Source: Actinomycetes bacterium
Lineage (GTDB): Bacteria > Actinomycetota > Thermoleophilia > Solirubrobacterales > Solirubrobacteraceae
Length of the DNA: 46,253 nucleotides
Reading direction: 5' to 3'
Assembly (NCBI GenBank): GCA_021851525.1
Contig: JAJZDA010000006.1
Span: 1-46,253 of the forward strand
In this document: positions 1 through 46,253 of the stretch, piece by piece
How positions within the stretch are numbered: position 1 is the first letter of the stretch
Layout: each line of letters opens with the position of its first letter
Translations under genes and position numbers: made by a program
Notes under the pieces: generated by a model
What the model was told of the DNA's origin: nothing
What the model saw: only the letters and a program-made list of their open reading frames with translations
Database searches by the model: none

Positions 1-117
1 GCACCCCGCCGGGCAGCCGCACACCCCGCCGGGCAGCCGCACACCCCGCCGGGCAGCCGCACGAGCACGGCCCGCAACGGCGCGAGCACGGCCGGCAACG
101 GCGCGAGCACGGCCACG
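1..117. repeat. Two adjoining short tandem arrays at the window edge
   Basis: Bases 1-60 are three copies of a 20-bp unit built on accccgccgggcagccgc. Bases 61-117 are about three copies of a 20-21-bp unit built on gcgagcacggccggcaacgg. No reading frame here looks like a protein. The array may continue to the left of the window. It matches the style of the other intergenic arrays in this segment. Confidence 0.8.
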
Positions 118-126
118 CCCGTAAGT

Positions 127-138
127 CTCTTATAAGAG
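127..138. promoter_or_regulatory. Perfect 12-bp palindrome upstream of padR, candidate operator
   Basis: CTCTTATAAGAG is a perfect palindrome and an AT-rich island in very GC-rich DNA, about 90 bp upstream of the PadR start codon. PadR proteins commonly bind short inverted repeats in their own promoters, so autoregulation is a reasonable inference. Binding is not shown by the sequence. Confidence 0.4.
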
Positions 139-227
139 GGCGATTTACCAGTTTTTCGGTGCCGGTGATTGTCGTCGCCCGGTGTATCGTTGAAGCATGG
201 GACCAAATCACAATTCATCATCCGGGC

Positions 228-533
228 ATGCCTACGAACCCCGGTGAGCGGGGCATCCTGATCCTGACCAGCCTGGCCGGCGGCGAAAAGCACGGATACG
301 CGCTGATGCAGGACATCGAGGGGTTCGCGGGCGTCAAGCTCGGACCCGGAACCCTCTACGGCGCGCTCGCGCGCCTCGAGGAGGATGGGCTCGTCAGCGC
401 CCTGCCCGCCGACCAGCGCAGGCGACCGTATCGGATCACGCCGGAGGGCAGCGCCGTGCTCGAGCAGGAGCTCTCGCACAGCGCCAAGATCGCCCGCATC
501 GGGCTGCGGCGGCTCTCCGCCGCGGCAGGCTGA
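228..533 (+). CDS. PadR-family transcriptional regulator
   Basis: This 101-aa protein has the PadR winged-helix signature. It begins GERGILILTSLAGGEKHGYAL, continues with a GTLYGALARLEEDGLV recognition/wing segment, and ends in a short C-terminal helix. This is the small (subfamily 2-like) PadR length. The ATG at 228 is preferred over in-frame upstream GTG codons because homologous PadR proteins begin just before the ILxLL helix. A CATCAT box lies 6 bases before this ATG, resembling the leaderless arrangement of other genes here. A strong hairpin directly follows the stop, so the gene is probably monocistronic. PadR proteins usually repress membrane transporters or stress genes. The CDF exporter gene downstream is a possible but unproven target. 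Confidence 0.85.
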   Translation: MPTNPGERGILILTSLAGGEKHGYALMQDIEGFAGVKLGPGTLYGALARLEEDGLVSALPADQRRRPYRITPEGSAVLEQELSHSAKIARIGLRRLSAAAG

Positions 534-537
534 GCGC

Positions 538-568
538 GCGGGTGTTCGAGCGGCGCTCGAACACCCGC
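538..568 (+). terminator. 14-bp perfect hairpin after padR
   Basis: Arms 538-551 (gcgggtgttcgagc) and 555-568 pair perfectly around a 3-base loop, starting five bases after the padR stop. There is no following T-run, as is common for terminators in high-GC genomes. A regulator-binding palindrome is an alternative reading. Confidence 0.6.
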
Positions 569-644
569 TCCAGGACGTTCACGGACCGGGTCGCCCGCTT
601 CAGGCAGCGGGCGGCGCGTGCCGTTGCTCGGCCATGGCTGGTCG

Positions 645-650
645 TACCAT
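645..650 (+). promoter_or_regulatory. -10 box (TACCAT) of the CDF exporter gene
   Basis: TACCAT ends exactly 6 bases before the GTG at 657, which puts the expected transcription start at the start codon. A TTGCTC sequence lies 15 bp upstream. The same TANNNT-N6-start arrangement recurs at several other genes in the window and is the main reason for choosing the GTG at 657. Confidence 0.55.
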
Positions 651-656
651 CGAGCT

Positions 657-1712
657 GTGGCGCAATCTGGGCAACACGCGCACGGGCGGGGACGAGCGGC
701 GGAGACACGCGCGCTCAGGTTCGCGCTGATCCTGTTGCTGGTGTTCATGGCCGGCGAGATCAGCGTGGCGATCCTCTCCAGCTCGCTTGCACTGCTGGCC
801 GACGCCGCCCACATGCTGACCGACGCGGCGGCGCTGGCGCTGGCGCTGTGGGCCGCGCGGCTGGCCGCGCGGCCCGCCCGCGGAGCGATGACCTTCGGGC
901 TCGGCCGGGTCGAGATCCTCAGCGCGCAGGCCAACGGCGTGACGATGCTCGTGCTGGCGCTGATCATCGTCTACGGGGCGATCAGCCACCTGATCTCACC
1001 GCCGCATGTGCGCCCGGGCGGGGTGCTGGCGGTGGCGCTGGCGGGGATCGTCGTCAACCTCGCGGTGACGCGCATCCTCGGCGGAGCGCACCCCGGGCAC
1101 GACCACGGGCACGGCCATGCCCACGGGCACGACCACGACGTCCCCGCGGACAGCGGGCGGGAACTGTCCACAGGCGGCGGTGTGGGGGCGGGCGCGGCGC
1201 TCCAGACACCGCGCCGCAGCCTCAACGTCGAGGGCTCCTACCAGCACATCCTGACCGACCTCTTTGGCTTTGTCGCGACCGCGATCTCAGCGTTGGTGGT
1301 GATGGCCAGCGGCTTCAGCCGCGCTGACGCAATTGCCTCATTGCTGATCGCGGCGATCATGCTGCACGCGTCGTGGAAGCTGATCCGCGCCGCCGTGCGG
1401 GTGATGCTGGAGGCCGCACCAAGCGGGGTGGATCCGCAGGCGATCGGCCTGCGCCTGGCGTCAGAGCCCGGTGTCAGCGAGGTCCATGACCTGCACATCT
1501 GGGAGGTGACCTCGGGCTTCTGTGCCGTCTCCGCGCACATCGTCGTGGCCACCGGGCACGACTGCCACGAGGTGCGCCGCCACCTCTCACGACTGCTGGA
1601 GGACGAGTTCAACCTGCGCCACACGACCCTGCAGGTGGAGCACGCGCGGGCCCGGCAGCCACCGCTGCAGATCGAGCCGATGCACCACGCCGGGAGCGGG
1701 ACGCGACGGTGA
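657..1712 (+). CDS. Cation diffusion facilitator (CDF) divalent-metal exporter
   Basis: This 351-aa inner-membrane protein belongs to the CzcD/ZnT-type CDF family, which exchanges cytoplasmic Zn2+ or similar ions for protons. The first hydrophobic segment is followed by LLADAAHMLTD, carrying the His/Asp metal-site pair of TM2. The second pair is in GSYQHILTD (TM5). Between them is a histidine-rich cytoplasmic loop (HDHGHGHAHGHDHD), typical of zinc transporters. The C-terminal domain contains the VSEVHDLHIWEV signature of the cytoplasmic dimerisation domain. An upstream GTG at 618 is in frame, but the -10-like box and family length favour 657. The gene overlaps the next one by four bases (GTGA), implying translational coupling. 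The exact metal cannot be told from sequence. Confidence 0.92.
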   Translation: MAQSGQHAHGRGRAAETRALRFALILLLVFMAGEISVAILSSSLALLADAAHMLTDAAALALALWAARLAARPARGAMTFGLGRVEILSAQANGVTMLVLALIIVYGAISHLISPPHVRPGGVLAVALAGIVVNLAVTRILGGAHPGHDHGHGHAHGHDHDVPADSGRELSTGGGVGAGAALQTPRRSLNVEGSYQHILTDLFGFVATAISALVVMASGFSRADAIASLLIAAIMLHASWKLIRAAVRVMLEAAPSGVDPQAIGLRLASEPGVSEVHDLHIWEVTSGFCAVSAHIVVATGHDCHEVRRHLSRLLEDEFNLRHTTLQVEHARARQPPLQIEPMHHAGSGTRR

Positions 1713-2581
1713 GCGAGGCGGCGCCGCACGGGGACGAGGGCACCCTGCTGGGCCGGCACGGTCGGCGGCTGCGGTGGCGGGGCTGGTCGCCAGCGGGCGA
1801 CCAGCCGGCGCGGGCCGTTGTCACTATCGCGCACGGCTTCGGTGAGCACGGTGGTCGCTACGCGGAGGTTGCGGCGCGCCTGAACCAGGCCGGGTACGTG
1901 GTCTACGCGCCCGATCACCACGGACACGGGCGCTCAGCGGGACGCCGCGGGCGGATCGTGCTCGCCGACGCCGTCGCCGACCTCGACCTGTTCCTGCAGA
2001 GCGTGGCGGTCGAGCGCAACCCGGGGAGCGCGCAGTTCCTGCTGGGACACAGCATGGGCGGCGCGCTGGCATTGCGCTACGCGATCGCGCACCAGCGGCG
2101 GCTGAGCGGGATGGTGCTCTCCGCCCCGCTGGCTGAGCTGGAGAGTGGCGCTGCGCTGCGCAGCCTGGCACGGGCGCTCGGGCTGGTGGCGCCATGGTTG
2201 CCGGTGAGCCGCATAGACCCGCAGCTGGTGAGCCGCGACGCGACCGTCGTACAGGCGTACGTCGATGACCCGCTCAACCACCATGGCGCAATCAGCGCCG
2301 CCGTCGCGCGTGAGTTCGTGTGCCACGTGCAGACGCTCGCGGAGGATGTCCGGCAGCTCACCCTGCCAACGCTGCTGCTGTGGGGTACCGAGGACCGGCT
2401 CTGCCCTCCGCGCGGGGCGCAGATGCTCGCCGAACGGATCGGCGCTGAGGACCTCAGCACCGACGCCTACGAAGGGCTCTTCCACGAACTGCTCAACGAG
2501 CCCGAGCGCGAGCAGGTGATGCGGCGGATCGTGGCCTGGCTGGACCGGCGCACAACCGGGGTTGCGGATGGCGAGCGCTGA
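1709..2581 (+). CDS. Alpha/beta hydrolase, monoacylglycerol lipase-like
   Basis: This 290-aa serine hydrolase resembles monoacylglycerol lipase/lysophospholipase. The family marker HGFGEHGGRY is at about residues 42-51. The nucleophile elbow GHSMGG gives Ser115. The acid is probably Asp229 in GTEDRLCP and the catalytic histidine His259 in GLFHEL. The probable role is hydrolysis of monoacylglycerols, releasing fatty acid. The acyl-CoA synthetase 39 bp downstream could activate that fatty acid, which supports this reading. The GTG start overlaps the CDF stop codon. There is no obvious signal peptide, so a cytoplasmic enzyme is likely. Substrate identity is inferred from family only. Confidence 0.88.
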   Translation: MSEAAPHGDEGTLLGRHGRRLRWRGWSPAGDQPARAVVTIAHGFGEHGGRYAEVAARLNQAGYVVYAPDHHGHGRSAGRRGRIVLADAVADLDLFLQSVAVERNPGSAQFLLGHSMGGALALRYAIAHQRRLSGMVLSAPLAELESGAALRSLARALGLVAPWLPVSRIDPQLVSRDATVVQAYVDDPLNHHGAISAAVAREFVCHVQTLAEDVRQLTLPTLLLWGTEDRLCPPRGAQMLAERIGAEDLSTDAYEGLFHELLNEPEREQVMRRIVAWLDRRTTGVADGER

Positions 2582-2620
2582 CGCGAAGATGACCGCCTGG
2601 CACCGAGAAACGAGGCTGCG

Positions 2621-4276
2621 ATGACGCTCTCCTATGACTGTGGCACCAGTGACCTGCCGTTGCTGGCGCAGACGATCGGGCACAACCTGCAGCGGACCGC
2701 GGCCGCGCATCCGGAGCGTGACGCGCTGGTCTGCGTGCACCAGGGGATCTCGTGGAGCTACGCGGAGTTCGACGGGCGCGTGAACGCGCTAGCCCACGGC
2801 CTGATCGCGGCCGGCCTGCAGAAGGGCGATCGCGTCGGGGTGTGGAGCCCGAACCGCGCCGAATGGGCGCTGGTGCAGTACGCGACGGCGAAGGCCGGCC
2901 TGATCCTGGTCAACATCAACCCCGCCTACCAGCTCAGCGAGCTGAGCTACGCGCTGCGCCAGTCAGGCTGCCGCTGGCTGTTCTGCGCCGAGTCCTTCCG
3001 TGAGAGTGACTACCCCGCGATGGTCGAGGCGGTGCGCGGCGACCTGCCGGGACTGCAGCGCACCGTGGTCTTCGACACCGTGCAGTGGCTGGAGGTCGCA
3101 GAGTCAGTGCCCGCGGGTCCACCCAGCGCGCCGTTGCGCGCGCGCATGGCGGAGCTCGATTGCGACGAGCCGATCAACATCCAGTACACCAGCGGGACCA
3201 CCGGGTTCCCCAAGGGCGCCACGCTCACCCACCACAACATCCTCAACAACGCGCTGCTGCTGGGCCAGATCCTGCGCTACACGCCGCAGGACCGGATCTG
3301 CATCCCGGTGCCGCTCTACCACTGCTTCGGGATGGTGATGGGGAACCTCTGCGCCACCAACTATGGTGCGACGATCGTCTACCCATCCGAGGCGTTCAGC
3401 CCACGGGCGACGTTGCAGGCGATCGAGTCCGAGCGCTGCACGAGCCTCTACGGGGTGCCGACGATGTTCATCGCGCAGCTCAGCCAGCCGGACTTCTCAA
3501 GCTACGACCTCAGTTCCCTGCGGACCGGCGTGATGGCCGGTTCGCCGTGCCCGATCGAGGTGATGCGAAGGGTCACCGATGAGATGGGAATCTCCGAGAT
3601 GTCAATCGCCTTCGGGATGACCGAGACATCGCCTGTGACCACCGCGGTACGTGTCGACGACACGCTCGAGCACCGCTGCGGCACCGTCGGCCAGGTGATG
3701 CCGCACACGGAGATCAAGATCGTGGACCCGGATACCGGCCAGATTCAGCCGCGCGGCGTGCCCGGTGAGTTCCAGGCACGCGGGTACGCGGTGATGCGTG
3801 GCTACTGGGAGGAGCCGGAGCGCACGGCCGAGGCGATCGACGCGGCGCGCTGGATGCACACCGGGGACCTGGCGACGATGGATGAGCAGGGCTATGTGAG
3901 GATCGTCGGACGGATCCGGGACATCGTCATCCGCGGCGGGGAGAACGTCTACCCGCGGGAGGTCGAGGAGTTCCTGTACTCCCATCCGGCGATCGCCGAC
4001 GTGCAGGTGATCGGCGTGCCGGACGCCCACTACGGTGAACAGCTGATGGCGTGGATCATCCTCAAGCCGGGCGCGAGCCTCGACGCGGAGCGCGTGCGCG
4101 AGCACTGCCGCGGCCAGATAGCCGAGTTCAAGATCCCGCATTACGTCAAGTTCGTCGACGCCTTCCCGCTGACGGTCACCGGCAAGATCCAGAAGTTCAA
4201 GATGCGCGAGCAGTCGATCGCGGAACTGGGGCTGGGCGCGGAGCCCGCCCCGGAGCCCCAGCGGGCCGGCGTGTGA
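2621..4276 (+). CDS. Fatty-acyl-CoA synthetase (AMP-binding, FadD-like)
   Basis: This 551-aa enzyme belongs to the ANL superfamily, which activates carboxylic acids to acyl-AMP and then acyl-CoA. The P-loop-like motif YTSGTTGFPKGA lies at about residue 188. The A5-type segment FGMTETSPV precedes the hinge region, GENVYPREVEEFL is near residue 438, and the C-terminal catalytic lysine is in TGKIQKFKMRE near residue 521. Length and motif order match medium/long-chain acyl-CoA ligases of the actinobacterial AMP-binding group. The start ATG has a weak acgagg ribosome site. It follows the lipase-like gene by 39 bp on the same strand and is probably cotranscribed, giving a lipid release-and-activation pair. 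Chain-length preference is unknown. Confidence 0.92.
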   Translation: MTLSYDCGTSDLPLLAQTIGHNLQRTAAAHPERDALVCVHQGISWSYAEFDGRVNALAHGLIAAGLQKGDRVGVWSPNRAEWALVQYATAKAGLILVNINPAYQLSELSYALRQSGCRWLFCAESFRESDYPAMVEAVRGDLPGLQRTVVFDTVQWLEVAESVPAGPPSAPLRARMAELDCDEPINIQYTSGTTGFPKGATLTHHNILNNALLLGQILRYTPQDRICIPVPLYHCFGMVMGNLCATNYGATIVYPSEAFSPRATLQAIESERCTSLYGVPTMFIAQLSQPDFSSYDLSSLRTGVMAGSPCPIEVMRRVTDEMGISEMSIAFGMTETSPVTTAVRVDDTLEHRCGTVGQVMPHTEIKIVDPDTGQIQPRGVPGEFQARGYAVMRGYWEEPERTAEAIDAARWMHTGDLATMDEQGYVRIVGRIRDIVIRGGENVYPREVEEFLYSHPAIADVQVIGVPDAHYGEQLMAWIILKPGASLDAERVREHCRGQIAEFKIPHYVKFVDAFPLTVTGKIQKFKMREQSIAELGLGAEPAPEPQRAGV

Positions 4277-4332
4277 GCCCACGCGCACGGTCCGGCGCTG
4301 CCGCGAACCCCCGAGCTGGGGGCTCGCAAGCA

Positions 4333-5115
4333 TCACGGCTCTGTGACGTGAGCGGCGCGCTGCGCGACCACCGCGTCACGGGCGGCGCGCGCGGCGTGCC
4401 GGGCGCCGGCCAGCTCCAGTTCTGCGTGCATCTCCCGGATGCGGCGCAGGATCTCATCCGCTGCGGCCTGCTGCAGCTCCCGGCTGGGATCGTCGGTCTG
4501 CTCGAAGCGCACCGGCCGGCCGTAGCGGACGACGACCTTCGGGAAGCGCAGCCGCTTCCAGTTGCGCACCTGATGGGAACCGAGGATCGCGACCGGTACG
4601 ACGGGCGCCCCGGAGACCAGCGCCAGCCGACCGATGCCCGCCTTGGCCTGATCGCTCATCTGGCCGCTGCGTGAGCGGCCCCCCTCCACGTACATGCCGA
4701 TCGCGCCGCCCCGCCGCAGCACAGCGAAGGCGGTCTTGAAAGCCTCCTCATCCGCGTAGCCGCGACGCACCGGAAAGACTCCGCCGTGGCTGTAAACCCA
4801 GCTCATCACGTGGCGCCCGAACATCTGTGACTTGGCCATGAACTGGATGTGGCGACGCACGAACGCGCCGGCGAAGAAGTGGTCCATGAACGAAGCGTGG
4901 TTGGGCGCGATGATCACGGGGCCGTTGGGGACGTTCTCAGCCCCGTAGCCGCGCAGCCTGAAGAGCAACAGCGCGGTCCACACGGTCACGATCCTGACCA
5001 CCTCGTAGATCCACTCTGGCGGATGGTCGCGCACGCGGGTGTGGTAGCTGTCGAACTGCTCCGCCGGTCGCGGATCCTTGTAGACCTGTGGTCTGATGCG
5101 GACGTCCTGCGCCAT
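4333..5115 (-). CDS. Lysophospholipid acyltransferase, PlsC family
   Basis: This 260-aa 1-acylglycerol-3-phosphate acyltransferase-like protein carries the HX4D motif in NHASFMDHFF (His73, Asp78). The glycerophosphate-binding EGGRSRSG motif is at about 144-151. One hydrophobic stretch (VRIVTVWTALLLFRLRG) near residues 40-55 suggests membrane association. The reaction would be acyl transfer from acyl-CoA or acyl-ACP to a lysophospholipid. The C-terminal tail is alanine/arginine-rich. The gene follows the YbjQ-type gene by 45 bp on the same strand and probably shares its transcript. It converges with the acyl-CoA synthetase gene, so the two lipid genes are neighbours but not one operon. Confidence 0.88.
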   Translation of the reverse strand: MAQDVRIRPQVYKDPRPAEQFDSYHTRVRDHPPEWIYEVVRIVTVWTALLLFRLRGYGAENVPNGPVIIAPNHASFMDHFFAGAFVRRHIQFMAKSQMFGRHVMSWVYSHGGVFPVRRGYADEEAFKTAFAVLRRGGAIGMYVEGGRSRSGQMSDQAKAGIGRLALVSGAPVVPVAILGSHQVRNWKRLRFPKVVVRYGRPVRFEQTDDPSRELQQAAADEILRRIREMHAELELAGARHAARAARDAVVAQRAAHVTEP

Positions 5116-5160
5116 CTCGGGAACCTTCGCGCTGTCGCTGGGCCTGTCAGGGCGGGCCGC

Positions 5161-6075
5161 TCAACCCTGGAGCGGCAACACCAGGGTCGGCTTTTCGATC
5201 GTGTGATCCTCACGCGTGGGCACCACCGCGGTGGCGATGGCCATGAACTCGATCACATGCGAGCCCCAGCCGTGCGATGCCTGGTTCAGCTGCACGCCCA
5301 CCAGGCCGCCGGCCTGCAGCGCCTCCGCCTCAGACTGCATCCTGCCCATCGCCAGCTCGCGCGCGTCATACAGCGCCTGCGTGAAGTTCGGCATCTCGAG
5401 GTTGCGCCCGACCTGGCGCAGCGACTGCATCAGCCCCTGCTGCGCGACGTGGTACACGCAGTTGCCCATCACCATCCCGACCGGGCGGTAGCCGGCGCGC
5501 AGCAGCGTCGAGAAGTCCTGCCCGCTGAGATCGGAGGTGAACGGGCGCCCGTTGGGCGCACGGTGCAGCTCCCCCGCCGCGTGCCTGACCGCGGTGCCGA
5601 CCGCGATGAACTCCGCCAGATCAGCGCCCCACTCATAGCGACCGATGGCCAGGCGCACGCCCACCACCCCGTCGGCGCCGAGCTGGTCGGCCTCCTCCTC
5701 CATGCGCGTCATCGCCAGGTCACGCGCGTGGTACATGGCCTGCGTCAGGACATCAAGCTCCATGTTCCGGCCCCAGTTGGCCATCTGCAGACCGATGTGG
5801 TAGATCGAGCTGCCGAGCACCAGGCCCAGCGGCTCAAACCCTGCCTCCTTGACCAGCAGGAACTCATTCACCGAGAGGTCGCTGGTGAAGAAGCCGCGCT
5901 GGATGTCCTGCTTCATCCGCGCCAGACGCTCACGTCCGGACTGGGGCAGCCCCTCGAGCGCACCCGCGCGGTATTCACCCGGCACCGGGGCGGCACCACG
6001 ACGGCTCAGGTCAGGTCCGTCCGCGGCTCCCTGCTGCGCCCCGGCAAGGTCATTCAAACGGTCACGCAAGCCCAT
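5161..6075 (-). CDS. Tandem double YbjQ/UPF0145 (DUF74) domain protein
   Basis: This 304-aa protein contains two copies of the YbjQ-type domain, annotated in many genomes as a heavy-metal-binding domain. Copy 1 (about residues 60-175) runs from FFTSDLSVNEFLLVKEAGF through GLVLGSSIYHIG to EFIAVGTAV. Copy 2 (about 185-295) runs from PFTSDLSGQDFSTLLRAGY through GMVMGNCVYHVA to EFMAIATAV. YbjQ proteins are usually about 100 aa and form oligomers, so this is an internal duplication. The copies differ: copy 2 has Cys where copy 1 has Ser (GNCVYH versus GSSIYH). An AGGAGG ribosome site lies 5 bases before the ATG. It starts 10 bp after the 132-aa gene, so they are cotranscribed. Biochemical function is not established. 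Confidence 0.85.
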   Translation of the reverse strand: MGLRDRLNDLAGAQQGAADGPDLSRRGAAPVPGEYRAGALEGLPQSGRERLARMKQDIQRGFFTSDLSVNEFLLVKEAGFEPLGLVLGSSIYHIGLQMANWGRNMELDVLTQAMYHARDLAMTRMEEEADQLGADGVVGVRLAIGRYEWGADLAEFIAVGTAVRHAAGELHRAPNGRPFTSDLSGQDFSTLLRAGYRPVGMVMGNCVYHVAQQGLMQSLRQVGRNLEMPNFTQALYDARELAMGRMQSEAEALQAGGLVGVQLNQASHGWGSHVIEFMAIATAVVPTREDHTIEKPTLVLPLQG

Positions 6076-6085
6076 CGTCGCCTCC

Positions 6086-6484
6086 TCAGCCGGTCAGCAG
6101 CTGCTCGAGTGCCTGCCGCGTACGCTCACTCCGCGCGGCGAGCGATGACATCGCCTGCGCCAGCAGCCGCAGCCAATCGTCAAGCGCCAGCGGCTCGGTC
6201 TTCAGCACGATGCCCCCTGAGACCCGTGCCCTGAGCGGTTCCAGGCGGGTTCCGGCGCGACGCAGCTCGAGCCGCTGCCCGTCGCCCGCGTCCAGCGCGA
6301 TCCGCGCCACCAACTTGGGCCCACGGAACCCCTGCCGCACACGCTCGACCTCAACCAGGCCCGGGAGCGCACCCTCGAGCTTGGTGGCGAGCCCCTCGAT
6401 GAACACGGCGATGTCACTGAGATCGGCACGCAACGCCGAGGCCAGCAGATCAAGCTCGAGTGGATCCGGCTCAAGAGCGCCCAC
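6086..6484 (-). CDS. Conserved-looking hypothetical protein, 132 aa
   Basis: I do not recognise this family. The sequence is mostly amphipathic helix at both ends (LDLLASALRADLSDIAVFIEG; DDWLRLLAQAMSSLAARSER). A central beta-like stretch (VEVERVRQGFRGPKLVARIAL) sits between them. There is no signal peptide or membrane segment. The GTG start at 6484 is supported by a TACCCT box 7 bases upstream, matching the leaderless promoters of neighbouring genes. It is the first gene of an apparent three-gene operon with the double YbjQ protein and the acyltransferase, which hints at a partner role with the YbjQ protein. That link is inference only. Confidence 0.7.
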   Translation of the reverse strand: MGALEPDPLELDLLASALRADLSDIAVFIEGLATKLEGALPGLVEVERVRQGFRGPKLVARIALDAGDGQRLELRRAGTRLEPLRARVSGGIVLKTEPLALDDWLRLLAQAMSSLAARSERTRQALEQLLTG

Positions 6485-6550
6485 GGAATGGAGGGTACGA
6501 CACCGGCATGCCGGTGGTCGATTTGAACGTGCGAGCTTTCCCGGAAGCTG

Positions 6551-6685
6551 TCAGCGACGCCCTGCGCCGAACATGCGCAGCAGCAGCCAGCGCATGTTCT
6601 GGCGGGTCCAGAAGCGTCCCGCTGATCGCCGTCTTGCCAGCTCCCGCCGGCTGCACGAACTCACGAACAGACCCGAGCCATCCAT
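6551..6685 (-). CDS. Putative 44-aa Arg/Trp-rich small protein
   Basis: This short ORF begins MDGSGLFVSSCSRRELARRR and ends FWTRQNMRWLLLRMFGAGRR. It has a strong ribosome site, GAGGAG six bases before the ATG. The C-terminal half is cationic and amphipathic (about a dozen Arg, two Trp), as in membrane-associating small proteins. Its codons for NMRWLLLRMF contain a perfect 9-bp inverted repeat (6570-6578/6590-6598). The frame stays open upstream to 6817, but the ribosome site marks the internal ATG. I do not recognise it. It could be a real small membrane-active protein or a chance ORF in an otherwise empty 509-bp spacer. Confidence 0.4.
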   Translation of the reverse strand: MDGSGLFVSSCSRRELARRRSAGRFWTRQNMRWLLLRMFGAGRR

Positions 6686-6861
6686 CGATTGCTCCTCAGT
6701 ATTGGATCCAACTCGCGTTGGCGGGAAGTAGTCAATAACAAGCGCCGGACGGAATCCGCAAAATGCATCTTTTTGAAGCGACCGCTCCCGCCTGGACAGG
6801 GTCACCTGAGCGCCCACGGCGCAATTTGAGGCCGAATCACCAAACGCTCAGCCGGCCTCGC

Positions 6862-6902
6862 GCGCTCAGCGCCCGCGCGGACAGCGCCGAGGCGCTGAGC
6901 GC
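6862..6902. other. 12-bp inverted repeat upstream of the biotinyl protein gene
   Basis: Arms gcgctcagcgcc (6862-6873) and ggcgctgagcgc (6891-6902) are perfectly complementary around a 17-base spacer. It lies about 90 bp before the biotinyl carrier gene. It may be a bidirectional transcription stop between oppositely oriented genes or an operator. The sequence does not decide. Confidence 0.5.
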
Positions 6903-6993
6903 AGGTCGGGCGCCGACCGGATGGCTCCTGAGCCGCCGGCACACCCGCCGGGTATGCTGCCGCCGTTGACCTAAGACCAAGGAGTGGCGCCCA

Positions 6994-7206
6994 GTGCCCG
7001 ACGTGGAAGCTCACATCACAGGAACGGTCTGGAAGATCGAGGTCGCCGTCGGCGACACGATCGAGGAGGGCGACACGGTGGTGATCCTGGAGTCGATGAA
7101 GATGGAGATGCCGGTCGAGGCAGAGGACTCCGGGGTGGTCGCGGAGATCGTCTGCGTGGAGGGCCAGGCGGTGTCCGAAGGTGACGTGCTGGTGATCCTG
7201 GCGTAG
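6994..7206 (+). CDS. Biotinyl/lipoyl carrier protein (biotinylated protein TB7.3-like)
   Basis: This 70-aa stand-alone biotinyl domain has the attachment motif ESMKMEMP with Lys36 as the probable biotinylated residue. It shows the usual glycine turns (VGDTIEEGD, VEGQAVSEGD) of the flattened beta-barrel. The length matches the small actinobacterial biotinylated proteins rather than AccB or ODP-E2 subunits. It could serve as the BCCP of an acyl-CoA carboxylase whose other subunits lie elsewhere, since no carboxylase genes occur here. The GTG start is preceded by AAGGAG about 10 bases upstream. A TATGCT -10-like box lies roughly 40 bp upstream, so this gene has a normal leader. A 10-bp stem terminator follows the stop. 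Confidence 0.9.
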   Translation: MPDVEAHITGTVWKIEVAVGDTIEEGDTVVILESMKMEMPVEAEDSGVVAEIVCVEGQAVSEGDVLVILA

Positions 7207-7213
7207 CGGCCGC

Positions 7214-7240
7214 TGCCCGCCGGAACGGGACCGGCGGGCA
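7214..7240 (+). terminator. Terminator of the biotinyl protein gene
   Basis: Arms tgcccgccgg (7214-7223) and ccggcgggca (7231-7240) form a perfect 10-bp stem with a 7-base loop, eight bases after the stop codon. No T-run follows. Confidence 0.65.
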
Positions 7241-7312
7241 ACACGCAACCGGCAACCGGCTACCGGCGTTCAGGCGCGCCCGCGCGAGGCCGCGCCTGAG
7301 GGCGGCGTGAGT

Positions 7313-7342
7313 GTGGGTGTCGGCCAGCGGGCCGACACCCAC
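7313..7342 (-). terminator. Terminator of the rubredoxin gene
   Basis: Arms gtgggtgtcggcc (7313-7325) and its exact complement (7330-7342) form a 13-bp stem with a 4-base loop. The stem begins at the last base of the rubredoxin stop codon on the minus strand. It is symmetrical, so it would also stop plus-strand transcripts running from the biotinyl gene. Confidence 0.7.
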
Positions 7343-7503
7343 TAATCCTCGTACGGGACGAAGTCGGCCTTGCGCGCCCCGCATACGGGGCAGAACCAGG
7401 TCTCGGGGATGTCCTCGAAGGCGGTCCCGGGTGGGATGCCGCCGTCCGGATCACCCTCCGCGGGGTCATAGATGAACCCGCATGACTCACACATGTACTT
7501 CAC
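7342..7503 (-). CDS. Rubredoxin
   Basis: This 53-aa iron-sulfur electron carrier has the two rubredoxin knuckles. [10 protein letters not shown] (Cys5, Cys8) and [13 protein letters not shown] (Cys38, Cys41) are spaced as in typical rubredoxins, with the conserved [20 protein letters not shown] between them. One Fe is held by four cysteines. Redox partners may be alkane hydroxylase, rubrerythrin or flavodiiron proteins, none of which is nearby. The GTG start at 7503 is supported by a TAACCT box 7 bases upstream, indicating a leaderless transcript. An internal ATG three codons later is possible. The gene converges with the biotinyl protein gene. Confidence 0.95.
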
Positions 7504-7718
7504 GCTGCGCAGGTTAGTGGCTCCCCGGCGCGCCGGTCGGGCGGCCGGCAGATCCTCAGCAGTGCCCGGCGGTGCCCGGCGGGCGCGACGGGGGGCGCTC
7601 GGCGCTAGCGAAGGGCGCGCGGAGGGCGCGCGGGACGGGCCGCGGCGGACGCCACACGCTGGTCGCGGGGGCGCGAGACCGGACGCGGGACTCAGGCGCG
7701 ATCCCGCCGCCGACGCGC

Positions 7719-7724
7719 TAGGGT
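7719..7724 (+). promoter_or_regulatory. -10 box (TAGGGT) of the NUDIX gene
   Basis: TAGGGT followed by exactly six bases (cggcgc) and the GTG start. The acetyltransferase gene at 24851 has the near-identical TACGCT-cggcgt-ATG. Both suggest transcription starting at the start codon. Confidence 0.55.
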
Positions 7725-7730
7725 CGGCGC

Positions 7731-8357
7731 GTGCCGATCAACCAGCCTGAGCCAGGGGCACAGCTGCACCGCGGCCCGGCCAGCGTGCCGCGGGCGGCCG
7801 CGACGGTGATCCTGCTGCGTGGGGCGGATCACGCGCTGGAGGTGCTGCTCGTGCAGCGCACCCCGGCAGCGAGGTTCATGGGCGGGGCATGGGTCTTCCC
7901 GGGAGGGTCGGTCACGCCCGCGGACGGGGATGGGCAGCAGGGGCTGCGGGTCGCCGCGCTGCGCGAGTTGGCGGAGGAGGCGGGCATTGAACTCTCAGGC
8001 GCCACTGAGCTGGTCCCGTTCGCCAACTGGATCACTCCAGAGGCCGTGATGACACGCTTCGACACCTGGTTCTTTCTGGCGCAGGCGCCGATCGGGACCG
8101 AGGTTTCCGTCGATGGCGGCGAGATCATCGACGCGCGCTGGCTGGCGCCGGAGCGGGCACTGGAGCTGCAGGCAGCGGGCGAGCTGTTCATGGTGTTTCC
8201 CACGATCAAGCAGCTCCAGCAACTGGCGGGCTTCGGCAGCGCCGGCGCACTGCTGGCGCACGCCCGCGGCGCGCGCGTGGTGGCGGTCAGGCCGCGGATC
8301 GTCGGCGCCGGCCCGGCGGCGAGGATCCTGCTGCCGGGCGAGCCGGGCTACGCCTGA
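7731..8357 (+). CDS. NUDIX hydrolase
   Basis: This 208-aa NUDIX-fold phosphohydrolase carries the box GGSVTP...[17 protein letters not shown] at about residues 58-90, containing the REUXEEXGU metal-binding core. An insert (ADGDGQQG) lies between the glycine and the catalytic helix. The N-terminal strand [22 protein letters not shown] and the downstream [18 protein letters not shown] segment resemble the NUDT19/RDD group, members of which act on CoA derivatives. That link is family-level inference. The GTG start has an upstream TAGGGT box at leaderless spacing and no Shine-Dalgarno sequence. A long hairpin about 55 bp after the stop is the likely terminator. Confidence 0.88.
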
Positions 8358-8373
8358 TCCCACCCACGCGCTG

Positions 8374-8399
8374 GCGGGGCGGGTCGGCGGGGCGGGTCG
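8374..8399. repeat. 13-bp tandem duplication after the NUDIX gene
   Basis: gcggggcgggtcg occurs twice in direct succession 16 bp after the stop codon. It is another short 3'-end duplication of the kind seen after several genes here. Confidence 0.6.
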
Positions 8400-8410
8400 C
8401 GCGCGGTGTC

Positions 8411-8463
8411 GCGACCCTGGGGGAGAAACCCGGCCCTACGGTCGGTTTCTCCCCCAGCGTCGC
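8411..8463 (+). terminator. Long palindromic hairpin, NUDIX terminator
   Basis: Arms ctgggggagaaacc (8417-8430) and ggtttctcccccag (8444-8457) pair perfectly over 14 bp. After one mismatch the pairing extends by gcgac/gtcgc (8411-8415/8459-8463). The outer GGGGGAG/CTCCCCC arms are shared with the 23-bp palindrome at 28373-28423, suggesting one family of intergenic elements. It sits where a terminator for the NUDIX gene is expected. Confidence 0.65.
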
Positions 8464-8610
8464 ACCGCGACGGCGGAGACAGCCGCACCCACGTCGGACC
8501 GCGACGGCCGAAACGGTCAAACGGGCCACACCGCGACGGCGAAGACAATCGCACCCACGTCGCACCGCGACGGCGAAGACAGTCGCACCCCGGCCACACC
8601 GCGACGGGCG
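8464..8610. repeat. Five imperfect 32-34-bp tandem units
   Basis: Units start at 8464, 8498, 8530, 8564 and 8598, each opening with accgcgacgg. Units 1, 3 and 4 continue with a gaagaca.tcgcaccc-type segment. There are no unique spacers, so this is not CRISPR. The array lies in the 519-bp noncoding gap between the convergent NUDIX and GH15 genes. The remaining stretch up to 8876 holds one further hairpin and nothing else I can support. Confidence 0.75.
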
Positions 8611-8647
8611 GGGCGCTACGAGGATCGAACCGTGAGGACGGGACCGG

Positions 8648-8677
8648 CTGGGTCTCGCAGGGCCCTGCGGGACCCAG
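8648..8677. other. 30-bp near-palindrome in the NUDIX-GH15 gap
   Basis: ctgggtc (8648-8654) pairs with gacccag (8671-8677), followed by a T.G wobble and cgcagg/cctgcg, leaving a 2-base centre. It may end transcription from either convergent gene, but lies 200 bp beyond the GH15 stop. Confidence 0.5.
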
Positions 8678-8876
8678 CGCCCGGCCGGCGACATCACGTG
8701 GCACCCGATTGGAGCCGGCGCTGTTCGAACGGCTGCCACCCACGAGGCTGTGGCCCGCCCCCGCACGCGAGTATCCGCGCCGTGGGCGACCAGAACGGTC
8801 CGCATCGCCACCCGCCACCAACTCGCATCGGCGGCCGTGCTGGCGCTGAACGGCACCCACCGCGGCTGGCGGCGCG

Positions 8877-10763
8877 TCAGGCCTCTTCGTCGGAGATCAC
8901 GTGCAGCACGGCGTTGATCAACGCAAGATGCGTGAACGCCTGCGGGTAGTTGCCCAGGTGCCGGCCGCTGTCTGCATCAAGCTCCTCGGCGTAGAGGCCG
9001 AGCGGCGAGGCGTGGTTCAACAGTCGCTCGCAGAGCGTGGCCGCCCTGCGCTTCTCGCCGATCTCCGATAGCGCCGAGACCAGCCAGAAGGAGCAGATCA
9101 GGAAGGTTCCCTCCTTGCCCTGCAGGCCGTCGTCGGTCTCATCGGTGCGGTAGCGCAGCACGAACCCTTGCTCAGTCAGCTCCTCGGCAATGGCCAGCAC
9201 GGTGTTGCGCACGCGCGCATCGTCGGCGGGCAGGAAGCGTGTGATCGGGATCAGGAGTGTGGAAGCGTCGAGTGAGTCCGTGTCGTAGTGCTGGCGGAAG
9301 ACGCCGCGCTCCGACACGCCCTTGGCGAGGATGTCCTCACGGATCTGGTCCGCCACCTGCTGCCACTGCTCCGCCAGTTGCAGCTCACCCTCACGCTCGG
9401 CCAGCCGCGCCCCGCGGTCGACCGCGACCCAGCACATCAGCTTTGATGAGACGTAGTGCCTCGGCTCGCCCCGCGCCTCCCAGATGCCCTGGTCAGGCTT
9501 GTCCCAGACGGCGATCGCGCAGCGGACCTGATCCTGGATCACGGGCCACAGGCGCTGCGGGATGTGCCCACCCATCTTGGTGTGCAGATAGATGCTGTCG
9601 AGCACCGCGCCGTAGACGTCGTTCTGCTTCTGGTCGTAGGCGCCGTTGCCGATCCGCACCGGCACGGCACCCTCGTAGCCGCTCAGGTGATCGAGCGTGG
9701 ACTCCGTCAGGTCACGCTCGCCGCCGATCCCATACATGATCTGCAGCGCCCCGTCGGCGTCGCGCTCCAGGTCGGCGACGAACTGCATGAAGTCGTCCGC
9801 CTCCCAGTCAAATCCCAGGGCGTGCAGGCCCCACAGCGTGAACGTCGCGTCGCGCATCCAGCAGTAGCGGTAATCCCAGTTGCGCTCGCCCTGCGGCGCC
9901 TCCGGCAGCGAGGTGGTCGCTGCGGCGAGGGTCGCTCCGGTCGGCGCGTAGGTGAGCGCCTTGAGCGTCAGCGCCGAGCGGTGCAGGTGACCACGCCAGC
10001 GGTGGTCCGGGAAGCGACCACCGGCCAGCCAGCCGCGCCAGTAGTGCTCGGTGAAGAGCAGCCGGTCGAGCGCGTCCTGCTGGTCAGCCGGTCCGTCGAA
10101 GCCGTGCGACCAGCCCAGCGCCACGTAGCGCCGCTCACCCTCCACAAGCGTGTGGCGCGCGCGGGCGCGCGAGCCCTCGATACCAAGGCGCAGATCAGAG
10201 CAGAGCGCCACGCGGGTGTCGCCGCTGGTCGCCTGCGCGCGCCCCCAGTCACCGTCGCTGGTCTGCCACTGCGCGGGTTCACGGCCGTAGTCGAACATCG
10301 GCTCGCAGACGACCTCAACCTGCACCGACCCCTGGACGCACTCGATGCTGCGCACCAGCATGTGGTCGGCGTCCTGATCGGTCGGTGGGCGGGTGTGACT
10401 GGTCTCGTCCGCGTGGTCATCGTGCCAGGCGCCGATCGTCAGACCGTCGCGCACCACCAGCCAGCCCGACGGGCACAGCCAGGTGGTCTCGACGATCATC
10501 GTCCCCGGCACGTAGCGGACGCTGAGCGGCACCGCCATGCCGTAGGGCCCCACGCGGAACGATCCCGCACGGCGATCGAGCAGGGCGCCGAAGATGCTCG
10601 GCGAGTCAAAGCGGGGAACGCCCATCCACTCGATCGACCCGTCGGGCGCCAGCAGCGCGCCAGTGTGGCAGTCGCTCAGGAACGCGTAATCCGCTATCCC
10701 CGGGAACGGGGAGCCACCGGTCAGCGGCGTGTTGTGGGGTGGTATCGGGATGCTCGGCGACAC
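8877..10763 (-). CDS. Glycoside hydrolase family 15 protein (glucoamylase/trehalase-like)
   Basis: This 628-aa enzyme has an N-terminal beta-sandwich (DYAFLSDCHTGALLAPDGSIEWMGVPRF, residues ~25-52) and a C-terminal (alpha/alpha)6 barrel. Barrel markers are RNWDYRYCWMRDATF (~294-308), WEARGEPRHYVSSKLMCW with Glu429 as likely general acid, and GKEGTFLICSFW with Glu551 as likely general base. There is no signal peptide, so it acts in the cytoplasm. Cytoplasmic actinobacterial GH15 proteins of this layout include trehalases and glucan hydrolases. The sequence alone does not separate these. It starts with GTG 15 bp after the HAAS membrane gene, so the two are probably cotranscribed behind PadR. 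Confidence 0.9.
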   Translation of the reverse strand: MSPSIPIPPHNTPLTGGSPFPGIADYAFLSDCHTGALLAPDGSIEWMGVPRFDSPSIFGALLDRRAGSFRVGPYGMAVPLSVRYVPGTMIVETTWLCPSGWLVVRDGLTIGAWHDDHADETSHTRPPTDQDADHMLVRSIECVQGSVQVEVVCEPMFDYGREPAQWQTSDGDWGRAQATSGDTRVALCSDLRLGIEGSRARARHTLVEGERRYVALGWSHGFDGPADQQDALDRLLFTEHYWRGWLAGGRFPDHRWRGHLHRSALTLKALTYAPTGATLAAATTSLPEAPQGERNWDYRYCWMRDATFTLWGLHALGFDWEADDFMQFVADLERDADGALQIMYGIGGERDLTESTLDHLSGYEGAVPVRIGNGAYDQKQNDVYGAVLDSIYLHTKMGGHIPQRLWPVIQDQVRCAIAVWDKPDQGIWEARGEPRHYVSSKLMCWVAVDRGARLAEREGELQLAEQWQQVADQIREDILAKGVSERGVFRQHYDTDSLDASTLLIPITRFLPADDARVRNTVLAIAEELTEQGFVLRYRTDETDDGLQGKEGTFLICSFWLVSALSEIGEKRRAATLCERLLNHASPLGLYAEELDADSGRHLGNYPQAFTHLALINAVLHVISDEEA

Positions 10764-10778
10764 GGTCGCCGATGAACA

Positions 10779-11651
10779 CTAATCGGTAGCGCTGTCGCGC
10801 AGGCCCAGATAGTCGCCCAGCAACGCGTAACCGACCAGACAGGCGAGCCCGTCGGCCATTCCACGCAGCATCCCGTCGTACGGGTCGTCGGTCAGCAGCC
10901 CCAGGACGGTGAAGGCGACGATGATCGTGGCGCTCAGCAGCATTGCCGTCGCCCGCGGCGACGGCGCCCAGGGCACAACCACCTCGAGGTCGTCTCGCAG
11001 ATCACCCGCCGGCCCCGAGCCACGCGGGCGCAGCCGCAGCCCCCTCAGAAGCTGCGGCAACGCGCTGAGCAGCGCCAGCAGGGCGAGCACGGTCACCGGC
11101 CAGGCGGCGAGCCGCCAGGTCGAACCGATCGCATGTGGGAACGCGATCGCAGTGGCCGGCAGGGCACTGAGCGCGATCACGCCGCTGAACAGGCCCAGAG
11201 CTGCGCGGCGCGCGAGAATCCGCGCGTCCGCCGCGCGGATCACCGCGTCGCGCCGCAGCCGCCAGGCGCGCAGCAGCGCGAGACCACCGGCGGCGAGCGC
11301 CACCTGAGCCGCCAGAGCGGCGGCCAGCAGCAGCGGAGAGACCCAGGCGGGCATCGCATGATGCTGCCCGCCGTAGAGCGTCAGGGCCCGCACGCGGCCG
11401 ACCGCGACGAACATCACCAGCAGCGCACAGCCTGCGAACGCGAGCGCCGCGAAGGTGCGGAAGGCGGCGGCGCGAAGCGTCCAGCTCCCGAGCTCCTCGG
11501 CGAACTGGCGGGCCAGATCTTCCGGCCGACCCAACTCCGCGTTCGGATTCTCCCGCAGGTGATCCGCGAACTCGGCCGCGATCCGCGCGCGCCGTGCGCG
11601 CGGCACACCGGCTACGGCAAGCTGTTGATCGAGTTGCTCCAGAAAGCTCAT
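10779..11651 (-). CDS. HAAS-type membrane protein paired with PadR
   Basis: This 290-aa protein has a soluble N-terminus (about 1-55: FLEQLDQQLAVAGVPRARR, then EFADHLREN and DLARQFAEELG). That segment matches the HAAS/permease-prefix pattern found next to PadR regulators. It is followed by roughly six hydrophobic segments (about 63-82, 105-128, 150-170, 180-200, 235-255, 265-282). The start ATG has a GGGGAGG ribosome site. It lies 40 bp after padR and 15 bp before the GH15 gene. Regulator-plus-HAAS-membrane pairs are widespread, and the membrane protein is often the repressed target. Its biochemical activity is unknown. Confidence 0.75.
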   Translation of the reverse strand: MSFLEQLDQQLAVAGVPRARRARIAAEFADHLRENPNAELGRPEDLARQFAEELGSWTLRAAAFRTFAALAFAGCALLVMFVAVGRVRALTLYGGQHHAMPAWVSPLLLAAALAAQVALAAGGLALLRAWRLRRDAVIRAADARILARRAALGLFSGVIALSALPATAIAFPHAIGSTWRLAAWPVTVLALLALLSALPQLLRGLRLRPRGSGPAGDLRDDLEVVVPWAPSPRATAMLLSATIIVAFTVLGLLTDDPYDGMLRGMADGLACLVGYALLGDYLGLRDSATD

Positions 11652-11691
11652 CGGGCCTCCCCTGTGCTGCTCGTGGTGGCGGCGCCGGCGC

Positions 11692-12006
11692 TCACGCGAG
11701 CACCGCGTCGATCGTGGCCGCGAAGCTGCGCCAACGCTCGCGTCGCAGCCCGAGCTCGGACCGGCCGCGCGCGGTCAGGCCGTAGACGCGCCGGCGGCGG
11801 CCGCTGTCCGCCGTCCAGTCACTCTCGAGCAGCCCGTCCCGCTCGAGACGGTGCAACGCCGGGTAAACGGTGCCCTCGGGCAGCGCCAGCTCGCCGCCGC
11901 TGCGCAGCTTGAGCGCCTCGATCACCGCATACCCATGCAGCGGTGCCGGCGCGAGCACCGCGAGGATCAGGCCATCGAGATGACCCTTGAGTTGTTCGGG
12001 CTCCAT
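11692..12006 (-). CDS. PadR-family transcriptional regulator (autoregulated)
   Basis: This 104-aa PadR protein begins MEPEQLKGHLDGLILAVL, followed by APLHGYAVIEAL, then LPEGTVYPALHRLERDGLLESDW (recognition helix and wing) and a C-terminal dimerisation helix. An in-frame TTG at 12015 exists. The ATG at 12006 fits the family and lies 8 bases after a TAGCCT -10 box, so the mRNA is near-leaderless. The promoter is covered by ATACCTAGC direct repeats, a likely site of self-repression. Downstream on the same strand are the HAAS membrane protein and GH15 genes, the probable regulon. Confidence 0.9.
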   Translation of the reverse strand: MEPEQLKGHLDGLILAVLAPAPLHGYAVIEALKLRSGGELALPEGTVYPALHRLERDGLLESDWTADSGRRRRVYGLTARGRSELGLRRERWRSFAATIDAVLA

Positions 12007-12043
12007 ACCTAGCAAGGCTATACCTAGCCATACTAGGTGTCAA
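12005..12043 (-). promoter_or_regulatory. padR promoter with overlapping operator repeats
   Basis: On the minus strand TTGACA (12043-12038), a 17-bp spacer, TAGCCT (12020-12015), and an ATG 8 bases later form a strong promoter. On the plus strand ATACCTAGC occurs at 12005-12013 and 12020-12028, and ACCTAG-ccata-CTAGGT forms an inverted repeat at 12022-12038. The repeats cover the spacer, -10 box and start codon, as expected for an autorepressor. Confidence 0.75.
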
Positions 12044-12065
12044 GGGCGCTGGGCAGTTCCCGGCG

Positions 12066-12800
12066 TTATGTGTCGCTCGAGAGGTTCGGCAGCCCGAGCG
12101 ACTGAAGCCAGGTGGAGACGTGCTCATTGAGCAACGTGAACTGGCCGGTGAAGATCAGCACGCCCATCGCCACGAGGACCACCCCGCCCGTGCTGATGAC
12201 CACCGCGTAGTGACGCTTGATCATGTCCAGCGCGGCGGTGACCTTGCCGAAGGCCAGGCCCGTCACCAGGAACGGCACCCCCAGCCCGGCACAGTAGACC
12301 GCCATCAGGAAGGCGCCGCGGAAGGCGCTCGAGGACGTGCCCGCGGCGGTCAGGATCGCGCCCATGGTGGGGCCGATGCAGGGCGTCCAGGCGATCGCGA
12401 ACGCGGCGCCGGTCAGCACCGGGCCGGAGCGGCCGGCACGCTGCACGAGCGTGGAGACATGCCACTCGCGCGAGAACGCAGGGATCACAGGCGAGAGCAG
12501 GAACAGCAGGCCCATGAGCACGATCAGCGCACCGCAGACGCGCTGCGCCGTGGTTCCGGTGAGCGTGCTGTGAATCGCCTGCTGGCTGACGAGGCTCAGC
12601 GCGACGAAGATCCCGCTGAAGGTGCCCACGAACGCCAGCGTCGGCCCGATCACGCGCCGTGCACGGATCTCGCTTGTGTCGGTAACACCGGACACGGCGC
12701 TGATGTAGCCGGGCACCATCGGCAGCACGCACGGCGACAGAAAGCTGACCAGACCGGCGCCAAAGGCCACGGGGATACCGATGCCGGCTGCAGGATCCAC
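12066..12800 (-). CDS. ccdA: CcdA/DsbD-family thiol-disulfide transmembrane protein
   Basis: This 244-aa polytopic protein has six predicted membrane segments. It carries the two redox cysteines of the CcdA family: Cys24 in LSPCVLPMVPGY and Cys141 in TPCIGPTMG. It moves reducing equivalents from cytoplasmic thioredoxin to extracytoplasmic thiol proteins, usually for cytochrome c maturation. The usual partners (a TlpA/ResA thioredoxin, ResB, ResC) are absent next to it, so its client is unknown. The GTG start is supported by a TACCCT box 7 bases upstream (leaderless). The stop is 59 bp from the padR start, and the two genes have independent promoters. Confidence 0.92.
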   Translation of the reverse strand: MDPAAGIGIPVAFGAGLVSFLSPCVLPMVPGYISAVSGVTDTSEIRARRVIGPTLAFVGTFSGIFVALSLVSQQAIHSTLTGTTAQRVCGALIVLMGLLFLLSPVIPAFSREWHVSTLVQRAGRSGPVLTGAAFAIAWTPCIGPTMGAILTAAGTSSSAFRGAFLMAVYCAGLGVPFLVTGLAFGKVTAALDMIKRHYAVVISTGGVVLVAMGVLIFTGQFTLLNEHVSTWLQSLGLPNLSSDT

Positions 12801-12908
12801 GGCAGACAGGGTACTGAAGCAGGGTCGCCTGACCGCGGCGCGGGCAGGCAGCCGCAGCGGACTAAGCCAGCGGCCCTGGTAGGCCGAGACGGCAGATGCG
12901 CGCGGTGG

Positions 12909-12914
12909 TAGCTT
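12909..12914 (+). promoter_or_regulatory. -10 box (TAGCTT) of the aldehyde dehydrogenase gene
   Basis: TAGCTT is followed by six bases and the ATG at 12921. No Shine-Dalgarno sequence and no convincing -35 are seen. The spacing matches the other leaderless candidates. Confidence 0.5.
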
Positions 12915-12920
12915 CCCGCC

Positions 12921-14363
12921 ATGACCGCCACCGCACCAACCGTCCAGAATCTGATCGCCAACGAGTACGTCGCCGGCAGCACCGGCGAGACCGAGCCGAT
13001 CCTCAATCCCTCAAACGCAGAGGTGATCGCGCACGCGCCGCTCTCGAGCGTCGACGACGTGAACCGGGCGGTGGATGCCGCCGCCAGCGCCTTTGAGCAG
13101 TGGTCACAGACCACGCCGGGTGAGCGCTCGCTGATGCTGCTGAAGCTCGCTGACGCAATTGAGGAGCACGCGGACGAGCTGGCGGCGCTGGAGTCAGACA
13201 ACGCCGGTAAGCCACTGGCCGCTGTGCTCCGCGACGAGATCCCGTTCATGACGGACAACCTGCGCTTCTTCGCCGGTGCCGCCCGCTGCATGGAGGGCCG
13301 GGCCGCGGGTGAGTACGTCAGCGGCTACACCTCGTTCATCCGCCGCGAGCCGGTGGGCGTGATCGGGCAGATCTCGCCGTGGAACTACCCGATGATGATG
13401 GCTGTGTGGAAGATCGGCCCGGCGCTTGCCGCCGGTAACACGGTGGTGCTCAAGCCTGCCGAGACCACCCCGCTGACGACACTGAAGCTCGCTGAGCTGG
13501 CAGCCGAGATCTTCCCCTCGGGCGTGCTGAACGTGATCACCGGGCACGGCGACCCAACCGGCCAGGCGCTGGTCACCCATCCGAAGGTGGCGATGCTCTC
13601 GCTGACGGGCTCGGTCGGAACCGGCAAGTGGATCGCCAAGGCAGCCGCGGACTCGCTCAAGCGCACGCACCTGGAGCTCGGCGGCAAGGCGCCCGTGCTC
13701 GTGTTCGACGACGTGGACATGGAGACCGCGCTGGAGACGATCGCCGGCACCGCGTACTACAACGCCGGCCAGGACTGCACCGCGGCCACGCGCGTGATGG
13801 CGAGCGCGAAGGTCTATGACGAGGTGGTGGCCGGGCTGGCGGAGCAGGCCAAGGGGCTGGTGATGGGTGACCTGCGCTCCGAGGAGACGACACTCGGGCC
13901 GGTCAACAGCGTGCGTCAGCGCGAGCGCGTGACCGGCTTCCTGGAGCGCACGCCGAGCCACGCTGAGATCGTGACCGGCGGACGCGTGGTGGGCAACCTC
14001 CCCGGGTTCTTCGTCGAGCCGACCGTGGTTGCCAACCTGCGCCAGGACGACGAGATGATCCAGAGCGAGATCTTCGGCCCGGTGCTCACCGTACAGCGCT
14101 TCACCGACGAGGCCGAGGCGATCAGATGGGCCAACGGCACGGAGTACGGCCTGGCCTCCTCGGTGTGGACGCGTGACGTGGGGCGCGCGATGCGCGTCTC
14201 CAAGGCGCTGCAGTTCGGGTGCGTGTGGGTCAACGACCACATCCCGCTGGCCTCGGAGATGCCGCACGGCGGGTTCAAGCAGTCCGGCTACGGCAAGGAT
14301 CTCTCGATGTACGCGCTTGAGGACTACACCGAGATCAAGCACGTGATGGTCTCGCTGGCGTAG
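12921..14363 (+). CDS. NAD-dependent aldehyde dehydrogenase, gamma-aminobutyraldehyde type
   Basis: This 480-aa ALDH has the oxyanion-hole region PWNYP (~154), general base Glu252 in LELGGKAP, and catalytic Cys286 in [11 protein letters not shown]. The C-terminal [23 protein letters not shown] followed by [18 protein letters not shown] is characteristic of gamma-aminobutyraldehyde/betaine-type dehydrogenases. That suggests oxidation of 4-aminobutanal to GABA in putrescine breakdown. No polyamine transport or aminotransferase genes are adjacent, so the physiological substrate is inference. The N-terminal ATG with a TAGCTT box 6 bases upstream suggests leaderless expression. A 12-bp hairpin terminates it against the convergent MBL gene. 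Confidence 0.9.
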
Positions 14364-14371
14364 CGATCACA

Positions 14372-14398
14372 CTGGGCCGCCGCACCGCGGCGGCCCAG
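14372..14398. terminator. Bidirectional 12-bp hairpin between convergent genes
   Basis: ctgggccgccgc (14372-14383) and gcggcggcccag (14387-14398) pair perfectly around an acc loop, nine bases after the aldehyde dehydrogenase stop. Confidence 0.75.
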
Positions 14399-14432
14399 AC
14401 GGGGCACCGCTCCGGCGCGTGGCGCCACGTCA

Positions 14433-14456
14433 CCCGCCCGCCCGCCCGCCCGCCCG
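14433..14456. repeat. (CCCG)6 microsatellite
   Basis: Six exact tandem copies of CCCG lie in the 114-bp space between two convergent genes. Simple repeats like this can vary in length by slippage. Here it is noncoding and 22 bp from the MBL gene stop. Confidence 0.85.
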
Positions 14457-14477
14457 CCGCAGCGTCGCCGGCACCGC

Positions 14478-15272
14478 TCAGGCGTGTGCCAGCCAGTCAA
14501 CCGGCCAGGCCGGGCGCTGCACACCGGTCGGCAGCCGTCCCTCCTGCGCGAGCTTGTCCAGGTGGGCTGCGAGCGTCACCTCGACAGCCGGGCGCAGCTG
14601 CGCCGGCGCATCGGCCCAGACGCTCCCGATCAGCTCGTCGAGCGTGCGTGCGCCCCCGGCCAGGGCACTGAGCAGCGCCGCCTCGCGCGCCAGCCGGTGC
14701 TCGATGTACTGCGCCAGCTTGGCGTCGGCGTCGCTCACCAGCGGTCCGTGCCCGGGGGCGATCTGTTCAGGTGCGCGAGCGCGCAGCCGCTCGAGCCCAG
14801 CCAGGTAACCGCTCAGCGCCCCCGGGTCAGCGGCGATGAACACGCTGCCCTCCCCCAGCACGGCGTCGCCGGTGTATGCCACACCGTCGCGCAGGAACAC
14901 GAGGTGATCCGGAGCGTGGCCGGGCAGGGAGAGCACCTCAAACCCGCCCAGCCGGTCGCCGTCTTGCAGCACGATGCTCGCATCCGCGCGCGCCGCCGCG
15001 AACGGAACCGGCGCGAAGCGGCTGCGAAGCTCCTCCACGCCCTCCGCGTGGTCAGGGTGATCGTGGGTCAGCAGGATCGCCCCGAGCCCACCGCGCGCAT
15101 CGACCTCCTCGGAGACCAGGTCCAGGTGGGCTGTCAGCGCCGGGCCGGGATCGATCACGAATGTCGGCTCACGGCCTACGATCCACGTGTTGGTGCCGCT
15201 CAGGCTGAAGGGACCAGGGTTCGCAGCACGGACTGCGACCACGTCGTGACCGGGCACGTCCAGGCGGGCCAT
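14478..15272 (-). CDS. MBL-fold metallo-hydrolase (LACTB2-like)
   Basis: This 264-aa metallo-beta-lactamase-fold protein has the zinc motif THDHPDHAEG (residues 69-78, HxHxDH). Further ligands are in SLPGHAPDH, YTGDAVLG and APGHGPLV. The C-terminal third (DELIGSVWA...HLDKLAQEGRL) is a winged-helix-like domain, as in LACTB2-type hydrolases. Substrates in this group range from RNA to thioesters, so none can be assigned. The ATG at 15272 is preceded by TATGCT with 6-base spacing. It is divergent from the flippase-like gene, with only 27 bp between the two start codons. Confidence 0.87.
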   Translation of the reverse strand: MARLDVPGHDVVAVRAANPGPFSLSGTNTWIVGREPTFVIDPGPALTAHLDLVSEEVDARGGLGAILLTHDHPDHAEGVEELRSRFAPVPFAAARADASIVLQDGDRLGGFEVLSLPGHAPDHLVFLRDGVAYTGDAVLGEGSVFIAADPGALSGYLAGLERLRARAPEQIAPGHGPLVSDADAKLAQYIEHRLAREAALLSALAGGARTLDELIGSVWADAPAQLRPAVEVTLAAHLDKLAQEGRLPTGVQRPAWPVDWLAHA

Positions 15273-15278
15273 CGAGCC

Positions 15279-15293
15279 AGCATAATTGAAAGG
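15279..15293. promoter_or_regulatory. Compact divergent start region
   Basis: On the minus strand TATGCT (15284-15279) lies 6 bases before the MBL ATG. On the plus strand GAAAGG (15288-15293) is the ribosome site 6 bases before the ATG at 15300. The plus-strand gene's promoter must therefore lie within the MBL coding sequence or overlap this box. Confidence 0.5.
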
Positions 15294-15299
15294 TCAACG

Positions 15300-16394
15300 A
15301 TGCCGGGACTCGCGCCTCCCACCGACGACTACGAAGCGGCCGAGGCTGAGAACCTCTCGCTTGACGAGCGGAAGGCCACCCGCAACCTGCTGCACGGGCT
15401 GATCGCGCTGGCGATCCTCGTGCTGCTGGTGATCGGGCTGATCCTGGCCGTCCCCGGGCTCCACCAGGTGGGGCATGAGATCGACCACATGGCCTTCACC
15501 TGGGTGGCACTGGCCGTCGTCTTGGAGGTGCTCTCCTGCGTCGGCTACATCATCGCCTTCCTGCAGGTCTTCGAGCGCGCCCCGATCCGCTTCGGCGCCC
15601 GCGTCGCGTTGAGCGAGCTGGCGTTCGGCGCAGCCGTCTCCCTCGGGGGAGCGGGGAGCATCGCGGTCGGCGCCTGGCTGCTGGTCGAGCGGGGTCTGAA
15701 GCCCGCCCGGGTCGCGGAGCGCTCGGCCGTGCTGTTCCTGCTGACCAGCGCGATCAACGTGCTCACGCTGGGGGCGGCCGGGCTGGCCGTCTGGTTCGGC
15801 CTGCTGCCCGGCACCAACGAGATGCTGCTGTCACTGGTGCCGGGCTGCATCGGGCTGCTCGTGTTCCTGGCGTTCCTCGCCCTGCCACCGATCTCCGACC
15901 GGATCACCGACGGGCGCAGCGGCAGGGCCGCGCAGTGGATGCGGGTCACCTCCGAGACGATCCGCGCCACCGAACGGGTGCTGTTCCGCTGGGACTGGCG
16001 GGTCGTCGGCGCTATCGGCTACCTGTGGTTTGACATCGCGGTGCTCTGGGTCTGCTTTGAGGCGATCGGGCATCCGCCGCCGCTCGCGGTGGTGATCCTC
16101 GCCTACCAGATCGGCTACCTCTCGAACCTGGTGCCGATCCCGGGCGGCATCGGCGTGCTGGACGGCAGCTTCGTCGGCATGTTCGTGCTCTACAGCGTCG
16201 GAGCCACGGTCGCGACCTCCGCAACGATCGTCTACCACGCGATCTCACTCTGGATTCCCGCCACCTGGGGCACCATCTCCTTCATCCTGCTGCGCCGCTC
16301 GCGCAACGAGCCGCTGGAGCTGCGGGCGACGATGACGGAGCGCCGTGAGGCCCGTCGCGCGAGGCGTGCCGAGCAGCGCCAGGCGGCGGGCTAA
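15300..16394 (+). CDS. Flippase-like polytopic membrane protein (UPF0104/LPG synthase TM family)
   Basis: This 364-aa integral membrane protein has about eight hydrophobic segments, beginning LIALAILVLLVIGLILAVPG. It contains SELAFGAAVSLGGAGSIAVGAWLL and the late YQIGYLSNLVPIPGGIGVLDG motif that typifies the lysylphosphatidylglycerol synthetase/flippase-like (UPF0104) family. Such proteins are thought to move lipid-linked molecules or to be the membrane half of MprF-type enzymes, and this one lacks a synthetase domain. The C-terminus is Arg-rich. The ATG at 15300 with a GAAAGG ribosome site is chosen. The frame stays open far upstream only because it runs antisense through the MBL gene. Confidence 0.85.
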   Translation: MPGLAPPTDDYEAAEAENLSLDERKATRNLLHGLIALAILVLLVIGLILAVPGLHQVGHEIDHMAFTWVALAVVLEVLSCVGYIIAFLQVFERAPIRFGARVALSELAFGAAVSLGGAGSIAVGAWLLVERGLKPARVAERSAVLFLLTSAINVLTLGAAGLAVWFGLLPGTNEMLLSLVPGCIGLLVFLAFLALPPISDRITDGRSGRAAQWMRVTSETIRATERVLFRWDWRVVGAIGYLWFDIAVLWVCFEAIGHPPPLAVVILAYQIGYLSNLVPIPGGIGVLDGSFVGMFVLYSVGATVATSATIVYHAISLWIPATWGTISFILLRRSRNEPLELRATMTERREARRARRAEQRQAAG

Positions 16395-16405
16395 CGGCCC
16401 GCCGC
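16383..16405 (+). terminator. Hairpin spanning the flippase-like stop codon
   Basis: gcggcgggc (16383-16391) pairs with gcccgccgc (16397-16405) around the loop taacg, which contains the TAA stop. Confidence 0.55.
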
Positions 16406-16467
16406 GCCACACCGGAGCGGCATCGCCGACAGGCCGGGCGACAGCCGGCGGCCGGCCCTCTGCAGCT

Positions 16468-16483
16468 GTTACCGAGCCGTTAC
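16468..16483 (+). promoter_or_regulatory. GTTAC direct repeats, 11 bp apart: candidate response-regulator site
   Basis: GTTAC at 16468-16472 and 16479-16483 repeat with an 11-bp period about 80 bp upstream of the two-component operon. OmpR/PhoB-family regulators bind head-to-tail half sites with this spacing. Autoregulation by the response regulator of this operon is the natural inference. Confidence 0.45.
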
Positions 16484-16553
16484 AGATGCCCGGTCGATCC
16501 GTGACGCGCGCGGACGATCCTGCCCTCAACTTCAATCAGGTCGGGAGCAGGCA

Positions 16554-16895
16554 GTGCCCAAGAGGCTGGTCAAACGGTTCACCGCAATGGCGGTGGTCAC
16601 AGGCGCCACCGCGGCGATGGTCGCAAGCGCGGTGCTCGCGCTCGCCCCTGTACCCGCGCGGGCGGCGCCACTCAGCGGCAGCGGCCGGCCGCCGGGCGGC
16701 GCAGCGGCGGCAGACGGACGCCACTACCGTGTGCGTGTGAACGCTCGGACCGCAGCCCGTGAGCTCGGCCACGCCGGCCGCCTGACGCTGGCGGTGAGCC
16801 GCTCCGACCCAGCGCCCCAGACCGGTTCCCGCGCCGCGCGCGTCACCATCACCAGCCCAGGCGCAGCCGGGCCGCGTGGCGGCGGACGGGCGTGA
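16554..16895 (+). CDS. Small exported protein of unknown function
   Basis: This 113-aa protein has a clear Sec-type signal peptide: basic MPKRLVKRF, hydrophobic AVVTGATAAMVASAVLAL, and a probable cleavage after PARA around residue 37. The mature part is low in hydrophobic residues and rich in Gly, Ala and Arg, with no recognised domain and no cysteine. The GTG start follows a GGGAG ribosome site. Its stop overlaps the next gene's GTG start (GTGA), so it is the first gene of the signalling operon. It may be a co-sensed or co-secreted factor. Codon-level conservation would be needed to confirm it. Confidence 0.6.
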   Translation: MPKRLVKRFTAMAVVTGATAAMVASAVLALAPVPARAAPLSGSGRPPGGAAAADGRHYRVRVNARTAARELGHAGRLTLAVSRSDPAPQTGSRAARVTITSPGAAGPRGGGRA

Positions 16896-17383
16896 GCCTG
16901 CGCCTCGCAAGCGGCTTCAGACGCGGACCGGGGCCGCTCCTGGCCCTGGCTGGCTCGTGCTCGATCGTCGCCGGTTGCGGCACGCAGGCGCTGCAGACCA
17001 GTCACCCACCCAGAACCGTTTCCCCCGCCGTCAGCGCCACCGTCGTGTTTGACTGCGGCGGCGGCGCCCAGGTCAAGCCCAGGACCCTGGTTCTGGCCTG
17101 CGCAGATGCAGGGGACACGCTGGTGCGGCTGCGGTGGCGTTCCTGGGGCGAGGCGAGCGCCACCGCCCGGGGCGCGCTCTCGGAACTGACCTGCGTGCCC
17201 AACTGCGCCGCCGGCGGCATCAGGCTCTACCAGGTGACCGTTAGGGTGACCGGCCTGGCGCTGCAGGGCTCGCGCGCCGCCTACCGCCAGCTGACCGTGA
17301 CCGCCGAGGGCGGGACGCTCGGGGGGCTGGGCCGCAACGTGCGCTACTCACTGACCGCGACCGGTCCCGCGATCGAGACCTGA
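16892..17383 (+). CDS. Exported lipoprotein of the two-component operon
   Basis: This 163-aa protein has a signal sequence ending in the lipobox IVAGC (Cys29), so the mature protein is probably lipid-anchored outside the membrane. The mature domain has an actinobacterial secreted-protein pattern: CGGGAQVKPRTLVLACADAGD, LRWRSWGEASATARG and LTCVPNCAAGG. Its paired cysteines may form disulfides. The order lipoprotein-response regulator-kinase resembles CseA-CseB-CseC of Streptomyces, where the lipoprotein restrains envelope-stress signalling. Homology to CseA is not evident, so the parallel is positional. The GTG start overlaps the preceding gene by four bases. Confidence 0.75.
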   Translation: MSLRLASGFRRGPGPLLALAGSCSIVAGCGTQALQTSHPPRTVSPAVSATVVFDCGGGAQVKPRTLVLACADAGDTLVRLRWRSWGEASATARGALSELTCVPNCAAGGIRLYQVTVRVTGLALQGSRAAYRQLTVTAEGGTLGGLGRNVRYSLTATGPAIET

Positions 17384-17402
17384 GTGGAGCTCCGGGCCGA
17401 GG

Positions 17403-18089
17403 ATGAGCACCCCACAGAACGCCCATGTGTTGCTGGTCGAGGATGACGCCGCGATCCGCGAGACCACGGCGATGCTGCTCACCCAGTTCGGCTTCAGCGT
17501 GCGAACCGCCGCCGACGGTCAGGCGGGACTCGACGCCTTCCGCAGCGACCCGCCGGACGTGGCGCTGCTGGACGTGATGCTGCCGCGCATCGACGGGATC
17601 TCACTGACGCGAGCGATCCGCGACGCCGGCACCACGCCGATCGTGCTGGTCTCCGCGCGGGACCACCCGCTGGACGTGGTGGCGGGCCTGGAGGCCGGCG
17701 CCGACGACTACGTGACAAAGCCCTTCGACGGTCCCGTCCTGGCTGCTCGGCTGCGTGCTGTGCTGCGGCGCGCCGGGCGCATCCACGACGACAGCGACGG
17801 GCGCGGCAGGCTGGCCTTCGGCGAACTGGTGGTCGACCCGGCGGGCATGACCGCGACGGTCGGCGGCGAATCGGTCCGCCTGACGGCCACCGAGGCGAAG
17901 CTGCTCAGCGAACTGGCCCGCAACGCCGGGATCGTGCTCTCGCGTGATCAGCTGCTGGAGAGCGTCTGGGGCTATGAGTGGGGCGGCGACACACGTCTGG
18001 TCGACGTCCACGTCCAGCGCCTGCGGGCGAAGATCGGGGCGCAGCGGATCGAGACGGTGCGTGGCGCCGGCTACAAGCTGGTGCGCTGA
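17403..18089 (+). CDS. OmpR/PhoB-family response regulator
   Basis: This 228-aa protein has an N-terminal receiver domain with acidic pocket EDD (residues 13-15). The phospho-acceptor is Asp57 in LLDVMLP, and the conserved Lys is in DYVTKPF (~104). A C-terminal winged helix runs from about 130 to 228 (TATEAKLLSELARNAG, QLLESVWG, RLVDVHVQRLRAKIG, VRGAGYKL). It controls transcription when phosphorylated by the adjacent kinase. The start ATG follows ccgagg closely. Its stop overlaps the kinase start (TGATG), ensuring coupled synthesis. Confidence 0.95.
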   Translation: MSTPQNAHVLLVEDDAAIRETTAMLLTQFGFSVRTAADGQAGLDAFRSDPPDVALLDVMLPRIDGISLTRAIRDAGTTPIVLVSARDHPLDVVAGLEAGADDYVTKPFDGPVLAARLRAVLRRAGRIHDDSDGRGRLAFGELVVDPAGMTATVGGESVRLTATEAKLLSELARNAGIVLSRDQLLESVWGYEWGGDTRLVDVHVQRLRAKIGAQRIETVRGAGYKLVR

Positions 18090-19309
18090 TGCCGACGCTG
18101 CGGCGACTGGACCCGCGGCGGTCGCTGCGCGTGCGCGTGGCGCTCTCGGTCGCGGCGTTGAGCATCGTGCTGACCGCCGGGATCGGGCTGACCGTCTACA
18201 CCGTCACGCGCCACAGCGTCACCGAGTCGGCCCGCCACACCGCGGCCGACAGCGTTGTGGTGGCGGCCTACGTGTACAACCACACCGGGCAGATCGTGAC
18301 CGGGGCGGCGCGCGACGCCCCGTCCGCCCCCGCGCCGCTGCGCGGGGCCGTCCTCGAGGGCCTGCTCGGCACGTACGTCACCGGCTCGCAGATCTGGGCT
18401 GGGACCCCGCTGCCCGGGGGCGCCGGGATCTACGTCGAGACCGCCAACCCCAACACCCACACGCTCGCCACGCTGCGCGCCACGATCCTGCTGGTGGGCG
18501 TGGTCGCGGTCTTCCTGGCAACCGGCCTGGGGGTGCTGCTGGCCAACGGCCTCTCCAAGGAGTTGCGGGCCGCGGCCACCGTCGCCGACCGCGTGGCCGG
18601 CGGCGAGCTGGAGGCGCGGATCGCCGCCCACGGCGCCGACGAGGTGGCCCGGCTGGGACGTGCGATCGACGAGATGGCCGTGGCGCTCTCCGAGCGCATC
18701 GAGCGCGAGCGGCGCTTCTCCGCGGACGTCGCGCATGAGCTGCGCACGCCGCTCACCGCGCTGGTCAGCGCGGGCGCGCTGCTCGGTCAGGACCGCGCTG
18801 CGCAGATCGTGCGTGAGCGCGTCGGCGCGCTGCGCGCGCTGGTCGAGGATCTGCTTGAGATCGCGCGTATCGAGCAGGGCGGGGAGCCGCTCAGGCTGGA
18901 GCCGGTGGACCTCCCGGCGCTGGTGCGGATCACGCTCGAGGCCAGGGGCGCACGTGACTCGGTGACGCTCGAACAGACCGACGGCGAGCCTGTGCTGACC
19001 GACCCACGGCGGCTCGAGCGGATCGTCGCCAACCTGCTTGACAACGCCTCGCGGCACGGCGGCACACCGATCACCGTGCGCGTCGCTGACCACACGATCA
19101 CCGTTCAGGACTCCGGGCCGGGCTTCCCGGCCGAGCTGCTGCACGATGGCCCGGTGCCGTTCCGCACCGGGGCCGCGGAGCGCGGCAACGGTACCGGGCT
19201 CGGCCTGACCATCGCCGCGGCCCAGGCCACCGTGCTGGGAGCGCGCCTGCAGCTGGAGAACCCGGCCTCCGGCGGCGCCCAGGCATCGCTGGTGCTGCCA
19301 GGCGGCTGA
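18089..19309 (+). CDS. Sensor histidine kinase (HPK with HAMP)
   Basis: This 406-aa membrane kinase has TM1 (~17-39), an extracytoplasmic loop of about 90 residues, and TM2 (~131-153). A HAMP domain follows, then the H-box FSADVAHELRTPLTAL with His216. The N-box is NLLDNASRHG, with DSGPGF (G1) and GNGTGLGL (G2). It autophosphorylates and passes phosphate to the response regulator. The ATG at 18089 overlaps the preceding stop (TGATG). A longer in-frame extension into the regulator gene is not credible. The loop contains no cysteines, so the sensed signal is not obvious. The lipoprotein encoded upstream may modulate it. Confidence 0.95.
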   Translation: MPTLRRLDPRRSLRVRVALSVAALSIVLTAGIGLTVYTVTRHSVTESARHTAADSVVVAAYVYNHTGQIVTGAARDAPSAPAPLRGAVLEGLLGTYVTGSQIWAGTPLPGGAGIYVETANPNTHTLATLRATILLVGVVAVFLATGLGVLLANGLSKELRAAATVADRVAGGELEARIAAHGADEVARLGRAIDEMAVALSERIERERRFSADVAHELRTPLTALVSAGALLGQDRAAQIVRERVGALRALVEDLLEIARIEQGGEPLRLEPVDLPALVRITLEARGARDSVTLEQTDGEPVLTDPRRLERIVANLLDNASRHGGTPITVRVADHTITVQDSGPGFPAELLHDGPVPFRTGAAERGNGTGLGLTIAAAQATVLGARLQLENPASGGAQASLVLPGG

Positions 19310-19347
19310 GCTGGGCGCCGGATCGTTGCGAGCCGGGCTCCGAGTGT

Positions 19348-19377
19348 TTGCACGGTTTACACGGATTTGTGTAAAGT
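19348..19377 (+). promoter_or_regulatory. Promoter and TTTACAC palindromic operator of the GbsR-type gene
   Basis: TTGCAC (19348-19353), an 18-bp spacer and TAAAGT (19372-19377) precede the GTG at 19387 by 9 bases. Between and over the -10 lies the perfect inverted repeat TTTACAC-ggattt-GTGTAAA (19356-19375), a likely site for the regulator to repress its own operon with the ABC exporter. Confidence 0.75.
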
Positions 19378-19386
19378 CAGACTTCC

Positions 19387-19893
19387 GTGCCGTTCCATGA
19401 GCAAGAACTCGCCTTCTCTGACCAGGTGGGCCGCCACTTCGCCCGCCAGTACGGCATGCCGCCGATGGTCGGCCGGGTCGCGGGCTGGCTGCTGATCTGC
19501 GATCCGCCCGAGCAGACCGCGGCGCAGATCGCCGCCGCGCTCAGCGTCAGCCGCAGCGCCGTCGGCAGCGCGCTCGACGCGCTGGAGAGCTTCGCTTTCA
19601 TCAGGCGCACGCGAACTCCCGGAGAGCGCGCTGACCGGGTCATGCTCAACCCCGAGGCGGGAGCGCAGGGACTCGACTCCCGCGCGGAGTTCGGGGCGAT
19701 GGCCACGCTCGCACGCCACGGCCTGGAGGTGCTCGCGGACGCGCCCCTGGCGCGGCGGGGCCGGCTGCTGGAGCTGGCCAGCTTCTACGACTGGCTGCTT
19801 GAGCGGATGCCCCTGCTGGCCCGCGAGTGGAGCGCCCACCGCGAACAGCTGCGTGCCGCCGGAACCCTTCCAGACCCCAGGAGCACCACATGA
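19387..19893 (+). CDS. GbsR/MarR-family transcriptional regulator
   Basis: This 168-aa winged-helix protein starts FHEQELAFSDQVGRHFARQYGMPPMVGRVAGWLLICDP, the GbsR-type N-terminal dimer helix. The helix-turn-helix QTAAQIAALSVSRSAVGSALDALESFAFIRR follows, with a C-terminal helical region. GbsR-like regulators of this size often control adjacent ABC-2 exporters in actinobacteria. The GTG start lies directly after a promoter carrying a palindromic operator. Its stop overlaps the ATG of the ATPase gene (ATGA), so regulator and transporter form one coupled operon. The inducing ligand is unknown. Confidence 0.88.
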   Translation: MPFHEQELAFSDQVGRHFARQYGMPPMVGRVAGWLLICDPPEQTAAQIAAALSVSRSAVGSALDALESFAFIRRTRTPGERADRVMLNPEAGAQGLDSRAEFGAMATLARHGLEVLADAPLARRGRLLELASFYDWLLERMPLLAREWSAHREQLRAAGTLPDPRSTT

Positions 19894-20867
19894 CCAACGA
19901 CGCTCCGGCGATCCTCGCCGAGGACCTGCAGCAGCGCTTCAAGTCGGTGACCGCGCTGGATGGCCTCTCACTCTCGGTACCGACCGGAAGCGTGTTTGGG
20001 CTGCTGGGCCCCAACGGCGCCGGCAAGACAACCTTCGTGCGGATCGTCGCGACACTGCTGCGCCCCAGCTCCGGCCGCGTGAGCGTGCTGGGCCACGATG
20101 TGCTGCGCGAGCCCCTGGCGGTGCGGCGACGGATCGGGCTCGCCGGCCAGTTCGCCGCCGTGGACGAGGAGCTCACCGGCCGCGAGAACCTGGAGATGGT
20201 CGGCCGCCTCTACCGGCTGCCCGCGCGCGAGGCACGCGCGCGGGCCCGCGAGGTGCTGGAGCGGTTTGAGCTCAGCGACGCCGCCGACCGGCGGGTGTCC
20301 ACCTACTCCGGCGGCATGCGCCGCCGCCTGGACCTCGGAGCGAGCCTCGCGGGACGCCCGCCGATCCTCCTGCTCGACGAGCCGACCACCGGACTTGACC
20401 CGCGCTCGCGCCAGGAGCTGTGGGAGATAGTCGAGCAACTGCGACGCGACGGCACCACCGTGCTGCTCACCACCCAATACCTGGAGGAGGCCGACCGCCT
20501 GGCGCAACAGATCGCGCTGGTGGACCACGGTCGCATCGCCGCGCAGGGCACGACCGACGAGCTCAAGGCGATGATCGGTGCGCAGATCCTGGTGGTGCGG
20601 GTGGCCGACCGGTCGCTGACGCTCGCTGTGGCCCAGGCGCTGCGGGTGCTCAGCGGCGGTGAGCACCCGCTGGCGGATGAGGCCGCCGGTGAGGTGCGCG
20701 TGGCTGTCGCGGCGCCCAGCGCGGCGATCGCGGCGGTGAGGATCCTCGATGAGCTGGGTGTCGAGCCCAGCGGGATGGAGCTGCAACAGCCGAGCCTCGA
20801 CGATGTCTTCCTCACGCTCACCGGCCACCGGGCCGAGGACCAACCCGCGACAGAGGAGCGAGCATGA
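19890..20867 (+). CDS. ABC exporter ATP-binding protein (DrrA-like)
   Basis: This 325-aa ATPase has Walker A GPNGAGKTT (~39-47), signature STYSGGMRRRLDLG, Walker B ILLLDEPTTGLDP, and H-loop LLTTQYLEEADRLA. The C-terminal ~90 residues (LTLAVAQALRVL, then PSLDDVFLTLTGH) match the DrrA extension. It powers the ABC-2 permease encoded next. The ATG at 19890 has an AGGAG site 6 bases upstream and overlaps the regulator stop. A longer in-frame start within the regulator is therefore rejected. DrrA/DrrB systems export drugs, antibiotics or lipids, and the substrate here is not predictable. Confidence 0.93.
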   Translation: MTNDAPAILAEDLQQRFKSVTALDGLSLSVPTGSVFGLLGPNGAGKTTFVRIVATLLRPSSGRVSVLGHDVLREPLAVRRRIGLAGQFAAVDEELTGRENLEMVGRLYRLPAREARARAREVLERFELSDAADRRVSTYSGGMRRRLDLGASLAGRPPILLLDEPTTGLDPRSRQELWEIVEQLRRDGTTVLLTTQYLEEADRLAQQIALVDHGRIAAQGTTDELKAMIGAQILVVRVADRSLTLAVAQALRVLSGGEHPLADEAAGEVRVAVAAPSAAIAAVRILDELGVEPSGMELQQPSLDDVFLTLTGHRAEDQPATEERA

Positions 20868-21658
20868 GCTCGAGCACGGTGGAGCGCGAGCGGATCTCCG
20901 TAGCGGAGGCGCTCGCGGACAGCGGCGTGATGGCGCGCCGGCAGCTGCGCAAGGTGCTGCGGCGCCCGACCTACGTGATCTTCGCCTTCGTGCAGCCGGT
21001 GATGTTCCTGCTGCTCTTCCGCTACGTCTTTGGCGGTGCGATCAAGACCGGGGCGATCAACTACGTCAACTACCTGCTTCCCGGGATCGTCGTGCAGACC
21101 GCGGTGTTCGGCTCCCTGGTCACCGGGCTCGGGCTGACCGAGGACCTCAAGGCCGGTGTCGTCGACCGGCTGCGCTCGCTGCCGATGGCGCGCTCCGCGG
21201 TGCTGATCGGACGCACCACGGCGGACCTGCTGATGAACTCGATGACGCTGATCGTGATGGTCGGGGTCGGCGTGCTGGTCGGGTTCCGCCCAAGCCAGTC
21301 GGTCGGCAGCGAGCTGCTGGCGTTCCTGCTGGTGCTGGCCTTCGCCTACGTGTTCTCGTGGATCAGCGCCTTTGTGGGACTGTCGGTCAAGGACCCTGAA
21401 ACCGCCCAGTCGGCCGGCTTCATCTGGGTCTTCCCGTTGACCTTCGCCTCCTCCGCATTCGTCCCGACCGCCTCGATGCCGGGGGTGGTGCGCGCGTTTG
21501 CCAACGTCAACCCGATGACGCTCGCGGTCAACGCGACCCGCTCACTGAGCGTCGGGCACGGGCAGGCGCTGCACCCAGCGCTCGGGATGCTCGCCTGGCT
21601 GGCGGGGCTGCTCCTGGTGTTCGTACCGCTGGCGGTGCGCGCGTTCCGACGCACCTGA
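20864..21658 (+). CDS. ABC-2 type exporter permease (DrrB-like)
   Basis: This 264-aa permease has a cytoplasmic N-terminus and about six membrane spans. The RPTYVIFAFVQPVMFLLLFRYVFGG opening and the YLLPGIVVQTAVFG, DRLRSLPM and FVPTASMPGVVRAFANVNP segments are typical of DrrB/ABC-2 proteins. It overlaps the ATPase gene by four bases (ATGA) and completes the regulator-ATPase-permease operon. The DRLRSLPM stretch is the coupling-helix region that contacts the ATPase. Confidence 0.92.
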   Translation: MSSSTVERERISVAEALADSGVMARRQLRKVLRRPTYVIFAFVQPVMFLLLFRYVFGGAIKTGAINYVNYLLPGIVVQTAVFGSLVTGLGLTEDLKAGVVDRLRSLPMARSAVLIGRTTADLLMNSMTLIVMVGVGVLVGFRPSQSVGSELLAFLLVLAFAYVFSWISAFVGLSVKDPETAQSAGFIWVFPLTFASSAFVPTASMPGVVRAFANVNPMTLAVNATRSLSVGHGQALHPALGMLAWLAGLLLVFVPLAVRAFRRT

Positions 21659-21689
21659 TCAGACCGCCCGCAATGGACTCTCCGACGCC

Positions 21690-21731
21690 CGCACAAGGCG
21701 CCTCGGTGCCCGCAGCAAGCGCCTCGGTGCC
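21690..21731. repeat. 21-bp tandem duplication after the ABC permease gene
   Basis: Two 21-bp units (21690-21710 and 21711-21731) share cgcctcggtgcc and differ at a few positions upstream of it. They lie in the 107-bp gap between convergent genes. No separate terminator hairpin stands out. Confidence 0.6.
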
Positions 21732-21765
21732 TGCACCTGCGGGGAAGGCGGGGGCCGCCGGGCGC

Positions 21766-22767
21766 TCAGTGTGAGAGCGCCGGGGTGAGCTGCGTGCCGC
21801 GGCCCTCCCGGCGGCTGGACTTGGCCGCGTACATGAGCCTGTCGGCGCGCGCAAGCCACAGCGGGAACGGCTCATCCGCAGTCCGCTGCGCAACACCGAA
21901 GGACCAGCGCACGCAGCTGCCGAGGGCCAGCTCAGCGGCCCAGCGCTGCGCCCCCTGCTCATCGGCCCCAGGGAGGATCGCCACGAACTCATCACCGCCC
22001 ACCCGCGCGGTGAGCGTGGCAGCTGCGGCGGCTCCCTCGAGCTCATCCCCGAACGCCACCAGCAGCGCGTCGCCAGCAGCGTGCCCTTCACGGTCGTTGA
22101 CCGCCTTGAAGCCATCGAGATCGATCAGCACGAGGCTCATCGTCTGCGACTCATGTCCGCGGCGATCACGCTCGGCGAGCCGCTGCTCCAGCCCGAAGCG
22201 GTTGAGCAGTCCGGTGAGATGGTCGCGCCGCACCTGGCTGCGCAGGCCGGCCAGGACGTGGTGCACGGTGAGCGCGCCCACAGCTCCGCCGCAGCCGGCC
22301 ACACACAGGTCCGCGAGCGTGCCCAGGTGGTCTGCGTTGAGCGCTGCCGCAGCCAGCGCGCCGAGCAGCCCGACCAGCCAGGCGAAGCGCAGCGTGCGCA
22401 GATCGAAGAAGACGACAACCCAGACCTGCAACCAGACAAACGCGCCTGCCGCGGCGAGCCGGCCGGCACTGGCGGCCGCCACCGAGACCAGCAGCACCGC
22501 CATCGTGAGGCGCGCCCCGGCCAGCAGCAGCAGCGCGCTCCCGGAGAGCCGTCCGGCGCCCGTCACGGTCGCCAGCGCCAGCGCCAGCAGCAGCACGCCG
22601 CAGAGCACGATGGCGCGCACCGGCAGCGACGCGGACGGCGGCGCCAGCAGGAACGCGGCCGTGCCGGCGGCGGCCACCAGATCCATGGACGCGAGTGTCA
22701 CTGCCGCCAGGCGGTGATCCCTGCGCGACTGCGGCCTCAGCTGGTTGTGCTTCTCAGTTGCTGGCAT
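21766..22767 (-). CDS. Membrane-bound diguanylate cyclase (GGDEF)
   Basis: This 333-aa protein has an N-terminal membrane region of about five or six helices (~22-170) and a C-terminal GGDEF domain. The active-site motif GGDEF is intact (257-261). The metal/substrate segments LIDLDGFKAVNDREGHAAGD and RRDHLTGLLNR are present. It makes cyclic di-GMP from two GTP. The usual RxxD inhibitory site five residues before GGDEF is absent (AAAATLTAR), so product inhibition may be weak. The ATG at 22767 follows GGAGGG by only 3 bases, and an upstream GTG at 22833 is a weaker alternative. The last helix is followed by a short LTPAL tail. Confidence 0.9.
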   Translation of the reverse strand: MPATEKHNQLRPQSRRDHRLAAVTLASMDLVAAAGTAAFLLAPPSASLPVRAIVLCGVLLLALALATVTGAGRLSGSALLLLAGARLTMAVLLVSVAAASAGRLAAAGAFVWLQVWVVVFFDLRTLRFAWLVGLLGALAAAALNADHLGTLADLCVAGCGGAVGALTVHHVLAGLRSQVRRDHLTGLLNRFGLEQRLAERDRRGHESQTMSLVLIDLDGFKAVNDREGHAAGDALLVAFGDELEGAAAAATLTARVGGDEFVAILPGADEQGAQRWAAELALGSCVRWSFGVAQRTADEPFPLWLARADRLMYAAKSSRREGRGTQLTPALSH

Positions 22768-22901
22768 CTTCCCTCCGTCGCAGGGCTCATCGGTCCACGC
22801 GACGCCGCGCTTGAGCGCTGCAACGGACCGCACGCCTCCGCTCCCGGCGGGGAAACGGCGCCAGGATGGCCCGTGGAAGCTGCGCTAGAGTCGGCGCGGC
22901 G

Positions 22902-23465
22902 ATGCGCTCCGCCGCGACCGGCAGCTCCGATCTGACGTGCACCGCGGGCGACGCCGGCTCGCCTGCAGCCGAGCCCCCGCAGCGGGTGCTGGTGGTGATG
23001 GGGGTGTCCGGCTCAGGCAAATCGACGCTCGCGCGCCGGCTCGCGGACGAGCTGGGCTGGGATCTGCAGGAGGGCGACGAGCTGCACCCCGCCGCCAACC
23101 TGGCGAAGATGTCAGCCGGCAGGCCGCTCAGCGACGCTGACCGCGAGCCCTGGCTGGCGGCGGTCCGCGCTTGGATCGACGCGCAACTGGATCAGCGCCG
23201 CAGCGGTGTGGTCAGCTGCTCGGCGCTGAGGCGCTCCTACCGCGACTGGCTCAGACGGCCAGGGGTCACGTTCGTGTATCTGGACGTCGGCCGGCCTGAA
23301 TTGGCCCGCCGGCTGGCGACCCGGGCCGAGCACTTCATGCCGGCGCAACTGCTTGACTCGCAACTGGCGACGCTCGAGGTGCCGACGGCCGCGGAGGCTG
23401 ACGTGATCCGCGTTGACGGGGAGCGCGGCGACGCGGTGACCGCGGTCCTCGCCCGGCTCGACTGA
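22902..23465 (+). CDS. Gluconokinase
   Basis: This 187-aa P-loop kinase (GntK type) phosphorylates gluconate to 6-phosphogluconate. The P-loop GVSGSGKST is at 34-42. Family markers are EGDELHPAANLAKMSAGRPL (substrate binding), CSALRRSYRDWLR, and HFMPAQLLDSQLATLE near the C-terminus. The ATG at 22902 is preferred: a TAGAGT box lies 10 bases upstream, and the N-terminal 25 residues before the P-loop strand already exceed the usual length. An upstream ATG at 22866 is possible. It is convergent with the phosphofructokinase gene. Its last codons form the first unit of a tandem repeat array. Confidence 0.93.
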   Translation: MRSAATGSSDLTCTAGDAGSPAAEPPQRVLVVMGVSGSGKSTLARRLADELGWDLQEGDELHPAANLAKMSAGRPLSDADREPWLAAVRAWIDAQLDQRRSGVVSCSALRRSYRDWLRRPGVTFVYLDVGRPELARRLATRAEHFMPAQLLDSQLATLEVPTAAEADVIRVDGERGDAVTAVLARLD

Positions 23466-23625
23466 GGGCCGGCTCGTCTGAGGGCCGGCTCGACTGAGGT
23501 CCCGGCTCGACTGAGGGCCCGGCTCGACTGAGGTCCCGGCTCGACTGAGGGCCGGCACGACTCGGGGCCGGCTCGCGCGAGGGTCGGCACGCGCCGGCAC
23601 GTCTGAGGGCCGGCTCGCGCCGGCA
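23453..23625. repeat. 16-17-bp tandem array seeded by the gntK 3' end
   Basis: About ten units of ccggctcgactgaggg (16-17 bp) run head to tail. Starts include 23453, 23469, 23485, 23502, 23519, 23536, 23552 and 23568. The first unit contains the last codons (Arg-Leu-Asp) and TGA stop of gntK. Further copies therefore repeat the gene end in shifting frames. Later units are more diverged. Confidence 0.85.
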
Positions 23626-23645
23626 CCCTGCGCCCGGATACCGTC

Positions 23646-24683
23646 TCAGCCGAAGAAGACCGCCGCGTCGTTGTAGATCTCGGGCTCCAGCGGCTTGCGG
23701 AAGCGCAGCGCGTCGTCCAGGCCGACCTGCACGATCTCCCTTCCGCGCAGCGCCGTCATCGTCCCGAAGCTCCCCGCCTTCACGGCGTCGCTTGCGGCGA
23801 TCCCGAAGCGGGTCGCGAGGATCCGGTCGGATGCCGTGGGCGTACCGCCGCGGAGGATGTGTCCGAGGATCGTGGCCCGCGTCTCAAAGCCGGTTCGCTG
23901 CTGGATCTCGTTCTGCAGGGTGATCGCGATCCCGCTCGGGACGAGCCGCGTGCGCTCCGCCAGCACGCGCCCCTCCGCTGCCTTCAGCGTGCCGTCCGCC
24001 GGGTGCGCGCCCTCAGCCACGACCACTATCGAGAAGCTGCGACCGCGCCGGTGGCGACCGCGCAACTGCTCGCAGACCTCCTCGATGTCAAAGGGCCGTT
24101 CCGGGACGAGCACCATGTCGGCGCCGCTGGCCAGCCCCGCACAGGCCGCGATCCAGCCGGCATCACGCCCCATCACCTCGACCACCATCACGCGCTGGTG
24201 GGACTCGGCGGTTGTCTGAAGGCGGTCAATCGCGTCGGTCGCGACCTGCACGGCGGTGCAGAAGCCGACGCTCAGGTCTGTCCCGTCGACGTCGTTGTCG
24301 ATCGTCTTTGGCACACCGACGAGGTGCACCCCCTCACGTTGCAGATCGCGCGAGCCACGCAGCGTGCCATCGCCGCCGATCACCACGAACGCGTCGATGT
24401 TGTTGCGCTCGATGGTCTCATGAACGGCAGCGATCCTCTCGTTTCCGCCGGCGACGGGATCGACCCGCGAGGTTCCCAGCAGCGTGCCTCCCCGCGTGAG
24501 GATCCCGGCGGTGCGCTCGATCGTGAGGTCGATCGTGTCGTTCTCGATCACGCCCTTCCAGCCGTTCCTGAAGCCGATCACGTCGTCCCCGTGTGTGAGC
24601 CGCGTGCGGCGCACCACCGCGCGGATGATGGCGTCGAGCCCCGCACAGTCGCCGCCGCCGGTCAGAACACCGATACGAGCCAT
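23646..24683 (-). CDS. pfkA: 6-phosphofructokinase, mixed-signature (G/K) type
   Basis: This 345-aa PfkA-family enzyme converts fructose 6-phosphate to the 1,6-bisphosphate. GGGDCAGLD opens the nucleotide site. GGDGT (103-107) has Gly at the position that favours ATP, while PKTIDND (125-131) has Lys126 where strict ATP enzymes have Gly and PPi enzymes have Lys. Catalytic region TIDNDVDGTD, MGRDAGWIA and RGGTPTASDR are present. Length and KTIDND agree with actinobacterial enzymes of this intermediate class. The ATG has a strong GGAGGTG ribosome site. Its neighbour gluconokinase feeds another sugar branch, but the genes are convergent, not an operon. Confidence 0.94.
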   Translation of the reverse strand: MARIGVLTGGGDCAGLDAIIRAVVRRTRLTHGDDVIGFRNGWKGVIENDTIDLTIERTAGILTRGGTLLGTSRVDPVAGGNERIAAVHETIERNNIDAFVVIGGDGTLRGSRDLQREGVHLVGVPKTIDNDVDGTDLSVGFCTAVQVATDAIDRLQTTAESHQRVMVVEVMGRDAGWIAACAGLASGADMVLVPERPFDIEEVCEQLRGRHRRGRSFSIVVVAEGAHPADGTLKAAEGRVLAERTRLVPSGIAITLQNEIQQRTGFETRATILGHILRGGTPTASDRILATRFGIAASDAVKAGSFGTMTALRGREIVQVGLDDALRFRKPLEPEIYNDAAVFFG

Positions 24684-24838
24684 CGTGCAGCCACCTCCGA
24701 GCGTCGGGTCGAACTGAAATCAGGTGCGATTGATGCCACCGGTCACAGCCTAGGCAGGTCGCCAACCTACCCCATCCGGGCAGCTCACGCACCAGACTCC
24801 GTACTGGCCCGCGCAGACGCCGCCCCGGACCCGGCGAC

Positions 24839-24844
24839 TACGCT
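24839..24844 (+). promoter_or_regulatory. -10 box (TACGCT) of the acetyltransferase gene
   Basis: TACGCT-cggcgt-ATG: the box is six bases from the start codon, with no Shine-Dalgarno sequence, matching the NUDIX gene promoter closely. Confidence 0.55.
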
Positions 24845-24850
24845 CGGCGT

Positions 24851-25390
24851 ATGACCACCACGATCCGCCGGCTGCGCCGCGACGACGCCGCCGCGCTGTG
24901 CTCATTGCGCAACGCCAACCGCGATTTCCTGGAGCCCTGGCAGCCGGTGCGCCCAGACCGCTTCTTCACCAGGGCCGGTCAGCGCAGCTGGATCGCCGGC
25001 CTGCTGGCCGGCGCCCGCTCGGGGACCACCGAACCTCAGGTGATCCTGTCCGACGGGGTGCCGATCGGCCAGTTGACGCTCAGCAACATCGTGCGCGCGA
25101 ACTTCTACAGCTGCAACGTCGGCTATTGGGTGGCGCAGGCTCATACCGGCCGCGGGCACGCGACCGCGGCCGTGGCGCAGGCATGTGCGCTCGCCTTCGA
25201 CCAGCTGGGCATGCACAGGATTGAGGCCGGCACCCTGCCGCACAACACGGCCTCGCAGCGCGTGCTGGAAAAGAACGGCTTCACGCGCTTTGGCCTCGCG
25301 CCGGGTTACCTGCTGATCGCCGGCCGCTGGCAGGACCACGTCCTCTTCCAGCGCCTGCGTGACGCGCAGGCCCCCGGCGAAGCGAGCTGA
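24851..25390 (+). CDS. GNAT N-acetyltransferase (RimJ/RimL-like)
   Basis: This 179-aa GNAT protein begins TTTIRRLRRDDAAALCSLRNANRDFLEPWQP, the RimJ/RimL opening. The acetyl-CoA-binding pyrophosphate loop is GYWVAQAHTGRGHATAAVA, followed by HRIEAGTLPHNTASQRVLEKNGFTRFG. RimJ/RimL acetylate ribosomal protein N-termini, while relatives acetylate amino acids or drugs, so the acceptor cannot be named. The leaderless-type TACGCT box precedes the ATG. After the stop, short GC-rich imperfect repeats (gggagcgccgg) fill about 70 bp before the zinc-ribbon gene end. Confidence 0.88.
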   Translation: MTTTIRRLRRDDAAALCSLRNANRDFLEPWQPVRPDRFFTRAGQRSWIAGLLAGARSGTTEPQVILSDGVPIGQLTLSNIVRANFYSCNVGYWVAQAHTGRGHATAAVAQACALAFDQLGMHRIEAGTLPHNTASQRVLEKNGFTRFGLAPGYLLIAGRWQDHVLFQRLRDAQAPGEAS

Positions 25391-25461
25391 GGGGAGCGCC
25401 GGCGCGTCGGCGGGAGCGCCGGCCCGCGAGCGTCGGCCCGCTCGCGGGGGCGTCGGCGCGC

Positions 25462-25638
25462 TCAGCGCGACGACGCTCCCCTCAGGAAACGACGCAGGGG
25501 CCCGTCGGTGCTGGGCTCCTTGGCATGTCCGGCGCACCACTGCGAGGCCGGAACCTGACGGCGCACCTGCTCAACGTGGCGACCGCATCCGGCCCAGGTC
25601 GTCTTACCGCACTTCCTGCACTTGACCGCGTGGCACAT
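25462..25638 (-). CDS. Small zinc-ribbon protein (58 aa)
   Basis: The ORF reads MCHAVKCRKCGKTTWAGCGR, then HVEQVRRQVPASQWCAGH and a basic tail. Cys2, Cys7, Cys10, Cys18 with His21 and Cys35/His38 give metal-ligand spacing typical of a small zinc ribbon. I recognise the CHAVxCRxCGKTTWAGCGxHV pattern as a short protein common in actinobacteria, without known function. An AGGAGG site lies 5 bases before this ATG; a second ATG immediately upstream (25639-25641) would add one Met. It is divergent from the OsmC-type gene across an AT-rich island, so the two may be co-regulated. Confidence 0.85.
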   Translation of the reverse strand: MCHAVKCRKCGKTTWAGCGRHVEQVRRQVPASQWCAGHAKEPSTDGPLRRFLRGASSR

Positions 25639-25663
25639 CATTACCTCCTACTTGTCTATACGC

Positions 25664-25692
25664 TTGTGTAGTTGTATTGTTGTGTAATTGTA
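25664..25692. promoter_or_regulatory. AT-rich divergent promoter with 16-bp-spaced direct repeats
   Basis: ttgtgtagttgta (25664-25676) and ttgtgtaattgta (25680-25692) match at 12 of 13 positions, 16 bp apart. They lie in a strikingly AT-rich island (about 25650-25710) between the divergent zinc-ribbon and OsmC-type genes. TATAGA on the minus strand (25656-25661) could be the -10 for the zinc-ribbon gene. The TAATTGTA element resembles OhrR-type half sites, so a redox-sensing regulator is a possible binder. Confidence 0.45.
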
Positions 25693-25729
25693 CTTGTTGA
25701 TTTCTGCTGATTCAAGCCAAGGGAGATCC

Positions 25730-26152
25730 ATGTTCACCGCAACCGCCCGCTCCGTCGATGGAACGCTGACCCATGAGGTCGACGTCAATGGGCGCCACGT
25801 GATCACAACCGACGAGCCGACCTCGATCGGCGGCGCCGACACCGGTCCCGCGCCGCATGAGCTGCTCGCGGCGATGCTCGCCTCATGCGTCTCATCGATG
25901 ATCGTGCTCTACGCGCAGAGGCGCGACTGGGAACTGGGCGACGTGGCTGTTCACGTGAGCTATGACAACGAGTCCACCCCACGCCAGGTGGCGATGACCA
26001 TCCAGCTGCCCGACGGGCTGACCGAGGATCAGGTCGCGCGGCTGGAGCGGGTCGCCGAAACCTGCCCGGTCAAGCGCGCGCTCGAAGCCGGGTTCAGCTT
26101 CGAGCACACGATCGTCACCCCCACCGCCGAGGGCGCTTTGAGCCGTGCGTGA
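25730..26152 (+). CDS. OsmC/Ohr-family protein
   Basis: This 140-aa OsmC-fold protein carries the two conserved cysteines: Cys53 in LLAAMLASCVSSM and Cys112 in AETCPVKRAL. These act as peroxidatic and resolving thiols in organic hydroperoxide reductases. The TSIGGADTGPAPHELL segment is typical of the YhfA/OsmC branch. The probable role is detoxifying organic peroxides with thiol reduction. A GGGAG ribosome site precedes the ATG at 25730. The divergent zinc-ribbon gene and the repeat-bearing AT-rich spacer suggest shared regulation. YhfA-like members have less certain activity than Ohr. Confidence 0.9.
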   Translation: MFTATARSVDGTLTHEVDVNGRHVITTDEPTSIGGADTGPAPHELLAAMLASCVSSMIVLYAQRRDWELGDVAVHVSYDNESTPRQVAMTIQLPDGLTEDQVARLERVAETCPVKRALEAGFSFEHTIVTPTAEGALSRA

Positions 26153-26292
26153 GCGGCTCAGGGCGGTGCCCGACATCCGCCATGACCGCCTCCCTGCCAA
26201 CGACCATCCGCAGGACGGACCACTAGCTTTGACGTGAGGTCGGTTGACCCGGCGCCCCACGAGCCTGTGCCCCAGCACGCAGTCTCAGGGTG

Positions 26293-26307
26293 CGCGAACT
26301 TTTCGCG
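26293..26307 (+). promoter_or_regulatory. CGCGAA-ctt-TTCGCG inverted repeat before the sigma gene
   Basis: A perfect 6-bp inverted repeat with a 3-base centre lies 23 bp before the sigma factor ATG. The embedded GCGAACTT resembles an ECF-type -35 (GAAC core) and could give an autoregulated promoter. No firm -10 is seen. Confidence 0.35.
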
Positions 26308-26330
26308 GCCCGGGTGACGGATCAGCGTCA

Positions 26331-26966
26331 ATGGACAACACCTATCCAAACACACGCGCCCCGGCGCGACTGTCGCTGTCGCGCGAGTTCGCGCGACAGA
26401 CCGGCGCTTGGTCCGACGCGAAGCTGATCAGTGCCTCGGTGCGCGACCCCGAACAGTTCACGGAGCTGTTCGAGCGCCACTGGGACGGGCTCCACAGGTT
26501 CTGCCTGAATCGAGCCGGGGAGGCTGGGGAGGACATCGCGGCAGAGACGTTCCGGGTCGCGTTTGACCGCCGCAGGCGCTACGACGCCAGCTACCCCAGC
26601 GCGCGCCCATGGCTGTTCGGGATCGCGACGAACCTGCTGCGCGACCACTTCCGGGCAGCACGACGGGAGGAGCGCAAGCTCATGCGCTCGGCGGTGCTCG
26701 AGCCGTTGCAGGGCGACGAGGGCGACCTCAACGCGCTGGAGCGGCAGTTCCTCGGCCCGCAACTGGCCGCAGCCCTGCAGGGCATCCCCGCCGCCGATCG
26801 CGACGCGCTGCTGCTGATGGCGTGGGCCGACATGGGCTACGAGCAGATCGCCCAGGCGCTGGACATCCCCCTGGGGACGGTGCGCTCGCGCATCCATCGC
26901 GCCCGCCAGCGCGTGCGTGAGCACCTGGACGCCGCGGGCGGCGAGACCAACGACACCCTGAACTGA
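26331..26966 (+). CDS. ECF-type RNA polymerase sigma factor
   Basis: This 211-aa sigma-70-family factor has region 2 at about 40-105 (FTELFERHWDGLHRFCLNRAGE, EDIAAETFRVAFDRRRRYD, PWLFGIATNLLRDHFR). Region 4 is at about 150-205 (LQGIPAADRDALLLMAWADMGYEQIAQALDIPLGTVRSRIHRARQRVREHL). Region 3 is absent, as expected for group IV. The ATG at 26331 gives a short 38-residue leader. It is followed 15 bp later by a membrane protein gene with a cytoplasmic N-terminus, the standard sigma/regulator arrangement. No zinc-binding anti-sigma HXXXCXXC motif occurs in the partner. The upstream inverted repeat may be an autoregulated promoter. Confidence 0.93.
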   Translation: MDNTYPNTRAPARLSLSREFARQTGAWSDAKLISASVRDPEQFTELFERHWDGLHRFCLNRAGEAGEDIAAETFRVAFDRRRRYDASYPSARPWLFGIATNLLRDHFRAARREERKLMRSAVLEPLQGDEGDLNALERQFLGPQLAAALQGIPAADRDALLLMAWADMGYEQIAQALDIPLGTVRSRIHRARQRVREHLDAAGGETNDTLN

Positions 26967-26981
26967 ACTAGGAGCTTGACA

Positions 26982-28097
26982 ATGACCGATCAGGACCTGA
27001 ACTGGCTGGCGGCACAGCAGCCACAGCGCATCGGCGCCAACCCCACGGCACGTCAGCGCGCGCTGCTTGAACTCGTGCAGCACACCACCTCGCGGCCCGC
27101 GGCACGCAGGTGGCAGCTGCGAGTCACACCACACATCCGCCGCTCGCAGCTGGGCATCGCGCTCAGCGCCGGCGCGGCCGCAGCGGCGCTGGTGGTGGCC
27201 GCCGTGAGCACCGTCAGCGGTGGCGGTGGCAGCGCGGGCCTCAGCCACCGTTCCGCAGGCGCCCAGACCGCCGTGGTCAGCGTAAGGCACACGCACCCCA
27301 GCGGATCACCGCTGCTGCGCCTGGCCGACTACGTGAACGGATTCAGCACCGCGACCGGCGACGCGACGCTGGTGGCCAGGACCACCGCCAGCGGCAACGG
27401 CCAGAGCGTGACCGTGTACGACCTCTACGCGGACAATGGCGAGTACTTCTTCTCGCGCACGCAGTCCGGGATGGCAGCGCAGGTCAGCGCCAACAACAAC
27501 CAGGCCGACGGGCTCTTCGCGCGTGAGATCGCCGCTGCGAAGCTGGCGGCATCCGGCAGCGTTCAGGCCGGCGCTCAGGCTCTGGCCGATGCTGCGGACC
27601 CGAGCAAGGTCGTCAGCCCCAACCAGCCGCCCGTCAACCAGGCGCTGGTCAACGAGAAGATGGCAGGCCAGAAGCACTGGTGGGGTCCCGGCAACTACCA
27701 GACCGGTAGCCAATACGCCAACTACGTCTGGGAGAACGCGCAGGACGCGCTGGTGGCCGGCGCGGGCGATCCTCAGGTGCGCGCCGGCGTGCTGGAGATC
27801 CTCGCGACCCTGCCGGACGTGACGGTCACACAGGGGACCAACGGCAACCAGGCGACGTTGACGCTGACAGCAGGGGTCGCGGAGCTGGGGTCCGGTTACA
27901 CCGAGCAGCTGACGATCAACGCTGACAACGGCGTCCCGATCGAGTTCCGGGGCGGCGTGACCAACGCCGCCACCCCGATCGTCGTCACCTACGGGGTCTC
28001 ACGGGTCAGCTACCCGCAGCTGCGCCCGAGCACGGCGTCCGGCACAAGCTCTGGCGGCGCGGCAACAGCCACCACCACGACTCCGGCCAGCAGCTGA
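26982..28097 (+). CDS. Membrane-anchored partner of the ECF sigma factor (CU044_5270-like)
   Basis: This 371-aa protein has a cytoplasmic segment of about 50 residues (LNWLAAQQPQRIGANPTARQRALLELV). One membrane span follows at ~55-78. Then comes a large extracytoplasmic, beta-rich domain with a Ser/Thr/Ala-rich C-terminal tail. The N-terminal pattern and position after an ECF sigma gene match proteins annotated as CU044_5270 family in actinobacteria; this assignment is from memory of family layout. It probably controls the sigma factor from the membrane or senses envelope state. An AGGAG site lies 7 bases before the ATG at 26982. A six-unit tandem array starts immediately after the stop. Confidence 0.75.
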   Translation: MTDQDLNWLAAQQPQRIGANPTARQRALLELVQHTTSRPAARRWQLRVTPHIRRSQLGIALSAGAAAAALVVAAVSTVSGGGGSAGLSHRSAGAQTAVVSVRHTHPSGSPLLRLADYVNGFSTATGDATLVARTTASGNGQSVTVYDLYADNGEYFFSRTQSGMAAQVSANNNQADGLFAREIAAAKLAASGSVQAGAQALADAADPSKVVSPNQPPVNQALVNEKMAGQKHWWGPGNYQTGSQYANYVWENAQDALVAGAGDPQVRAGVLEILATLPDVTVTQGTNGNQATLTLTAGVAELGSGYTEQLTINADNGVPIEFRGGVTNAATPIVVTYGVSRVSYPQLRPSTASGTSSGGAATATTTTPASS

Positions 28098-28199
28098 GCG
28101 ACGGTCGCAGGCAGGCGACGTTCGAAGGGAAGCGACGGTCGCAGGCAGGCGACGGTCGAAGGCAGGCGACGGTCGAAGGCAGGCGACGGTCGAAGGGAA
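28098..28199. repeat. Six 17-bp tandem units directly after a stop codon
   Basis: Units of gcgacggtcgaaggcag (variants end in gggaa or gcaggcag) occupy exactly 28098-28114, 28115-28131, 28132-28148, 28149-28165, 28166-28182 and 28183-28199. The first unit begins at the base after the TGA of the sigma partner gene. No spacers, so not CRISPR. Confidence 0.9.
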
Positions 28200-28210
28200 G
28201 CAGTACCCGT

Positions 28211-28241
28211 TGAGGGGCGGCGCGTGACGCGCCGCCCCTCA
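28211..28241 (+). terminator. 14-bp hairpin ending the sigma/partner operon
   Basis: tgaggggcggcgcg (28211-28224) pairs with its exact complement (28228-28241) around a tga loop, just beyond the 17-bp array. Confidence 0.7.
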
Positions 28242-28244
28242 CTT

Positions 28245-28329
28245 CGTCGCCGGACGCCCCGGAGCGGCTCAGGCGCGCCGCCCCTCGGCGCGTCGCCGGG
28301 CGCCCCGGAGCGGCTCAGGCCCGCCGCCC
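28245..28329. repeat. 39-bp direct repeat, 46-bp period
   Basis: Segments 28245-28283 and 28291-28329 share a 39-bp sequence starting cgtcgccgg and ending cgccgccc, with about two differences. Noncoding. Confidence 0.75.
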
Positions 28330-28372
28330 AGGCTCGGATCTGCGCGGCGGCCGCGCGACTGTGGGGGATCCA

Positions 28373-28423
28373 CGACTGTGGGGGAGTTACTCGCGTATTT
28401 CGCGAGTAACTCCCCCACAGTCG
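28373..28423. repeat. 23-bp perfect palindromic hairpin element
   Basis: Arm 28373-28395 (starting cgactgtgggggag, ending tcgcg) is exactly complementary to 28401-28423 around the loop tattt. A partial extra copy of the left arm (cgactgtggggga) precedes it at 28354-28366. Pairing this perfect and AT-containing stands out in the GC-rich spacer. Its GGGGGAG/CTCCCCC arms are shared with the hairpin at 8411-8463. It may be a dispersed palindromic element or a strong bidirectional terminator. The stretch 28430-28620 shows no gene or other feature. Confidence 0.8.
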
Positions 28424-28620
28424 CGCTTGGCATGGCGGGCCGTGGGCCGACCCGCCGCGGCAGGCGCAGCGGCCCGGTGCGCAGCACGCCGGGTCTCGGC
28501 ACGTGGTTCCGCACACCCCCACGCCAAGCCGGCGCTGCATGCGCCCCCCGGCGCCCGTGCGTCGAAGGCTGCGCGTTACGCGGTGGTGATGCATGCGAAA
28601 CGCACGTTCACGTCGAAGGG

Positions 28621-28654
28621 CCTCGTGGGCGGCCGCATGCGGTCGCCCACGAGG
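28621..28654 (-). terminator. 15-bp hairpin downstream of tRNA-Pro
   Basis: cctcgtgggcg (28621-28631) pairs with cgcccacgagg (28644-28654); after one G.T pair, ccg/cgg continues to a catg loop. It lies about 50 bp past the tRNA 3' end on the minus strand and is its likely terminator. Confidence 0.65.
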
Positions 28655-28702
28655 TGAATCCCTACAGACCCGGAATTCCGGTTGGATCGGTGCAGACGCT
28701 GA

Positions 28703-28776
28703 TCGGGGCGCCCGGATTCGAACCGGGGACCTCACCGACCCGAACGGTGCGCGCTACCAGGCTGCGCCACGCCCCG
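28703..28776 (-). tRNA. tRNA-Pro (anticodon CGG)
   Basis: The 74-nt cloverleaf reads from CGGGGCGTGG at the 5' end to GCGCCCCGA at the 3' end. The acceptor stem is CGGGGCG/CGCCCCG with discriminator A. The D-loop contains GCAGCCTGGTAGCGC. The anticodon arm is CACCG-TTCGGGT-CGGTG with anticodon CGG reading CCG proline codons. The T arm is CCCGG-TTCGAAT-CCGGG. CCA is not encoded. A CACAAT box about 10 bp upstream of the 5' end may be the -10. Confidence 0.97.
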
Positions 28777-28983
28777 AGTGCAGACCATTGTGCCACGGCT
28801 CCGCGATCTGGCGCGGTCTGACGCGCGCGGGCCCGCGGGGTTGATCGCCACGCGAAGGTCCGGCGTTGCTGCAAAAAACGGCGCAACCAGTACCTGCAGG
28901 CGATCCAAGAGAGACTTTGCAGCCGTCGGCAGCGAGCGCAATACTCTGCTCAATGTAGGGTCAGTCAAAGGAGGTAGGGACCA

Positions 28984-29166
28984 ATGGCCAATCACCTGAC
29001 GCCCACTGAGCTCGCGCACGAGGCGGGTCTGGATCGCAGAGATGTGATCACCAAGTGTGTCGAATGGGGCGTCCCGATCTTCAACGGAAAGATCGACAAG
29101 ACCCTTTTCCTCTCATCCCTCGATGAGTTCGCAGGAGCGAGCGCCAAGCAGGTGGCAACGGCCTGA
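28984..29166 (+). CDS. Small putative DNA-binding protein, 60 aa
   Basis: The protein starts MANHLTPTELAHEAGLDRRD and continues VITKCVEWGVPIFNGKIDKT. The LTPTELAHEAGLDRRDVITKC stretch looks like a helix-turn-helix, followed by a short strand pair like MerR/excisionase-type proteins. I do not recognise a named family. Translation signals are the strongest in the window outside the ribosomal block: AAAGGAGGT seven bases before the ATG. A TACTCT -10 and TTGCAG -35-like pair lie upstream, and an intrinsic terminator with a T-rich tail follows. These suggest an abundant, independently expressed protein, perhaps a nucleoid or regulatory factor. Confidence 0.75.
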   Translation: MANHLTPTELAHEAGLDRRDVITKCVEWGVPIFNGKIDKTLFLSSLDEFAGASAKQVATA

Positions 29167-29189
29167 ACAGCGACCCGACGGCGTGCTGG

Positions 29190-29217
29190 GGGCGCACCTT
29201 GTGTGCGCCCTTGGTTT
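29190..29217 (+). terminator. Intrinsic terminator with T-rich tail
   Basis: gggcgcac (29190-29197) pairs with gtgcgccc (29203-29210) around cttgt, followed by ttggttt. It is the only clear stem plus T-rich tail among the terminators seen here, and it separates the small 60-aa gene from dacB. Confidence 0.75.
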
Positions 29218-29226
29218 GATACGGGC

Positions 29227-30984
29227 ATGCGCACCCACCCGTACCGTCGTTTCCGGTCGCTTCTGCCCGGCGGCTGGCAGCCCTTCAGACCGCAGCCCGG
29301 CATCCCGGGAAGCTCGCGCCTGAGGGCAGCTGCAAGCCAACCGGCCGCGGCCACGGGCGGGCATCCACGGGCCGGCACGATGGTCGGTGATCCACGGGCC
29401 GGCACGATGGGCGGTGATCCACGGGCCGGCACGATGGGCGGGGATCCACAGGCCGGCACGATGGTCGGGCATCCACGGGCCGGCACGATGGTCGGGGATC
29501 CACGGGCCGGCACGATGGTCGGTGATCCACGGGCCGGCACGATGGGCGGGGATCCACGGGCCGGGGCGATGGCTGGAGATCCGCTCGCCGCACCGATCAC
29601 AGGGCATCGGCGGGCCGGGGCGATCAGCGCGGTGGGACACACCGCGCGACGACCGCGACCGGCGGCAGTTCGGCGCTTCGCGCTGATTGCGATCACGGTC
29701 CTGCTGGCAGCGTCGCTGCCAGCCAGCGCCGGTGCCTCCGGGCCGGGCCTCGGCCGGGCACGCTCACGGCAGACGGACACGCCCCCACCGCCTGCCCTGC
29801 CAAGCCCCGAGCTGACCTCCCTGCAGCAGTTGCTCGACAGCACGATCAACGGCAAGGACGGGCAGGGTGGCGGGCTCGTGGTGGACGAGGCCACCGGCCG
29901 CACGCTCTGGAGCTTCCATGCAGACATCCCGCTGATCCCGGCCTCCCTGCAGAAGCTGTACACGACCAGCACGGCGCTGCTCAAGTTCGGCCCGAACACG
30001 ACGTTCGACACCGTCGTGGCCGGCACGGGCAAGCTGCTCGCGCACGGGGTCTGGGACGGCAACCTGTATCTACACGGCGGTGGTGATCCGACCTTCGGCA
30101 GCGCCAGCTTCGACGCTTCGCTCTACGGCACGGGCGCGACGGTGCAGGCGCTGGCGGCCAGCGTCAAACGCGCCGGGATCCGCGCCGTGCGCGGCGCGAT
30201 CCTCGGCGACGAGTCATGGTTTGACTCGCTGCGCGGCGGGCCCGCGAGTGACTACCAGCCCGAGGTCTGGACGGAGGGGCAGCTCAGCGCGCTCGCCTAC
30301 GACGCCGGGTTCACGAGCCAGCAGGAGACGCAACTGCAGCCCAACCCGCCGCTCACCGCCACCAGGGCGCTGGTGGCGGCGCTGCGTGCCGACGGGGTGA
30401 GGATCCTTCACGGTGACCACGTCGGCGTGGGTCGCGCGCCCGCCACCGCCAGGATGCTCGGCTTCGTGAGCTCGCCACCGCTGTCAGAGCTGCTCGCACT
30501 GACCAACCAGCCGTCGGACAACTTCTTTGCGGAGACGCTGCTCAAGGACCTCGGCGCAACCTTCGGCAAGGGCGGTACCACGGTTGACGGAGCGGCTGTG
30601 GTGCGCAGCTTTGTGGCGTCTCACTTCGGGCTGTATCCGCAGTTCAACGACGGTTCCGGGCTGTCAACCTACGACCGCACGAGCCCTGAGCAACTGGTCC
30701 ACATCCTGCGCGTGATGCAGGGCAACAGGGCCTTCTGGAACTCGTTGCCGGTCGCCGGGGTGCGCGGCACGATGAAGGATGAGATGCTGCACACACGCGC
30801 GGCAGACAACTGCCGTGGCAAGACCGGGACGCTGACCGGCATCGCCACGATGGCGGGATACTGCCGCGCCGCGAACGGTCATGAGCTGGTGTTCGCCTTC
30901 CTGCTCAACGACCTGCACCACACCAACAAGGGTCACCTGCGCGAGGACCACGCCGCGGAGGCGCTGGCCAACTACGCGGGCTGA
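29227..30984 (+). CDS. dacB: D-alanyl-D-alanine carboxypeptidase/endopeptidase (PBP4, DacB type)
   Basis: This is a 585-aa S13-family peptidase. It carries SLQK (Ser240, Lys243; the SxxK nucleophile), SDN (~430) and KTG (~532), and trims peptidoglycan stem peptides outside the membrane. A signal-like segment RRFALIAITVLLAASLPASAGA lies at about residues 155-176. It is preceded by an unusual N-terminal region with eight 9-residue repeats (PRAGTMVGD-like, residues ~46-117). Because a signal peptide should be near the N-terminus, translation may instead start after the repeats, for example at GTG 29632, leaving the repeats as leader DNA. The ATG at 29227 has a TTTGAT box 6 bases upstream. The catalytic part is certain, the start is not. 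Confidence 0.85.
   Translation: MRTHPYRRFRSLLPGGWQPFRPQPGIPGSSRLRAAASQPAAATGGHPRAGTMVGDPRAGTMGGDPRAGTMGGDPQAGTMVGHPRAGTMVGDPRAGTMVGDPRAGTMGGDPRAGAMAGDPLAAPITGHRRAGAISAVGHTARRPRPAAVRRFALIAITVLLAASLPASAGASGPGLGRARSRQTDTPPPPALPSPELTSLQQLLDSTINGKDGQGGGLVVDEATGRTLWSFHADIPLIPASLQKLYTTSTALLKFGPNTTFDTVVAGTGKLLAHGVWDGNLYLHGGGDPTFGSASFDASLYGTGATVQALAASVKRAGIRAVRGAILGDESWFDSLRGGPASDYQPEVWTEGQLSALAYDAGFTSQQETQLQPNPPLTATRALVAALRADGVRILHGDHVGVGRAPATARMLGFVSSPPLSELLALTNQPSDNFFAETLLKDLGATFGKGGTTVDGAAVVRSFVASHFGLYPQFNDGSGLSTYDRTSPEQLVHILRVMQGNRAFWNSLPVAGVRGTMKDEMLHTRAADNCRGKTGTLTGIATMAGYCRAANGHELVFAFLLNDLHHTNKGHLREDHAAEALANYAG
29363..29578. repeat. Eight 27-bp tandem units at the dacB 5' end
   Basis: Eight exact-length 27-bp units begin atccacgggccggcacgatg and vary mainly in the last third. 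The length is a multiple of three, so the plus frame into dacB stays open, giving (H/D)PRAGTM(V/G)G repeats. Two other frames are also open through the array, so an open frame is weak evidence for coding. Confidence 0.9.
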
Positions 30985-31160
30985 GCGGCGGCGCCGGCCA
31001 ACCACTGGGGCCTCAGCGGCGGCAGACCGGACGGGCCGCCTGCGGGCCCTACGCAGGCCAACCACTGGGGCCTCAGCGGCAGCAGACCGGACGGGCCGCC
31101 TGCGGGCCCTACGCAGGCCAACCGCTGGGGCCTCAGCGGCAGCAGACCGGGCGGGCCGTC
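30964..31160. repeat. 60-bp tandem repeats seeded by the dacB 3' end
   Basis: Units of exactly 60 bp start at 30997, 31057 and 31117 (the last partial), each opening gccaaccactggggcctcag with only a few differences. The dacB end itself (30964-30992, from ctggccaacta through the TGA to gcggcggc) is a diverged copy of the unit's first part. The array appears to have grown from the gene's stop region. The 31161-31224 stretch has no other feature. Confidence 0.85.
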
Positions 31161-31224
31161 AAGACCAGGCTCCCGCCAACTGACTACGAGGTCTCAGAGG
31201 CTGCAGGCCCAGCGCCAGACGCCG

Positions 31225-34184
<2,960 letters not shown>

Positions 34185-34185
<1 letters not shown>

Positions 34186-34955
34186 CAGGAACCCAAGGCT
34201 AACCACGCGTCCGGCGCGGACAGCAGCCTGCGCCCCTCATACCCGGCCGCCGCGAAGTGCAATCCGTGGGCGGGGGCGGTCGGTCCCGCGGCGCTGCGCG
34301 GCTGGCCGGTGAGCAGCCGGGCAAAGTCCTCGAGCGTGCGCCTGCCGCGAGCGACCTCGAGCATCGTTCCGACCAGTGCCCGGTTCATGTGGCGCATGAA
34401 CGTGTCAGCCTCGATCCAGAACTCGAGCAGGCCGGCCTCACGCACACGCCAGGCGGCCGCCAGCACGTCACGCTCGAACCGCACGTGGTAGGTGTCGGCG
34501 GGCGTGAACGCCGTGAAGTCGTGCGTGCCGCGCAGCAGCGCGGCACAGGCGTGCAGCGCGTCGAGCTCGAGCGCGTGCGTCCAGTGCAGCACGTGGCCGC
34601 GGTCAAGCGCTGGGCGCGCTGGGCGCGCCAGCACGCGATAGCAGTAGGCGCGCGAGGTGCAGTCGGCGCGGGCGTCGAACCCTGGCGCCGCGGCCTCGCT
34701 GCGCAGCACCGCGATGTCCGGCGGCAGCAGCGCGTTGAGGCTGCCCAGCTGGGCAGCCTCGCCCTCGTGTGAGGCCACCTGGTGCCAGGCGTGAACGCCG
34801 GTGTCCGTGCGCCCGGCGACGGTCAGCCGCACCGTGCGGCGCAGGACGATCGCCAGCGCGCGCTCGAGCTCACCCTGGACGGTCCGCTGCTGCGGCTGGG
34901 AAGCCCAGCCGCAGAACCCGGAACCGTCGTATTCGATCTCCAGCCGCGCCGTCAT
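34185..34955 (-). CDS. truA: tRNA pseudouridine synthase A
   Basis: This 256-aa enzyme modifies U38-U40 in tRNA anticodon arms. Its start LEIEYDGSGFCGWASQPQQRTVQGELE and catalytic Asp in AGRTDTGVHAWHQVA are diagnostic. NALLPPDIAV, SRAYCYRVL and the C-terminal FMRHMNRALVGTMLEVARG match the family. The ATG at 34955 is preferred over a TTG three codons upstream. It follows rplQ by 13 bp in the common rplQ-truA order and overlaps surE by one base. Confidence 0.96.
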
Positions 34956-34968
34956 CGACGGCAACGCG

Positions 34969-35322
34969 CTAGACGAGCTCTAGCAGCACCATCTCGGTCG
35001 AGTCGGAGCGACGCGGACCGAGCTTGAGGATGCGTGTGTAGCCGCCGGGACGCTCGCTGTAGCGCGGAGCGACCTCATCGAACAGCTTGTGGACTGCGAA
35101 CTTGTCCTGGCCAAGCGCCGAGAGGGCCTGGCGGCGAGCGTGAAGGTCACCGCGCTTGGCGAGCGTGATGAGCTTCTCGAGCTCCGGCTTGACGGCCTTG
35201 GCCTTGGCCTCGGTCGTCTGGATCCGCTCGTGCTCGATGACCTCCTTGGAGAGGTTCATGAGCAGCGCCTTGCGGTGAGCGGAGTCACGTGAGAGCTGGT
35301 AGCGATTACGTTGATGGCGCAT
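34969..35322 (-). CDS. rplQ: Ribosomal protein L17
   Basis: This 117-aa large-subunit protein has the standard start [21 protein letters not shown], the [20 protein letters not shown] segment and a [19 protein letters not shown] end. It is slightly shorter than many actinobacterial L17 proteins, which carry C-terminal extensions. It follows rpoA by 38 bp, the canonical position. Minus-strand transcription links it to truA. Confidence 0.97.
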
Positions 35323-35360
35323 TCTCGTGAGTGGTTGTGGCGTTCAGCCGGATTGAAAGG

Positions 35361-36344
35361 TTACCCCTCGCGCAGCGCCAGGCCACGCGCATGCAAGGTT
35401 TCGATCACTTCGTCGATCGACTTCTTGCCGAAGTTCGGGATCGCGTTGAGCTCGTTCTCGCTCTTGGCGACCAGGTCTCCGACGGTCTGGATGCCGGCCC
35501 GCTTGAGGCAGTTGTAGGAGCGCACACCGAGCTCCAGCTCCTCGATCAGGATGTCATCCATCGCGTTGGGCGCGCGGCCACCCACCCCGGCCGCGGCCGC
35601 GCCGCCCGGCATGGCCGGGTCGAGCATGCCGCTGGCGCCGGTGTCACGCAGCTCGATCACGCGGTCCGCGTCGGTGAAGATCGCGAGCTGCGAGATCAGG
35701 ATCTCGGCGGCCTCACGCAGCGCGGCGTGCGGGTCGATCGACCCGTCCGTCTCGATGTCAAGCGTGAGCTTGTCGAAGTCAGTCTTCTGTCCGACGCGAG
35801 CCTGCTCCACGTTGTAGGCCACGCGGCGCACCGGCGAGAAGATCGAATCGATCGGGATCACGCCGATCGGCTGGTCCGAGGACTTGTTCTCCTCGGCCGG
35901 CCGGTAGCCGCGGCCGCGTCCGATCGTGAGGTAGACCTCGAGCTTGGTGCCCTTCTCGAGCGTCGCGATGTGCGCGTCCGGGTTGAGGATCTCCACGCCC
36001 GAGGGCAGGTCGATGTCCTTGGCGGTGATCTCACCGGGCCCGGTCACAACCAGCGGCGCCTCAACCTCGGTCGCGTCGGAGTGCATGCGGCAGACGATGC
36101 CCTTGAGGTTGAGGACGATGTCGGTCACATCCTCCTTGACGCCCTTGATCGTCGAGAACTCGTGGGCGACACCCTCGATGCGGACGCTGGTGACAGCGGC
36201 ACCGGCCAGCGACGAGAGCAGCACGCGGCGCAGCGAGTTCCCGAACGTGTAGCCGAAACCGCGATCGAGAGGCTCGATCGTGAACGAACCGCGGTTCTCT
36301 TCGACGGATTCGCTGGAGATTCGGGGGACTTGGAAGTCAAGCAT
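35361..36344 (-). CDS. rpoA: RNA polymerase alpha subunit
   Basis: This 327-aa subunit has the N-terminal assembly domain (RGFGYTFGNSLRRVLLSSLAGAAVTSVRIEGVAHEFST). A linker of alanine/glycine-rich sequence around residues 235-255 follows. The C-terminal domain (ELELGVRSYNCLKRAGIQTVGDLV, NFGKKSIDEVIETL) contacts promoter DNA and activators. The dimerising and CTD motifs are complete. It lies 108 bp after rpsD with a 12-bp hairpin in that space. A TTGACA sequence in the same space could be part of an internal promoter, without a clear -10. Confidence 0.98.
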   Translation of the reverse strand: MLDFQVPRISSESVEENRGSFTIEPLDRGFGYTFGNSLRRVLLSSLAGAAVTSVRIEGVAHEFSTIKGVKEDVTDIVLNLKGIVCRMHSDATEVEAPLVVTGPGEITAKDIDLPSGVEILNPDAHIATLEKGTKLEVYLTIGRGRGYRPAEENKSSDQPIGVIPIDSIFSPVRRVAYNVEQARVGQKTDFDKLTLDIETDGSIDPHAALREAAEILISQLAIFTDADRVIELRDTGASGMLDPAMPGGAAAAGVGGRAPNAMDDILIEELELGVRSYNCLKRAGIQTVGDLVAKSENELNAIPNFGKKSIDEVIETLHARGLALREG

Positions 36345-36410
36345 CGCACGTTCCTAACATCGTGGGTTCGGGCACCGGCTGGCTGGGTCCAATCCGGCGG
36401 GGTGTCAAGG

Positions 36411-36440
36411 TTGCGCGGGCGAGGCGGTTCGCCCGCGCAA
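36411..36440 (-). other. 12-bp hairpin between rpsD and rpoA
   Basis: ttgcgcgggcga (36411-36422) pairs exactly with 36429-36440 around a 6-base loop, in the 108-bp rpsD-rpoA gap. Inside an operon it may act as a partial terminator, RNA processing or stability element. No T-run follows on the minus strand. Confidence 0.65.
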
Positions 36441-36452
36441 CGCACAGTTCGT

Positions 36453-37073
36453 TTACTTGGAGTACAGCTCGACGATCAGCTGTTCCTGGACCGGCGCGGC
36501 GATCTCCCGCCGCTCCGGCCGGCGGAGCACCTTGGCCGTGAGCGCCTCGTGATCAGCCTGCAGCCAGGCGGGAACCTGGCCGGTCAGCTCGGTGGCGTCA
36601 CGGATCACCTGCGTCGCTGATGAGCGCGGGTGGATGGCGATCACGTCACTGTCACGCAGCTGGTAGCTGGGGATGTTCACGCGGCGGCCGTTCACGGTCC
36701 AGTGACCGTGCAGGATCAGCTGGCGCGCCTGGCGGCGCGAGGCGGCGAAGCCGAGACGCACGAGCACGTTGTCAAAACGGCACTCCAGGGTGCGCAGCAG
36801 GTTCTCACCGGTGATGCCCGGCTGACGCGAGGCCTTCTCGTAGTAGATCCGGAACTGCCGCTCGAGCACGCCGTAGTAACGCTTGGCCTTCTGCTTCTCA
36901 CGCAGCTGCACGCGGTACTCGCTCTGCTTCTGGCGGCCGCGGCCGTGCTCTCCGGGGGGATAGCCACGGCGCTCGACGCCGCACTTGTCGGTGAGGCAGC
37001 GCTCCCCCTTGAGGAACAGCTTCTGTCCCTCACGGCGGCACTGCTTGCACTGAGCTCCGGTGTCACGAGCCAT
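36453..37073 (-). CDS. rpsD: Ribosomal protein S4 (zinc form)
   Basis: This 206-aa 30S assembly protein keeps the four-cysteine site near the N-terminus ([23 protein letters not shown]), so it is the zinc-bound version. The S4 RNA-binding domain follows ([38 protein letters not shown]). S4 often represses its own operon in bacteria, so the structured leader and the rpsD-rpoA hairpin are possible control points. It is separated from rpsK by 2 bp. Confidence 0.97.
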
Positions 37074-37075
37074 GT

Positions 37076-37474
37076 TCAGACCCTCCTGCGCTTGCGCGGA
37101 CGGCAGCCGTTGTGGGCCTGCGGGGTCACGTCCTTGACCCCGGTGACCTCGAGACCGGCGGCCTGCAGGGAACGGATCGCGGTCTCACGACCGGAGCCGG
37201 GCCCCTTGACGAAAACCTCGACCTTCTGGAGGCCGTGCTCAATGCCCTTGCGCGCGGCCGCATCGGCGGTCACCTGCGCTGCGAAGGGCGTGGACTTGCG
37301 GGAGCCCTTGAAGCCGGCACCGCCGGCTGACTCCCACGCGATCACGTTGCCCTCACGATCGGTGAGCGACACGATCGTGTTGTTGAACGAAGTCTTGATG
37401 TGGGCCTGGCCGATCGGAACGTTCTTGCGAACACGGCGACGGCCGCGCTGGGGCCTGCGAGGAGCGGGGCTCAC
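37076..37474 (-). CDS. rpsK: Ribosomal protein S11
   Basis: This 132-aa platform protein has the family core [46 protein letters not shown]. It ends with [20 protein letters not shown] and [15 protein letters not shown]. The basic start ([18 protein letters not shown]) is typical. Its GTG start overlaps the rpsM stop by four bases. Confidence 0.97.
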
Positions 37475-37854
37475 TTCTTACCTGCCTTCTTCTTGCCGGC
37501 CACCTGCATGCGCTTGGGGCCCTTGCGCGTGCGCGCGTTGGTCTTGGTGTTCTGACCGCGCACCGGGAGGCCGCGGCGGTGCCGCAGGCCGCGGTAGCAG
37601 CCGATCTCCTGCAGGCGCTTGATGTTCTGGGAGCGCTCGCGTCGCAGGTCACCCTCGACCACGACGCTGCCGTCGATCAGCTCACGGAGCTTGATGACCT
37701 CTTCCTCGGTGAGGTCACGAACCTTGCGGTCCGGCTCGATGCCGAGCTGCGCAAGCAGCCTGTTGGACGTGGGGCGACCGATCCCGTAGATGTAGGTCAG
37801 ACCGATCTCAACGCGCTTGTTGAGCGGGATGTTGACCCCGGAGATACGTGCCAT
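37471..37854 (-). CDS. rpsM: Ribosomal protein S13
   Basis: This 127-aa head protein starts [26 protein letters not shown]. The central helices are followed by [28 protein letters not shown] and a Lys-rich C-terminal tail that reaches the tRNA sites. It abuts rpmJ with no spacing and overlaps rpsK by four bases. Confidence 0.97.
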
Positions 37855-37968
37855 CTAGCCCTGCCGCTGCTTGTGTCGCGGATTGGAGCAGATCACCAGC
37901 ACGCGCCCGTGCCGGCGGACAATCTTGCATTTTTCGCACATCGGCTTGACCGACGGTCGTACTTTCAC
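37855..37968 (-). CDS. rpmJ: Ribosomal protein L36 (zinc form)
   Basis: This 37-aa protein reads from [20 protein letters not shown] to [15 protein letters not shown]. Cys11, Cys14, Cys27 and His32 form the CCCH zinc site. It starts with GTG and has only a weak purine-rich upstream sequence (gagcgaaacgac). It is immediately followed by rpsM. In most actinobacteria infA precedes it, but here a noncoding, hairpin-rich stretch does. Confidence 0.97.
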
Positions 37969-38023
37969 GTCGTTTCGCTCTCGTCGTGAGTGTTTATTCC
38001 TCTAGGTCCTCGCCTTCGGCTCT

Positions 38024-38131
38024 GGCGACCGCTTCAGGTCGCCGCTACCTCGGCGTGGTAGCGCGCAGCGTAAACACACGCTACAGGCGCAAAAGCGGAT
38101 AGTAGCAGTAACGCACAAAAGAGTGCGTCAC
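38024..38131 (-). promoter_or_regulatory. Structured leader upstream of the rpmJ-rpsM operon
   Basis: Between map and rpmJ (274 bp without a gene) lies a series of hairpins. Read on the minus strand they are ACGCAC/GTGCGT (38131-38110 region), AGCGT/ACGCT, GCTACC/GGTAGC (38061-38043) and GGCGACC/GGTCGCC (38043-38024). The area is less GC-rich than its surroundings and contains TACTAT (minus strand, about 38098-38103) as a possible -10. A promoter plus ribosomal-protein leader controlling rpmJ-rpsM-rpsK-rpsD-rpoA-rplQ is the likely function. Confidence 0.5.
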
Positions 38132-38242
38132 CGGCACGGAACCTTCGCAACCGCTGACTGGATGGTAGATGGTCACCGGACGGAAAGCGAGCGGGCGCGG
38201 GGCGAGCGGCGCCTGACGCGCGGGTGCGGGCTGGGGGCCGCC

Positions 38243-39025
38243 TCAAGCGGCGGCGGCACGGCCACCGGAGGCCTCGTGCCAGGGCGTGAGCACTCGCGGA
38301 CCGTCGGCGGTGATCGCGATCGTGAACTCGAAGTGCGCCGAGAGCGAGCCGTCGGCGGAGAAGATCGACCAGCCGTCATCGTCCATGCGCACCTGGTGCT
38401 TGCCGACGTTGACCATCGGCTCGACGGCGATCACCATCCCCGCCTCCAGTTCGATGCCGCTGCCGGCCCGGCCGAAGTTCGGAACCTGCGGGTCCTCGTG
38501 CATCTCGCGCCCAACCCCGTGCCCGACGAGCGTGCGGATGACCGAGAAGCCGTGCTCCTCCACGTACTCCTGTACTGCGTGTGAGACGTCACCGAGATGG
38601 TTGCCCGGCCGGCACTGGGGAACCGCGCGCATCAGCGACTCCTCGGTCACCGCCAGCAGCTTGGCCGCGATCGGGCTGACCGGCCCGACCGCGAAGGTGC
38701 GGGCCGCGTCCGCTACCCAGCCGTCCTTCACCACACCGATGTCAATCGCGATGATGTCGCCCCGCTCGAGCGTGTACTTGCCCGGGATCCCGTGCACGAC
38801 CATCGAGTTGGGGGAGGCGCAGATTGAGCCGGGGAAGCCGCGATAACCCTTGAAGGCGGGCTCACAGCCCTGCGAGCGGATGAAACGCTCCGCCGCCTGG
38901 TCCAGCTCCAGCGTCGTCACCCCGGGGCGGATCTTGCTCTGGATCAGGGACATGGTCTTGACCAGCACCGTCCCGGCGGCCGCCATCAGCTCGATCTGCT
39001 CGGGGCTCTTCTTGACAATCGCCAT
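38243..39025 (-). CDS. map: Methionine aminopeptidase, type I
   Basis: This 260-aa dinuclear metalloprotease removes N-terminal Met. Family segments are KSPEQIELMAAAG, SPNSMVVHGIPG with the conserved His, the metal ligands in IAIDIGVVKDGWVADAARTF, TLVGHGVGREMHEDPQVPNFG and IAVEPMVNVG. The C-terminal SAHFEFTIAIT segment holds the last Glu. An AGGAGG ribosome site lies 4 bases before the ATG. It follows adk by 8 bp. A short alanine tail follows the catalytic core. Confidence 0.96.
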   Translation of the reverse strand: MAIVKKSPEQIELMAAAGTVLVKTMSLIQSKIRPGVTTLELDQAAERFIRSQGCEPAFKGYRGFPGSICASPNSMVVHGIPGKYTLERGDIIAIDIGVVKDGWVADAARTFAVGPVSPIAAKLLAVTEESLMRAVPQCRPGNHLGDVSHAVQEYVEEHGFSVIRTLVGHGVGREMHEDPQVPNFGRAGSGIELEAGMVIAVEPMVNVGKHQVRMDDDGWSIFSADGSLSAHFEFTIAITADGPRVLTPWHEASGGRAAAA

Positions 39026-39033
39026 GGCCCCTC

Positions 39034-39711
39034 CTAAACGTCGTCTTCGAGGCGCAGCGTTGCGATCACCGCGCGGATGTGGTCATGGACCTGCGCCGGC
39101 GTGCGGGTTCCGTCGATCCGCCGCAGCAGGCCACGGGTGTCGTAGAAGTCGACCAGCGGGCTGGTCTGCGCGTGGTAGACCTTCAGCCGGTTCTCGACGA
39201 CCTCAGGCTGGTCGTCGTCGCGCTGGATCAGCCGCGAGCCGTCCTGATCGCAGACCCCGGGGTTCTTGGGCGGGTCGTAGTCCACGTGATAGTTGTGGCC
39301 GCCCTTCACACACACGCGGCGCCCGGCGATGCGGCGCACGATCTCCTCGTCGGGGACCTCGAGCAGCAGCACTCCGGTTATCCGGCGCCCGTGGCGGGCC
39401 ATCTGATCGTCCAGCGCCTGCGCCTGCGGGACGGTGCGGGGGAAGCCGTCGAGGATGAAGCCGTCGCGCGTGTCGTCCTGCTCGAGGCGCTGGTCGGCCA
39501 TCGCCACGATCAGCTCATCGGGGACCAGCTCACCGGCGTCCATGTGCACCTTGGCCTGGCGTCCCAGCTCGGTGCCGTCCTTGACGTTCGCGCGCAGCAT
39601 GTCACCGGTGGAGATGAACGGCATGCGAAAGTCCTCGCGCAGGCGGTCCGCCTGTGTGCCCTTGCCGGCCCCGGGCGGGCCGATCAGGATCAGGTTGAGC
39701 TCATGCGGCAT
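39034..39711 (-). CDS. adk: Adenylate kinase with partially degenerate zinc lid
   Basis: This 225-aa enzyme interconverts ATP, AMP and ADP. P-loop GPPGAGKGT, ISTGDMLRANV, DGFPRTVPQAQALD and RRIAGRRVCVKGG are all present. The lid (about 125-162) is the long form: it begins VCVKGGHNYHVDYDPPKNPGV and continues CDQDGSRL. The first and third zinc cysteines remain, but the second and fourth are Gly and Asp. Gram-positive-type lids have C..C...C..C. The site may be remodelled or use His/Asp. A TAACAT box 8 bases before the ATG gives adk-map its own leaderless-type promoter after secY. Confidence 0.95.
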   Translation of the reverse strand: MPHELNLILIGPPGAGKGTQADRLREDFRMPFISTGDMLRANVKDGTELGRQAKVHMDAGELVPDELIVAMADQRLEQDDTRDGFILDGFPRTVPQAQALDDQMARHGRRITGVLLLEVPDEEIVRRIAGRRVCVKGGHNYHVDYDPPKNPGVCDQDGSRLIQRDDDQPEVVENRLKVYHAQTSPLVDFYDTRGLLRRIDGTRTPAQVHDHIRAVIATLRLEDDV

Positions 39712-39719
39712 GAGGGGCC

Positions 39720-39725
39720 ATGTTA
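39720..39725 (-). promoter_or_regulatory. -10 box (TAACAT) of adk-map
   Basis: TAACAT on the minus strand ends 8 bases before the adk ATG, after the 230-bp repeat-filled gap following secY. It suggests that adk-map is not simply read through from the ribosomal block. Confidence 0.45.
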
Positions 39726-39879
39726 TCGGGCCACCCCGGTCGCGGGGCGCGGTTAGCCCGCAGATCTGCGCATTGGGATGCGCGCACCGGCGCCGTCATC
39801 CCACATGCATGGCGCGTGCGCCGGGGCTGCCACCGCACGTGCATGGTGCGTTGACCGACGCCGCCATCTCACACGCACC

Positions 39880-39940
39880 GCGCGCACGGGCGCCGCCACG
39901 GCGCGCGCACGGGCGCCGCCACGGCGCGCGCGGGGGCGCG
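39880..39940. repeat. 21-23-bp tandem units after secY
   Basis: gcgcgcacgggcgccgccac is repeated at 39880-39900, 39901-39923 and partly up to 39940, directly after the secY stop on the minus strand. More diverged copies extend to about 39780. The whole secY-adk gap (39712-39941) is occupied by such sequence. Confidence 0.7.
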
Positions 39941-39941
39941 A

Positions 39942-41219
39942 CTATTTGAGAAAGCCCTCGTAGTTGCGCATCTTCAGCTGGGCCTCCAGCTGGCGCATGG
40001 TGTCGAGCGCCACGCCGATCACGATCAGGATCGAGGTGCCGCCGAAGGCGAAGGTCGCGCCCGTGCGCGCGATCAGCACCGCGGGCAGCGCCGCGATCGC
40101 CGCCAGGAACAGGGCTCCCGGGAAGGTCAGCCGTGCCAGCACCCGGTCTAGGAACTCCGCGGTGGGCCGCCCCGGTCTCACCCCGGGGATGAAGCCGCCG
40201 CTCTTGCGCAGGTTGTCGGCGTAGTCAATCGGGTTGAACACCACCGCCGTGTAGAAGTAGGTGAAGACGATGATCAGGATCGACTCACCGGCTATGTAGT
40301 GCCAGCCGCCGGGGTTCAGGAAGTTCGCAAGGTTGGTCCAGAAGCCCCTGCGGTTCTGGCCGATCAGCTGCCCGAGCGTCGGCGGGATCGCCATCACCGA
40401 GGCGGCGAAGATCACGGGGATCACGTTGGCCATGTTGACCTGCAGCGGCAGGAAGGTCTGACCGCCCTGGGTCATGCGCTGCCCGATCACGCGCCGCGCG
40501 TACTGGATCGGGATCCGTCGCTGGCCGCTCTGCACGAACACGACAGCCGCGACCACGCCGAACGCGATGAACGGCATCATCACCTTGAAGACCTGGCTGG
40601 GGTTGTTCCACCACGACTGCAGGCCACCGGGGATCCGCGAGACGATCGAGGCGAGGATCAGCAGGGAGATGCCGTTGCCGATCCCGCGCTGCGTGATCAG
40701 CTCACCCAGCCACATCAGCAGCACCGTTCCGGCCGTGAGCGTGATCGCGATCATGAAGACCTTGCCGACGTTGAAGTTCGGGATCAGCGTCACACCCGAC
40801 TGGTTCTCGAGGCTCTTGAAGAGGAAGACGTAGCCGATCGACTGCGCGAAGGCGAGCCCGACGGTCAGGTAGCGCGTGTACTGGGTGATGCGCTGCTGGC
40901 CGACCTCACCCTCCTTGGAGAGCTTCTCCAGGGACGGCACCACCACCTGCATCAGCTGCAGGATGATCGACGCGGTGATGTAGGGCATGATCCCCAGCGC
41001 GAACAGCGCAAGGCGCCCCAGGCCACCGCCGGAGAAGGTGTTGAGCAGGCCCAGGATGCCGCTGGAGGTGCTCTGCGAGATCTGATTGATGGCCGACTGG
41101 CTGACCGCCGGCGCGGGGATGTAGGAGCCGAGCCGGTAGAGGCCGAGAATCGCGAAAGTGAAGAGAACCTTGCGGCGAATCTCCTTGACGCGGAAGGCGC
41201 CGAGAATCGTCGAGATCAT
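39942..41219 (-). CDS. secY: Preprotein translocase subunit SecY
   Basis: This 425-aa channel protein has ten membrane segments. Hallmarks are RRKVLFTFAILGLYRLGSYIPAPAV (TM1), FALGIMPYITASIILQLMQVVVPSLEKLSKEGEVGQQRITQYTRY (TM2 and first cytoplasmic loop). GELITQRGIGNGISLLILASI, INMANVIPVIFAAS-type VNMANVIPVIFAAS and PGVRPGRPTAEFLDRVLARLTFPGA also match. It forms the Sec pore with SecE and SecG. The position after rplO is canonical, with a 46-bp gap. Confidence 0.98.
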   Translation of the reverse strand: MISTILGAFRVKEIRRKVLFTFAILGLYRLGSYIPAPAVSQSAINQISQSTSSGILGLLNTFSGGGLGRLALFALGIMPYITASIILQLMQVVVPSLEKLSKEGEVGQQRITQYTRYLTVGLAFAQSIGYVFLFKSLENQSGVTLIPNFNVGKVFMIAITLTAGTVLLMWLGELITQRGIGNGISLLILASIVSRIPGGLQSWWNNPSQVFKVMMPFIAFGVVAAVVFVQSGQRRIPIQYARRVIGQRMTQGGQTFLPLQVNMANVIPVIFAASVMAIPPTLGQLIGQNRRGFWTNLANFLNPGGWHYIAGESILIIVFTYFYTAVVFNPIDYADNLRKSGGFIPGVRPGRPTAEFLDRVLARLTFPGALFLAAIAALPAVLIARTGATFAFGGTSILIVIGVALDTMRQLEAQLKMRNYEGFLK

Positions 41220-41265
41220 CTGAGAAGTCGCCTTCCTGGTGCCTCGCCCGACGCGGCCCCGGGCC

Positions 41266-41796
41266 TCAAGACTCCGAGCTGACGCCGGCGTCGATCAGCG
41301 CGACGGTGCCGCCGGCCTGCTCGATCGCCGTGCGCGCAGCGGCGCTGACGGCGTGCACGCGCACGGTGAGAGCCTTGCTCAGCTCCCCCTTGGCAAGCAC
41401 CTTGACCGGCACATCCTTGCGGGTGGCGAGGCCCATCTGCTTGAGCGCCTCGAGCGTCACCTCGGCGCCCGCCTCAAAGCGCGCCTCGAGGTCCTTGAGG
41501 TTCACCGCCTGCGTATGCGTGCGGAACGGCTCAAACGGCATCGACTTCTTCATGTGCGGACCGCGCAGCTTGCGCATCCGCATGTGAATCGGCATCTGGC
41601 CGCCCTCGAAACGGGCACGGTCCTTTGAGCCCGTGCGCGAGCCGTAGCCCTTCTGGCCGCGACCCGAGGTCTTGCCGGTGCCGGAGCCCTCGCCACGGCC
41701 GACCCGCTTGCGCGGCCGGCGGGAGCCGGGAGCCGGCTTCAGGTTGTGCAGCCCGATGTGCTCGGGGCTCTGTGCGTCTTCAAGCTTCTCGCTCAT
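41266..41796 (-). CDS. rplO: Ribosomal protein L15
   Basis: This 176-aa protein has the glycine-rich start HNLKPAPGSRRPRKRVGRGEGSGTGKTSGRGQKGYGSR, then KDRARFEGGQMPIHMRMRKLRG and the C-terminal globular part. It is somewhat longer than E. coli L15 (144 aa), with extra residues at both ends. It overlaps rpmD by four bases. Confidence 0.97.
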   Translation of the reverse strand: MSEKLEDAQSPEHIGLHNLKPAPGSRRPRKRVGRGEGSGTGKTSGRGQKGYGSRTGSKDRARFEGGQMPIHMRMRKLRGPHMKKSMPFEPFRTHTQAVNLKDLEARFEAGAEVTLEALKQMGLATRKDVPVKVLAKGELSKALTVRVHAVSAAARTAIEQAGGTVALIDAGVSSES

Positions 41797-41975
41797 GCCT
41801 CATCAACCTCGACCAGGTGTCGGACCTTGTGCAGCATCCCCCGCATCTGCGGGGTGTCCTTGACCTCGACCGTCTGGCCGATGCGTCGCAGGCCGATCGA
41901 GCGCAGCGTATCGAGCTGCGAGCGGTCGGACCCGTTCTTGGACTTGAACTGCGTGACTTTCAAAGTGGTGCTCAT
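41793..41975 (-). CDS. rpmD: Ribosomal protein L30
   Basis: This 60-aa protein reads from [20 protein letters not shown] through [20 protein letters not shown] to [14 protein letters not shown], matching the single-domain bacterial L30. It overlaps rpsE and rplO by four bases on each side. Confidence 0.97.
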
Positions 41976-42574
41976 GCCTGCGCCTCCGCGTCCTGCGCGG
42001 GATCCTCCGGCGCCTCGTCGGAGGGCTGCGCGGAGACGCTGCCGTTGGCCTGCTCCTCGGCGCTGAGCCCGAGCACGGCGTTGACCGAGAGGCCGCGCAG
42101 ATCAGCGACCTCCTCCGGCGTGCGCAGCGACTCGAGCCCCGCCATCGTGGCCTTCACGAGGTTGATGGGGTTCTGCGAGCCCAGCGACTTGGAGAGGATG
42201 TCGTGAATCCCGGCGAGCTCCAGCACCGCGCGCACGCCGCCACCGGCGATCACGCCGGTACCGGGCGCAGCCGGCTTCAGGAACACGCGTCCCGCGCCGA
42301 AGATGCCGGTCGTCTGGTGGGTGATGGTCGAGCCGTGCTTGGGAACCCGGTAGAGGTTCTTCTTCGCCTTCTCGACGCCCTTCTGGATTGCGACGGGGAC
42401 CTCATTGGCCTTGCCGTAGCCGACGCCGACCACCTCTCGCTCGTCCCCGACCACCACGAGCGCGGTGAACGAGAAGCGGCGGCCGCCCTTGACGACCTTT
42501 GCGACGCGGTTGATCTCGACGACGCGCTCCTGAAGGTCGAGTCCTGCTGCAGAAACTGTGCGATCACGTGCCAT
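41972..42574 (-). CDS. rpsE: Ribosomal protein S5 with acidic C-terminal tail
   Basis: This 200-aa small-subunit protein has the double-stranded RNA-binding start ([31 protein letters not shown]). The core [23 protein letters not shown] and [36 protein letters not shown] are normal. After about residue 168 it carries an acidic, disordered tail ([26 protein letters not shown]) not present in E. coli S5. Confidence 0.96.
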
Positions 42575-42607
42575 GAGAAAGTTCCAGAGTAGCGTCCCTC
42601 AGACGCC

Positions 42608-42961
42608 TTAGAAGGTCAGCCCGCCCTCACGGGCACCGTCGGCGAGCGCCTGAACGCGCCCGTGGTACCGGTATCCGCCACGGTCGAAGACCGCGGTCTG
42701 GACGCCGGCCGCCTGCGCTCGCTGCGCGAGCAGCTCACCGGCACGCTTGGCCTGCTCGACGCCGCGCAGCTCACGCAGCTCCGCCTCCGTCCAGTTGACG
42801 GCGGCGAGCGTGCTCCCGGTGCGGTCGTCGATCAACTGTGCGGACACGCCACGGTTGGATCGGAACACGGAGATGCGCGGGCGCTCGGCTGAGCCGACCA
42901 CCTTCGCGCGCACACGCCGGCGGCGCTTCAGGCGCGCTGCTTCCTTGGTCTTCACGCTCAT
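42608..42961 (-). CDS. rplR: Ribosomal protein L18
   Basis: This 117-aa 5S rRNA-binding protein has [45 protein letters not shown] in its first half and [25 protein letters not shown] at its end. It overlaps rplF by four bases and is 33 bp from rpsE. Confidence 0.97.
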
Positions 42962-43509
42962 GCTCGCTTACCAACCTTCTTGGCGACGAATTCGCCCTCA
43001 TAGCGGATGCCCTTGCCCTTGTAGGGCTCCGGCTTGCGCTGCTTGCGGATCTGCGCGGCGATCTCACCGACCTGCTGCTTGGACGCGCCCCGCACCGTGA
43101 TCCTGGTCGGCTGCGGAACTTCGAACTCGATGCCTTCGGGAGCCTTGATCTCGACCGGGTGCGAGTACCCGAGCGCCAGCTCCAGGTCCCGTCCCTTCAG
43201 CTGGGCGCGGTAACCGACACCCTGGATCTCGAGGTTCTTCTGGAAGCCGTCGGTGACGCCGGTGACCATGTTGGCCACGAGCGTGCGGGTCAGTCCGTGC
43301 AGCGCGCGGTGCTCGCCGCGATCGGTCGGGCGCGTGACCACGAGCTGCTGGCCGTCGCCGGCCTGGCTGGCGGTCTGCTCGACCTTGATGTCGCGCGAGA
43401 TGCGCTCTGATAGCTGTCCCTTGGGGCCGTTGACGGTGATGAGCTCAGGCTCAACCGTGACGGTCACGCCGCTGGGCAGCGGAATTGGTTGTCTACCGAT
43501 TCTCGACAT
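42958..43509 (-). CDS. rplF: Ribosomal protein L6
   Basis: This 183-aa protein starts [33 protein letters not shown] and ends [18 protein letters not shown], with [35 protein letters not shown] between. Both L6 repeats are present. Its position between rpsH and rplR is standard. Confidence 0.97.
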
Positions 43510-43527
43510 GTCTTGCTGTCCTCGGGT

Positions 43528-43935
43528 CTACCAGACCTGGGCCACGACTTCCCCGCCGATCCCGAGCTTGCGGGCCTCATGACCGGTCATCACGCCACGC
43601 GAGGTGGAGATGATCGCGGTGCCGAGGCCGCCCTGGACCTTGGGGATGTGCGAGTGATCGACGTAGTTGCGCTGCCCCGGGCGGGACACGCGCTGGATGC
43701 CGCTGATCACGGGCCGGCGTTCGTTTGTGTACTTCAGCGTGATCACGATGCGCTCACCGGGCTGGTCGGCACCGGCGGGAAGCACCTCCCACGCCTCGAT
43801 GTAGCCCTGCTCCTTGAGGATCCGTGCAAGCTGCTGCTTGAGCTTGGATGAGGGCATCGTCACGTCATGGTGCTGAGCCTTCGCGCCGTTGCGCAGGCGC
43901 GTCAGGAAGTCAGCGATCGGGTCGGTCATCGACAT
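43528..43935 (-). CDS. rpsH: Ribosomal protein S8
   Basis: This 135-aa protein starts MTDPIADFLTRLRNGAKAQHHDVTMPSSKLKQQLARILKEQGYI. It ends LGTAIISTSRGVMTGHEARKLGIGGEVVAQVW, both S8 signatures. It binds 16S rRNA helix 21. It follows rpsN by 4 bp. Confidence 0.97.
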   Translation of the reverse strand: MSMTDPIADFLTRLRNGAKAQHHDVTMPSSKLKQQLARILKEQGYIEAWEVLPAGADQPGERIVITLKYTNERRPVISGIQRVSRPGQRNYVDHSHIPKVQGGLGTAIISTSRGVMTGHEARKLGIGGEVVAQVW

Positions 43936-43939
43936 GCGA

Positions 43940-44125
43940 TCACCAGCTCGACTTGGTCATGCCGGGGATGTAACCGTTGTGGGCGAGCTCACGCAGGCAG
44001 ATCCGGCAGAGGCCGAACTTGCGGTAGACGGAGCGCGACCGGCCGCAGCGGCGGCAACGGCTGTATCCGCGGGTCTTGAACTTGGGTGTCCGCGCTTGGC
44101 GGACTCGCTGTGAGGTCTTAGCCAT
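43940..44125 (-). CDS. rpsN: Ribosomal protein S14, zinc (type Z) form
   Basis: This 61-aa protein carries two CxxC pairs ([20 protein letters not shown]), typical of the short zinc-containing S14. It ends [18 protein letters not shown]. The cysteine-free paralogue used under zinc shortage is not in this window. Confidence 0.97.
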
Positions 44126-44134
44126 GCGGGTTCC

Positions 44135-44716
44135 TTAGTTCTGGCTGGCGGCCGCCCACCGCGGGCGACCCTCCTTGGCAAACGGCATCCCGAGCGCCTC
44201 GAGCAGCGCAAAGCACTCCTCGTCGGTGCAGCGGTTGGTGGTGATCGTGATGTCGAGCCCGCGCGTCTGATCGATCTCGTCGTAATTGATCTCCGGGAAG
44301 ATGATCTGCTCCTTCACGCCGAGCGTGTAGTTGCCACGACCATCGAAGGCGCGCGGGTTCACACCGCGGAAGTCACGGATCCGGGGCATGGCCACCGAGA
44401 ACAGCCGATCGAGGAACTCATAGAGCCGGTCTCCGCGCAGCGTCACCGCGAGCCCGACGGGCATGCCCTCGCGCAGCTTGAACTGCGCGATCGACTTGCG
44501 TGCGCGCCGCACGTTGGGCTTCTGGCCGGTGATCTGGGTCAGCTGCTCCGCGGCGGCGTCGAAGATCTTGGAGTCCTGCTTGCCGTCGCCGACACCCATG
44601 TTCACCGTGACCTTGAGGATCTTCGGCGCCTGCATGGGCGAGCTGTAGCCGAAGCGCTCGATCAGCGCCGGCCGGATCTCCTGGTTGTACTTGTTCTTCA
44701 GGCGTGCTTCAGCCAT
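44135..44716 (-). CDS. rplE: Ribosomal protein L5
   Basis: This 193-aa 5S rRNA-binding protein has [62 protein letters not shown] and the C-terminal [31 protein letters not shown]. Its ATG overlaps the rplX stop by one base (TGATG). Confidence 0.97.
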
Positions 44717-45042
44717 CAGTCAATCCTCGTCCCGCTGCGGCGCGCCACGCGCACCCGCTTGCCGTCCACGATCTCGATGCCGACACGTGTCGGCCTGCCG
44801 TCCTTGGGGTCCACGAGCGCCACGTTGGAGACGTGGATCCCGGCCTCCTTCTCGATCACGCCACCCTGCTGCTGGGCGGCCGAGCCGGTCGGCTGAGGCT
44901 TCTGGTGGCGCTTGATCATGTTCAACCCCTCGACGAACACACGCTCGTTCTTGGGGTCGACGCGCAGCACACGCCCCTGCTTGCCGCGATCCTTGCCGCT
45001 GATCACGACCACCTGGTCATCTGACTTGATGCGGGCGGGCAT
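44716..45042 (-). CDS. rplX: Ribosomal protein L24
   Basis: This 108-aa KOW-domain protein has [44 protein letters not shown]. The basic end [21 protein letters not shown] is also typical. The ATG at 45042 is chosen because GGAGGTG precedes it. A GTG two codons upstream overlaps the rplN stop and is less likely. Confidence 0.96.
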
Positions 45043-45044
45043 GA

Positions 45045-45413
45045 TCACAGCACCTCCGGCGCGAGCGAGACGATCTTCATGAAGTTGCGCTCACGCAGCT
45101 CACGCGCGACCGGTCCGAAGATGCGGGTGCCGCGGGGGTTGTTGTTGTTGTCGATGATCACCGCGGCGTTCTCGTCGAAGGCGATGTACGTGCCGTCCTC
45201 GCGGCCGTGCGCCTTCTTGGTGCGCACGACAACCGCCTTGACGACGTCGCCCTTCTTGACCGAGCCCTGGGGGCTGGCGGCCTTGACCGTGGCGGTGATG
45301 ATGTCGCCCACGCCCGCGTAGCGACGGCGGTGACCACCGTTGACGCGGATCACGAGGATCTCACGGGCGCCGGTGTTGTCGGCGACGCGCAGTCTGCTCT
45401 CGTTCTGAACCAT
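45045..45413 (-). CDS. rplN: Ribosomal protein L14
   Basis: This 122-aa protein matches L14 throughout: [100 protein letters not shown]. It overlaps rpsQ by one base (TAATG). Confidence 0.98.
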
Positions 45414-46090
45414 TACTTGGCCCTCTCCACAATCTCGACCAGGCGCCAGCGCTTGGTCCGTGACAGCGGCCGAGCCTCGCGCACCACGACGGTGTCGCCG
45501 ATGTTCGCGTCGTTGCTCTCGTCGTGCGCGTGCACCGTGGTGGAAGTGCGCACGACCTTGGAGTAGCGACGGTGGCGGCGGGCGACGTCGATGCGCACGG
45601 TGATCGTCTTGTCGGCCTTGTCTGAGACGACCACACCCTGGCGGGTCTTCTGGATGCCGGTCTCATGCGGCCGCGGCGGCGTGGCGGCACGCTCATGCGC
45701 GTTCTGCTTGTGCTTGGCGCGCGCCTGGGCGCGCTCGCGCCGACGGGCCGCTGCCTTCTCCGCGCGCGCCGCCTTGCGCTCGGCCTCGCGCTCCTCGATG
45801 GTCACCGGTCCGCGCTGCCCGACTTTGGCCGAACGCTTGGCCCTGAGCGCAAGCCTGCGCTCCTTGGGGGTCAGCTGTACGACCGGCTCCGCCGGTTGCG
45901 CCTGCGCCTGCGCTCCGCCCGGGTGCGCCTCTGAAGCCTGTGCCTCTTCCTCCGTGTCGGAGTCGGTACTGGCGTCGTCAGCGGCAGCCTCGGTCGAAGC
46001 CTGCGCAGAGTCCTCCGAGGCCTGGGCCTCGGCCGAGGCGTCCGCCGCGGCGGTCTCCTCGAGCTCTGTGTTTTCGACTTCTTCAGCCAT
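45413..46090 (-). CDS. rpsQ: Ribosomal protein S17 with ~140-residue N-terminal extension
   Basis: The C-terminal 81 residues (about 145-225) are a complete S17: [67 protein letters not shown]. Ahead of this lies an extra ~140-residue segment. Residues 1-57 contain about 19 Asp/Glu and no Lys/Arg (the first Lys is residue 76), in an Ala/Ser-rich low-complexity background. Residues 75-140 are strongly basic and probably helical ([20 protein letters not shown]). Bacterial S17 is normally about 85 aa. The ATG at 46090 lies directly after rpmC with a two-base gap, and no better internal start with a ribosome site is evident, so the extension is probably translated. Confidence 0.92.
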
Positions 46091-46092
46091 TA

Positions 46093-46253
46093 CTAACTCC
46101 GAATCTCAATCCCGCGCTCGCCGGCAACTGTCAGCGCGCGCGCAATCTCTCTTTTGGCACGACGGATGCCCGCCGTGTTCTCCAGCTCGCCGGTGGCGTG
46201 CTGGAAGCGCAGTCCGAGCAGATCCCGGCGCGCAGTCTTGATGTGCTCAACGA
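46093..46253 (-). CDS. rpmC: Ribosomal protein L29 (partial, 5' end outside window)
   Basis: The final 52 codons of L29 are present: EHIKTARRDLLGLRFQHATG, ELENTAGIRRAKREIARALT and a VAGERGIEIRS end. The start codon lies beyond the right edge. The LxxLRFQxATGELENTxxIRxxKREIAR pattern is diagnostic. It precedes rpsQ in the standard S10-spc gene order. Confidence 0.93.
   Translation of the reverse strand, partial: VEHIKTARRDLLGLRFQHATGELENTAGIRRAKREIARALTVAGERGIEIRS

Follow-up and report, generated by a model that had tools for sequence, protein, structure and literature searches.

The rpsQ locus and the layout of its product

The window, meaning the whole stretch of 46,253 nucleotides that was analyzed, is one contig (G000:C238) of a draft genome of 267 contigs and ends at position 46253 inside the gene for ribosomal protein uL29. 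Between uL29 and uL14 sits rpsQ, which encodes the only match to S17 (uS17) in this genome (Table 1). S17 binds the 5′ domain of 16S rRNA and is both abundant and highly conserved. The original prediction described this copy as unusually long, with a normal core behind an extension, and the open reading frame of 225 residues was confirmed on both counts: an N-terminal extension of 147 residues precedes a core in which residues 152 to 219 match the Pfam family Ribosomal_S17 (PF00366; E = 6.9e-26), and the protein passes the NCBIfam model TIGR03635 (uS17_bact) with 98.2 bits against a cut-off of 88.7.

The extension opens with an acidic leader. Residues 1 to 57, which the original prediction had singled out as an acidic start, hold 19 aspartates or glutamates (D/E) and no lysine or arginine (K/R), and the K/R-free stretch in fact runs on to residue 75, the first K/R being residue 76. 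A random arrangement of the extension's 22 K/R over its 147 residues would leave the first 75 K/R-free with a probability of 2.2e-8. The next segment had been described as basic and helical; it is indeed basic, with 22 K/R and 9 D/E in residues 71 to 145, but the single helix gave way to two predicted ones, at residues 75 to 90 and 98 to 131.

The S17 ATG at 46090 comes 2 bases (TA) after the uL29 stop codon (TAG, 46093 to 46095), and this start is well supported because it combines a GGAG with an ATG that directly follows that stop. Searches with the extension returned no Pfam domain above chance (best E = 0.32), nothing besides S17 in NCBIfam (with a low-complexity match at E = 0.19), and no match below E = 0.1 among PDB sequences.

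Table 1. Features of the rpsQ locus and the uS5 tail in the window
Feature	Positions	Strand	Basis
rpsQ, uS17, 225 residues plus stop	45413..46090	-	ORF; Pfam and NCBIfam matches
Acidic leader, residues 1-70, no K/R	45881..46090	-	Composition; disorder predicted
Basic module, predicted helix 1, residues 75-90	45821..45868	-	Predicted; conservation
Basic module, predicted helix 2, residues 98-131, arginine stripe R101/R105/R109/R116/R120/R124	45698..45799	-	Predicted; conservation
Linker to core, residues 132-147	45650..45697	-	Structure prediction; alignment
uS17 OB core, residues 148-225	45416..45649	-	Structure prediction; Pfam; NCBIfam
GGAG, Shine-Dalgarno-like, 6 bases before ATG	46097..46100	-	Sequence
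rpmC (uL29), 3′ part, cut by contig end	46093..46253	-	Stop 2 bases before S17 start
Acidic C-terminal tail of uS5, last 30 residues	41975..42064	-	Sequence

Spread of the extension across order, class, and phylum

A search of 151 genomes of the order Solirubrobacterales located S17 in 137. Of these 137 loci, 127 were fetched; 121 of them had a usable start, and the other 6 were left out. Across all loci analyzed, 10 of 232 were excluded, 8 because the stretch held no uL29 and 2 for want of a start. Families are labeled by number (f1, f2, and so on), and the usable order members comprise 59 proteins from f1, 17 from f2, 42 from f3, and 3 from f4. Absence of the extension from close relatives, a possibility raised alongside the original prediction, was not what emerged: every one of the 121 usable S17 proteins carries 52 to 241 residues before the core. 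The S17 extension is a lineage trait of the order and not an artefact. Its carriers include a named strain, Conexibacter arvalis DSM 23288 (Thermoleophilia, Solirubrobacterales; locus L041), whose S17 has 191 residues.

Elsewhere in the class, 23 S17 proteins were compared, and they fall into three kinds. Eight (f5, f6, f7, and f70) have 7 to 17 residues before the core; three (f69) have a lysine- and alanine-rich extension of 73 to 74 residues with no acidic residues; and 12 (f8 and f9) have an extension of 100 to 226 residues made of an acidic leader and another basic stretch, the leader passing the strict rule in 10 of the 12. The f69 proteins (L223 to L225) carry a histone H1-like basic extension of the KPAAKKAAAKK type in place of the helix module. 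Across a sample of the phylum, S17 was found in 292 of 296 genomes, and among the matches listed the frame lengths ran from 83 to 411, many of them near 85 to 130.

A conserved basic module with a predicted arginine stripe

A profile of the module (residues 75 to 131) matched 115 of the 121 order members at E < 1e-3, a count that is partly circular because 26 order members went into the profile, and matched none of the 23 other proteins of the class at that threshold. By family, the matches are 58 of 59 in f1, 12 of 17 in f2, 42 of 42 in f3, and 3 of 3 in f4; five of the six misses are f2 proteins from a group of eight that also lack the leader. When the 121 order proteins are aligned, R116 and R120 are invariant (121 of 121), and further positions of the module are strongly conserved (R105, 98%; R109, 97%; A113, 92%; R101, 88%; K112, 77%), as is K/R at position 124 (97%). 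The helix repeat is preceded by a T-P-E-E start, whose residues are kept in 54, 49, 81, and 75% of the proteins.

As read from the sequence, the spacing of these positions is compatible with a single face of a straight helix that repeats every 11 residues (101/112, 105/116, 109/120, and 113/124). Conservation along the module is periodic in the band from 90 to 110 degrees (permutation p = 0.008; at 100 degrees, 0.048), with a peak at 91 degrees. AlphaFold2, supplied with an alignment of 26 sequences (A1), predicted the two helices with block pLDDT values of 84 to 87 around the first and 94 to 98 over residues 101 to 130. The basic part also evolves under constraint, with a dN/dS of 0.30 in 23 independent close pairs. 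Residues 105 to 147 align with the tail of Mycobacterium tuberculosis S17 (a 135-residue chain) at low similarity, a weak local match; the module alone, searched against PDB sequences, retrieved no M. tuberculosis-type chain up to E = 1, and no solved counterpart of it was found by sequence.

Composition, constraint, and loss of the acidic leader

The leader is predicted to be disordered, mostly with AlphaFold2 pLDDT values below 50, and is not alignable. Within fixed bounds (residues 2 to 31 of the 121 order proteins), it holds 165 K/R against a base-shuffle mean of 783 (minimum of 200 shuffles, 712) and 1,259 D/E against a shuffle mean of 336 (maximum, 373); an alternative K/R count of 90 versus 953 is biased, its bounds having been set by charge. 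In the same set of 23 close pairs, dN/dS comes to 0.25 in the leader and to 0.09 in the core, the leader value being rough since its alignments are gapped. The leader is kept acidic and poor in K/R by selection at the protein level.

Presence of the leader was scored in 100 of the 121 order proteins by a strict rule and in 112 by a charge score (at least 15 residues). It is missing from 8 of the 17 f2 proteins, where no open frame has room for more than 83 residues ahead of the core and the basic extension stays, and it is therefore dispensable there. Its charge is loose (median, 19 negative; quartiles, 12 to 27), against a tight charge for the basic part (median, +13; quartiles, 12 to 14.25), and the mean frequency of the top residue rises from 0.30 in the leader to 0.50 in the module and 0.78 in the core. 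Within the order and in f8 and f9, every leader of at least 15 residues comes with a basic segment; outside the class, two proteins (L073 and L094) have acidic leaders (21 and 36 residues) but no basic part.

An acidic leader is uncommon among the neighbors of rpsQ. In the window and 16 operon stretches, 5 of 394 genes encode a first 50 residues with 12 or more D/E and no more than 2 K/R; they are three S17 and two L22, the gene calls being crude and the stretches rich in ribosomal genes. As a separate observation, 91 of 101 order genomes show a lower third-position GC in the leader than in the core; it is lowest in the first ten leader codons (0.64 versus 0.90), where glutamate is more often encoded by GAA.

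A proposed role in 30S assembly

Part of this picture has precedents, for extended actinobacterial uS17 and alanine- and glutamate-rich tails on ribosomal proteins are already known. Structural reports describe an N-terminal extension of about 13 residues on Mycobacterium smegmatis uS17 that reaches 16S helices h7 and h9 and an N-terminus of Cutibacterium acnes uS17 that lies on the major groove of h9 (PMC5876184, PMC6133939, PMC10085706). Like the proteins studied here, these are actinobacterial and have an N-terminal extension before a normal core; however, their extensions are much shorter, and neither an acidic leader nor an arginine-striped helix pair was found described for them. In the literature searched, a limited collection, no account turned up of a conserved pair of arginine-striped helices capped by acidic residues.

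For the leader, the closest parallels come from two unrelated proteins. In Hfq, an acidic C-terminal tip competes with RNA and displaces it from the protein's own arginine-rich patch (PMC5606850). A disordered acidic end and an arginine-rich patch thus share one polypeptide, as they do, with the disorder predicted, in S17 of the order. Hfq is nevertheless not homologous to S17, which finally sits fixed in a ribosome, and competition with RNA, shown for Hfq, would be a prediction for S17. Tsr2, the escortin of eS26, has an acidic flexible tail that keeps a basic ribosomal protein off RNA (PMC6131548), but it is a separate eukaryotic protein, and in S17 the client itself carries the acidic part.

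The best reading of these data, which we hold tentatively and at somewhat less than an even chance, is that the module may serve as an additional 16S rRNA anchor and the leader as a tethered RNA mimic that guards it. The arginine face of the module would dock on rRNA near h7/h9, on the lower body of the 30S subunit, a placement suggested because the shorter uS17 N-terminus reaches h7/h9 in solved actinobacterial ribosomes; once docked, the module would add glue to the 16S 5′ domain during assembly. Before docking, the leader would transiently cover the arginine stripe as a nucleic-acid mimic, keeping free S17 soluble and off wrong RNA, a guarding role proposed because of the Hfq and Tsr2 precedents. 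Cognate rRNA would then displace the leader by affinity, and the leader would remain on the 30S surface as a mobile acidic brush.

The original prediction had suggested an intramolecular shield, an idea that is supported in part and stays the preferred one. The acid-then-basic plan is conserved and constrained at the protein level, but the simplest form of a shield, neutralization of charge for charge, was not supported, as leader charge and basic-part charge show no correlation (Spearman rho, 0.01; n = 112) and eight of the 17 f2 proteins have a basic extension but no leader. A tethered mimic needs no equal charges and so fits the tight basic charge and the loose, uncorrelated leader charge, a pattern that also fits a tail tolerated without function.

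More speculatively, and in our estimate rather unlikely as a whole, S17 of this lineage could be a bacterial ribosomal protein with a built-in assembly chaperone: a covalent nucleic-acid-mimic leader would mask a lineage-specific, arginine-striped helix that binds rRNA until the 5′ domain of the 30S subunit takes the helix up, an arrangement kept across most of the order, and a start prone to intrinsic ribosome destabilization (IRD) could in addition tie S17 synthesis to ribosome health. On this view the two helices would form an element of the 30S subunit with no solved counterpart found by sequence. What is seen is that an addition longer than the S17 core has been kept across a whole order. 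Related genomes show S17 in several natural forms, some with leader and module together, some with just a basic extension, some with no extension at all, and some in which an acidic leader precedes a different basic stretch; these make the role of acidic disordered tails on ribosomal proteins directly testable and predict a new rRNA-binding element in a named strain.

Competing explanations

A plausible competitor, though on balance an unlikely one, holds that the module is functional and the leader is a tolerated low-complexity tail with no work of its own, in which alanine, glutamate, and proline repeats grow and shrink while selection only purges basic residues that compete for RNA. The freely varying length and sequence of the leader, its low top-residue frequency, its broad charge quartiles, and its loss from almost half of f2 would all be expected of such a tail, as would the lower third-position GC, from which a relaxed codon choice follows. 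Alanine- and glutamate-rich disordered tails are, moreover, common on bacterial ribosomal proteins; a survey lists low-complexity tails on S2, S16, L25, and eight others, S17 not among them, and places the vast majority at the C-terminus (PMC6821194, section 9), whereas the leader of the order lies at the N-terminus and leads into a basic module that is conserved. D/E enrichment far above that of shuffles, and not K/R loss alone, argues against a tail without work, and so do the retention of the leader in 100 or 112 of 121 proteins and the scarcity of acidic leaders among other genes of the same stretches.

Another view, which we consider improbable, is that the leader works on the finished ribosome and not on free S17, repelling ribosomes or nucleic acid or binding a factor. 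Its predicted disorder would suit a surface brush, and S5, L22, and S3 of these ribosomes likewise bear tails, acidic or basic; against this, no partner was identified, and the S3 and L22 tails vary independently of the S17 leader over 76 loci.

Less probable still is translational self-control, in which the D/E-rich start would provoke IRD and S17 output would report the state of ribosomes or magnesium. Chains rich in D/E at the N-terminus are reported to make translation abort, and among yeast proteins it is chiefly the abundant ones that avoid them (PMC9718836). At least four D/E occur in residues 2 to 11 of 104 of the 121 order S17 proteins (five in the S17 of the window), and in the window and 16 operons they mark 14 of 17 S17 proteins but 17 of 407 others. 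Yet 8 of those 17 others are L22, which follows the same acidic plan, the leader reaches 166 residues, far beyond the need of a sensor, and ribosomes of the order may simply tolerate D/E-rich starts.

That the extension is an annotation artefact, with true translation starting near residue 140, is scarcely credible, for no support was found beyond the draft state of the genome (267 contigs), and against it stand the GGAG and the ATG right after the uL29 stop, the starts of 76 of 121 relatives at -8, -4, -1, or +2 from that stop (a nearness partly built in because the picking rule takes starts from -16 to +70), an extension dN/dS of 0.25 to 0.30, and the presence of the extension in C. arvalis DSM 23288. 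A non-coding or frame-shifted reading was rejected on dN/dS, on D/E and K/R counts relative to shuffles, and on the start context.

16S rRNA, bS20, and bS16 compared with the module

Several further ideas were considered and rejected. Replacement of bS20 is not supported, for bS20 was found in 31 of 32 genomes, some of which have the extension and some of which lack it. A long bS16 tail like that of mycobacteria was also looked for; bS16 was found in 32 of 32 genomes, and its open frame in the genome of the window is 84 amino acids, so there is no long tail there, while some other genomes have longer frames.

Enlargement of 16S h9/h10 as the reason for the module was likewise set aside. The 16S gene was found in 20 of 48 genomes, and the h9/h10 segment was compared in 11 of the 20 loci, as 7 (including the 16S of the genome under study) could not be cut and 2 were over-long. 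Segment lengths do not track the module in these few sequences and show no enlargement with it: they are 73 to 74 nt in three without the extension, 73 nt in two with a basic extension only, 73 nt in one f8 member, and 74, 73, 59, 59, and 59 nt in five with the full extension. Measured from anchor to anchor, the genome's own 16S spans 329, against 327 to 331 in four without the extension.

Tails on other ribosomal proteins

The acidic tail of uS5 noted in the original prediction is present, but its tie to the S17 extension comes down to co-occurrence. Among the first 16 operons, two genomes hinted at a coupling of the acidic S17 leader to an RGG tail on S3, but this fails over 76 loci: for example, G043 and G076 have the S3 tail without the leader, and G015 and G068 have the leader without the tail.

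The S3 tails themselves are C-terminal, glycine-rich, low-complexity stretches of RG/RGG, seen in L232 (to 491 residues), L236, L247, and others, including the genome's own S3 (L249, on contig G000:C229); in 33 of 73 readable S3 proteins the tail counts 5 or more RG and is 35% or more glycine. The genome's own S3 runs off the contig end inside this tail, which may be the cause of the assembly break between G000:C229 and the window. An N-terminal extension on uL22, acidic and then basic, occurs in the same genome (L248, on G000:C229), and in many f1, f2, and f4 relatives, but in few from f3; in L232, uL22 contains a run of 11 aspartates. Long acidic C-terminal tails were also observed on uL5 in L242 and L244 (254 and 291 residues in all), and long basic ones on uL4 in L244 and L243.
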